Source: Apostichopus japonicus (lineage: Eukaryota > Echinodermata > Holothuroidea > Aspidochirotida > Stichopodidae). From it: a DNA stretch of 64,000 bases. Below the pieces are notes generated by a model. That model was not told the origin of the DNA and searched no databases. It saw only the letters and a list, made by a program, of their open reading frames with translations. Location of the stretch: NCBI RefSeq assembly GCF_037975245.1, contig NC_092583.1, forward strand, positions 5,427,264 to 5,491,263. Direction: 5' to 3'. This document shows, one piece after another, positions 1 through 64,000 of this stretch (positions are counted from its first letter, which is position 1; each line of letters starts with the position of its first letter). The position numbers and the translations under genes are program-made.

Positions 1-405
1 AGTACCAGTCCACTGATAGAAAAGGGAGTACCACTGATAGCAAAGAGGGTGCCACTGATAGTAAAGGGAGTACCAGTCCACTGATAGTGAAGGGAGTACC
101 ACTGATAGCAAAGAGGGTGCCAGTACATTGATAATAAAGGGAGTACCACTGATAGTAAAGGGAGTACCAGTCCACTGATAGAAAAGGGAGTACCACTGAT
201 AGTGAAGAGGGTGCCAGTCCACTGATAGTAAACAGAGTACCACTGATAGTAAAGGGAGTACCACTGGTAGTAAAGGGAGTACCAGTCCACAAATAGTAAA
301 GGGAGTACCACTGGTAGTAAAGGGAGTACCACTGATAGTAAAGGGGGTGCCAGTCCATTAATAGTAAATGGGATACCACTGATAGTAAAAGAGGCTTCCC
401 TGGTT
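1..405. repeat. Minisatellite at the left window edge
   Basis: A degenerate array built on a unit of about 21 bp (agtaccactgatagtaaagg), with variants that insert 'agtcc' or change 'agtacc' to 'ggtgcc'. It starts before the window, so its full length is unknown. No coding frame is plausible. Confidence 0.9.
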
Positions 406-3289
406 GTTGAAAAGGTATATACAGCCATTTATATGTCATTATTGAGTTATTTTTGCACTGAGCACTAGAAATTTGAAACTGCATGGGGCTCTGTTCCATA
501 TGATTGTGGAAATGGTAATCACAGCTTAAAACTGCAAAGTGGTACTGATATCCTTCCAAAAAACCAATTCCACAGACATATTTATAATTTCAGATGGGTA
601 TTCTCCGATTAACCTTTACTATCTAAAGGTTAATCGGAGTATACCCATCGGACATACTTCTTGACATACATGTGAGAAGCGACATCATGTAATGATGCGT
701 GACAAGAGGTGCAAAGGAAGTTATATAGTAAACCACCTTTTCACCATTTAGAAACCTTACAGGAAAATGTGTCTCCACCATGCTTGGTTCTTCACTGTCT
801 AAATATAACTTAATTGTTTCTTGGTTAACTCTAATCTCCTCATACGGCAGAAAAATGATGGCTGATAAAATTTGTCTCTTTGTCAGAACACTTTAACTTT
901 CTTAGAATCACAAAGACAGTCATTCTGTACCTGTGGCACATCTAACTTTGTTGTTTTGGTAGCTCCCTGTGATCTCTGTTTTCTTGAATCAAAGACTCTA
1001 CGTTTCTTATCTCTCAGTTGATGGTTTCTGCATATTTTCTCATGTCTTTCCTAAAATGACAGAGAAAAAGAGAAGAGGAATAGTTACATTAGCTGGCATT
1101 CATATCTAAACTGCTGCTTTTATACATTGATGGGAATCAATAATTGATACGTCTTACAAATAACAGTCATTTACTCAATTTACTGAATTGGACAGAGACA
1201 GAAGATTTCACTGCAGCATGGCAAGACATTTAAAGATGATTAGATACTGTACAAGTCATCACAGAACTGAAACTCTTCAATGTCAATCCAAAAAAACATT
1301 AAGTGAAAGGTTTGTTAGAAAAAGCCAAGTTCAGAATATAAAATATATACTATTACAAATCCTGAAGATGCATCCTAAGTTATGCTTACCAAAGACTCTG
1401 GGTAAAATTTCCTCCCACATGACTGGCATGGATGTAGCTCAGGGCCACCTCTAGCAGCAAAGGCTAACGAAGACAAAAAACATTACTGTTGCATTAACAT
1501 AACTCCACTGTGGCAGATAACTTCAGCCCCAATGAGTGCAATTTCAGTTCCTGTAACAGTTAAAGAAATGCACATTAAAACCAGCTTATTTTAATATGAT
1601 TGGTTGCAACCATGCCTCAATTTGATAACAATTAATGGGCACCTACATAAGCCACACAACACAATATTTTGAACAAGTTGTTACAATCAGTCAACTTTTT
1701 ATATAAATATTTCACTTAATTGGAGGATCTTCCATGAACAATGGTTTTCCTTGTACATGTAAGAAGCTCAGTGATGCAGTCAAAATAATTCTTCGAAGGA
1801 TGAATTAAGAAGATAAAATAAATCCCCTACTGTAAGCACAGAAATGTATCTGATTGAACTTTGGCAATTCTTTGTGAGAATTGTCAGGACTACTTAAATA
1901 CCTACTGTACCCTGTCCTAAGATAACATACAAGCAACTTTGCAAAGTTCTTAAGTTGTCCGTGTATCCTATGAAAGGCTAATTTACCACAATATTAACTA
2001 CAATAAACTAGGATAATATTCTAGCAAGATGACTGCACTATAACAGTTACAACCTTGCATTCAGCTCACATATCTTTTAAAGCTAATTGCATTTGTCTGT
2101 ATGCTACATTAGTATATTAGAGTGTGTCAAATAATATATGCTAACTGTGTATATGATTGTTGTATTTAAGGAAACTTATTTTACTTGAAAAATGCATCAT
2201 TGCTGGTTAATTTAGAAGAGTTATAAATCATTTCAATCACAAGAATTAATTGGGTCATTTTTTGTTTGATAATTTTATGAATCTTGTTAGGCATAAGATA
2301 AGTACTAGTTGTCAGTTTTTAATTTGCACAATCAAAATATTTCAAAAAAAAACGGCTGAGACTCAATGCTAAAGGGACTTTTTTTCCTGTGGATGGCTGG
2401 GAAATGAGAATTTTCTTATCATTTATAACTTAAATTTAAACATTTAGTATTACATCAAAACTTAAGCAATTGTATATTGGGACTTAGAAGCCTGTCTCTT
2501 CACAACTTATGCACTCTTCCTCTGCTGTGTCTAGAGTGACCTCCTCCAGTGTCTGATCTATTTCAGACTAACAGTACTGGTAGGAAACTAGGCACTAACT
2601 ATAACAACCTGAATCAATACTAGTCCAAACAATGCAATACAATACAAGTAATATGTGACATCAAATGGCGCTTCACAAGTACTAACTATAGGCGCAGAAA
2701 CTAGGCAGTGCCTGTAGGCACAACGAAAAAAGCTTACTAAATGTATCTAAGCAGCACATTGTGTACCAAAACAGAAAACAATCTATGACAAAAATCCATC
2801 TAACTTGGGCCTAAAGAGGCAAACATAAACCAACAACAATGAAGAAGAATAAGTTAGTGAAAGCTATGGAAACAAGGGAGGAGGGCAGCATTGCCCAGAA
2901 AGAAGGGCATGCAGACAGATAGAAAAGCCACAAGGGAAAAAATCCTGCCTAATAAAAGTCATCCAGTTTGAAAAGCATATTTATCCTCAGGCCGGGAAAC
3001 GGTTAGAAAATGAAGACCACAAAACTTCTATGATGATGATAAGGTTAAATAAATATGTCTGAGTTTGTAGTTTCATTTCTATGTATCCTCCAAGGAGGTA
3101 TAAGATACATATAAATACATTAACAATAGAGATAACACATTACATAATGCAGATGGCAGTCACAAGAGAGATACCAGACACAAAAGAAGTATAAGCTTAC
3201 AGATAGAAGTTCTGAAAGTGTGCACCAGCACTACAGTAAGCGGTAGCAATTGATGTGACAAAAATTACGAGGTCTTTATTATCTTAGCA
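406..3289. other. Gene-free stretch, nothing recognised apart from a hairpin
   Basis: AT-rich DNA with short chance frames only. The longest, about 88 codons near 1188-1454 on the plus strand, has low-complexity codon use and resembles no family I know. The one clear structure is the inverted repeat at 593-649, listed separately. Confidence 0.6.
593..649. repeat. Long near-perfect hairpin (25-bp arms)
   Basis: The left arm 593-617 and right arm 625-649 are reverse complements with one mismatch, separated by a 7-base loop (actatct). It may be a fold-back element end or a small structured RNA. No target duplication was found. Confidence 0.85.
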
Positions 3290-4330
3290 CAAAAATGACT
3301 TAAACTGGAAACAACAACTTCAGACTTCGATTGAAAAAGATCATGCATTTTAATAGAACTGGGTCTTGTTCTGAATTAGGGTTTGAAGTAAAGATTTCTT
3401 TCTTCCTTAAAGGCTGGGCACTTGAACTTGTAATGAAATTCATCACCTCATTTATTAGTGTTACATAAATTACATATTTACTCAAATAGTTACGGTTCCG
3501 AAAATCGAGGGTTTTCAAATACTTTTCGAATTCAAGGTTGGTCTTGAACATTCTATACACTTTACAATGCGAACTACTATTTACATCGGCCAGCCTCTCC
3601 TGTTTATACATGTCACCTAGTCTTAACTTAATCGCTCTACTTAACCATGCTTGGGATATAACAGGGTCAGAAGAATAATGAACTTAATTGGCTGGCCCCG
3701 TACGGTAGGCTCCACAAATAGGACATTCTAGCTTTGTCAAGAATACTTTTAACTTTACTTAACCAAGGAGACGAAAAAATACTTTGATCGTGGAGAGCCC
3801 TAAGGAACTTGTACATCATAAGCAATATTTTATACTCACTGGTATTTACTATTCTACACCAAATATGAAACATTCTTGCCTTGATTGTATTAATCAGCTA
3901 ATGACATCCTAATTCACCATATATATGCCATTCAATTCGGAGTATACTTGTAACAGAACTTTCAATGAAAAGCTTCAACATGGCTAAAATTATCAATGCC
4001 CCAGATCTCACATCCATAGAGCAGAACAGGAAGAACCAGTTGATCAAACAGCTGAACTTGTTAATCTAATGGGAGCTGTGGGGTATAAGATTTACACAAT
4101 AGGCTGTAAAGGGCATATCTAGCTTGGTTCACTCGTTTATTAACAGCCTTTGTAAATCTACTGTTATAGTTAAAAGTACATCCCAGATAACAATAATCAT
4201 CAACAATTTCGACTGTAAAACCCCAAAAGGTAAAGCTTGGTTTAAGCCTAATTTTCCCTTTGGGTAGCAGATTGTTAAGGAGGGCAGTAGTCTAGTAATT
4301 TCTTTCAGAGTCAATGACCTGCCAAACTGT
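3290..4330 (-). pseudogene. Decayed LINE reverse transcriptase, C-terminal part
   Basis: On the minus strand the end of a non-LTR retrotransposon polyprotein can be followed across several frames. Near 4200-4290 are PKGKIRLKPSFTF, VEIVDDYCYLGCTFNYN and then NKRVNQARYALYSLL. Near 4000-4060 is the VLLYGCEIWG motif. The distal module follows, with PWLSKVKSILDK at about 3740-3770 and SSSHCKVYRMFKTNLEFEKYL with FRNRNYLSKYR-like residues at about 3480-3590. This order (thumb, then a C-terminal region) is the usual tail of RTE-like or related LINE proteins of marine invertebrates. In-frame stops and frameshifts separate the pieces, and the upstream RT core with its YADD box is absent. It is a 5'-truncated dead copy. 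Confidence 0.8.
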
Positions 4331-5490
4331 TTTCAGAGCACTCTTTGTGGAATTTTCACTTTCAAGGCAGTGTGCTTATATTTTAATTTAAAGCAAAATA
4401 GTTCCCAGGGTAATTGAAATTGAGACCACCAACTAAAACATTTGCACATCAGACTTATAACATGCAATTGAAAGCCTACTTTGCTATCCTTAGTTTCTGC
4501 TACACTTATTTTCTACCATAAAAAATTGTTTTATAGCGGAAACTACAGAAACTGTGGCGGAAACTAACATTGTCTGGCCTAATTTAATCATAAAAATGAT
4601 GAATTTACAACACTATATGGTAGTATACCGTAATTCTGCATGATCCCTAAATTTGCGAATCTATCCAATTTTGGCATAATCTAGAGATCTATCAAACTGC
4701 AAAACATTTAAGTTGGCTTAGCTAGTTAGTAGCCTAACCAAACTTAAACCAAACAGCAAAATCAGAGATTTTGTCATAAGGGTACCACTAGGTTTATTTA
4801 TCAGAACAATTGTATCATCAACTAATCGTACATGGTAGAGTAGGCCTAGGCCTATAGCCTAGGCCTAAGTTATAGTAAGGCTTCATAATTGACGTACAGT
4901 ACCTTCGTAATTGACGCACCTTCAATTATTACTAGCAACAATACAGCAGGCAACCTAAACTTTTTGCAGCAAAGCAGTGTTACATACTTCATGAGCTTGA
5001 ATTCCTTTCAGGTATATGCTGACAAAATATAGCTTTTAACACCCTCTCCCCTCCCCCTCCTCCCCCTCTACAGTTTTGCACATATTTTTGGCATTTGGAA
5101 ATCTCACTCCCTAAAAATAACCAAAATTACCTCAATATAATACCACTACTCTCGGACCTGACCTGTCTGAGCTTAGAGGCTCAGAGCATAGCAAACATCA
5201 TCCAGAGTCAATGGATGTATATATACTTGTTAACACAAAAGTTACAGAACACTTTCAACGAATGTGTCAATTTCGGGATATGAAAGAACTTGACACAGCA
5301 GATATTTTATGTTCAAAATCCACTCAATTGTACATTATGTAGGCACAGAACAATAAATACTTTGAAATCATTGGATTTCTGAGGAACTACACATACTAAA
5401 AAAGGCATACAGTTGAGTGATTTGGATATTTCCTTGATAGACATCGTGTGTCAATTATGAGACTACCCTGCTACTAGTAGCATGGACACT
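4331..5490. other. Gene-free stretch with GGCCTAGGCC-type palindromes
   Basis: No gene was recognised. Around 4842-4868 there is a palindromic cluster of taggcctagg/cctaggccta units that recurs at about 6015-6030, 6395-6412 and 17015-17035. A pyrimidine-rich tract lies at 5042-5070. Confidence 0.5.
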
Positions 5491-5950
5491 TCGAAGTTCG
5501 GACACCTACAGTAAGCCTTAAAACACCCCAAAACTATATCTTGTGGTCTAAATCACCTGAAAATATACTGGATATGGTGGGAGAATTGTGTTATATTACG
5601 ATACACAGCCAAACTTTCTTTCCTGCAAACTGTTTTCTCGTTGTATTCCAAGAAGATTTTTCGTGATTGTGGAACTGGTATTTCTTTGCTAGAGTATTGC
5701 GAAGTTCGGACACCCAACCCACAGTGTGGCGCTGGTGATAAATTGGTGGCGCAGTTGCTCTTTCAGTAATTATAACAGACTTCATAGATCTCCGTCATTT
5801 TATTGACAAATATGTAAGTACTTACTTGCACACGGGTCATTTTGGAGAGAAAATAACTGTAGCTTTGTAGTTTTTCGTGAAATTGGCTGTTGCTATAGCT
5901 TGTCATGGTGAAATCGTGTATTTCTTAGGGGTGTCGGAACTTCGCAGTGT
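5491..5950. mobile_element. Possible non-autonomous DNA element (MITE-like)
   Basis: The left edge carries cgaagttcggacacc (about 5492) and the right edge carries ggtgtcggaacttcg (about 5931), which are inverted repeats with one mismatch. A further direct copy lies inside at about 5699. No clean target duplication is visible, so the boundaries and class are uncertain. Confidence 0.35.
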
Positions 5951-6880
5951 TCTGAACTTCGCAATGCTGACTATACTAATAGTTGTATCAAACACAACAC
6001 CATTACCAAACAGGACTAGGCCTAGGCCTACTGTAGTTTTAATTGTAAGTTCGTAAGAGTTGATACACTGTCTTCAAATATTATAATAGTTGGTTGAATT
6101 AAATTAGGCTGATTGTTTATTATAAAGTCCGATTTTCATTGTCGATTTAAATGACCGATTTTGTGGACTTTTCGGCCCTAGCCTAGGGCCTTAGTAGAGT
6201 GAAGCAAAGCAATATACAGTGCATGTACAATGAACGCACAATAATGTGCTCTTTGCGCCATACAAAAAGTGCTTTAGCCCTACCCCCATGGCACATTTTC
6301 TATGGCGGAAAGATCACATTTTCTATGGCGGAAAATACCGATGGCGGAATGACACGGCCCCACAGCAACCTACTTAAGTCTCAACTAACCGACTAGCCTA
6401 GGCCTAGGCCTATATCCTTGGCTATTAACTTTAGCCTGTAGGCTTACCACTGGCCTCAGCTGCAGTATACTGTAGTGTAGGCCTAACTAAGTAAGACTAG
6501 AGCTCACGCTAATTCTTTGCTATGACATTGTTAGACTAAGAACACCAAATATCGTCCTTAATAAACCATGCTACCTTCAGGATCCATTCATTGTCGAATA
6601 CAAAGGTTTCATGGATTTTCTCGTACACCTGTCACAACTGTAAACATTGGTTATGCCTTAGGCCCTAGTTAGGCTATAATATTAATAGCTCCATGGTGAG
6701 GCTAAACTCCCTAACTTGCGTCTGCAGCACCTTGACGACCATAACGAAATCGATGGCGCGCTTTGAGAACTTGATATTGCAGTGCTGGACCGTTTAATAA
6801 GCAAAAGATTTTGAACAGTGTTTATATATAAGTCCCTTGTTACCCCTAAAACTCAAATACAAGAAAACTTTTCTTATCAT
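5951..6880. other. Gene-free stretch, nothing recognised
   Basis: Only short chance frames and GGCCTAGGCC palindromes were seen. Two nearly identical short segments (tttctatggcggaaa) repeat at about 6298 and 6319. Confidence 0.5.
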
Positions 6881-6888
6881 ATTGTCAG

Positions 6889-7286
6889 CAGTGGCGGAGC
6901 TAGAAGGTATTGTTCAGGGGGCGAGAATGGTCTGTAGGGGCGCTTTCGACACTATTTAAGCGGAGCGACACCACAGGTTGGCGCGGAGTGTACAGACATT
7001 TAAGTTGAGTAAAGATACTCCCTAGATCGCCGGAAATGACCCTTTCCGGGCCTTGCTAATTTGCAGATAAACGAAGAATAAATAGGTGTCATCGCCATTT
7101 TGTCAGAAAATTACACCAACAAAATGTGACAAATGTCAATAGATAGATGAGAGCGCTATAAAAAAGTCTATAATCGCAAATAAGTAAAAAGTGGTAAAAA
7201 GCTGAAAAGGACGCCAGCAGTCCATTTGAGTCCGTCAGGGGGGGGGGGCATCCGCCCCCCCTGACTGCATGGACGCTCCGCCACTG
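6889..7286. mobile_element. hAT-type MITE with perfect 8-bp target duplication
   Basis: The element is 398 bp. It starts with CAGTGGCGGAGC and ends with the exact reverse complement GCTCCGCCACTG, giving 12-bp perfect terminal inverted repeats. The flanks carry an identical 8-bp direct repeat, attgtcag, at 6881-6888 and 7287-7294. An 8-bp duplication with CAG-type ends is the hallmark of hAT transposons. There is no transposase frame, so it is non-autonomous. A G/C-run hairpin at about 7234-7265 (gtcaggggg...cccctgac) sits just inside the right end. Confidence 0.85.
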
Positions 7287-7294
7287 ATTGTCAG

Positions 7295-7909
7295 GGCCAA
7301 ATAACCACTTCCTGATGTAACTTATGCAACACATAGACCCACTAACAATCTACAGGATCGCGTTATAAAGTTAATTCCCTCGTATTTCTGAAATGGCGCC
7401 GAAATGATGTATTAAATTAGTATTTGTATTATTTTCTTTTCATTTATTTGTTTTTTCTCAATATACTCAAACTGTAGGTTGAATAAGTAGGCCCCTATGC
7501 TTTTATACAATAACTATAATTTTAAATGTACAAGGGGAAAGGAAATGGTCTAAAAACCCTTAATATGCTTAACGAGTAGATCCACTCCCCCAAAAGATAA
7601 GAAAGAAAGATGAAAATTAACATCAATGGATAAATACACAAGACCAAATGGTTTGAAAAAAAAAAAAACTTAACTCCAGGTAAAACAGTTTGATGAAGAA
7701 GTGAATATTCAAAAGCTATTTGAATTATAAGTACAACGTTCTTTTTAAACGAAGGCGGTGAAGCATGAATTTTTCATTGAATTAGGCAAAGAATTCTAAT
7801 AAGTATTAGCTCGATAAGGATCTTAATAATAATAAGATCTTAATAATAATATTAATTCGAGGACGTGGTTTGTGCATGTAATCAGCCTGCCTCGTAGAAT
7901 GATTATGTA
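7295..7909. other. Gene-free stretch, nothing recognised
   Basis: AT-rich sequence with short duplications such as 'aagatcttaataataat' near 7820-7850. It ends at the BEL/Pao target site. Confidence 0.5.
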
Positions 7910-7914
7910 GGCTA

Positions 7915-8498
7915 TGTAAATCAATATAGATTTCTTTATTCCGTATTCCTGTAATCCAAAGATTATTCAACGCAGAAGAAATGTTGAGTCGATTCGTGGT
8001 TTATTAGCTTTGATATCTGGTAACTATCTGGTAATCTGTTAATCTGTTAATCTGCTAATCTGTCAATCTGTCAATCTGTCAATCTGGTAACTAAATAAAT
8101 AAAAACGAAACATACGTTTGTAATTAAACAATCAGGAAATCGATTAATGAATAAGTCAATTATTGAAGAATAAATACATAAATCCAAATCATACAGAATA
8201 AATAATCATGTATGCAACAAATATACAACGTTATATCAATAAAAACACAACTTACATAAAATCTTTGGTTTAACACTGGAAAATACATCTTGCTTCAAAG
8301 CGTTCTTGATATCGACTGAACTCAAATTACGGTAAATGAACGTAAAGACAGAACCAACGAAAACAACAAATTTCAAACACATACTCACGCACGCACGCAC
8401 ACTCGCACAAACACGCACACGCGCAGTAGCACTGCAACTTTACATGACGCACACTTCGTAACAATACACAAACAACACATCGTGTGAGCGCGTTTACA
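7915..8498 (-). repeat. 3' LTR of the BEL/Pao element
   Basis: 584 bp, with TGTAAA/TTTACA inverted ends. It holds a run of 8-9-bp 'aatctgtt/aatctgtc' repeats at about 8030-8090 and a CA-rich, CpG-rich tract near 8385-8420. On the minus strand an AATAAA lies about 17-22 bases from the LTR end (plus-strand tttatt near 7935), a plausible polyadenylation signal. The small frame inside the LTR is present in both copies but resembles no protein. Confidence 0.93.
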
Positions 8499-8507
8499 CT
8501 CCCCCCT
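8499..8507 (-). other. Polypurine tract of the BEL/Pao element
   Basis: On the minus strand AGGGGGGAG immediately precedes the 3' LTR start TGTAAA, where plus-strand DNA synthesis is primed in LTR elements. Confidence 0.8.
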
Positions 8508-8608
8508 GTTAAATCATATGGATTTTACACACATTTACAACCAATCAAACAATTTAGTACACTGAGACAAAGTAATATATATATTCAAAGAAAAAATCAA
8601 CAATGAGA

Positions 8609-11600
8609 CTAATCAGACATTCTCTTTACAATACACAATTTCGTCATCGGTCTTTTGAGTATTTTATTACGAACCTTAACCTCAACGCTTCTTACTTTCC
8701 CATCGCTACTCTTGAAAACTGTAATGATTCTAGCTAAAGGCCATTTTCCGCGTGGAATTGTTTCGTCGGTGAGGAGAACTATGTCCCCAATGACAACATT
8801 TTCTTTCGGAAAATTCCACTTATGGCGTTTTTGGAGGAGAGGCAGATATTCTTTCCGCCATCTCTTCCAAAACAAGGAAGCAAGGTACTGTACTTGAAGC
8901 CACCTTTTACGCCCGTAAGAGACTCCTGTGTCAACTGGGGTGTCTGGCCCATGTCTCATCAAAAGCAGGTGGTTCGGAGTAAGAGGCTCCTCATCTTTTG
9001 GATCTGAGGAGAAGTCAGTGAGAGGTCTTGAGTTGAGAATAGATTCAACCTCGGCTAGTACAGTAGTAAGAACCTCATCAGTGACCGTTTGCTGCCTCAG
9101 GACGCCTCTTAGAATCCTTCTTACCGACCTAATAAGCCTTTCCCATGCTCCTCCGAAATGGCTGGCTGTAGGAGGGTTAAAGTGCCACTCACAACCTTTA
9201 CTATGAAGAAAGGCTTCTACGTCATCTTTATTCATAGCTTTAAAGGCATTTCTCAACTCTTTCTCGCCAGCTTGGAAATTAGAGCCATTGTCGCTAAAAA
9301 TCTTAACTGGCTGACCTCTTCTTGCTACAAAACGTCTGAAAGCATTAAGGAAGGTATCAGCATCAAGGGATTCACAAACTTCCAAATGAACAGCTCTGGA
9401 GGACAAGCAAGTAAAAATGCAACCGAACCTCTTTACGGTCGAGCGACCTCTTTTCGCTTCGAATGGCCCAAAATAGTCCACGCCGACAAAACTAAAAGGA
9501 GGTTTGTCAGAGGAGACTCTCTCCAAAGGCAATGCGGCCATTATCTGACAAGAAGGCCGTGCAAGGATCTTACGACAAACAACGCACTTACTCACTACAC
9601 TCTTCACTGCTGTTCGACCATTCAGTAGCCAAAACTTTTGCCGAATGGCACTTAACGTCATGGCCAAACCACCATGACCTACCGACTCATGATAATATCT
9701 AATAATGAGTGTGACTACTGCTCCCCTAGGGGGCAAGATAATTGGGCGCTTAACGTCATTTCCCAAATCAGCATTGTCGAGACGACCCCCCGCTTTAAGT
9801 ACATTTCCAAGAAGAATGGGTTTGAGTTTAAATAATCGCTGGTCACCCTGCCAGGATTTAAACGCCGATTTTTGGACCCATGAAATTATGGTAGTTTCAC
9901 TCGCTTCGATTTCTGATACAGACAGATTTATGCCACTTGCTGCCAATGAACCTCTACACTTATTAACAAAGCGAAAGACCCAAGCTAACACCTTGACTAA
10001 CTTGGTCCACGATGAAAACCTGGAGATTAACTGCTCAGAAAACTTATCATTAACTAAAGTAGTTACATTAAGAAAAACAGACTTTCCTATTTCTGTGTCT
10101 CCAGACAAATCAATATCATCATGTTTCAGTGAAGGCCATGCGCTTTCTTTCTTCGAAAGGAAACTTGGGCCGGAGAGCCACGTTCCTAAATCATACGTAC
10201 CCCTCGAGCCATCATCGGCTGGGTTTTCTTTGGAGCCTACATGTCTCCATTGATTTGGAGAGGAGAACTCTTGAATCTTGGACACTCGGTTCGCAACGAA
10301 GGTTTTAAATCGCTTATCCTCGTTGCGAATGTACCCAAGGACAATCATTGAGTCCGTCCAAAATATAACATCATCGAGATCAAACCTAATCTCTTGTTTG
10401 ATCGACGTGTACAACGTCACTGCAAGAACCGCGCCCATTAACTCGAGCCTAGGAATAGACACGGGCTTCATTGGGCTGACTTTGGCCTTTCCTTGAATGA
10501 ATGAGCAGCTTGCTTCACTGTCAGCACCTATCACGCGGAGATATGTCACTGCAGCATATCCTCTCTGAGATGCGTCACAAAACACGTGAAGCTGGACGCG
10601 CTGTGCGTTATCTAACTGTAGCCAACGAGGGATCTGTATAGATGAAAGAAGAGGAACATTTTGAAGCCACTTCTTCCATGTCACAAGTTCTTCGTCCGTC
10701 AAGGGTTTGTCCCAATCAGACCCTTTGCGACAAATATCTTGTAAGAGGTACCGAGCAATGACAACAAAGGGAGCAGCAAAACCCAATGGGTCAAAGATCG
10801 AGCTTGATATTGACAATAACCCTCGCCTTGTAAAGGGTTTGTCGGGCAACGACACGTTGAATAGGAAATTGTCATTTTCGGCATTCCAACTCACTCCCAG
10901 TGTTCGCTCAGTTGGAAGAGTCTCCAGGCTATTACGTAAATTTGGAGCTCTTTCGGACTCTGGGATGCTTTGGAGAACGGCACGATCGTTACTAACCCAC
11001 TTCGTGAGTCTAAAGCCGCCCTTACTTAAAATACTTCTAAGGCGTTCCACAACTTCTATTGCAACAGTTGGATCATCGACTGAAGCCAGAAGATCGTCTA
11101 CATAGAAGTTGTTCCTTATGAACTGAATGGCTTTCTTACCTACAATGTCCTGATTATGTAACTCGTTGTCCCTGGCCGTGCGCTGTAACGCATAGCCGGC
11201 GCAAGCTGGTCTTGACGTGGCACCAAAGAGATGCACCGTCATTCTATATTCGAGCGGTTCACTTTCTAGATTACCGCCAGGCCACCACAAGAACCTGAAG
11301 ACATCGCGGTCTTCGCTTATCACCTGCACTTGGTGAAACATTGCCTCTACGTCAGCAACTAGTGCAATTCGCTGTTGCCTAAATCTGTGGAGAACACCCA
11401 CGAGACTGTTTATCGTGTCTGGGCCTTTCAATAAACACGAGTTTAATGAAGTATCCCTCCACTTCGCTGCACAATCATAGACTACTCTGACCTTGTGAAC
11501 AACTGGATGGTGAGGCAGATACCAAACATTACCAGCCTTACCTTCACCTTGAACCCGTTCGGCATAACCTTTCGCAATGTAACCTTCTACGGTTTCTGTA

Positions 11601-13858
11601 TACTTTTGACACATTACATTGTCTCTTAATAGCTTACGTTTTATGTTTCTTAGACGTGATTCAGCTAACGGTTTATTGGAAGGCAAGAAATGGTAATCGT
11701 CCTTCCACAGAAGTCCTATCTGGTAGTGACCTTCACTAGTAAGTGAGGCAGTAGATTCTAATATACCTTTGGCTCTCTTGTCTTGGACAGAATCACCTTC
11801 ACCAATACTCGCATCGTCTACAGACCAAGAACTTTTAAGTAAACTTAAGATCTCTCCATTCGAGCAACAAGATATACGATGGATGTTCTTTCTATCGCTA
11901 CGACCACTGAAACCTGTAGGACCCATAACAGACCAACCAAGGGGTGTCTTTACTCCATACGGATCCCCCGTTCCACCACGCCTCTCATCCATAACCCAAA
12001 ATGCTTCGGGAACATCCGCCCCTATTAGTAGCTCAAGGTTGTATCTTGAGATATCCCCCCAGGGAATAAGTTTCAAATGTTGCCACCGGTTGAGGTCTCG
12101 AGCAGAGGGGACACTATCATCACTATTGGGTAGTTTTGGAACAGAAAGAGCAGTTATTGACAAATCATTACTTTCATTCTCCCCTTTAACGGTAATATCA
12201 AATGTTGAACCGATCTTAGGTTCGACTCCGTTAACCGTCGAAGACGTGTAAGACGTCGGTTTTCCCTTAACACCTAACTTCTTCCTTAGGGATTCTGAAC
12301 ACAGAGTAGTGTCTGACCCACTGTCCAAAATAGCCAGGGTATGCACCCGATTACCATTGTTACCGGTCACTGTAACCGGCAGAATTCTCAAGAAAACGTT
12401 ACTACCACAAACAGCAGTGTTTGACATAACAGAGATATTCTCTTGATTGGGTGGAGGATGAAGTAGATCATTGTGTTTGTTAGACTGACAAAACGTGCAA
12501 ACGGTATCCCTTCTACATTTAGCCACCGAATGACCAGGAAATAGACACCTAAAACACAACCTCTTTGTCCTAACAATGTCTAGCCTCTGGTTGTAACTCA
12601 TGTTGCAGAACGACTCACAGTCAAAAATCCTATGATCATCATCACAAGCAAAACACTTAAGAGATCTACCTTTCATAAAATTAGATTTCACGCGAGGTTT
12701 CTCGTCACTCACTACGCTACTCGACTTGCCTATATTCCTACCAAACATGTTAGACGAAATTTCAGCTTGACCTGTCAGATACGATAGAAGGTCATTAAAT
12801 TCTGGTTCTCTACTCTCATGTATCTTTTGGGCGACATTTGCCCACCCAGTTTGAAGATAAACAGGTAACAAACTGTGAATCTTAAGAAGGTTACTTGTTG
12901 AATTTAGGTCATTTACATACCCCATCTGAGTTAAGGTAACGTAACACCTCTGCATTTCGGATATGAGCTTCCACAAGCTTTCTCCGTCATTAGCCTTAAT
13001 CGATTTGCGACTAACCAATTTACTCATCAAAGAATTCAGAATCAGATGCGGTTGACCAAATTGACGTTTCAAAATTGCCTTCGCGCTTTCGTAACCTTCG
13101 TCACCTAGAAGCGCGCAACTTTCGATGCAGAAACGCGCTTTACCTTTACATAGCTGCAGCAAATACTGCAAACGCGCGGCATCACCGCTCAATTTACTTG
13201 CCACGTTAACTTCGAAATTGGTTATGAAGTACCAATAATCTGTGGGGTCTCCATTAAACTCAAATACCTCAGCCTTCGGTAACTCTAATGCCAATTTGAG
13301 TTCGTTAAACCCGAATACATAGTTGGAATCACAACTAGAACTAAACCTACTTGAACTTAAATGTGGAAGACCTTCACCATTCTTCATGTCTACGTTACTA
13401 TTACTACCATCGGTAATATCATTAACTTCCTTAGAGCTAACACAATGACTAACGTTACTATTCTTAGTAAAAATACCGTTATCATCATTGTCGGTTAACC
13501 TCTTTTCCTCGTCGCCTTCGGGAGCTTCTGAGATCCTCTCGGGCCCTTTTCTGCTGAGGTCTACATACCTCTCGACTTCGATCTTTACGGCGATGAACTT
13601 GCTGACTACGTCCGCCATCCATTCTTCTTCCAAAATAAACTTATCTTCTTCCAAAAGCTTTTCAATCACAGCTTGATGGGCCTCTTCTATTGCTTCTAAA
13701 TTTTTATTCGCTTTCTCTAAGAGTTCCTTCACAGAGTCTATTCCTGCGTCCTCTCTAATGAGAGTAGAAATAGAATTAATCGCTCTAGTCAAGGTCCCCT
13801 TCTTATTCCTGCGCCGTATTAACAGCGTCTTCATCGTAAGGGCCTCGTCCGTTGACAT
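8609..13858 (-). CDS. BEL/Pao gag-pol polyprotein
   Basis: One open frame of 1749 codons from the ATG at 13858; a TTG two codons upstream is also in frame but the ATG is the natural start. Approximate residues from that ATG: coiled N-terminal region 30-105; gag (DUF1759-like) 180-365; cysteine-rich zinc knuckles 400-460 with CFRC...GHSVAKC; aspartic protease near 512 with LDSGSD; reverse transcriptase about 760-960 with VADVEAMF and the YVDD box at 919-922; RNase H with FCDAS (about 1095), RLELMG and WTDS; integrase zinc finger H-H-C-C about 1390-1430; integrase core with D1461 (GVDYFGP), D1523 (SDNGSNF) and E1573 (GAWERL); a C-terminal DUF5641-like segment about 1660-1740. The protease-RT-RNaseH-integrase order in one frame with these motifs is typical of the BEL/Pao superfamily. 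All catalytic residues inspected are present. The start codon lies only 23 bases from the 5' LTR. Confidence 0.95.
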   Translation of the reverse strand: MSTDEALTMKTLLIRRRNKKGTLTRAINSISTLIREDAGIDSVKELLEKANKNLEAIEEAHQAVIEKLLEEDKFILEEEWMADVVSKFIAVKIEVERYVDLSRKGPERISEAPEGDEEKRLTDNDDNGIFTKNSNVSHCVSSKEVNDITDGSNSNVDMKNGEGLPHLSSSRFSSSCDSNYVFGFNELKLALELPKAEVFEFNGDPTDYWYFITNFEVNVASKLSGDAARLQYLLQLCKGKARFCIESCALLGDEGYESAKAILKRQFGQPHLILNSLMSKLVSRKSIKANDGESLWKLISEMQRCYVTLTQMGYVNDLNSTSNLLKIHSLLPVYLQTGWANVAQKIHESREPEFNDLLSYLTGQAEISSNMFGRNIGKSSSVVSDEKPRVKSNFMKGRSLKCFACDDDHRIFDCESFCNMSYNQRLDIVRTKRLCFRCLFPGHSVAKCRRDTVCTFCQSNKHNDLLHPPPNQENISVMSNTAVCGSNVFLRILPVTVTGNNGNRVHTLAILDSGSDTTLCSESLRKKLGVKGKPTSYTSSTVNGVEPKIGSTFDITVKGENESNDLSITALSVPKLPNSDDSVPSARDLNRWQHLKLIPWGDISRYNLELLIGADVPEAFWVMDERRGGTGDPYGVKTPLGWSVMGPTGFSGRSDRKNIHRISCCSNGEILSLLKSSWSVDDASIGEGDSVQDKRAKGILESTASLTSEGHYQIGLLWKDDYHFLPSNKPLAESRLRNIKRKLLRDNVMCQKYTETVEGYIAKGYAERVQGEGKAGNVWYLPHHPVVHKVRVVYDCAAKWRDTSLNSCLLKGPDTINSLVGVLHRFRQQRIALVADVEAMFHQVQVISEDRDVFRFLWWPGGNLESEPLEYRMTVHLFGATSRPACAGYALQRTARDNELHNQDIVGKKAIQFIRNNFYVDDLLASVDDPTVAIEVVERLRSILSKGGFRLTKWVSNDRAVLQSIPESERAPNLRNSLETLPTERTLGVSWNAENDNFLFNVSLPDKPFTRRGLLSISSSIFDPLGFAAPFVVIARYLLQDICRKGSDWDKPLTDEELVTWKKWLQNVPLLSSIQIPRWLQLDNAQRVQLHVFCDASQRGYAAVTYLRVIGADSEASCSFIQGKAKVSPMKPVSIPRLELMGAVLAVTLYTSIKQEIRFDLDDVIFWTDSMIVLGYIRNEDKRFKTFVANRVSKIQEFSSPNQWRHVGSKENPADDGSRGTYDLGTWLSGPSFLSKKESAWPSLKHDDIDLSGDTEIGKSVFLNVTTLVNDKFSEQLISRFSSWTKLVKVLAWVFRFVNKCRGSLAASGINLSVSEIEASETTIISWVQKSAFKSWQGDQRLFKLKPILLGNVLKAGGRLDNADLGNDVKRPIILPPRGAVVTLIIRYYHESVGHGGLAMTLSAIRQKFWLLNGRTAVKSVVSKCVVCRKILARPSCQIMAALPLERVSSDKPPFSFVGVDYFGPFEAKRGRSTVKRFGCIFTCLSSRAVHLEVCESLDADTFLNAFRRFVARRGQPVKIFSDNGSNFQAGEKELRNAFKAMNKDDVEAFLHSKGCEWHFNPPTASHFGGAWERLIRSVRRILRGVLRQQTVTDEVLTTVLAEVESILNSRPLTDFSSDPKDEEPLTPNHLLLMRHGPDTPVDTGVSYGRKRWLQVQYLASLFWKRWRKEYLPLLQKRHKWNFPKENVVIGDIVLLTDETIPRGKWPLARIITVFKSSDGKVRSVEVKVRNKILKRPMTKLCIVKRMSD

Positions 13859-13881
13859 CTTCAATTATAGATTTTATTTAC

Positions 13882-14473
13882 TGTAAATCAATATAGATTT
13901 CTTTATTCCGTATTCCTGTAATCCAAAGATTATTCAACGCAGAAGAAATGTTGAGTCGATTCGTGGTTTATTAGCTTTGATATCTGGTAACTATCTGGTA
14001 ATCTGTTAATCTGTTAATCTGCTAATCTGTCAATCTGTCAATCTGTCAATCTGTCAATCTAGTAACTAAATAAATAAAAACGAAACATACGTTTGTAATT
14101 AAACAATCAGGAAATCGATTAATGAATAAGTCAATTATTGAAGAATAAATACATAAATCCAAATCATACAGAATAAATAATCATGTATGCAACAAATATA
14201 CAACGTTATATCAATAAAAACACAACTTACATAAAATCTTTGGTTTAACACTGGAAAATACATCTTGCTTCAAAGCGTTCTTGATATCGACTGAACTCAA
14301 ATTACGGTAAATGAACGTAAAGACAGAACCAACGAAAACAACAAATTTCAAACACATACTCACGCACGCACGCACACTCGCACAAACACGCACACGCGCA
14401 GTAGCACTGCAACTTTACATGACGCACACTTCGTAACAATACACAAACAACACATCGTGTGAGCGCGTTTACA
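13882..14473 (-). repeat. 5' LTR of the BEL/Pao element
   Basis: 592 bp. It is the near-identical partner of the 7915-8498 LTR, with one extra 8-bp repeat unit and one base change (ctggtaac to ctagtaac). In element orientation the bases after it are gtaaataaaatctata, with no TGG-type tRNA primer-binding site. Confidence 0.93.
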
Positions 14474-14489
14474 GGCTATATTGTACATT

Positions 14490-14548
14490 GTAAGTATTAG
14501 CCTCCGAAGAAGATCCTGCTAGGATCGAAACGTCAGGCAGTAACTTAC
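14490..14548 (+). ncRNA. Hammerhead-ribozyme-like motif (degenerate)
   Basis: The layout matches a type I hammerhead. Stem I pairs gtaagt (14490-14495) with acttac (14543-14548) and gcct with aggc, with an internal loop between. The core is ccgaaga (14504-14510), where the consensus is CUGANGA. Stem II is gatcc/ggatc (14512-14516/14522-14526) with a tgcta loop, followed by GAAAC (14527-14531). The U-to-C change in the first core box and an extra A before stem II suggest it is inactive. Such motifs are known in Penelope-like and other retroelements. It sits between the BEL target site and a dead LINE. Confidence 0.4.
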
Positions 14549-14579
14549 TTTTACACAATCTTTATTGTACGTAATAATA

Positions 14580-15735
14580 ATAAGCTTTGAAATCAGGAGG
14601 TTTATGATTATTAATAGAACGGTAAACAAAAGTTGCAATGTGAACATTAATAATGCCAGGAAATTTAAGGGGATTGAGAGAAGCAATTAGCTTGCTGGTT
14701 TGATCATTGAAGGAAGCTAAAGGAATATGACGTTTCTTGATACATTTTACCAGACCAAATTGTCACGCAACAAAAGAGATGGGGATGCATAAGAGTAACA
14801 TATATATAAAGAGCAAAAAAACTTGTCTCGTTCACGGTAGTGAATGCTTCAAAAATTAGTGAGAATCCCAACACCTTGGCGATTCTTGATAGAGATTGAA
14901 TTAATGTGATTATTCCAAGTCAAGTCAGAGTCAATAGTAATTAACTCTTAGAAACGTTATATAAATGTAATCCTTTAAGATATTTTTCATCCATAGATAT
15001 GTTAAATGTCACATTACTATTACTATTTGGAAAACAATATAACTAGTCTTACTCACATTAAGAGAAAGTATATTGGTAGAAAACCAAGCATATAACTTTG
15101 TAACTTTTGTAACTTAATACATTATGGACGGTGAAGAAAACACCACCAGTAAACAAGATAGTGGTACATTTCTCTGATACCTTATATATACCATTGACAT
15201 AAATGATTAAAGTAACGGCCTTAAAATAGATCCTTGATGTGGAACACCACATACAGTAGTCATCTTCTCGGAATCTACATTGTTGAAAGTTGTGAATTGT
15301 ATTCTGTGCGGAAGATAGATTGAAATCCCATGAAGGCCGAGGCCACTAAAACCATAATGTGAAAGTTTCATGAACTTACTTTGGTGGTCCATCTTTGAAT
15401 GCTTTCGACAAATCTAAAAAGGAACACATAAAATGATCTTCTTATCCATAGCATCGTACAAACCATCCGTTAAAGCCAGCTCAGTTGAATGGCCTGGTCG
15501 GAAACCGTATTGTCCTTTGAACAGAATACTATGCTTTCTAGCAAACCTGTTAATACGGCTATAAACTATTCTTTCAAATATCTTCGAAAAAGCTGATAAG
15601 ACAGAAACTGGTACATAATTGTCACTAGATTCAGGGTCACCTTTTGGATCTCTTCATCATCAATCGCTGCCATTGTAAGGTCGATGGTAAGAGAGTAAAA
15701 ATTTTGAGAATTCTTGCACTGATTTTTTAGATATT
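14580..15735 (-). pseudogene. Decayed Jockey/CR1-like LINE reverse transcriptase
   Basis: On the minus strand the RT fingers and palm read across several frames. SSDNYVPVSVLSAFSKIFERIV lies at about 15560-15640, then GQYGFRPGHSTELALT at about 15470-15520, LDLSKAFKD at about 15390-15410, LSHYGFSGLGLHG near 15350 and CGVPHQGSILRPLL at about 15205-15250. A FADD-equivalent then reads FTGG near 15140, which removes the catalytic aspartates. Weak thumb and C-terminal similarity continues to about 14600. Frameshifts, stops and the lost catalytic site show a dead copy. Confidence 0.8.
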
Positions 15736-18700
15736 CTCCTAACTTCTGCATTCAAATAAACAACTGAGTGTTGTCTTGCCGCATAAAATTATGTCCGTTT
15801 TGGCGAATGTTTTAGTCATTATGCCGCAGTAAAGACTGCCGCATATTGAGTAGGATTTACGTTAGACATTATTTGAAAATAATATTTTTTGCTTTCTTGG
15901 TCATTATGTAACTGTAATTGCCGCGTAATGGCTACGATCTATCTTGAAGTCATAATGCGGCAGTAAAAACCGACTGCATAATAAAGACATGGATGTGCCA
16001 CGCTGGCGGCACTCGGTGGCCCCGCCCAGCACTAAAAATTAACGCCCAGCACTGTCTTAAAAGTCTTGAATCCCGCCCAGCACTATTTTCTTCTAAAATC
16101 CCAACATTCCTAACAATATATTCAACATATTTGGGCCTAGCCTTTGCCAAAATCATACAGTCTAATAATGCATCAGTTACGCATGCGAGAAACATTGGCT
16201 CTCAGTCGGTCCCTTGTAAAATCTCTTTGAAACAAACTAATAACTTTTACCAGGTACGTAATATATTTCACTAAAAAAAAATGTAAATTGTTAGCAAAAC
16301 TAGTGTATGTGCTTAAAAAGCTACACAAGTGCCAGCATTTGGCATCTGAGCACCTTCAAAATTTGAAAAATTTCTCAAAGGGGAGGGGGACGTCCCCTCC
16401 CCTTCCAACGTCAAGGAGCCTTTGTGAGCACTTTTAGGCATACCATCCTTCATGTTACAGACTATTCCTGACAAAAATAATACGCAGGAAGGGGGCAAGG
16501 GTACCTTGCATATGGAACCCTGTGACTCGAATCAGAAAGTGTGTTACTGTGCACTGATAATAATTAGATTGAACAGCTGTCTGAAACGGCAAGATACAAC
16601 GTGTCAAACACAAACCTGCACACCGAGTACTTTGAATTGAAAGCCATAATGAAGATGAAAATGCGGCGTTCCATGGCCGTGTTCACCGTCCACCCCACTT
16701 CCGTAAAAGTTGATATGGTGATGTGTAATTAACAGGTGATATCGCGTAAGTGGTACCCGTAACAATCGACAGAGTTCAGTGTGCGATACGTATTGATAAC
16801 TTCACATTGGCCTGTACTTTGAAGCGTATTTTAATTCCCAAAGTAACAACGTTAGGAAATTGTGTCTTTGACCGCAAAGGCTGAACGGGTAAATTCCAAT
16901 TTTCTGACTTGTTTTATGTCGCATGTCTCGTTAATGCTTCAAGACAATGAATTAACGTTAGGAATAGGTAAAATATAGCCTAACTTAACCAAGTTACTCA
17001 CTACTAGTACTGTACTAGGCCTAGTAGTAGTATATATACTCTACGTCTAGACTAAAGTCTTGGTAGGTGTAGGCTAGGCCAACCGTTAGGCATAGTGTCA
17101 AGGTCAAGTCAGACTTGTTATAGCCAATGAAGTAACAATAAACTTGTGTGAGTTATTAAGATTATCTACTTAGGCCAATGCTAGGCCTTAGTGCTGATAG
17201 TCGACTCATAATCCATGAATCACCAGTTGGAAGTTCAATTAATCGCGCTCAAAACCTAAGTTGCATTACTTGACTACATGCTAGCACTATACACATACTG
17301 TAATCTGCTTTCCTGGTTCACAGTTTATTGGATGTCTGATCGATTGTGTCAATTGCTATGTAGTTTAATTTCAATGTACAAAACATGTGCCTGCTATCGC
17401 GATACAGTAGACTAGAACGTAAAACTCTTGCATACTAATCTTCACACCGCTACAGGTGTTACATGTATTCATTGTTTGCATGTTTGCTTTTATTAGTAAG
17501 TAGGTAGTTGTAGTAGCCTCTTCGATTCATTCGAAACTTTTTGATTTACTATGAAGGCTTTTAAGAATGTTGTAGATTGAAAGTTATTCACAGTTTTTGT
17601 TTAGTAGACGTTTTAATATAATTTAGACATCACACGTTAAGACACGAAAGAAGAGAAAAAAAGATAGCGCACCATGAAGAAAGATTTGTTTTTACTGTAT
17701 TTCTGCAATGTAATAATGACAGTGATGACCTCATAACTGTAACCGAGTAATCGCAGTAATCCCAAGAAGAGCTATGCAATCAGTCGACTACAAAAGAAGG
17801 AGTGACTATCAGCACTACTAGGCCTAACACATTTTGTTAATTATAGAGCCCATCTTAAGTGTAGACCTTTGCTGCTTATTAATTGTAGCCCTCAGCTTCA
17901 ATTGTAGGAATTGCTAAATTTTGTCACATGATTATGTGCCTTCTGATTTGGCTCGCGGATGAATTTATATAGCAGTAAAGTTTGCATGCTCCAATTACAT
18001 TAACACACACTCAGGTAGTATGAACATATTCGCACACTTGAACAGATACAACGCAGTCAACTTTACTATTTCATCAAGTAGTAATTTTTTTATCACCCTC
18101 CATTTTCCCTATTTACCTGTGCTTTAAAACGCAATGATGGTTACTTTTGTGTAGCTATTACCTTTCATTCGAAGAATGATTAACTTTTTACGCAGTATGG
18201 GTCAGCCATTCTATTAAGTTGTAATTTTTCCGTAGAACTCACTGTGTTAAACTACTGTAAGTGCACGATAAACAAATACAGTAGTCTTAGAAAATTATAA
18301 TGATTGAATTGGTACCAAAACCATTCTTAGTCCCTTCAAATTTCTTAATACCTTGTAATTACCTTTGTAGTTTATTTGTAAGTGTTTGTACTTTGTTTTA
18401 GTCAAGTTTGGCCAGACGCTCATAAGCTTACCCCCCCCCCTCCCCCAAGAATCAAGCAACATGGCTTTTAACAATACAATGGACACAACCATTTAATAAT
18501 AAGGGTTGATTGATATTACACTTTCTATGGCATTTCCAACTAATCTATAAATAGCCTTGGCCTCATGGAGTGCCAGCCATGGTACAGAGCAAAGAAAGAA
18601 CAGGTGTTGGATAGGCCTTGTGCAAGTACAGTATGATATTGTGTTGCAGATACCTTCTTGCTGTTCTTGCAAGAAAATTTCGGTTGCAAAGTATACTGTA

Positions 18701-20425
18701 TCTGTTGTTACGCAAACCACATTTTGCAAGTAATTTGTTCAATTGGGCATTACACTGTTAGGCTTGAAAGTTGTAGAGTTGCACACTTGCAGGTTACCAA
18801 TCTTTTTCATAAATCACTAAAAAACATTGCAGAAAATCAAAGCATGTGCAGATTACAAGAAGTACAGTAATTTTAGTATATAAGTAGTTAATATATATTT
18901 ATATGCAGCCTTGCCATATATAGTAAATCAGTTTGCAAGTTAATTTACTACAACAAACAGTTGTTTACAGTCTTTTACCACTATGTGATGGAAAGCCATC
19001 ATACAGTAGCCTATTGTATGTACGTATTAAAATTAGGCCAGTATTATAGTATAGGCCGAGTTGGATTTTAGGTTGAATATGAAACAAGTGGGTACCCAGG
19101 GGACCAACCGAATCCAAGGGAGACGGATACCCAGTTCTGTTTTTATGGTCCCATCACTAAATTCCCAACCTGACCTAACCTAAACAACAAAATGACATAG
19201 GCTTATCTTTATAATCACTCTCACTATGGGAAAAAAGAATTCACGCATACGTAATCAACCTTAAATCTAACAATTAAATATCAAACTAAGAAATATGTAA
19301 CCAATATGAGTTCCATAATGTTCATTTCTAATGAGAAATAGGGAAGGATGATTTGGCAAAAATGTATCATCCCTAGGACCACATGCATGATCCTACAGGG
19401 GTAATTATGAGGTTCATAGAACGGTGCCATCTTATAACAGTATTTCAGCACAGACGCTAATTTGAGCGGTAATAATGCATTAGAAGTTGTACAAGGCTAA
19501 ATACATTGCTAACTACTTTACAGTCATATTACGGAAATTTGTCCCTAAATAGTCAGTAGATATTTTCAGATGATTTGATTGGAGCCCTGATAGTCTGCAA
19601 CAAGCTGTCTGCAAATATTTTAGCATCTCTGTACTCATTTGTAAACAAAACTCTTTGGAAGATTCGATCACTGTTACGATACCTACAATCTGTAAACAAC
19701 TGATATTTTGTCACATTTTCGTCACAAAACATGAAATTGATATTGTTAGCAGTCATAATGATTTCTCAAGAACTTGGCCTCAAAAAACGGCATGTGCTAA
19801 TTTCTACGTAGATTGAGTGTGTGTGGGCCGTGCATAGCATAGTATTGTCACCCTAAGGCTATGCAACCATGACAATGAAAGTTTTGGAATATATACGTAC
19901 TATGTGATCTGTGGCTGCGCATGACAAATTTCCAATGCGATTTTATTTACCAACATCCCGTGAATAGGGGGGGGGGATCAGAGTACACATTCGTTCGGAT
20001 CAATGCATAAGTTAACCCCAATGAGAGATGATCATCTGATAACATCAGGGGATCTGATCCGGATATAGTGGAAAAGCACCCTTAATTGTAAGATTTAAAG
20101 ACTTTGAAAAGTCTTTACATTATTATATTATACATTAGTAACATTGATGTGTTTTGTTTATCCCTAGACTGCTAGATAAAGCTGAGGATTGTAAAAGTTC
20201 AATTGTGTGTAATATTTGAGGTATATCTAAGGTTAGACCCATTAAACTTTTCTTAGCATAAACTCTAATATAAGCTTTCTAGCAAGCCATTAGGATTACT
20301 AAAACTAATATCCCACTCATCACCAATCAAGTTATATTTCTATAGAATTTCATATTGTAGTAATCCATGCCATTGCAAGCCTTCACAATTTAACATTATG
20401 CTTATTGTTTGTCTTCATCCTTCAG
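15736..20425. other. Long gene-free region upstream of DNAJC10
   Basis: No gene was recognised. Small structures are three 'cgcccagcact' repeats at about 16022-16083, a G/C palindrome (ggggaggggg/cccctcccc) at 16380-16402, taggcctag palindromes near 17015-17035, and C- and G-homopolymer runs at 18431-18445 and 19968-19976. The DNAJC10 promoter and any 5' noncoding exon should lie here but could not be located. Confidence 0.5.
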
Positions 20426-20430
20426 GCACT

Positions 20431-23400
20431 ATGGGTTCGTACAATCCTTTCCGTCTTATTTTAGTGTCATTGCTGTGTCTGATGATTGCAGTAGTCTTGT
20501 CAACTGTTAATAGTTCTGAAGACTTTTATGAATTACTTGGAATTGAGAGAGATGCAACAACAAAAGATATCAGGAGAGCATTCAAGAAGATAGCATTATC
20601 AGAACATCCAGACAAAAACCCAGTGAGTTGCACGTTTGTTTGCTATTGAGCATTGACAGCAGTAGACAATCTGTCTAGCAAATATTCTGTCTCTAATTTT
20701 ATTTTTCACTGTTTGGTCAAATATGTTAGCCATAAATAATTCATGATTCACAATATCACAAACAGTCTAGTGCTTTAAGCCTGAAGTTTCTATTGAATTT
20801 ACCACACACTTTTGGTGACATGAAAGTGTCTTTTGATATACTTCAGTCATGAAAGTCACACAAGAAAATTATGTTATCATATGTTAACTTCTAATGCAAC
20901 AATAAAAGTTTCTATTTAAATGATGTATGGGAGTAATCAGTGTATTAGCTCCAGCCATTGGGTTGGAGCTACATAAATCTCTTATTTACACTGACAAGCA
21001 TTCAGTAGCTTGAGTGAACTTCATAGTTGGCTTGTATGTTCACCATAGTCAGTGTCAGAACTCTAAATCTGTAGAGACCTGTCAAACAAAATTTCAGGTC
21101 AAAACTTGAAAATGATGTGTACAGTGACAGGTTTACAATTTTATAAACATGTGGCATGGAATCCCTAAGCTTGTTGACATTCTGGTAGCAACATACCCTG
21201 TAGGTGCAATCAGTTACATTATAAAGGTAAAAATAATACTTAAAGGTCATTTGGCTTTTCATTTCAGGATGACCCAAAAGCTCATGAGAAATTTGTAAAA
21301 ATAAATAGAGCCTATGAGGTACTGAAAGATGATGACCTGAGGAAAAAGTATGATCGGTTTGGTGAAGAAGGATTAAAGGAAGATGGCCAAGGACAGTGGA
21401 ATCGCTATGAGAGCTGGCAATTTTACAAAACAGAATTTGGTATGAATTTATTTACATGTAGCATTTATTGTAACCTCAACAGCTGACAGTTAACTTAAGC
21501 TGATGGGTAGCTTAACAAAGTCATTTGTGTTGCACCTTCACTGAAAGGCCCTAAGTTCCTTGGCTGAAGCTCACACTGAAAGAGAAGTGCAGCAACTTCT
21601 GCCTTTCTGGCTCTAGAAAGTTGCATTTATTAATGAAATGGAGTATTGCTGCACAATATTATTGACTTCTGGCAAATAGACACTGACTCTGACAGATGTT
21701 GAGTGGTTGTATTGTACAAGATGTTTACCACAAAGCACTAACACTGCTTTCTGAGTCCAGAGATTTATGGTGTTATACTAATCTGGATGGATAATAGAAC
21801 CTCTTACTAATTGCTGTAATATTATTACCATCATCAATAAATTTGGTTAAATCTTGGCTCTGCTTGCATTGCGAAAGTAAATTTTAATGTTTCATGCACT
21901 TGTTTGAAGTGACTGGAAGCATTTAATAAAACAAATTACTACCTTTTGCGTTCTCACATCTCACTATATTTGTCACTCTTTAGGTCTCTATGATGAAGAT
22001 CCTGAAGTTGTTACCCTCAGCAAAACAGACTTTGGTAAGTTCAAAACATTGAGTAATTCCAGCTGAGCACTTTTAAAGGAGTACTTGAAGTTCTTAGTAC
22101 TAGTATCTGAGTACAGCATTTACGAATCTTAGTACAGTTTACGTGGTACAAGTACAGGTGCTTTCTCAACCGAGTACCTTTCGAGTACAGTACTTTTGAT
22201 TTATTAAGTATACAAGAACCTTTGCTTAGTTATAACTGCTCACAGATGTCTTTCATACCAAATGATATAACTGTTGAATGTGATCTCAGATCTTGTTATT
22301 GTGTGCCAAATACAGAATGTCTCTTTCTGACATTGAATGACAAAGTGACAGTGGTTAACAACTTTCTGACCTTCACAGGGTTGTTAAACTTATAGTAATG
22401 CTGCAATCATGCTACCATTTGTTCTGAACGTTAGCAACATGAATGCATACTTAATCTTGGTTAATGCACTCGGCTACACCTATGGTACCTTACTTGGTAA
22501 TGCACTCGGCTACACCTATTGTATGATACTGTACTTGGTAGTGCACTTGGCTAGACCTATGGTACTGTACTTGGTAAATCACTTGGCTACACCTCTGATA
22601 CGGTACTTGGTTATGCAGTCAGCTATACCTATGAGCTATGATACTGTACTTGGTAGTGTACTCAGCTACACCTCTGATACTGTACTTGGTAGTGTACTCA
22701 GCTATACCTATGATACTGTACTTGGCAGTGCACTTGACTACACCTATGATACTGTACTTGGCAGTGCACTTGACTACACCTCTGATACTGTACTTGGTAG
22801 TGCACTTGGCTACACCTATGATACTGTACTTGGTAGTGCACTCAGCTACACCTATGATACTGTACTTGGTAGTGCACTCAGCTACACCTATGATACTGTA
22901 CTTGGTAGTGCACTTGGCTACACCTGTGATATCTTACTTGATTAATGCACTCGGCTACACCTATGATACTGTACTTGGTAGTGCACTTGGCTACACCTCT
23001 GATACTGTACTTGGTAGTGTACTCAGCTATACCTATGATACTGTACTTGGCAGTGCACTTGACTACACCTATGATACTGTACTTGGCAGTGCACTTGACT
23101 ACACCTCTGATACTGTACTTGGTAGTGCACTTGGCTACACCTATGATACTGTACTTGGTAGTGCACTCAGCTACACCTATGATACTGTACTTGGTAGTGC
23201 ACTCAGCTACACCTATGATACTGTACTTGGCAGTGCACTTGACTACACCTATGATACTGTACTTGGCAGTGCACTTGACTACACCTCTGATACTGTACTT
23301 GGTAGTGCACTTGGCTACACCTATGATACTGTACTTGGTAGTGTACTCAGCTACACCTATGATACTGTACTTGGTAGTGCACTTGGCTACACCTGTGATA

Positions 23401-26400
23401 TCTTACTTGATTAATGCACTCGGCTACACCTATGATACTGTACTTGGTAGTGCACTCAGCTATACCTATGATACTGTACTTGGCAGTGCACTTGACTACA
23501 CCTATGATACTGTACTTGGTAGTGTACTCAGCTACACCTATGATACTGTACTTGGTAGTGTACTCAGCTACACCTATGATACTGTACTTGGCAGTGCACT
23601 TGACTACACCTCTGATACTGTACTTGGTAGTGCACTTGGCTACACCTATGATACTGTACTTGGTAGTGTACTCAGCTACACCTATGATACTGTACTTGGC
23701 AGTGCACTCAGCTATACCTATGATACTGTACTTGGTAGTGCACTTGGCTACACCTGTGATACTGTACTTGGTAGTGTACTCAGCTACACCTATGATACTG
23801 TACTTGGTAGTGCACTTGGCTACACCTGTGATATCTTACTTGATTAATGCACTCGGCTACACCTATGATACTGTACTTGGTAGTGCACTCAGCTATACCT
23901 ATGATACTGTACTTGGTAGTGCACTTGGCTACACCTATGATACTGTACTTTGTAGTGTACTCAGCTACACCTATGATACTGTACTTGGTAGTGCACTTGG
24001 CTACACCTGTGATATCTTACTTGATTAATGCACTCGGCTACACCTATGATACTGTACTTGGTAGTGTACTCAGCTACACCTATGATACTGTACTTGGCAG
24101 TGCACTTGGCCACACCTGTGATATCTTACTTGATTAATGCACTCGGCTACACCTATGATACTGTACTTGGTAGTGCACTCAGCTATACCTATGATACTGT
24201 ACTTGGCAGTGCACTTGACTACACCTATGATATCTTACTTGATTAATGCACTCGGCTACACCTATGATACTGTACTTGGTAGTGCACTTGGCTACACCTC
24301 TGATACTGTACTTGGTAGTGCACTCAGCTACACCTATGATACTGTACTTGGCAGTGCACTTGACTACACCTATGATACTGTACTTGGCAGTGCACTTGAC
24401 TACACCTCTGATACTGTACTTGGTAGTGCACTTGGCTACACCTATGATACTGTACTTGGTAGTGTACTCAGCTACACCTATGATACTGTACTTGGTAGTG
24501 CACTTGGCTACACCTGTGATATCTTACTTGATTAATGCACTCGGCTACACCTATGATACTGTACTTGGTAGTGTACTCAGCTACACCTATGATACTGTAC
24601 TTGGTAGTGCACTTGGCTACACCTGTGATATCTTACTTGATTAATGCACTCGGCTACACCTATGATACTGTACTTGGTAGTGCACTCAGCTACACCTATG
24701 ATACTGTACTTGGTAGTGCACTCAGCTACACCTATGATACTGTACTTGGTAGTGCACTCCGCTACACCTATGATACTGTACTTGGTAGTGCACTCAGCTA
24801 CACCTATGATACTGTACTTGGCAATGCACTCAGCTATACCTATGATACTGTACTTGACAGTGCACTTGACTACACCTCTGATACTGTACTTGGTAGTGCA
24901 CTCAGCTACACCTATGATACTGTACTTGGTAGTGCACTCAGCTACACCTATGATACTGTACTTGGTAGTGCACTCAGCTACACCTATGATACTGTACTTG
25001 GTAGTGCACTCAGCTATACCTATGATACTGTTCTTGGCAGTGCACTTGACTACACCTATGATACTACTGGAGGAGAGACAGATGAATATATATAGAGTAT
25101 TACAATAGAATGTCAAAAGGATAAAAAACTTATATTGCTTCCTGTTGTAATATCAAATTTAAGAAAACCAAGTACTGTAAACCAAGCTCTAGTATGTACT
25201 TTATCATCTAATTAAAACTACAAAATGACGAGTACAAATACTCTCACATCCAAGTACTTTGCACTGTGAGTGAGTAATGAGTACTACTGTACAGTACTGA
25301 CTAATTCTAAGTTTTACAGTAGGATCTGTTCTTTCTATCTATTGAAGTTAGTATGGGGTTTGTTCATCTGACAATTCAAAACTGTTTATTTCATGCCAAC
25401 CTGTCATCCCTGGCTGTATAAATTAGTCACCAAATGTAGAATAATTTACTCCCTGACATCAGCCAAGAAAAACCTCACTTAAGATGAAATGTACATCCTA
25501 CTGTAGGTGTGTGTTTTGTAGTCAGCAAAATTAAGCATGGCATTTTTATCACAGAAATGTACCTTTTTTTTATGTATGATGTATTTTAGTTCTTTTCAGC
25601 AAAGTATGCAGTGCATAATTTTTTTAGTTATTGTTTGTTATGTTGTTGTTTATGTTGTTTATGTTTGTTTGTTTGTTATTGAACAACTACAAGGAATTCC
25701 ATTATCTCTCACATTTACAGAACAATCTGTTTTTGGAGAAGATATTTGGCTAGTCAACTTTTATTCACCAAGATGTCATCATTGCCATGACTTAGCTCCA
25801 ACAGTAAGACAGTTTTACTTTATTTTAGCTAAATCTGGTGTTATTGCATTTCATATTGATCTTATATTGATACCATTATTGCCTGATACTGGTAGATGTG
25901 ATATTAATGCATTTGTTCATCTCATATTGATGCTTTTACCATTCTGAACAGTAAGACAGTTTTAATTTATTTGAGCTAAATCTGATATTATTGTATTAAT
26001 ATTGATCTTATATTGATACCATTATTGCCTGATACTGGTAGATGTGATATTAATGCATTTGTTCATCTCATATTGATGCTTTTACCATTCTGATAATGAA
26101 ACACTTATTGTGATCTGATCTTGATGCGTTATTGATCTGATAGCGATGTATTTATTAATGTGTTATTAATACATATATACTTCTTATGTTGATGCATTTA
26201 CTGTTATGATAATGATACATTTATTGTGATCTGATCGTGATGCGTTATTGATCTGATAGCGATGTATTTATTAATGTGTTATTAATACATATATTCTTCA
26301 TATATTGATGCATTTATTGTTCTTATAATGATACATTTATTGACTATGTGTCTGCTGTGCACAGTGACTAACATCAATTGTGACACAATTAATCTTACAG

Positions 26401-29400
26401 TGTCTTTGTATTTCAATACAATGCTATTAGGTTTGCAATAAGTAATGCCTTGTTTTATGATAATTGTCATGAAATTTCACCATGTTTGTACCTATACAAA
26501 TATATTTAGAAAGGATTTGAACTACAAGCAGGTGTGTTTCTGATGGATGAATAACTAATCTCTTTGGTTCTTGTTTTTAGTGGAGGGAGTTTGCCAAAGA
26601 GATGGAAGGAGTGATTCGCATTGGTGCTGTCAACTGTTGGGATGATAGACCTCTATGCACACAGCAGGGAGTCCAAAGGTTTCCTTCTCTCATACAGTAT
26701 CCGAGTGTATGTATAAATCAAACATAGCAACTTGTGGGAGGTTTATGAGACCAGTTATCATTAAGAGATGATTATTGATTTATTCCATGCTTATTCTCTG
26801 TAAAGTATAAATATAAATATTTAAAAACATAAAACTACATGTATTAACACCAAACTACCACATGCAGTGTATGGAGGGGAAAAGGGCAGAAAACTAACAA
26901 AAGTAATTTGCAGAACCGCTATCCGTAATTAAATGAACTCTATGAATTTGAACAGGGCGGGACTCGCTCCCTAAAACAGTCTCAAAGACCCTTCCCTAGA
27001 CAAAAAAGGACACATATAAGGCTGTGCATGACTGCTAGTAGTACTCCTGTTTCCAATATATGCAATTCTAAGATCCTAGGTAACTGTTCCGAATGAACTA
27101 AGTTGAAATATAATGTGGCAATTTGGGTGGTAGAATGAGAAAGAAGGGCATTGACTGGAGGGGCTGGTCATAGAGGGCGCACAATGTTCAAAGGTTACCA
27201 GTTCATTTTAGGCACGGTAGATCAAGAGTGCTAAGGTTGTGGGGAGACAGGTAAGCGAGGAGCGAAGTAAATGTTTGTAGTTGGTATTGATGTTTTGATC
27301 TGTCATTGAATAACTAGTTATAAGATTTTACACTAAAAATAATTAGGCAAGGTTGGTGCAGTCTTCCATGAGGACAGTTGTCATAAAAGTTGTGATTATT
27401 TCATTGAAATCTAGATTAGATCCAATTGCTAGGTTTACTACATAGTCCTTGCATGTAATAATAGGTATTGTAGGCAAGTCTAATTACCCTCTATAGACCA
27501 CATAAAACTGAGTCAAAATACAACATGCTAACCACTGCAGTTACCTTTGGGATCTTGTTAATGTTCTTGTTTTAAAAGTTTGACAGGGATCCAAACCTTT
27601 CACTTGCAAGCATTTCATTTCTAAGTGTACCTTCTATTTGCAGAGAGAGCATTACAATGGTGCAAGAAATTTAAAGGATCTTGTTCGTCATGCTTTGAGA
27701 CAAGTTAAAGCAACTGTGCACTCCATTTGGACAGGTGTGTTGAAATCAGTTATATGCATTTCCGATGATATATTGATGATTAATTGCTAGATATGTGTCA
27801 TTTGCAAAGAATAATTTACACTATCACTATTTATCCAAGAGAATGCAAAATACAGGTAAGCTATGAATATTGTAAACAAGGGAACCATTTCAGGCTCTTC
27901 TAAATGATTCATGTTTGCAAAGTTTGTTGTGCTCTTGCCAAACAGTTTAATATTACAACTCCTTCAGTATTAAAAATAGCAAAGATACTGCTATTGAAAA
28001 GAACATGTAAGCTGTCATTCTATCAGTAAAGTAGATAAGCATGTTCTATCTAAGATGTATCATTTTGTATTTTGCAGGTAATTTTAAGGCTGTCCTATTA
28101 GATCCAGAGAAAAAGGATCAACCATGGGTAATATCCTACTGCACAGCAGAGAAAGGTGAGATAGATAATAAATATGTCTGAATACAAACCTGACTGGAAA
28201 TAAATATGTCTGAATACAAACGTGACTGGAAATAAATATGTCTGAATACAAACGTGACTGGAAATAAATATGTCTGAATACAAACGTGACTGGAAATAAA
28301 TATGTCTGAATACAAACGTGACTGGAAATAAATATGTCTGTATACAAACGTGACTGGAAATAAATACGTCTGAATTCAAACGTGACTGGAAATAAATATG
28401 TCTGAATACAAACGTGACTGGAAATAAATATGTCTGTATACAAACGTGACTGGAAATAAATACGTCTGAATACAAACGTGGCTGGAAATAAATATGTCTG
28501 AATTCAAACGTGACTGGAAATAAATATGTCTGAATACAAACGTATGAATGCAACTTGTATGTCTAGAACTCCTTTGGTTTCAAGAAATAACCCAATATGA
28601 AGTGCACGTTTGACAATTTTAGAAGTGAAGCACAACCAGCTAGGTTAATACTGAATACCAAATGTTGAGCATATACTCCAGCATATGGCATTATCCAGTT
28701 TGCTACATTGTCTTATGCACTTTGTTTTTATTCTGAACAGAGAGGGAGGGAGATTCAGTTGGCGAAAGGCTTGGTTGCTTAGATAGTGATGACACACTAA
28801 AATTGGCGGCAATTTTGGTAAGTGTTTAGCAACGATAATGAGCTAAGTATTTGAAATTTGAACCTAAAACCTTGGCAAATATTCTTTGTGTGCATAATGA
28901 TTTAGTTCTTTCTATAACATTAAAATACTTATGATGAAAATTTATGATAAAAGAGGAACATTTGTTTGCATCCTGGTTAAATTTACATTTGCAAATCATT
29001 TTGTTTCATTATTTATTGTTAAATTCACATTCCCTTAATAGGATAAAATTGTAACGTATGCCGTCCAATGTCAAAACAATAAAGTGAAATTGAAGCCAAA
29101 CCTTGACAAATTTTCTTTGTGTACGTAATGATTTAGTTCTTTCCATAACAGTTACTATCCATGTAATTTGAAATACTATATGTTGCCTTACTTTTGACAG
29201 AATAAAGCTGTTCATGTTGGCAGTGTTGACTGCATAGCTTCAAAAACCCTTTGTGAGAAACTGAAGATTGAAGAGAGCACTATTATGTACTACCCATCAG
29301 GAAGTAAACTACAAAGCAAGCAAAAACAGGTAACATTATTACATGTGACATTCTACTTATAGTATAGTGTGATAAACAACAATAACATCATTAATACATG

Positions 29401-32400
29401 ACATTCTACTTATGGTAGTGTATAATAAACAACATTACTTCACTAATGTATTTTTTGCCAATTTCTGGAAATGTCAATATTTGATATGTATCTGTCATTG
29501 GTAATTTCAGTGGGTAAATGTTTGTTTGACAGTTGTAGTTTATTTAGTTTAGCATGTTTGATGAAACCATATTTAAATAATATGGTTTATATTGCATGTA
29601 GTTAATCTCTATTTCTTCAATGCCTAGTGATTTGTTTTAAACTATGATTTTAGATGCTGGAGTTTGATGAATCCAAGCAGATAGCCAAAGAAGTGCTAAG
29701 ACTGTTACCAGCTCTTACAACCCTCACAACTGAACAGCTACAGGTTTGTTTCAATTTAATTGAAAGCTTCTATCTTGTCTGATTTATTTTTACCTTGTGT
29801 TATGGTATGTATTAAGTCATAATCACCCTAGCAGTGATTTGTGAATCAGTCCATTGTTTAGTAAACCATAATCACCCTAGCAGGGATTTGTAAATCGGTC
29901 CGTATTTTAGTAAACCATAATCACCCTAGCAGTGATTTGTGAATCGGTCTGTATTTTAGTAAACCATAATCACCCTAGCAGTGATTTGTGAATCGGTCTG
30001 TATTTTAGTAAGCCATAATCACCCTAGCAGTGATTTGTGAATCAGTCTGTATTTTAGTAAGCCATAATCACCCTAGCAGTGATTTGTGAATCAGTCCATT
30101 GTTTAGTAAACCATAATCACCCTAGCAGGGATTTGTAAATCGGTCCGTATTTTAGTAAACCATAATCACCCTAGCAGTGATTTGTGAATCGGTCTGTATT
30201 TTAGTAAGCCATAATCACCCTAGCAGTGATTTGTGAATCAGTCTGTATTTTAGTAAACCGTAATCACCCTAGCAGTGATTTATGAATCAGTCCGTATGTT
30301 AGAAAGTCATAATCAATCAAGTCTATGTTTGGTAAAATACTCAGTACTGATTTTTGATGAAATTTTTCCTTCTTTCTTAGTTTTTATCTTTTATGGATTC
30401 TTACATTGCATTGTTATTATATGGTAAGTGTTTGAGATCATATGGCACAATTGTTTCCCTTCCAATATATCGTGAATATACTTTAGATTGGGTACAGCAC
30501 ATCAAAATATGTTTTAGTTTAGCCTTCACATCTAGCAAGTGGTTTTATTCGTCAAAGCTTATTTGAATTGCATGTCATTTATGTAAATGTGAAAGATACA
30601 GAATTTTCCACTTTCGAGAATTTAGCACTGGATTTCATCAATTCCTGTACTGATACATGTTTTTATGTGTTTGTGTGGGGGCAAGTTACTCATGATTACT
30701 TTCTCTTAAATTTATGCACAATAGTTTATTTCATGGTGAAACGTTTTTGTCTGTCTTTCATTGATCAAAAATGGTATATCCTAAAATATTTGAACGTCAG
30801 CCTTCAGTGTGGCTGGTAAATCATAAAGAAAAAAGTGTTAATAAAAACAAGAATTGCTGAACATTTTGAGCTGAGTAGTCTTAATAAGCCACCTTTAGTT
30901 GGCAATCTTGCTTTGCAATTTATTGATGAATTCAGCAAGTTAAGATATGGAAACAGTTTAATTGCTGTCATTTGCTTCCAAAGTTACCAAAGTGAGGCTG
31001 TTCTTCTCTCCTTTCCCATTTGAAGGCAATGATTAGAGCATGTTTAATACTCTCAGAAATATATTTTTCTTTTAATAAATGTATCAAGGTGATGGGCAGT
31101 ACCCTTTGTTCTATGTACCAAGTATTAGTTAACACGTATGAACATTACTATCTTTTGTAACTCCCCATTACTCAACAGATGAAGAATATAAGCATGAAGA
31201 TGATTCAGTGTTTGTAATTTGGCTGTAACAGGAGGTTTTGTTTGTTAATTATGTATGCTGATTAATACCCCATTACAGGGCTCCAATTAAAGATTGAGAA
31301 GGCAAGGGTAACTTGTTAGGGCAAGTTAGAAGTTACCTTGGATTTTAATGAAATGACAAGGCACCGTAGCAAGTTTTCAACTTTCCAAATGACACAATGA
31401 TTTTCTTAAAAATTGAAAGAGCACCGTGTTAGAGGCAAAAGGAATCAATGGGATGTTGAAGGCATGTGTGTGTTTATAGTATATATGTGTAGCTATTGTT
31501 TATACAATGAAAAGTTGGTATTAGTTAGGCTCAGTTGGAACTTGATATGCATTAGATACAGGTAGATGTTAATGATAAACAATGAGTTATTTGGAAAGAA
31601 GAATGCAGTGTTATTAGGCTTACAGTTTTTTGTATGCTGTCTATAACTTACAAGAACATCCCCTTTTCTACAAATTTTGTGTCTGTGAATAATGTGAACT
31701 AGAGGGATTTGCTATGTTTTCTTTGTATCCTTCATCCTTTCTACGTTTTCTTTCTATAGCTTGCCAGAGAAAATTTAAAGAAGAAAGATCCAGCTCAGCG
31801 CCCTTTAGTTGTCTACTTTATCACAGGATCATCAGAACCAGATAATGAGTTACGAAAACTACCCAAACTTGTTCCCCAGTTCAAGGTATGTTATTTCTCT
31901 GGCTCAAACCAGCATGACAGCATAAACAGTAGAAAATAACATATCTTTTTGTTAGATACAACCTCTACAGAACTGCTTATTTGCAAACCTTAATTGTTCA
32001 TATCAGTTTTGTGTTTCTTGTTTGTGGGTTTGATGATGAGTCAGCTACTTCTGTAAGACAGAGTCACTAATGATACTCAGCTACTTCTGTAAGACAGAGT
32101 CACTAATGATACTCAGCTACTTCTGTAAGACAGAGTCACTAATGATACTCAGCTACTTCTGTAAGACAGAGTCACTAATGATACTCAGCTACTTCTGTAA
32201 GACAGAGTCACTAATGATACTCAGCTACTTCTGTTAGACAGAGTCACTAATGATACTCAGCTACTTCTGTAAGACAGAGTCACTAATGATACTCAGCTAC
32301 TTCTGTAAGACAGAGTCACTAATGATACTCAGCTACTTCTGTAAGACAGAGTCACTAATGATACTCAGCTACTTCTGTAAGACAGAGTCACTAATGATAC

Positions 32401-35400
32401 TCAGCTACTTCTGTAAGACAGAGTCACTAATGATACTCAGCTACTTCTGTAAGACAGAGTCACTAATGATACTCAGCTACTTCTGTAAGACAGAGTCACT
32501 AATGATACTCAGCTACTTCTGTAAGACAGAGTCACTAATGATACTCAGCTACTTCTGTAAGACAGAGTCACTAATGATATCCAGCTACTTCTGTAAGACA
32601 GAGTCACTAATGATACTCAGCTACTTCTGTAAGACAGAGTCACTAATGATACTCAGCTACTTCTGTCAGACAGAGTCACTAATGATACTCAGCTACTTCT
32701 GTCAGACAGAGTCACTAATGATACTCAGCTACTTCTGTAAGACAGAGTCACTAATGATACTCAGCTACTTCTGTAAGACAGAGTCACTAATGATACTCAG
32801 CTACTTCTGTAAGACAGAGTCACTAATGATACTCAGCTACTTCTGTAAGACAGAGTCACTAATGATACTCAGCTACTTCTGTAAGACAGAGTCACTAATG
32901 ATACTCAGCTACTTCTGCTTGCAACTTATTTCTTTTGTCTTCTTTTATAGGTTGCATTGTTTAATTGCAGCACAGATGCTACCCTCTGTGATCAACTCTA
33001 TTTAACTAATCACCTCCCTAAGGTGACCTTCTTCCGTGTCGGAGGGGAGCATGAGTTTCATCACGGAAGAAGCTTTGCAGCAGATATTGCAGCATTTGCA
33101 AGGGAAAGTTTCCAGTCCCTTGTCCATGTTTTGGACCCATCTAGTTTCCCGAGTCCTGTTACGGATGGTCAAAACATCTGGCTTGTAGACTTCTTCTCCC
33201 CACATTGCTCCCCTTGTCTCCAACTGATTCCGGAAATTCACAAAGTCGCCAAGCAGCTGGGGGACGTTGAATTTGGAACTGTTGATTGTACAATACACAA
33301 GGAGATATGTAGTCAACAGCAAATTAGATCGTATCCAACAATGATTCTGTTCAACAATAGTAAACCACACCATTCAGTGGGCTATATGCATTCATCTCAG
33401 ATAATGGAATTTATTGAGGTAAGCATCTGTATCAGAGCTTGATCTATGTGTGGTTTCTGCTATATGCATTCATCTCAGATAATGGAATATATTGAGGTAA
33501 GCATCTGTATCAGAGCTTGAGCTATGTGTGGTTTCTGCTATATGCATTCATCTCAGATAATGGAATTTATTGAGGTAAGCATCTGTATCAGAGATTGAGC
33601 TATGTGTGGTTTCTGCTATATGCATTCATCTCAGATAATGGAATTTATTGAGGTAAGCATCTGTATCAGAGCTTGAGCTATGTGTGGTTTCTGCTATATG
33701 CATTCATCTCAGATAATGGAATATATTGAGGTAAGCATCTGTATCAGAGCTTGAGCTATGTGTGGTTTCTGCTATATGCATTCATCTCAGATAATGGAAT
33801 ATATTGAGGTAAGCATCTGTATCAGAGCTTGAGCTATGTGTGGTTTCTGCTATATGCATTCATCTCAGATAATGGAATTTATTGAGGTAAGCATCTGTAT
33901 CAGAGCTTGAGCTATGTGTGGTTTCTGCTATATGCATTCATCTCAGATAATGGAATATATTGAGGTAAGCATCTGTATCAGAGCTTGATCTATGTGTGGT
34001 TTCTGCTATATGCATTCATCTCAGATAATGGAATATATTGAGGTAAGCATCTGTATCAGAGCTTGAGCTATGTGTGGTTTCTGCTATATGCATTCATCTC
34101 AGATAATGGAATATATTGAGGTAAGCATCTGTATCAGAGCTTGAGCTATGTGTGGTTTCTGCTATATGCATTCATCTCAGATAATGGAATATATTGAGGT
34201 AAGCATCTGTATCAGAGCTTGAGCTATGTGTGGTTTCTGCTATATGCATTCATCTCAGATAATGGAATTTATTGAGGTAAGCATCTGTATCAGAGCTTGA
34301 TCTATGTGTGGTTTCTGCTATATGCATTCATCTCAGATAATGGAATATATTGAGGTAAGCATCTGTATCAGAGCTTGAGCTATGTGTGGTTTCTGCTATA
34401 TGCATTCATCTCAGATAATGGAATATATTGAGGTAAGCATCTGTATCAGAGCTTGATCTATGTGTGGTTTCTGCTATATGCATTCATCACAGATAGTGGA
34501 ATTTATTGAGGTAAGCATCTGTATCAGAGCTTGAGCTATGTGTGGTTTCTGCTATATGCATTCATCTCAGATAGTGGAATTTATTGAGGTAAGCATCTGT
34601 ATCAGAGCTTGAGCTATGTGTGGTTTCTGCTATATGCATTCATCTCAGATAATGGAATATATTGAGGTAAGCATCTGTATCAGAGCTTGATCTATGTGTG
34701 GTTTCTGCTATATGCATTCATATCAGATAATGGAATATATTGAGGTAAGCATCTGTATCAGAGCTTGAGCTATGTGTGGTTTCTGCTATATGCATTCATC
34801 TCAGATAGTGGAATTTATTGAGGTAAGCATCTGTATCAGAGCTTGAGCTATGTGTGGTTTCTGCTATATGCATTCATCTCAGATAATGGAATATATTGAG
34901 GTAAGCATCTGTATCAGAGCTTGATCTATGTGTGGTTTCTGCTATATGCATTCATCTCAGATAATGGAATATATTGAGGTAAGCATCTGTATCAGACCTT
35001 GAGCTATGTGTGGTTTCTGCTATATGCATTCATCTCAGATAATGGAATATATTGAGGTAAGCATCTGTATCAGAGCTTGAGCTATGTGTGGTTTCTGCTA
35101 TATGCATTCATCTCAGATAATGGAATATATTGAGGTAAGCATCTGTATCAGAGCTTGATCTATGTGTGGTTTCTGCTATATGCATTCATCTCAGATAATG
35201 GAATATATTGAGGTAAGCATCTGTATCAGAGCTTGAGCTATGTGTGGTTTCTGCTATATGCATTCATCTCAGATAATGGAATATATTGAGGTAAGCATCT
35301 GTATCAGAGCTTGATCTATGTGTGGTTTCTGCTATATGCATTCATCACAGATAGTGGAATTTATTGAGGTAAGCATCTGTATCAGAGCTTGAGCTATGTG

Positions 35401-38400
35401 TGGTTTCTGCTATATGCATTCATCTCAGATAGTGGAATTTATTGAGGTAAGCATCTGTATCAGCGCTTGAGCTATGTGTGGTTTCTGCTATATGCATTCA
35501 TCTCAGATAATGGAATATATTGAGGTAAGCATCTGTATCAGAGCTTGATCTATGTGTGGTTTCTGCTATATGCATTCATCTCAGATAATGGAATATATTG
35601 AGGTAAGCATCTGTATCAGAGCTTGAGCTATGTGTGGTTTCTGCTTTATGCATTCATCTCAGATAATGGAATTTATTGAGGTAAGCATCTGTATCAGAGC
35701 TTGAGCTATGTGTGGTTTCTGCTATATGCATTCATCACAGATAATGGAATATATTGAGGTAAGCATCTGTATCAGAGCTTGATCTATGTGTGGTTTCTGC
35801 TATATGCATTCATCTCAGATAATGGAATATATTGAGGTAAGCATCTGTATCAGAGCTTGAGCTATGTGTGGTTTCTGCTTTATGCATTCATCTCAGATAA
35901 TGGAATATATTGAGGTAAGCATCTGTATCAGAGCTTGAGCTATGTGTGGTTTCTGCTTTATGCATTCATCTCAGATAATGGAATATATTGAGGTAAGCAT
36001 CTGTATCAGAGCTTGAGCTATGTGTTCTTTCCTCATGGTACATAGATGACCTGTCCACTATTTAAAGTGTCCTGATAATTTCATAGACAAATCACATTAC
36101 TATGTACACAGTGGCATTGAAATGTATTTAAGAGCAATTAATGGGATTTTGTGTTTTAAATTAATTAAAATCTAATAATATGAGTTCACAGTTTCTTTGA
36201 ATGTTATCCCATGACATTTGATGTGTAGTAGAAGCAGTGTCTGCTATTTATTTTATATGTTTGTGGTTTAATCTTTCAGGAGGCTACAGCAGCGATATCA
36301 ATATTTGCAACATTTCATCTCTGAATCTATTTTCTCAGTTGGGTGAACCTACTAGAATCATCACACTATCAAATCCTTGAACTTTCAACTGTTCATGGAT
36401 TTCCAAAATTTTTACGTTTTGTAGATAAGCAGCTTGTTATTGTTTTTGAAGGCCCTACTTCTCCTAGATCATAAGATTTCATCTTTTATGAAATAAGATT
36501 ATGCAAGATATCTTTATATTAAATTTTGTGATGCCAGATAATGGTTGTCTTGCTATAATTTTCCCATACTTTTGATAGAGTGTAAGCAAGAAATGAATGT
36601 GTAATGTTCCTCTTTGTTTATCTCGTTGTTGATGGTAATTTGGTAACTTTGCATGTTCCCTGCAGTGTATAGTTCATGTGTTTCATGTAAGTTGATATAT
36701 CAATCAAATGATTTCATTTTCTTGCAGGATATTTTAAACCCTAAGGTGGTCACTCTAGATTCAGACCTCTTCACTACACTTATTGTCCAACGATCTAAGG
36801 ATGAGCTGTGGTTGGTAGATTTTTTTGCCCCATGGTGTGGACCTTGTCAGCAGTTAGCTCCAGAGTGGCGGCGAGTGGCCAAGGTATGTCGCACTGTAAA
36901 TTAAAATGAGTAATGATGCTGTTGCCTTTCTTGTACCATATAGCGGAAGGCATAAGTAGTTTGATATAAGTTGAGAAAATATGAGAAAAGGTCGGACAGT
37001 CTGGTTGTGCAGTCCATAAGCGTCAGTAGCACTACAGTGCTGCTTAGAACTGTCTCCAATATGATTCTCTACTCATTTTAGCAAATGCATATGAGGCATC
37101 CTTCAGACATCTCATTTAGTTATAAACATGTGTACAAATGTACATAATGAAGGTTTCACTGACTGAATCTTTTTTTATTTTGATATGGTTGGTTCTTTCC
37201 ATAAGGACTAAAATCTGAAGATAAAGTCCTTTATGTTCATTATGCATTGGTAAAGGTGCTTGTCCTTACTAGTATGGATTATTAATTTTGTTGCAACAGG
37301 TAATATTTTATATTGTGAAATGAAAAACATTGTACTAGCACTTTCCTGCAAGCTTTGTTACATTTCATTGGTTTCCTTTTAGAGGTTAAATGGTACTGCT
37401 CGTCTTGGTTCTGTTGACTGTGTTGAACATCAGCAGCTTTGCAGCAGTCAGTCTGTTAGTGGATATCCTACAATAAGGGCATATCCTGTTGGAAAAACTG
37501 GATCTTCCATGTATAGGTAAGTGTCTATTGTAACAGTCTGCATGTTCTTTCCATTTAGACATGTGCAATCACCACCCACCAGTTGGCATGGTAACTGCTA
37601 GCAAAGAGTCATGTGCTTGATATCCTCTGTGTTTATATGGGTTACATTGTATGGTATAGAGGATTGCTCACTACCTCCAACAGTACATGTTCCAATATCA
37701 TAGTTTAAGAAAATAATCTTGTTCTATCTATATATATATTTCTTTTACTCATTTCCCTCATCCATCTTCCAACATGGCTTTACGTGGCTCTGTGTTTGCC
37801 AGCACACATTTCAGACTTATATTAAGATATATCCCAAGACATTATATATAAATTATCATTGAATTTGGCACTTTCCTGTGATCTCATTTCTGATGGAATG
37901 CCACCATTACAGCACTTATAACGGTTGGTTCCGTAACGTTCAATCTTTGGTCGGCTGGGCGTATCAATTGCTTCCATCAAGTGTGACAATCATTACCAAG
38001 CAGAATTTCCGAGACAAAGTGTTAAGAAGTGAAGATCCCTGGGTCGTTGATTTCTATGCGCCGTGGTGTGGTCCCTGCCAAGCATATATGCCTAACTTTG
38101 AAGAAATAGCAAAGGTAAGAATTATCAAGGAATACATGGGTCGTTGATTTCTATGCGCCGTGGTGTGGTCCCTGCCAAGCATGCATGCCTAACTTTGAAG
38201 AATTAGCAAAGGTAAGAATTATCAAGGAATACATGGGTCGTTGATTTCTATGCGCCGTGGTGTGGTCCCTGCCAAGCATACATGCCTAACTTTGAAGAAA
38301 TAGCAGAGGTAAGAATTATCAAGGAATACACAATAGCTGCTGTACTTTGGCTGTTTATACCATAATACAACACTTTATCTACTGAAAAGCTTGCATGTCT

Positions 38401-41400
38401 TTTACCAAATAAGTGTTAAAGGTTTAAACTAATAGCCATGGTTTTGTTTGGTTGTTTTATGTGGTTTTGAGATGTGCCTGTTGCATTAGTAAATGTTACC
38501 AAATAAGTGTTAAAGGCTTAAACTAATAGCCATGGTTTTGTTTGGTAGTTTTATGTGGTTTTGAGATGTGCCTGTTGCATTAGTAAATGTTACCAAATAA
38601 GTGTTAAAGGCTTAAACTAATATCCATGGTTTTGTTTGGTAGTTTTATGTGGTTTTGAGATGTGCCTGTTGCATTAGTAAATGTTACCAAATAAGTGTTA
38701 AAGGCTTAAACTAATATCCATGGTTTTGTTTGGTAGTTTAATGTGGTTTTGAGATGTGCCTGTTGCATTAGTAAATGTTACCAAATAAGTGTTAAAGGCT
38801 TAAACTAATAGCCATGGTTTTGTTTGGTAGTTTAATGTGGTTTTGAGATGTGCCTGTTGCATTAGTAAATGTTACCAAATAAGTGTTAAAGGCTTAAACT
38901 AATAGCCATGGTTTTGTTTGGTAGTTTAATGTGGTTTTGAGATGTGCCTGTTGCATTAGTAAATGTTACCAAACAAGTGTTAAAGGTTTAAACTAATAGC
39001 CATGGTTTTGTTTGGTAGTTTAATGTGGTTTTGAGATGTGCCTGTTGCATTAGTAAATGTTACCAAACAAGTGTTAAAGGCTTAAACTAATAGCCATGGT
39101 TTTGTTTGGTAGTTTAATGTGGTTTTGAGATGTGCCTGTTGCATTAGTAAATGTTACCAAACAAGTGTTAAAGGTTTAAACTAATAGCCATGGTTTTGTT
39201 TGGTAGTTTAATGTGGTTTTGAGATGTGCCTGTTGCATTAGTAAATGTTACCAAATAAGTGTTAAAGGCTTAAACTAATATCCATGGTTTTGTTTGGTAG
39301 TTTAATGTGGTTTTGAGATGTGCCTGTTGCATTAGTAAATGTTACCAAATAAGTGTTAAAGGCTTAAACTAATATCCATGGTTTTGTTTGGTAGTTTTAT
39401 GTGGTTTTGAGATGTGCCTGTTGCATTAGTAAATGTTACCAAATAAGTGTTAAAGGCTTAAACTAATATCCATGGTTTTGTTTGGTAGTTTAATGTGGTT
39501 TTGAGATGTGCCTGTTGCATTAGTAAATGTTACCAAATAAGTGTTAAAGGCTTAAACTAATATCCATGGTTTTGTTTGGTAGTTTAATGTGGTTTTGAGA
39601 TGTGCCTGTTGCATTAGTAAATGTTACCAAATAAGTGTTAAAGGCTTAAACTAATAGCCATGGTTTTGTTTGGTAGTTTAATGTGGTTTTGAGATGTGCC
39701 TGTTGCATTAGTAAATGTTACCAAACAAGTGTTAAAGGCTTAAACTAATAGCCATGGTTTTGTTTGGTAGTTTAATGTGGTTTTGAGATGTGCCTGTTGC
39801 ATTAGTAAATGTTACCAAACAAGTGTTAAAGGTTTAAACTAATAGCCATGGTTTTGTTTGGTAGTTTAATGTGGTTTTGAGATGTGCCTGTTGCATTAGT
39901 AAATGTTACCAAATAAGTGTTAAAGGCTTAAACTAATATCCATGGTTTTGTTTGGTAGTTTAATGTGGTTTTGAGATGTGCCTGTTGCATTAGTAAATGT
40001 TACCAAACAAGTGTTAAAGGTTTAAACTAATAGCCATGGTTTTGTTTGGTAGTTTAATGTGGTTTTGAGATGTGCCTGTTGCATTAGTAAATGTTACCAA
40101 ATAAGTGTTAAAGGTTTAAACTAATATCCATGGTTTTGTTTGGTAGTTTAATGTGGTTTTGAGATGTGCCTGTTGCATTAGTTTGGCTTTTCATAGCAAC
40201 TTCTTTGTTTCCTTTTCCAATAGACTATGAAAGATCATGTCCGTGCTGGTAAGGTGGATTGTCAGGCTCATGCATCTATATGTCAACAAGCTAGTATTAC
40301 AGGATACCCATCAGTAAGGATATATAAAGGAACAACCAAAAAGGGATATTCTCAAGTAAGTTTGCCCTTGTCATCATTACTATGCTAAAGAGTATCTATG
40401 TAGAGATCTATGAAGAGTATCTAAAGAGTATACTCTGCTAAAGAGTATCAGTTGACATTGAACTTTTCTTGCTAACACTGTTTTGCTATAATCCATTGCT
40501 TGGGATGTGTGTCCTTTCATATAGTAAATTGCTAGAAAAATAGTGACGGGGAGGCTAAGATAAGATTATCATCCAAAAAACTCAGTCATTGTTGTTGCTT
40601 AGAAATGGGAACGAAATCCTTGTAAACATGAAAGGGAAAATAGTGAGGCTTGCATGAATGTTATTCAGGGTTTGTGTATCCAGTTTTAATAGTAAGTACA
40701 AGAACCTTGTTGTTTGTTAGAGGTCAAAGGTCAATTGAGGTCACCAGAGGTAAAAGTTTAGAAACCTTGCAAACATGACTGTTCCATGAGTTACACATGG
40801 ATGAATTTGGTATGTAAGACCAGCTTAGTGTTTACAAGAACCTTGTTTTTATTATGGAGATCATATGTCTGTTAAGGTCAAAGTAAGTCTAAGTTTGAAA
40901 ACCTAGTACACTGGTGAACTTCACTTAATCTCAATATTATGTCCCTGACTTGAGATATGGTTGCTATAGTGTAATATACATAATATAATACATAAGATTT
41001 ACTCATGCTAGTACAATACAACTTCCTATGTAACATGTAGGAGAAGAGACTCTGTAAATAATGTTAATGATTTGAAAAGAAAATACCATTTCAATCATTT
41101 TCATTTCAGAATTGGTATGGAGAAGGTGTCCAGAATATATATCCCAACTTTTTAATTCCTCATTTGAAGCAAAAATTTCCAAATAAATTACAAGAAGTAA
41201 GTAACATGTCTTAACATTTAATTTTGCTCAACAAATCATATTTTGAGTAGTAAGATTTCTATTATAAACATTATGTATTTTGTTCATTTGAGTTGAGATG
41301 TGACCTAAGTGCTCCAAATGTTCCTCTGTATGTTTCTATCTGACAGGATTGTCTTCTATGAAAGGATGATTACTTTGAAGTAACTTGGACAGATAGATAT

Positions 41401-42061
41401 TGCAATACCTTATCCCTTTATTGTTGCTGTTATGTATAGACTTGATAACATAAAACTGTATCACAAACAGAGATCACTAAATAGCACTCTGGTAAATCAC
41501 AAAGATGAAGCCTCTGAAAGTACAGTTCAATTTCTTGAAGTTCTTAATGTAACATATCATAATAAAAGGTCAAAAGTTTAAACCATTGGGTCCTCACCTA
41601 TATCAACCGCATATCAGATTTAAGAGCTCTCAATTTTACTTTCAGAGGCCTTACTGTGGCTAAAACTCCAATTTTTAAAAACCTCTATGACCTACACCTT
41701 TATCATTGTACAATATCAATCCATAATTCCCTTTTGAAGGCTCTGTCCTGGCTATGTGGATCATTTACTAAGCAAAACATGGCAGCTGTTACCTAAAATA
41801 ATAAAGAAAGTGAGAGTGCAAATAAGTAAAATATATGAATGTTGCAAAGTCACCCCTGCATTTCTGTCATCTTCCATACAGAATCCTGGTTAATGTGTGA
41901 AAAAAAAAACATAGTCTTGTTCCTGTCATTCACCTGGTTAAACTATAAATGTTAACTGCATGATTTCTAAGGGTTGTTAGTAAATGTGTTGAATCTCCCT
42001 CAAACTTATTTTTTGTTTAATTCTACAGTTCAGTACTAAAACAGTTAAAGATGAGCTCTGA
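20431..42061 (+). CDS. DNAJC10: DNAJC10 / ERdj5 ortholog, complete 18-exon coding region
   Basis: ER-lumen co-chaperone and disulfide reductase. Exons: 20431-20622, 21268-21439, 21984-22034, 25721-25803, 26581-26706, 27644-27734, 28078-28155, 28741-28817, 29201-29329, 29654-29743, 31760-31885, 32951-33418, 36728-36883, 37383-37516, 37913-38114, 40224-40355, 41110-41196, 42029-42061. All introns are GT-AG and all phases match; 2427 nt give 808 residues (human about 793). Residues 1-29 are a signal peptide. The J domain is about 31-100, with HPD at 59-61 to engage BiP. Thioredoxin modules follow with CHHC 157-160, CSPC 491-494, CGPC 598-601 and CGPC 710-713; the segment about 240-480 matches the family's two inactive thioredoxin-like domains. 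The protein ends in KDEL for ER retrieval. The start assumes an acceptor at 20424-20425; an in-frame ATG at 20398 is the alternative. Several introns are swollen by minisatellites. Confidence 0.95.
22459..25064. repeat. Intron 3 minisatellite: 36-bp units with 37-bp spacers
   Basis: About 2.6 kb of 36-bp units (core gatactgtacttggtagtg, with cagctacacctat). At eight places a 37-bp variant containing gatatcttacttgattaatg interrupts it. Successive variants end at 22945, 23414, 23847, 24028, 24137, 24246, 24535 and 24644, and every interval is a multiple of 36 plus 1. The chained open frames of 70-300 codons in the array come from the stop-free 36-bp period and are not genes. Confidence 0.95.
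25801..26095. repeat. 147-bp duplication copying the exon 4 splice donor
   Basis: The sequence from 25801 (aca then gtaagac, the last exon bases and the donor) recurs from 25948 at a 147-bp offset with few differences. A second copy of the 5' splice site is therefore placed inside intron 4. Confidence 0.85.
26098..26340. repeat. About 116-bp tandem repeat in intron 4
   Basis: Two copies plus a partial third of a unit containing ttattgtgatctgatc (26105 and 26221), with 'atagcgatgtatttattaat' in each. Confidence 0.75.
28160..28545. repeat. 32-bp minisatellite at the start of intron 7
   Basis: About 12 copies of a 32-bp unit (tctgaatacaaacgtgactg plus gaaataaatatg) begin within a few bases of the exon 7 donor at 28155. 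The donor itself is not copied. Confidence 0.92.
29817..30310. repeat. 49-bp minisatellite in intron 10
   Basis: About 10 copies of a 49-bp unit containing cataatcaccctagcagtga. The first copies (29818, 29867, 29916) are exactly 49 bp apart, and longer two- and three-unit blocks recur with the same variants. Confidence 0.92.
30311..31759. other. Rest of intron 10, nothing recognised
   Basis: AT-rich intronic sequence. Short frames of 60-80 codons show no similarity or splice context. Confidence 0.5.
32037..32920. repeat. 36-bp minisatellite in intron 11
   Basis: About 24 highly uniform copies of a 36-bp unit (ctcagctacttctgtaagac plus agagtcactaatgata), ending about 30 bases before the exon 12 acceptor. 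The long open frame here is the stop-free 12-codon repeat and is not a gene. Confidence 0.95.
33381..36025. repeat. 78-bp array of the exon 12 / intron 12 junction
   Basis: About 34 copies of a 78-bp unit. Each holds the last 38 bases of exon 12 (ctatatgcattcatctcaga ... attgag), then the splice donor gtaagc and 34 intronic bases. Unit starts at 33381, 33459 and 35955 fit an exact 78-bp period, so 33 units passed with no net indel. Each unit carries an in-frame TGA seven codons after the donor. Only the first donor gives a normal protein; the other 33 are decoys or dead. Confidence 0.95.
38038..38327. repeat. 97-bp triplication of the exon 15 / intron 15 junction
   Basis: Three copies at a 97-bp offset (tcgttgatttctatgcgccg at 38044, 38141, 38238). 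Each includes the CGPC-coding segment, the exon 15 end and the donor gtaagaatt. The unit is not a multiple of three, and read-through from the first donor stops at a TGA at about 38145. Confidence 0.93.
38401..40182. repeat. 94-bp minisatellite in intron 15
   Basis: About 19 copies of a 94-bp unit (gttaccaaataagtgttaaa ... gcattagtaaat). Unit starts at 38401, 38495, 38589 and 40093 fit an exact 94-bp period. Variants at ataag/acaag and agcc/atcc mark larger repeating blocks. Confidence 0.95.
40680..40920. repeat. Diverged AGGTCA-rich repeat in intron 16
   Basis: Two diverged copies of a module with 'acaagaaccttgtt', AGGTCA-type hexamers and 'gaaacct'. The same module recurs in the intergenic region at about 45320-45720. 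Confidence 0.5.
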
Positions 42062-43171
42062 TGCTGGTATCCATTTCTGGTTTCCTTTGGTTCTGTATTC
42101 GAGTCTCTATGAATCTGCTCTATTCTCTGAAATTCCTTAATGGTTTTCTTGAAAGGAATGCCTGGGATGCCTGGAAAGGAATGCCATCATTGCAGATGTT
42201 GAGTTATGATTTAATGGTTAATATTTAAGGTCAACGATACATGGATTTGTCACTTTTGTTATATTTTCCCCATTAGTCAAATTTCTTTTCATTATAGATT
42301 CATGATTTGAGAAACTTTGTCATTTAAAGATGATGTTGTAAATGTATTAGCTGTAGCTTCATTAATTTTTGGAATAACATTTTGGTAATATCGATAAATG
42401 AGTCTGATAGCAGATTCAAATGTGAAATAAGTCAACATGGACAACCTCAGATAGTTTTTAATTTTCAACACAACTTAAACTGGTTAAAGAGACTTACAGA
42501 ATGTTGAAGAGTTGCAACATACAATTATTTACCAGACATTATTGTTATAATTATTATTATTATTGCATTTGTTAAGTATTCCACCTTGGAAATCATTATG
42601 ATGATGATGCTGTTTGCCAATACCCCCAAATGTTCTAGCCAGCCAGCCAGTGGGCAATAGTAGTTTATATGTATATAACATAGTGCTGAGCAAATGAGAG
42701 AAAGAAAGAGGAATGGAGAACATACATGAGTATTATTTAAATTTGACAAGAGGCTTATATTACATTCTTTGCTTGTTTGGTAGGCTTTGTTCACCATTTT
42801 TATCACATATATAAAACTTTTTAATATCACTATTATGAGACTGATGTGTTCCATTAGATCATGTGTCTTGATACATTGGAAATGTTTGGTATAAATGTAA
42901 TCCAAGGAATGTACCGGAAGAGAAAAGATACTTAAAAATACTACAATTTATACTTTAAATAACTGTTTAGTGACTTTAACTTCATTTCTTCCCAATTGAG
43001 CAGAAATCAACATACCCTGTCAGTCACTTACAGACTGTCTTTTATAACATTGGGGAAGAACAATGCACTTGTATTGTTATGTGGAATCAATAGATGGCCA
43101 TGATGTGTGGCATCCCATGAGACTTCCTCAAGTTCCATACCTGGATGAAAGACTTGAGTTTGGTGTTTTAT
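42062..43171. other. DNAJC10 3' UTR start and downstream DNA
   Basis: Begins right after the TGA. No canonical AATAAA was found close to the stop codon, so the poly(A) site is not placed. A trinucleotide-like att/atg run lies at 42540-42610. No other gene was recognised. Confidence 0.5.
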
Positions 43172-43945
43172 CTCAACCATGAAGTCAATGTGTTAGCTAT
43201 ATGTCAACCGTGAAAAAAGGTGGTAGCTGTCAGCTGGGAAGTCGATGTGTTAGCTACATCCGATGTGAAGTCAATGTGTTAGCTATCTCAACCATGAAGT
43301 CCATGTATTAGCTATGTCAGCTGTGAAGTAAGTGTGTTAGCTATATGTCTACTGGGAAGTCATATTTAGCTATGTCAGCTGTGAAGACAATTGTGAGCTA
43401 TCTCAACCATGAAGTCAATGTGTTAGCTACGTCAGCTGTGAAGTTACTGTGTTAACTATCTCAACCATGAAGTCAATGTGTTAGCTACGTCAGCTGTGAA
43501 GTTACTGTGTTAACTATCTCAACCATGAAGTCAATGTTTTAGCTATATATCAACCGTAAAGAAAGGTGGTAGCTGTCAGCTGGGAATTCAATGTATTAGC
43601 TATCTCAACCATATAGTAAATGTATTAGTTATGTCAGCTGGGAAGTCAAAGTGTTAGCTGTCTCAACCATGAAGTCAATGTTTTAGCTACATCTGCTGTG
43701 AAGTCAATGTGTTAGCTATTTGTCAACTGTGCAGTCAATGTGTTAGCTATTTCAACCATGAAGTCAATGTATTACTGTAGCTATATGTCAACTGGGAAGT
43801 CATATTCAGCTATGTCAGCTGTGAAGTTAGTGTTGTTAGCTATCTCAACCACAAAGTCAATGTATTAGCTATCTAAACCATATAGTAAATGTATTAGCTA
43901 TGTCAGCTGGGAAGTCAATGTGTTAGCTATGTCAGCTTTAAAGTC
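43172..43945. repeat. Degenerate 30-35-bp tandem repeat
   Basis: Many imperfect copies of gaagtcaatgtgttagctat, alternating with 'ctcaaccat' and 'gtcagctgtg/gtcaactggg' segments. Confidence 0.85.
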
Positions 43946-44264
43946 TTCCATGCTGCACATGCTTAATATGTATCATTTTATTTATATTGAAGTCTTCTTT
44001 GGTTACCTATCAGTCTTTCAAATAATTTATATACCTATCGATAGTTTAGTGTAACAGTCACAAAATAATATTTAATCATTCTCACATTTTCCTTTGTTTC
44101 CTGCTTGTTTTTATATTTTTCTCTTGTAATATTTAACCAGTTAACATATATCGATGGCAGAAGTCACTATGGTTTTGTCTTTAAAAAGTATTTGTTGTAA
44201 TACTATGGCACAAATGACATACAAGAAAAGAAGACATACATAGCAGACATTTATGATGATTCAT

Positions 44265-44586
44265 GTGTTTCCCTGTTAACATTGTATTGTTTCCCTGTTA
44301 ACATTGTATTGTTCCCTGTTAACATTTTATTATTTCCTAGTTAACATTGTATTATGTCCCTGTTAATATTGTATTATTTCCCTGTTAACATTGTAATATT
44401 TCCCTGTTAACATTGTATGGTATTGTTTTATGTCCCTGTTAACATTGTATTATGTCCCTGTTAACATTGTATTGTTTCCCTGTTAACATTGTATTGTTTC
44501 CCTGTTAACATTGTATTATTTCCCTGTTAACATTGTATTATTTCCCTGTTAACATTGTATTGTTTCCCTGTTAATATTGTATTGTG
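44265..44586. repeat. 22-bp minisatellite
   Basis: About 14 copies of a unit of roughly 22 bp (tccctgttaacattgtattg), with small length variants. Confidence 0.9.
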
Positions 44587-45319
44587 AGCAGAAATGGATT
44601 TACTCGTTGTCTAGCTGACAGTACTTTTGTCTTTTTTACAACATGTCTGTCATCATTTTGTAGGAATTGCAGAGTTGTCAGTCAATCTTAGTTAGTTGGC
44701 TTCTTTTACTTGTATTTTGTCTACATAAAGTTGGAGGGAAATCATGTTGTTCATTTGCTTCAATTCATATTTAAGCAAGTAAGTTGAAAGGAAATAAAAA
44801 AAAAATTGTCAAACCTTTCACTTTCCTGGCACATACATCAGATACTTGCATTTTAATTTTGACTTTTCATGGTAATATTTTTTATAATAAATTATCAAGC
44901 GTTTTACCATTAAAGCAGTTGGTATAGTTTTACCTTGCCAACCGTATTTTTCTATAAAAACGTTGCATTTTATTGAGAAGTATGAAAAATGTGTCTTGCA
45001 CCTCTACAACCACAAAGAAGTGAACCTTCTACCTACCCTATTTTCTTTTCGTATTTTACAGAGAAAGGTATGTTTTTGCCAAGAAAACAATCATTGTCAA
45101 AACGTTAGCCCAGACATAATTTCGCTAATATCGCTATGAAATCAAATAAACGAAATGAGTACAAAAAAATATGTAAATTTGAGGCATATATTTTATTCCT
45201 TGTGTATGTATGTAACTCTTCAGCTTGTATAGAAGATAACTCATAATGTACATCTTGGTTGAAGTTATTCTTGATGTGTAGAACACCCTTAGTGAGAACA
45301 AGAACCAGTCTCAATATTT
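44587..45319. other. Gene-free stretch, nothing recognised
   Basis: AT-rich sequence with AATAAA motifs near 44793 and 44887. Either could be a distal poly(A) signal, but nothing ties them to a transcript. Confidence 0.4.
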
Positions 45320-45720
45320 CTAGAGACCAGAAGGTTATTTGAGGTCATCGGAGATTGGATTCTGAAACCTTATAAATCAAAAAGTGTGTAATGGATGAAT
45401 AACATACTTGTGTGGGGATTCACCTTAGTGAGTACAGGAAACCTATTATTTTCTTTGGAGGTCAACAAAGGTCAAAGTCTGAAAACCTTGTAAATTGACA
45501 AACTCCAAAACTCAAGATTGGACGGAGTTTAATTATTGTATGTGGATATCCACTTAACTTTATAAAAGGACCATTCAAATATATTTTGAGTTCAAAGGAT
45601 CTTTGCAGGCAATAGAAGTCTGAAAACTTTGTAACACCTTGTAGACAAGATAACTCCAAAGTTAACTTGGAATAACTGAATTCTTGGTATGTGGAACCAC
45701 CTTAGTTAGGTTTTAACTCG
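45320..45720. repeat. Diverged tandem repeat with AGGTCA-like hexamers
   Basis: Three diverged modules of about 110-130 bp, each with gaggtca/aggtcaaag, 'gaaaaccttgtaa', 'aactccaaa' and 'cacctta'. They are related to the intron 16 repeat at 40680-40920. Confidence 0.6.
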
Positions 45721-45920
45721 TGGTTACTGGAAGCAAAGGAACCTATGCAGTAATGTTGGCGTGTATGTGTCTGTGACACTTGCTTGGGTCTGCAATAACT
45801 CAAGAACGGACTGATGGATATTTGTCGAACTTGCTATGCTGATGTATTATAATGAGAAGGTGTCCCCTCTCGTTTCGGCGCAGATCTTATGCATATTTAT
45901 GCGGTCAAATGTAAAAATCT

Positions 45921-46700
45921 TTACATTGCAATAACTTTGCAACCTTAAGTCTGATTGTAGCCAACCTTGGTGCTTGCAGTTGTTTAATAGCTGGTACATG
46001 TAGGCTTAATTATTTTGGGACCATCTGGGCCCCAAAAATTCCAGGCACACATTTCGGCTGGGTCCCCAAATTTTATTTTCATTTAGGGACACATTCTTGA
46101 ATTTGTAGGGCCCAATATTTTCGGACCATTTGGGCCCACAGCTCTTTACATTGCAATAACTCTGCAACTTTAAGTCGGATTGAAGTTGGTATACAGCTGT
46201 TGGTTAATAGCAGGTACATGTAGGCCATCAGTGCCTCAAAAAATGCCGGGCCCATATTTGGGCGGGTTGGCTCAAACTTTATTTCCACGTCAAAAGCATT
46301 TTGGGACACATTCTTTGGGCCCGAATTTGTGGGGCCCAATATGTCTGGAACTATTTAGGCCCACAATTTTGGGGGTTGGATTTTTGGTGGCAAATATATT
46401 TTTTGGCCACTTTGGGCCAAAGATGGGACCATTAAGGCGCAAATTTTATCGGGCCTAAGTTTTTTTGGGGAGGGACCAAAATGTTTAATTGCAATAACTC
46501 CACAACCTTAAATCGGATTGTATCCAAACTTGGAGTACAGATGTTGGTTAATAGCTGCTGGTATGTGTCAGCCTAAATAGTTTAAGCCAATCAGGGCCCG
46601 ACATTTTGTCACGCCCATCCTGGGAACCAAATTTTGTTTGGACTTTTTTTGCCTAAATCTGTTTGAGCCAACATATTTCTGGACCCAATTTGACTTTACT
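45921..46700. repeat. Three diverged copies of a dispersed repeat
   Basis: The segment ttacattgcaataactttgc recurs at 45922, 46146 and 46487 in diverged form. Each is followed by 'ggttaatagc(t/a)ggtacatgtaggc' and GGGCCC-rich sequence. No coding capacity. Confidence 0.65.
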
Positions 46701-47600
46701 GTTTAATTTTACTTTACTTTACGGAGTGACTGATATGGTACCTGACCATGAGTTAAGTTGATACTATGCCTATTCATAAGAGACAGTGTCTGTCGTAGTA
46801 TTGTGTGATGACATATACATCACAGGTCTTCCCTGTAAGCAAGGAACCATAGTGCCCATTGAGCTCTTGTTCTTTCATGGCTATTAACCAGTAAGAGTCA
46901 CTTTAGTTCTTAGCTGAGGTGGATTGTTCAGCACACACGGTCTCAGTTTTTTTTACCATAAATTAATATTTGTTGTTAGTTTTGCTTTAGTTTTGATAAT
47001 TCTTACATCACTTGTGATTACCATAAACCAGTTTTGGTAATCATGAATGTAGAAATGTACAAACTATTTGCAGAGGAATACGTCACTACAATAACATTTG
47101 CTGACACTGTATTTTGAGTTGTAACCATCCTCTGCCATCCTAGCTAATGAATTAACTAATACACTTGTTATTACCTATTTGCTTCTATAGGGAAAGTGAG
47201 ATATTGCAGTTCGTTGGTCAGTTGAGCCTATTAGGCTATTGCAGTTGCCATATTAATGGTTGCCATGGTAATAGTTAATGTTCCTGAGTAGCGAGCTTCT
47301 GAGGGTGACCGGAAGTCCATATTTACAGGAGAGCTCCTACACTTCTCAAAGACTTCCAGAACGAAAGGTCCAAGATGAAATTAATAAAAAGCGATTATTT
47401 GCTATAAATCCAAGGGAAATATTGAAATGGCATGCAACCTTCACAGGTATAACGGGAAGTACTATCAAAATATATGGTAACTGTGGTCACAACGTCAAAT
47501 GTTCATATTTTGTATCAACAACTAAATGACTAGACCAATTTTCTTTAAACTTGATAGGTACCTGCCACATGATCAGGACTTGTGTCTTACAGACCCTCAG
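46701..47600. other. Gene-free stretch, nothing recognised
   Basis: A chance frame of about 83 codons at 47278-47529 (+) has no recognisable similarity and is part of repeat-like sequence ('ctccaagggaaatattga'). Confidence 0.4.
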
Positions 47601-48120
47601 AACGAAAGGTTGAAGATCAAATTAAGTGAAGTCATTCTCGCTTTAACTCCAAGAAAAAGGATGAATTGACATGCATGATTTCGCAGATATAATAGGAAGT
47701 CAAGTACTCTCAAAGTATGTAGTCAACATGGTTACAGAGCTCGAAAGGTCAACGAAAGGTCAAAGGTGTCGGTAACAAGCGACATTTTTAACTTTCAGGC
47801 AGAGTATTGCATTGACATCCAACCTTGAAAAATGTGATGAACATGTCAAGCACTATCAAAATACGTGGTTACCATTGCAACTAAGGTCAATGGTCAACAT
47901 CAGAGGTCAAAGATAAAATAAGTCAAAAGGTGTTTTGTTTTGGCTGTAACTCCAAGGCGAATCATTGATTTGACTAACAACCTCAGTTACAATAGTGATG
48001 TAAAGTAAATCAAATCATGTGGTTGTTATGGTAACAAAAGTGAACGGTCAGAGTTCAAAGGTCAAAATAAAAGAGAAGGGACTGTTTGCTATAACTCCAA
48101 AGGGAAGCATTGAAAAACAC
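47601..48120. repeat. AGGTCA-rich degenerate repeat block
   Basis: Roughly 120-bp modules containing 'ggtcaaaggtcaa' types, 'ataactccaa', 'catggttac' and 'gaagtcaa'. Several AGGTCA hexamers occur as direct pairs, for example at about 47750-47765 and 48045-48065. Confidence 0.55.
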
Positions 48121-48139
48121 TGGATATTTCACCTATGAG

Positions 48140-48850
48140 GTCACCAATCACTACAGGCACGAGTTTACATTACATGGCCAGGCACCTACCCACCAAGTTT
48201 GAGCGTGATCGGCTTAGGGCGTAGAAGAGTTCGCGACACTATTTCGCACAATATTGGTAGGCCAATTCTACCTTTAATTTAGTTGACCCCGACCCTAAAC
48301 ACCTAAATCTGTCCAGTTTTCTTATTTTTATCAGAATTCTCTACATTTCGTATAGTTAAATGCCTTTTCCAACATGCTCATGCTGACATGCCAAAAATTG
48401 CTAATAATCAGCTTTTAGGTTTTTGACAGTTGGCCTATAACGTCATGAATCAAGCAGGCACAAGTGTTCATGGTCACGCACCTACCCACTAATTTTGAAC
48501 TTGATCAGACTTACAGTCTAGGAGGAGTTTGCGACTCACTTTTTCGCACAAATTAGGTCTATTGTACCTTTGACCTCAATTGACTTTTACCCTGACTCTA
48601 AATCTGACTTACTTCAAAATTTGCCTCGTCGTTCTCTACATATCGTGTGGTTTAATGCCGTTTTACAACATGTTGGCATGCATGAAATGGCTAAAACCAA
48701 AATGACGTAATCAATCACGCAGCGGGAGATTACATGGTCTGGCACCTACCCGCCAAATTTGAACTTGATTGGACTTTCGTTTTAGGAGTTCGCGACACTT
48801 ATTTGCTCACACACACAAGCTCACAAACTTCCTCTCATTTCTTAAGTGAT
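48140..48850. repeat. Diverged dispersed repeat, about 280-bp units
   Basis: Three units share 'ggcacctaccc(a/g)cca', 'ttgaacttgatcggactt' and 'gttcgcgacac', near 48180, 48480 and 48740. The same family occurs in inverse orientation inside the introns of the Ly6 gene at about 51310-51580, 53060-53340 and 55385-55640. Confidence 0.7.
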
Positions 48851-49288
48851 GAAGTACATTATCTCATCTCCCTATAATTACATGCAGGGAGATGAGATAT
48901 CAATGATGACTGAGGTCAAAGGTCAAGTACAAATGGTTTGTTCATTGCGGCATTCATAAATAGGGGTACATTTGAAAATGTGTTATGTAGCTCATAAGCA
49001 ATTATTCATGAAAGTGATTCTGTTATCAATAATGTAAACATTGGGACATAATACATGCATATTTTATATTTGTGTGAATACATCTTTTTAAACTTCTCGA
49101 AATTGAAATTCAATTTAAGAGAAATATCTAAAGAAGATATACAAAGACGATATGATATCGAAATAAAATTCCACCCGAAGCCATCGTTCAAGAGATCGAG
49201 AGGAAGTACACGGGAACTCAAGAGATCTCTTCCCTTTCTTTATTATTAATACTTCCAATATATTGGAATATGGATAATCTCATGTCAT

Positions 49289-49460
49289 ATCAAACTTGCA
49301 GCCTTTTGGCTAAGATCATGGTTAGTATCTGTTCCCTTTCGAGGGGAATGGTGATGCACACCCAAGGATGATCACACAGTCACAGTCCCGATGCAAGGGG
49401 ACTGGGGTTGAGAGCGGATCAGTCGTTCGGTAGTTTGGTTTTCGTGCCCAGGTTCTTTCC
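49289..49460 (+). ncRNA. U2 snRNA-like 5' end (pseudogene or U2-headed SINE)
   Basis: Positions 49301-49335 match the 5' region of U2 snRNA: gccttttggctaagatca and then tagtatctgttc, the stem-loop I and branch-site region. The sequence then departs from U2 into two hairpins, ttccc/ggggaa near 49332-49348 and agtcccc-type near 49384-49404. No U2 Sm site follows, so it is not a working U2 gene. It may be a truncated retrocopy or a SINE with a snRNA-derived head. Confidence 0.5.
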
Positions 49461-49936
49461 TGAGCGACTCTTTCTTAAAAAGTATCCAACTTGCAACCTT
49501 CATTTCAACGATTATGTATACATGTTAAACGATGATTCCTGTACACTTTCTTCTCAGAAGAAATACATTATTTGCAAAACCCCTCTGCAAATTTTGCGTC
49601 CTGGAGTTATTTCGTAAACAATCTTTGCATACTGCCTCCATTGAATGACTGAAATTAAGAAACCCTTTAACTGAGTATGATTTACATAGACCTGTGTATG
49701 TAATATACATAGATAGTAAACAACTGCAATATTTATGGTGACACTGATATATGATTTGGAACGTACACTGTATGTTGATGCCTGTACTTGACCTACATTA
49801 CTTGCTACAGTATACGGTGCAAGAACTACATGTATTTATCCTTTTGGTACCATTTCAGGCCCAATCCTGCAGTTACACCATTGTGGTGTCGTTCACGCCA
49901 ATACTTAGATCGAAACTTCACGTAGAATGGTCGGAT
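49461..49936. other. Gene-free stretch downstream of the Ly6-PAN gene
   Basis: Should hold the 3' UTR of the minus-strand gene ending at 49937. No clear AATAAA on the minus strand was assigned. Confidence 0.4.
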
Positions 49937-52900
49937 TCAATTTGTCATTACGTACATAAGAGAATCAAAGATAGGTAATTCTGCTGGTGGATTCTCTCTA
50001 GACACATTGCACAGTAGAAGTCTTTCATCAAATGTAAACGTCCTGCAAAAGTGAAATACACATAGCAACGCGCATTTTATAATACTTCCCACCTCTTGGC
50101 TCAACAAAATGTCATCAGTAGAAATTGTAGAGTGACCAACCAGCTTGAATACAACGCTCTTGTCACCTGCATTTGGAAAAAAAGTCGAATGATACGGTAG
50201 AGAAAGTAATAATTGTACAACCAATTCAGTTTCGCTCTTTCAATTAAACTTGTTGATTATTGATTTTCGTGAGCGACACTGATGGTTAAGAAATCAATTG
50301 TGTAGACCTCGTCACAGTAAATACAAACATATTCGCTATGGTCAAATGTTTACTGATACCCCTATAATTACTAGTTAAAATTGGATTGTAAAGTACTATT
50401 GTGTTCTTCTTTGCCAAAAGGTTAATCGATTTGTAAAAAGTAGCATGAGACTGATTAAGGTAGAATGTGTGAGTAGTCGTTGCCGCCGAAAGACTACATG
50501 TTCTGGCGCAGTAAATGAAATCGCAAAGATGAACTAATTGGCGTTGGAAAACACCATAATTCCAAAACTATGCTTCTAACCTTGTTCGCAGCCAGGAAAT
50601 GCCTGTATATTTGCTGCACATTACGTGTGGCAATATTGAGGATAACACAGTCCATCAACTGCTCACTTTCTACATGAAAGTTATAGATCAGTTCTGTGCA
50701 ATCTATTTCAGTCACGTCTGATAAGCAGTCCAGCTTCATAATAGGTAACGCAGTTAATTAATATTCAAGAAACAATTGTAATCGATACCTTTGTCTGACT
50801 CGGTCGTCGTCGATGTAGTTGTCTCGATAGGTTTTGTGATATCATTTGTGACAGTCGTAGGATTTCTGTCTTGAATACTCTCTCTGGTACTTGTGTCCGT
50901 TGATATTAGACGTTCATCAGATCTGGTAGTAGTTACTATTGTTTGATCTCGAGTCCACGTGCCTAGCAGAGCAGTTTCCACAGTAGTGACATATGGAGTG
51001 CTAGCTTTTAGCGTGGTTATTCCATCCTGTGTGGAGGTTTCAACATTTGCAGCCTGGGCTGGGACTTCCATTTCGTTACATAGGTTCCTGTCGTTACAAC
51101 AATAGTAACATACAGACGGTGAGGTATCGGGGTGACATCCATTAGTATTCTGTGATTCTTGATTCTTGCACGCTAAATCTTGTTTGCACTCTTTACTGAC
51201 TCTGTGTTGACCGTTCTCATCTCGTATCGTGTTCATGCATACCTGTGTAAAGTCAATTTAGGGACAATAAGAGCGATGGCTCCATTTTAAACAAGGAATA
51301 TTGAACGATGAGAGAAAAACTTGTTGGGTAGGTGCCTGATCATGAAAAGTCGTGCCTGCGTGATTGATGACGTCAAAGGTCTAATGTCTGAGATGAAAAC
51401 CCTAAATATAGGTTTTTTAGCCATGTTCTGTTTGTCAATAATGTAGGAAAAGGCTTTACACCACACTATATGAAGAGAATAATGGGACAAAAGTCTAAAA
51501 TAATTCAGATGTTGGTGTTTGTTTTTGGGGTCGAAGGCAAAGGTCAATTGAAATCAATCACTTTCGCCATGGAGAAGACGAGATCTGCAACTCCATGGAT
51601 TTCCCTCTTGTTTGACACGTTGCGATAAAAGAGACATTTAATATATAGGAAAAGTGATATGTATGTTTCTAACATGTTACGATGTAAGGACAGTTGGGTT
51701 CCATTACACAACAAGCTATGAGTGGCATGTCCAATTTTTCAGAGAGTGACTATATAGTAACATTGCTACTAAACGATTCCTCTTATATAACAGGAATCGT
51801 TTAAGAGAAATGTTCCATACTATGGATTACTTCTCTCATTTGGTAAATTGGGATAGTAAATATCTCAGTGCCTTTAACTAGTGACAGAGTTACATCAGTT
51901 GTTTTCGAGGTGAAAATAAATATCATACTTACCTCATCGGATCCACACGTCTGCCATCCTAGGCATTCTATGTCTGAGTTAGGTGTATCAGAGCACGTGT
52001 AACAGTCTAACCCTGTGAAAACAACCAGCGTAGTTCCACACACATCTTAAATTATATCATATGTTTATACTACATAGGCCATTGGTGCGTTTATATCAAA
52101 TATTTATGCTACATAGAACAGAGGTGCGGTTATATCAAATGTTTATACTACATAGGCTAGTGGTGCCAACTTGGTTAATCGATTTCGTAAAGAGTAGCAA
52201 GAGACTGATTAAGGTAGAATGTGTGAGTAGTCGTTGCCGCCGAAAGACTACGTGTTCTGGCGCGGTAATGAAATCGCAAAGATGAACTAATTGGCGTTGA
52301 AAAACACCGTGATTCCAAAACTATGCTTCTAACCTTGTTCGCAGCCAGGAAATGCCTGTATATTTGCTGCACATTACGTGTGGCAATATTGAGGATAACA
52401 CAGTCCATCAACTGCTCACTTTCTACATAAAAGTTATAGATCAGTTCTATACAATTTATTTCAGTCACGTCTTATAAGATGTCTGAACGAACAGCCTCAT
52501 AAGCTGAACGTAGTTAATTAATATTCAAGAAACAATTGTAATCAATACCTTTGTCTGACTCAGTCGTCGATGTAGTTGTCTCGATAGGTTTTGTGATATC
52601 ATTTGTGACAGTCGTAGGATTTCTGTCTTGAATACTCTCTCTGGTACTTGTGTCCGTTGATATTAGACGTTCATCAGATCTGGTAGTGGTTACTATTGTT
52701 TGATCTCGAGTCCACGTGCCTAGCAGAGTAGTTTCCACAGTAGTGACATATGGAGTGCTAGCTTTTAGCGTGGTTATTCCATCCTGTGTGGAGGTTTCAA
52801 CATTTGCAGCCAGGGCTGGGACTTCCATCTCGTTACATAGGTTCCTGTCGTTACAACAGTAGTAGCATACAGATGGTGACGTATCGGGATGACATCCTTG

Positions 52901-55900
52901 AGTATTCTGTGATTCTTGATTATTGCACGCTAAATCTTGTTTGCACTCTTTACTGACTCTATGTTGACCGTTCTCATCTCGTATCGTGTTCATGCATACC
53001 TGTGTAAAGTCAATTTAGGGACAATGAGAGCGATGAGTCCTTTTTAAGCAAGGAATATTGAACAATGAGAGAAAAACTTGTTGGGTAGGTGCCTGATTAT
53101 GTTAAGTCGTGCCTGCGTGATTGATGACATAATAGGTCTAAGGTCAGAGATGAAAATCCCCAAAATTGGTTTTTAGCCATTTTCTGCTTGTCAATAATGT
53201 AGGAAAAGGCTTTACACCACACTATATGTAAAGAGTAATGGGACGAAGTCTAAAATAATACAGATGTTGGTGTTTGGGGTCGAAGGCAAAAGTCAATTGA
53301 AATCAATCACTTTCGTCATTGAGAAGAGGAGATCTGCAACTCCATGGATTGCCCCCTTGTTTGACACGTTGTGTTAAAAGAGACATTTAATATATAGGAA
53401 AAGTGATACGTATGTTTCTAACATGTTACGATGTGGACAGTTGGGTTCCATTAAACAACAAGCTATGAGTGACATGTCCAAGTTTCCAGAGGGTGACTAT
53501 ATAGTAACATTGCTACTAAACGATTCCTCTTATATAACAGGAATCGTTTAAGAGAAATGTTCCATTCTGTGGATCACTTCTCTCATTTGGTAAATTGGGA
53601 TAGTAAATGTCTCAGTGCCTTTAACTAGTGACAGAGCTGCATCAGTTTTTTTCAAGGTTAAAATAAATCTCAGACTTACCTCATCGGATCCACACGTCTG
53701 CGACCCTAGGCAATCTATATCTGAGTTAGATGTATCAGAGCACGTGTAACAGCTTAACCCTGTGAAAACAACCAGCGTAATTCCAAACACATCTTAAATG
53801 ACATCATATGTTCATACTACATAGGCCAGTGGTGCGGTTATATCAATTGTTTATACTACATAGGCCAGTGGTGCCAAAAGGTTCATCGATTTGTAAAGAG
53901 TAGCATGAGACTTATTAAGGTAGAATGTGTGTAAGTAGTAGTCGTTGCCGCCGAAAGACTACATGTTCTGGCGCAGTAATGAAATCGCAAAGATGAGCTA
54001 AGTGGTGTTGAAAAACAACCGTAGTTCCAAAAGTATGCTTCTAACATTGTTTGCAGCCAGTAAATGTCTGTACTTTTGCTTTTCATAACGTGTGGCAATA
54101 TTGAGGATAACACAGGCCATTAACTGCTCACTTTCTACATGAAAGTTGTAGATCAGTTCTATACAAATTATTACACCCACGTCTGATAAGCTGTCTGTAC
54201 GAACAGCTTCATAAGAGGTAACGTAGTTAATTAGTTAATTAATATTCAAGAAACAATTGTAATCGATACCTTTGTCTGGCTCAGTCGTCGATGTAGTTGT
54301 CTCGATAGCTTTTGTGATATCATTTGTGACAGTCGTAGGATTTCTGTCTTGAATACTCTCTGTGGTACTTGTGTCCGTAGATAGTAGACGTTCATCAGAT
54401 CTGGTAGTGGTTACTATTGTTTGATCTCGAGTCCACGTGCCTAGCAGAGTAGTTTCCACAGTAGTGACATGTGGATTGCTAACTTTTAGCGTGGATATTC
54501 CATCCTGTGTGGAGGTTTCAACATTTGCAGCCAGGGCTGGGACTTCCATTTCGTTACATAGGTTCCTGTCGTTACAACAGTAGTAGCATACAGACGGTGA
54601 CGTATCGGGATGACATCCTTGAGTATTCTGTGATTCTTGATTATTGCACGCTAAATCTTGTTTGCACTCTTTACTGACTCTATGTTGACCGTTCTCATCT
54701 CGTATCGTGTTCATGCATACCTGTGTAAAGTCAATTAAGGGACAAGGAGAGCGATGGCTCCATTTTAAACAAGGAATATTGAACGACGAAAGAAAACTCT
54801 ACCTTTGAATCATTAAATTCAATAGTAGAATGCGTCCATAGAAAGCACTCATATCTGGGAGTATGATAGGTAGATCGGGTCGCACTGATCAAAATCAAAT
54901 ACTGAACTTAACGTAGATAGCGGAATCACAAACAGTACCAATAGTCAATGCCACTATGAAATTGTTCAGTAACCGCGATGTATGTGTTTCTAATTTTTGT
55001 TTTGTCATAATTATTATTATTGTTTTTTGACAACAGTTTAGCGGATTTTCAAGTTCCCATCAAATATTTCACAAAACTGCAACTAAACGCCGTGATGAAG
55101 TAATATAATAGATATTGTTAACCTTTGATGTTGGTTTTAAAGGCTATGATCTCGCTATCAATGATACTCTTTTGTCAATATGTTATATTTTGCACTTAAA
55201 ACGTTATACCTTTATCGATTTCGTTTTGTGCTTTTATTTCACTCAATCATCACCGGATATGTTTTTTCATTCCATTGTCAACATAGGTCACCATGACAAC
55301 GGTATGTCATACAAGAGAACCAATAGTACTAAATTATGCGGAAAGTATGTCGCGAACTCCTCCTAAAGTGTATTTCGGATCAAGTTCAAACTTGTTGGGT
55401 AGGTGCCTGATTATGTAAAGTCGTGCCTGCGTTATTGATGACGTCATAGGTCTAAGGTCAGAGATGAAGACCCAAAAAATTGGGTTTTAGCCATTTTCTG
55501 CTTGTCAATAATGTAGGAAAAGGCTTTACACCACTATATGAAGAGAATGAAAGGTCAATTGAAATCAATCACTTTCGTCATGGAGAAGATGAGATCTGCA
55601 ACTCCATGGATTGCCCCCTTGTTTGACACGTTGTGATAAAAGAGACATTTAATGTATAGGAAAAGTGATACGTATGTTTCTAACATGTTACGATGTAAGG
55701 ACAGTTGGGTTCCATTACACAAACAGCTATGAGTGGCATGTCCAATTTTCAGAGGGTGACTATATAGTAACATTGCTACTAAACGATTCCTCTTATATAA
55801 CAGGAATCGTTTAAGAGAAATGTTCCATTCTGTGGATCACTTCTCTCATTTGGTAAATTGGGATAGTAAATGTCTCAGTTCCTTTAACTAGTGACAGAGT

Positions 55901-57671
55901 TACATCATTTTTTTTATGAGGTGAAAATAAATCTCAGACTTACCTCATCGGATCCACACGTCTGCGACCCTAGGCAATCTATGTCTGAGTTAGGTGTATC
56001 AGAGCACGTGTAACAGTCTAACCCTGTGAAAACAACCAGTGTAATTCCATACACATCTTAAATTATATAATATGTTTATACTACATAGGCCAGAGGTGCG
56101 GTTATATCAAATGTTTATACTATATAGGCCAGTGGTGCGGTTATATCATATGTTTATAATAACTAGGCCAGTGGTGCGGTTATACTACATTGGCAAGTGG
56201 TGCGGTTCCAATGGATGCAATCACCAAAGGCAGTAATTAGGTATCCATTAGAAGGTGAAAGGGCCTAACATTTATTATGAATGTGGGCACGGGGAGGGAT
56301 AGAGATAATAATCGATAACCCTATGGGTAGGGCTATGATCCCTGTATTTTAAATGTGGTTTGATAATAACTCCAGTAAATCTAACCTGAATTTTAAAGAA
56401 AATGTAAATTGCGTCTTACCGCTGGCTTGACAAGACATAAGTAGGCTCACAGTGAATATTCGCTAAAAATAGAAATACAAAAATGTATCATTTGAAAACT
56501 GGATTGACATTGGCACAGCGTTGGCACAAAATGATGTCGCGAACAGAAATGCCGCTGAGGTAGAAGGATTGTTAACAAACGACCAGGATACAGAACTAGG
56601 CAAGAAGTCTGTGTTTGAAATGGAACTCTCTTGCCATCTTAACACTATAAATTATAAAGGCATTTATTAGACATGGTGTTCAGATACTCAAAGGAAATGA
56701 GTTCATTAATTTGAAGTTTTCAACCACACTTTGTAAGTGAACATCGATTACGTCAGTCATCATGTGACGTTGAACGTTGAGAAAGAAGTCAAAAGCATTA
56801 TTGCTACCCTCCTCCGATGCTGTCAAATAACATAACTTTATTTAGTACAGTAACTCATTACTAACCAAAATTTCTAAAAATAACATACAATGGGGAGGCA
56901 GAAGAACGATTTCTTTCTCTGTTATCATATTTGCTTCGCAATAAGGTCACATCTAGTGATCATCCCAAGCAGGATGAATAACGACGTCATAAGCGATTAT
57001 TATAGTAATACGTATTGCCATGTTTCGGTATCTCTCTGAGGTTGTATATTAAAAAAACGATAAGTGGAATAATTGATTACGTCTGGCACTGACACTAAAG
57101 TTCTTTGCGTCTTGTTTAGACGGAAAACACACGTTGTCTGTGTCATACACTATGATTTTAGCACCGTCGACGCGCTAACTTACTCCTATGAGCAGATTTC
57201 TTTCGTAATAATACCAGTCCTTAAATCAATAAAAAGAGCACAAGCAGTAGTTTTTGTAACGTTGTTGAAATATGTATCGTATAATTGCATGGTAAAGCAG
57301 AAAAACCCATGTTGCCCACCCACTAAATTATAAAATAGCCGCTGGGTGGGAAATCAAATTAAAAAGCTGCCCTCCCAGTCAATTATTTTATTTACTCGAT
57401 GCTCTGAAATAATTACACGTTTATGGAGTTCATATTTTCTGTTAAAGACTGTGCAACCACCCGTTTGCGGTCAGTTCAACGGTCCGTTTACAATACGCCA
57501 TTTATGCAACATGTGCCTCTTTGTTGAATATAACGAAGACTTGAAATGTTAAGGTTTTGAAATCAACGCACCACCTGTCCATTATTAAAGTGCTTCCAAT
57601 GTGCCATAGATTGAACGGATAAGATATACTTCTCTTACCTGTATCATGCTGCTGAGATATATAAACTCCAT
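49937..57671 (-). CDS. Secreted protein with three Ly6/uPAR-Thr-rich modules and a PAN-like end
   Basis: Assembled from nine minus-strand exons with GT-AG ends and matching phases: 57639-57671, 56420-56462, 55944-56023, 54270-54720, 53680-53759, 52549-52999, 51933-52012, 50789-51242, 49937-50166. They total 1902 nt, 633 residues plus TGA. Exons 1-2 (MEFIYLSSMIQ, then RIFTVSLLMSCQASG) form a signal peptide. Then come three copies of an 80-nt plus 451/454-nt exon pair. Each pair encodes a Ly6/uPAR-type domain starting LxCYTCSDT and ending YYCCNDRNLCN (12 Cys), followed by a linker of about 90 residues rich in Thr and Ser, a likely O-glycosylated stalk. The last exon holds a PAN/apple-like domain (KCALLC, CRTFTF, LLLCNVS) and the stop. 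No GPI or membrane tail is seen, so secretion is likely. It could instead be several genes, but the phases favour one. Known Ly6 roles are too varied to assign a function. Confidence 0.75.
50581..50717 (-). other. Candidate cassette exon, module 1 (137 nt)
   Basis: Follows the module 1 linker exon. The acceptor is ...tcag at 50718 and the donor is AACAAG|gttaga. It reads DVTEIDCTELIYNFHVESEQ and on to LAANK. Phase 1 in and 0 out, the same as the first Ly6 exon. No family recognised and no partner exon was found downstream, so its use is uncertain. Confidence 0.35.
51771..51802. repeat. Hairpin conserved in each Ly6 module
   Basis: aaacgattcct and aggaatcgttt are perfect 11-bp arms with a 10-base loop. 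Identical copies occur at about 53518-53549 and 55783-55814, just 3' of the first Ly6 exon of each module in transcript order. Confidence 0.8.
52334..52470 (-). other. Candidate cassette exon, module 2 (137 nt)
   Basis: Same length and boundaries as the module 1 copy, reading TEINCIELIYNFYVESEQ and on. The acceptor is the weaker 'ttataag'. Confidence 0.35.
54046..54182 (-). other. Candidate cassette exon, module 3 (137 nt)
   Basis: Same boundaries and open frame (DVGVIICIELIYNFHVESEQ and on), but the donor context is AACAAT|gttaga. Confidence 0.3.
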
Positions 57672-59756
57672 CTCTTCTGGACGTGTCTCAAAAGAGCTTA
57701 TACAGAAACAAAATTGTCAAAAGTTGCTCGACATACGTCACTTGAGTTCAAGAAGGTTCTCTTTTACAACAAAGGTGCACATTCATGCTATCAACATGCA
57801 CGCAGATACTAATGACGTATCACATTTAGTGATTATGGTAAGGTTAATTATTCGTACAATGAAATGGAGCTGGCATTCTGAAAACACTACGCAATCTTCT
57901 AAACCCTGCGACGTAATTGGATATTCAACAACTAGAAACAGCCAAAACAGAGACTATTTCCTTCACATTTAAGGGGACAGCGATCTTTTTGTCGATCATA
58001 TTGATTTTTGCCGTGTATTTATTGTGTTGGTTCAGATACGGCTTCACTAATTGCATTTTTTGCGTCTGTTCTAAATGAAGCTATTTTTATTCTCAAATTT
58101 TACAGTAGGCAATACGTTGTAATCGATGCCAAATGCCAGCCGTTTTGACATTTTGCATATCATGATGCTAATCATTTCTGAATCCTATATAGCCGGATCT
58201 CGAAATACACTTTGAACAGACCTGTCACTTACTTGCGATGCGAGTAATGTTGTTTATTACTTATAATAAGGGTATTGTCAGGGAAATAGGTGGGAGTGAG
58301 ACAGTAATTTTCTTTCTCTTTCTTCCGTATTTTTTTCTCGTTTAAGTTGTTCCGTTTAAACTTCATCAACCATAAGAAGCCCATTCGTGATAACCTTACT
58401 GGCTTTCCGGTAGCACAATACTTCAATCTCCAGTGGAGTTTCCGACTGCATGCAGACTCACACCACTGGTCTAGATAAGACCTGTGTGTATTAAACAAAA
58501 TCAGTTTTTATCAATCGGTGTGCGTTACCACTAGCCTTACGACGAAATTAATATATATCTTTGTTTCCGTTGTAATTCGTTAATATCTCGACTCCCAACA
58601 AAAATGGATAAGGAGATGAGATTGTACTTCACCCCACATCAGAAATGTAAATATGTGTGTGAGTGTGTGTACACATGCATGAATATTAATGAGGTCAAAT
58701 TTTATGATCTCGTGAGAATGTACTGTATCTATATACTGTACTTACATTGTATTATCCACGTACATAATATGCGTAATGCTAATTAGACAAACTTTTACAG
58801 AGAATTACGAATTGTATGTTCACTGATTAATATTCATGATAAACACACAAAAAACAGCACGGTTGGTTGTATGACTGTATTGTGACAAACCTAATTTGTC
58901 AAGGATGAAAATCATGGAACATTTGGTTCTTGTCCTGTGCTTAAAAGGATTTTTTTTGCAATTTAATGAATATTAATGACATAATGATGGAATATCATGA
59001 AAATGACTATGATCAACATATATACCAAGTATGATATTGATTTAACTTTATCGTGTTTACAGACGTTTTTGAATATTTCCCACTAAGCCCCATTCACTCA
59101 TAAATATTAATTAGGTAAATTTGTTATTGCAAAGAACATCTACTTACTACGTAGTTACATCAACCATGGAGCTATAAACTGTTTATAGCTCCATGCATCA
59201 ACATACCCAGTATGAAGTAAATCTGACATACGGTTGAAGAGATATTGACATTTTCAGAATTTTAGGTTAAGCCGCGCCCACTCATTAATATGCAAGATAG
59301 CCCTACCGAAAACAATAGGGATCATCTAATGACTATGACCGACATATATACAAAGAATGATATCTATCACATATTTCCTTCTTGAGTTACCGCGTTAACA
59401 AACTAGGGTGTCACATACGCACACATATACACACACACAGATGCCAACTTGACTGCATATAGATTCCGATGGATGCCAAAGCTTCGGAACCAGAAAGGCA
59501 TTAAACCACATGATATGTACAGAATGATGAGAAGAATTTTAAAATAGGACAGAATTAGGTGATAAGGGTCGGGTTCAAAGGTCAATGTACACTTGTTTCA
59601 TCGCCCTCTCACGATTCATTTTCTGTTCTACGAAAAAAAATAATAGTTTTGGGCGCCGTCTAAGAAATTCGGCAAACAGTTTCACGACACGAACACCTAC
59701 GTCAAATGAATACGCTCGCGTATTGGCTTCAATACTACTGTACGCTTTAATAATAC
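57672..59756. other. Gene-free region between Ly6-PAN gene and LINE
   Basis: Probably includes the 5' UTR and promoter of the minus-strand gene. It also holds a perfect 31-base palindrome at 59165-59195. No gene was recognised; the 108-codon plus-strand frame at 57646-57972 overlaps the proposed first exon in antisense. Confidence 0.45.
59165..59195. repeat. Perfect hairpin, 15-bp arms with 1-base centre
   Basis: catggagctataaac, then t, then gtttatagctccatg: exact reverse complements. Confidence 0.85.
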
Positions 59757-61636
59757 TGAAATAGCAAGCTTATCCAAGAAACAAAAAGACCTTAGACTAC
59801 AGATTGACAACTGTAAAGATATTGATCAAAAGAGAAATTTAAAAACTAAAAGGAACAAAATAATTAACAACAACATTTTCTAGTCAAAACTACCCATGTG
59901 AACAAAAATTAATTGACGAAATTTCCGAAATTAAAAATTGTAAGGATGACTCCCACCGTTTCTTTAAAGCAATAAGAGTAGTACAACAAAAGAGTAAGAG
60001 AGACCCCATTACAAGTAAAATTGGCGATAAACATATAGGAGATACCGACGCAAAAATTAAAGAAATCAGCAAACATTTCGAAAAGACTTTTAACTGCAAT
60101 ATTCCAGATCCCAAACCAAACATGTTTCCAGAAAAACTAAACACGCCCTTTGATGAAGATGAAATTAAACAAGCAGTCTCATTCTTAAAAAATAATAAAA
60201 CCCCAGGTTGTGACAAGGTCACAGCCGAACATCTCAAATATGCCCCATGCACACACAAACACATAGCAAATATCTTAAATAGTATAGCCGAATCAGGAGA
60301 TTTCCCAATTGAAATTAAACAAGGAATCCTAACTCCTATCCAAAAACCGGGAAAGACTAAAGGCCCACGAGAAAACTTAAGACCGGTCATTTTATTATCA
60401 ACACTGAGGAAAATTCTTGCGGTTTGTGTGGCCAGGAGGATTCGTCCGTCAATTGATGAGCATATCCTCCCCATTACCCAAACTGCCTACACTTCAGGAC
60501 GTTACACAGCTGAACTTGTCTTCGCTTTTAAAGTGCTAGCATAAAAAACTATAACATCAATAGGTTACACTATAAATCTATTGATGCTAGATATGAGCAA
60601 GGCGTTCGACACAATTCAAAGAGGATCCTTGCTAACTGACCTAGAGCAGGTTCTTGACAACGACGAACTTCACCTGATATCATTACTAATCGATAACGTC
60701 TACTACACCGTCAAATTAGAGGGCAAACTCGGACTTCATTTTAACACTAACATTGGTTCACCACAAGGAGATAGTGCAAGTGCACTATTTTTTATAACTT
60801 ATCTAGCCAACTCTTTGAAATCAGATGATAATGATATCGATGCAGTTATCCTGCCATCTCAGTTAGTTGATCATGATTACAGCACTACCACCACTAATTT
60901 TTTTTTCTTTTTTCACAGTAGACCAACAATACGCTGATGATATCTCTTGGGCATCAACTGGTCAGCATATACTGCAAGATATCGAAAAACGAGTTTCTGA
61001 CAAACTGGCAGGAAGGAATCTGAAAATCAATTGCACAAAAACTGAGAAATTTTCAATCACAAGAAAAGGAAATGAAAGTTGGAAGAAGTGTAAATATGTT
61101 GGAAGCTTGCTGGGGACCGAAGAAGACATTAACCGAAGAATTGGTATAACCAACGGTGCTTTCAACACACTGTCAAGCATTTTTAAAAGCAAAAACATAA
61201 GCCGGAACATTAAGCTTAGGATTTTTGAGACTTTATTAAAGAGTATTTTTTTGTACAATTGCGAACTGTGGGGCACAACGAAGGATCTTGATCGCAAAAT
61301 GGACACTTTTCAAAGGAGACTACTTCGAAATATTCTCAACATGAGATGGACCAAACCAACGAAACCAACCAAACACCTTGGTCATCCATAGTCGCACATA
61401 GAAGATGGAGATTTTTCGGTCATGTAGTAAGACTCCAGGAGGAGGCTCCATCAAAGGTTGCTTTAAGAGAAGCACTGAGACATACTACTAAACCAGTAGG
61501 AAGGCCCGTGACTACCTTGCTTGGAAAAATAAAGTCGCAATTTAAGGACATTAATAAAAACAATTTCGAGGAAGCAATAAACCTTGCGCAATATCGTGAT
61601 ACGTGGCGGAGGTTAATCACTGAGCATGTCGGATAG
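59757..61636 (+). pseudogene. Third LINE: non-LTR reverse transcriptase, broken
   Basis: The plus strand encodes most of an RT. A lysine-rich lead-in begins near 59757. KNNKTPGCDKVTAEHLKYA lies near 60190-60250, LRPVILLSTLRKI near 60380, MLDMSKAFD at about 60581-60610, GSPQGDSASALFFI near 60750-60800 and YADDISW at 60926-60950, followed by thumb, GCELWG-like (NCELWGT) and C-terminal RRWRFFGHVVRL and GRPVTTLL motifs ending at the stop 61634-61636. Catalytic aspartates in MLDMSKAFD and YADD are kept. An in-frame TAA at 60542, a shift near the T-run at 60899-60910 and another near 61346-61390 break the frame. No endonuclease domain is seen. The clade is not assigned. It is less decayed than the other two LINEs here. 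Confidence 0.85.
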
Positions 61637-63096
61637 ACGAGACTCAACTTACTACTACTACTTGGCTTCATTAAGTGCAACCAACGCGCTTCATGAAATA
61701 AACGACGTATAGGTATGCAGCTGACGCACGGGCGTGTTGGCTTCACGTTTGTGTGTGTAAGAAACCATAGGAGTTCCAATCTTGCGTCTTCGGGGCTATA
61801 CAAAATCTTTGACGTACGCATAATTTCTGATCTATTAAGCAAGCCAGTCCGTACTTATAATATGAATGTGTCGCATGTGGTACGACATCATGGCATCCGT
61901 GCTTTGAAGATTGTTATTTATAACAGATATGGAGAAGAGCAATGCCTTTAACACAAAGAGAAAAGAGATACGACACATGATATCCGTTGTATATTAAAAA
62001 TTGCATGGTTCATAAATATGACGTAACTATTTCAAACCTCCTGGCTTCTTTTTCAGTTTTTTAATGAAAAAGAAAACATCATACACTAATCAGAGTTACA
62101 AACACAGTGGACAAGCTTCACTGATCCTGTTTTTCGGATATTAAAGATAAACCGCTAGTTTATACAACGTTAGATGAGTTTTCTTTAATGTTTTTTGCCA
62201 GCACTGGTCGATGGATATCCCCCATTATAATGGCACACTTTAAACCATCCAGTGACCGAGCTGATACTCATGCTGAAAAAAACATCGGTAAAATGTTTTT
62301 GTATTGTATTTCCAGAATGAGTTTTGTAATTTTATTGAATTTATAAAATCAATGACATTTGTTTGTTGTTTGTATATTTTTAGTACAAATTGTCATGTTT
62401 ACGCACAAGTACGGTATATATACTGATGCACTGATATTTGTTATGCTACACATGAGTTACTCTTACCATAAGCATGTTTTCTTTTTCCCTTTTCTATTAT
62501 TTATTTATTTATTAATCTTCACAGAGATTCGATGATACAATGTACATTGAGATACAGTTTTCTCATTTGTTTTGTATAATCGCTCCATCTACCGTGCATG
62601 CGGAAAGATTAAGAATTCGTTTGTTGACATTCGTTATGGACTTTGAGCTTTATCAATTTAGCGTACCGATGAATGGTAACTAGTTATTGTGTAATTACTG
62701 AATTGATTGTTTGCATTTCCTTCAACGTTGTCTGCATAAGAAAGGACTTTGCACTTCGGTGGGATGCCGCACCTACATACATTTACTACAGGTGTTAATC
62801 GACGGGCTTGCATGAAGGAAGTAATCCCCTAAGCTAGAAGAAGCCTCATCGTAGTTAACATTCATTCTCATTCACTCAGTCTTCATTTATGCTTGCATTT
62901 GAAAGAACGATTTTAGTAACTTGGAACAACTCACTTTTGCAATTCTAGGAAACAGGCCTGTTCTACGAGCATTCGTTACTCATTTAATGCGCATTTGTTT
63001 ATACGACTTGACTTTATCACAGGAAAGATAAGACGACTTCATAGGTAGAGTCTTATACTTTACTGGCAAGGAACGTACACCTTTAGTATTTCAAAC
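61637..63096. other. Gene-free stretch upstream of mucin-like gene
   Basis: No coding similarity was found. It should contain the promoter of the plus-strand gene starting at 63097, but no confident TATA box or initiator was placed. Confidence 0.4.
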
Positions 63097-64000
63097 ATGG
63101 CGTTTCTAATGTTAAGAGTTCTCCTTTTTGTGTGTATTCTGATTGTCAACCAACCTGCAGAGAGTGGTAAGTAAATATTCAAATATTCTTCCTTGCGAGA
63201 CTAAATAGGCGAAGTCTTGAGTCAAAGATATAATGAATAGTCACTTATACCAATAGGCCTATGTTATTTATCCAAGCGGCAGTGCAGCAAACACTAAATC
63301 ATGCCATACTAAATATCAACTGCAGTCAGTCATATCCACAAACCATTAGCAAATGGTCGAAACATTATGTAAAGAAAGGTTTAAAGTCAAGTTTATCTGC
63401 TGATATTGGGAATGCACGTTTGAAGGTCAAGAAGGAAACTTGTGGCATTACATCGAGGGTTAACATTTGCCCCGCCCCCAGCCACCGTGACTTAACATTC
63501 ATTAGCACTCATGGGTTAACGTCATCCAATAGACCGTATTAGAGAACATGTGTAAAAATACTGTGGCTTTATGTAAACAATTTATCGTTACTGAGAATAG
63601 AACATGCATTGTTGTCATTTACAAAATTGTAAATTGTATTTCCACTTAGAGTCAATAAGTACTATAGGTATCACCGATACGACGGTGGTTACGTCAGAAA
63701 TGGCTTCGACAGAACGAACTCCAATGACCACGGAGTCTTTAGATGGTACGCCTATGTCCACTGATGGGACCAAACTAACCACAGAAACGACAGACGGCAG
63801 CGCCACAGAGGCCAGACTAACCACAGAAATGACAGACGGCAGCGCTACAGAGGCCAGTTTAATGACATCAGTTGATCCTTCAGAGACTCTGGTTACTTCA
63901 TACACCGATATCTTAACCGACTTCACCCACGTATCCAGTAACGCAACCACTACTGTGTATTCACCCGAAAAGAACACAGATGACTCCTTCACCACGTCTG
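63097..64000 (+). CDS. Secreted Ser/Thr-rich mucin-like protein, first two exons (partial)
   Basis: Exon 1, 63097-63166, starts at an ATG in the context tcaaacATGG and encodes MAFLMLRVLLFVCILIVNQP then AESG. This is a clear signal peptide of about 20-23 residues. The donor is G|gtaagt in phase 1. Exon 2 begins at 63650 after ccacttag and stays open to the window end. Nearly every second or third residue there is Thr or Ser, with two near-identical 15-residue repeats (LTTETTDGSATEAR and LTTEMTDGSATEAS). This suggests an O-glycosylated extracellular stalk. The rest of the protein lies outside the window. It is head-to-head with the Ly6-PAN gene and shares the phase-1 signal junction and Thr-rich character, so a family link is possible but unproven. 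Confidence 0.7.

Follow-up and report, generated by a model that had tools for sequence, protein, structure and literature searches.

The DNAJC10 locus of Apostichopus japonicus raises the question of how a gene copes with a 5' splice site that is present 34 times in a row: are the additional donors tolerated, used or kept by selection? In the 64-kb window, that is the whole stretch of DNA analysed here, the gene was identified as DNAJC10 by its joined exon peptides, which matched the PDB chain 5ayk with an E value of 4.3e-190; we take this chain to be the mouse protein. The exon at the boundary in question (32951..33418, forward strand; about exon 12, the number being approximate) was recognised by the alignment to the PDB protein and ends in the donor GAG/GTAAGC. 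Its start was placed by the acceptor TTTTATAG/GTTGC and the open frame, as the first residues had been in the wrong frame in the PDB query. The intron that carries the array (33419..36727, forward strand) ends in TTTTCTTGCAG, and the next exon (36728..36883, forward strand), which encodes the third CXXC motif (CGPC), was identified by the PDB alignment and its reading frame. At the junction of 33418/33419 to 36727/36728 the flanking residues aligned without insertion to ...QILEFIE DLRNPSVV (QILEFIEDLRNPSVV) of the PDB chain. Therefore, the real donor is the first one, and it is joined to position 36728.

The array spans the end of this exon together with its donor (33381..36025, forward strand) and consists of 33 full units and one 71-bp unit with a period of exactly 78 bp. 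Unit 1 is the real boundary and the other 33 units are decoys. Each unit is composed of the last 38 exon bases, the donor GTAAGC and 34 intron bases, amounting to 38 exonic and 40 intronic bases. Tandem Repeats Finder reported 33.9 copies with 97% matches, 0% indels and a score of 5038, which excludes a chance origin. A preliminary description of this DNA had proposed the same unit, period and absence of net indels as well as about 33 decoy donors 3' of the real one, and both points were borne out by our tabulation of the units and by the repeat finder. The donor was intact (GAGGTAAGC) in 34 of 34 units including the real one, and only nine of the 78 unit columns were variable, with 0 indels. 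The variants of units 15-16 recur in units 26-27, unit 27 having one extra, which points to a block duplication. Since tandem arrays are prone to misassembly, the whole structure might be an assembly artefact, but we regard this as extremely unlikely, as the nine variable columns are irregularly distributed over the units and other places in the genome carry similar arrays with different units. A genome search with a 300-base query over the array start gave 14 matches, all 14 at the DNAJC10 locus; this search skips very common words and is thus no proof of rarity.

What would happen if a later donor were used can be read from the frame of the exon. Exactly one stop per unit was found in this frame (34 of 34 units, frame offset 2), the first being a TGA at +22 past the real donor. 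Therefore, splicing from any later donor would end the protein ahead of the third CXXC motif, which lies in the next exon, in agreement with the earlier proposal of a TGA after each donor. An open frame or hidden protein within the array was ruled out by at least 34 stops in each of the six frames, and a scan of 32000-40500 for known RNA families gave none at the gathering threshold.

The units might also be processed piece by piece. In such stepwise splicing each unit would provide an 18-nt micro-exon (TTCATCTCAG/ATAATGGAATATATTGAG/GTAAGC) or a ratchet point at AG/GTAAG. The piece is indeed present in the unit consensus, measures 18 nt, is in-frame and stop-free with six codons, and has phase 0 at both ends. 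However, by eye there is no convincing pyrimidine tract ahead of the AG, the variable columns 16 and 17 directly precede it and the PDB protein has no extra residues at that place, which makes this explanation very unlikely. For recursive splicing the AG/GTAAG is there, and the preceding bases ATAATGGAATATATTG do not form a pyrimidine tract by eye.

Similar structures were described in lancelets, where minisatellite-like tandem duplications of exon/intron boundaries, called mirages, were reported for Adh3, the globins BflGb6 and BflGb9, TnC and PGBD5 in the excerpts of the two reports considered here (PMC3087553, PMC3902484). According to these excerpts mirages do not interfere with splicing (PMC3087553), and those of Adh and TnC generate no aberrant mRNAs (PMC3902484). 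As in the excerpts on lancelets, the tandem unit in DNAJC10 spans an exon boundary, here confirmed by the protein alignment, and carries splice signals, with the authentic copy at the exon (PMC3087553, PMC3902484). The authentic boundary lies at the array start, and 33 copies separate it from the acceptor at 36727. By its sequence organisation the array fits the published mirage class. In lancelets both 5' and 3' boundaries are affected, as far as the excerpts go (PMC3087553, PMC3902484). Our array differs from what they describe in its echinoderm host, its 34 copies compared to three to six in BflGb6, the intactness of all its donors and the occurrence of two or more boundary arrays within the same gene. 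The mitochondrial contig fits this host: COX1 reads sensibly with AAA=Asn, ATA=Ile, AGA=Ser and TGA=Trp and is followed by ND4L and COX2, an echinoderm gene order. A lancelet origin, which the mirage literature had led us to expect, was rejected on these grounds. Lancelet reports were the only ones on exon-boundary minisatellites in the limited collection of literature searched, as represented by its excerpts. Mirages now extend from lancelets to an echinoderm, which implies either an early origin within the deuterostomes or repeated emergence. Another known process, in which introns are gained when AGGT segments are duplicated in tandem, shares with our case a duplication including AG/GT. In DNAJC10, by contrast, it is the existing intron of the exon that is enlarged, and no new intron position was seen.

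Moreover, the array is not the only one in this gene. A second exon-end array of three 97-bp copies (38040..38330, forward strand) comprises 75 exonic and 22 intronic bases per unit with the donor AAG/GTAAGA at 38114/38115, at the exon with the fourth CXXC motif. Two copies of 146 bp (25800..26093, forward strand) begin 4 nt 5' of the donor ACA/GTAAGA (25803/25804). Thus, three arrays include a donor (78, 97 and 146 bp), out of about 15 donors identified by eye. In a non-systematic inspection of the arrays in DNAJC10, none that includes an acceptor was seen. The gene also holds 11.8 copies of 32 bp (28167..28543, forward strand) that begin past the first 11 intron bases, the donor itself (28155/28156) being unrepeated.

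Taking these features together, we consider it probable that the DNAJC10 array is a mirage-type minisatellite which is mainly tolerated, its copies being spliced out with the intron as the first donor is used. The anatomy, the copy number, the premature stop in case of a later donor and the similar arrays in other genes are observed; the mode of birth, the use of the first donor and the harmlessness are our inferences. A tandem duplication would have captured the last 38 exon bases and the first 40 intron bases, and unequal exchange or slippage could later have raised the copy number to 34. Such a duplication across the donor would affect neither the exon 5' of it nor the first donor, with all extra copies landing in the intron. 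They would be removed along with it as long as splicing takes the 5'-most donor, which exon definition would tie to the acceptor of the same exon. A duplication of this kind would then do no harm, which would explain the survival of such arrays, and use of the first donor is the probable reason why the DNAJC10 array is tolerated. Tolerance is supported by the first copy, which is continuous with the conserved exon, by the insertion-free joining of this exon to the next one relative to the PDB protein and by the two further donor-including arrays in the same gene. Further support comes from the exon-end arrays seen elsewhere in the genome and from the unconstrained exonic parts of the decoys, both described below, and from the lancelet mirages reported to leave splicing undisturbed.

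Two observations stand against simple tolerance. First, the decoy donors equal the real donor in strength. In L162 all three copies of the U1 gene start with ATACTTACCTG, and of 11 positions in the complement of this U1 5' end the array donor matches 9. According to the excerpt of a study considered here (PMC5585400), SRSF1 and hnRNP A1 can shift the choice among competing donors, and SRSF1 can promote the intron-proximal one. Given the equal strength of the decoys and factors of the SRSF1 type, exclusive use of the first donor is not guaranteed, and a small regulated leak to the decoys with decay of the product may occur. With 34 equivalent strong donors and full-length protein from the first alone, the locus is a natural experiment on the choice among identical 5' splice sites. 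Second, a reduced change of the decoy donors, as suggested by the arrays collected across the genome and discussed below, would not be expected under neutrality.

For part of this collection we used two donor-motif patterns. The triple-donor pattern AGGTAAG with gaps of 61-91 gave 1294 + 915 matches compared to 665 + 705 for the backwards pattern, these being overlapping matches rather than arrays. CAGGTAAGT with gaps of 41-71 gave 43 + 62 matches compared to 8 + 41. The 100 matches listed of 2209 for AGGTAAG fell into 12 distinct places, and we fetched 10 of them. The 100 listed of 105 for CAGGTAAGT comprised ten distinct places; nine were fetched for the survey and L097 was added later. An upstream flank resembling an exon end was seen in 12 of the 19 fetched motif arrays (L005-L009, L011, L013-L015, L018, L019, L021), while seven did not look like exon ends (L010, L012, L016, L017, L020, L022, L023). 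Database support was obtained for four of the 12 exon-looking arrays: Aa_trans (3.6e-9), HMG-CoA synthase (6.7e-27), Kri1 (5e-28) and transportin-3 (3.3e-8), the latter by a PDB match of the L009 peptide. In Pfam, ten peptides from motif arrays were searched and three matched at E < 0.001, and the L018 peptide had no PDB match. L018, L006 and L009 presumably represent VPS39, DAG kinase and importin-13, respectively. The DNAJC10 array is real and striking, yet not unique, since the genome contains several other arrays at exon ends.

To see whether the decoy donors are conserved, we took 16 exon-end arrays, 14 of them fetched and two from the window, which together contain 217 decoys. In every copy except the first, change in the donor 9-mer was set against that in windows moved around the unit. 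We chose as primary version an unmasked wrap-around alignment with all copies and no thresholds because every column is treated alike; this choice was made after other versions had been seen. Of the 12 exon-looking motif arrays, 11 entered the test; L101, which covers the same array as L008, was left out, and for seven of the 11 the exon was recognised by eye (open frame and acceptor). For the donor 9-mer this version counted 15 distinct changes where 27.5 were expected (p=0.006); mismatches numbered 19 compared to 60.7 (p=0.0004). Eight arrays sharing the motif without an evident exon served as controls and behaved as expected (25 vs 24.8, p=0.59). Seven of these had been classed before the test, and L097 was assigned by its kinship to L023, independent of the flanks. 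A first control set gave 31 vs 29.3 (p=0.70). In the MAFFT version the zone of low change extended from -3 to +6. Across the 16 arrays the decoy donors varied less than the remaining parts of the unit, which is suggestive only, a weak sign that the decoys are not neutral.

The same units showed no coding constraint. In 15 arrays the exonic parts of the decoys carried nine synonymous, 35 non-synonymous and three stop changes compared to expected shares of 20, 75 and 5%, after six copies with more than 25% mismatch in the exonic part had been dropped. The ideas that every decoy had once been in first position, or that coding constraint acts on the decoys, were rejected, as there was no synonymous excess (p=0.61).

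Quiet donors next to drifting exonic bases are what would be expected if selection kept the decoys as U1 snRNP binding sites, be it for exon definition, as a telescripting shield against premature polyadenylation or as a sink or dial leading to decay. That contacts of U1 within introns can be of consequence in other animals is stated in the excerpts of two studies considered here (PMC11289892, PMC10404622). With U1 telescripting and deep intronic U1 contacts our array shares many intronic sequences predicted to pair with U1. Nevertheless, eleven of the 16 arrays had been found via an intact motif, and these eleven gave 6 vs 17.5 changes (p=0.0017). In the five exon-end arrays found without the motif, which come from two genes only, the donors changed as expected (9 vs 10.0, p=0.44). 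One of the five, L091, is a degenerate array with internal sub-repeats and partly decayed donors. With L091 removed, the remaining four gave 2 vs 5.2 (p=0.07; mismatches p=0.03). Moreover, the five non-exon arrays with a period of at least 70 also leaned low, though not significantly (7 vs 9.5, p=0.24). The DNAJC10 array by itself had variable columns at 0 of 9 donor positions compared to 9 of 69 elsewhere and is too uniform to tell. The regulatory role that had been suggested for this locus, as a splice-site sink, a U1 platform or a copy-number dial, finds partial support in the lower variation of the donor 9-mers across the 16 arrays next to unconstrained exonic parts; this lower variation did not extend to the five arrays found without the motif. 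Selection for U1 binding is, in our assessment, a tentative possibility. We regard as unlikely the broader scheme in which exon-end arrays are a recurrent element whose donors are individually selected as U1 sites while exonic bases drift, with array length tuning, in DNAJC10 and many other genes, how well the exon is defined or the transcript completed. Mainly tolerated copies remain our preferred explanation.

The size of the donor effect depended on the version of the test. Units cut at fixed spacing gave 2 mismatches in 1035 donor positions compared to 198 in 6328. The flank-anchored version with 15 arrays gave 12 changes in 135 columns and 5 once one misaligned L089 copy was dropped, and the MAFFT alignment of the units without this copy gave 5 vs 28.3 (p=5e-5). 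At copy thresholds of 0.75 and 0.66, 11 and 14 changes were found per 135 donor columns (29.2 and 31.9 expected). The effect was gone at the loosest threshold of 0.58 (63 vs 62.6), where chance matches were counted as copies. When the donor was masked in the wrap-around alignment, the difference was not significant (22 vs 28.5, p=0.11). A contrast of the flanks (+-20) with controls gave p values from 1.8e-5 to 0.02 depending on the controls chosen. Versions omitting L091 and poorly matching copies overstated the donor effect.

How often exon ends lie in such arrays was also estimated from exons identified by their protein domains, hit ends being a proxy for exact exon ends. In the 70 listed hits to myosin-head exons (55 stretches) the donor lay inside an array in three cases (L025, L050, L073) and the acceptor in one (L030). 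By position, all three array-borne donors belong to one gene (C4, 23.97-24.00 Mb); the myosin hits form about 16 clusters in all. For kinesin, none of the ends of the best 60 of 126 hits, viewed on the downstream side only, lay in an array. For both families together, 3 of the 130 sampled donor ends lay in arrays, compared to 1 of the 70 acceptor ends sampled, and this surplus on the donor side was not significant. In DNAJC10 and the myosin gene there are hints, from small numbers, that exon-end arrays cluster by gene. As all three myosin donors share one gene, the frequency of such arrays is uncertain. From the motif survey, in which 12 of 19 fetched arrays lay at apparent exon ends of different genes, their number seems sufficient for a study of many arrays at once by RNA-seq, though the exon-anchored matches come from few genes and leave the true rate uncertain. 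Among the kinesin exons, the array of L116 begins about 25 nt downstream of the intron start, and L125 has an array near its donor.

It may be that exon-end arrays concentrate in particular genes. In the exon sample, which comprised exon-anchored myosin-head and kinesin matches, the three donor arrays were all located in one myosin gene (L025, L050 and L073; contig C4:23.97-24.00 Mb), and DNAJC10 carries two to three exon-end arrays. An acceptor-side boundary array was also found in a myosin gene, where three units of 124 bp (fetched stretch L030, 554-925) repeat TCTTAG/GTTGT together with the exon start, the copies lying upstream of the exon. In the array at an apparent exon end on contig C8 (L018/L087; C8:23173600-23174700) the first donor is GTAGGT, whereas 8 of the 11 later copies carry GTAAGT, which makes the majority of the decoys stronger than the donor presumed to be the real one.

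The consensus of the 78-bp DNAJC10 unit, like window positions 33391-33418, contains TTCATCTCAG followed directly by ATAATGGAATATATTGAG and GTAAGC. This arrangement could serve as an 18-nt in-frame micro-exon; the piece encodes IMEYIE in the unit and IMEFIE in the real DNAJC10 exon. Besides, DNAJC10 is rich in minisatellites, with a 36-bp unit repeated 72 times at 22456-25065 and 24.6 times at 32033-32917, and a 94-bp unit (18.9 copies, 38402-40182) in the intron downstream of the second exon-end array.

Arrays of about 75 bp on contigs C17 (L020) and C23 (L023) share CAGGTAAGT and a similar upstream flank and form a dispersed family, possibly a multicopy gene or a mobile element. Elsewhere in the genome (G000), 42 U1 matches form a tandem cluster on a single contig (C20:29019462-29087219), many of them spaced by about 856 bases. 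Five COX1 pieces with TGA codons on a second contig (C29:14745-31219) represent either mitochondrial DNA copied into the nuclear genome or a mitochondrial contig that is broken.
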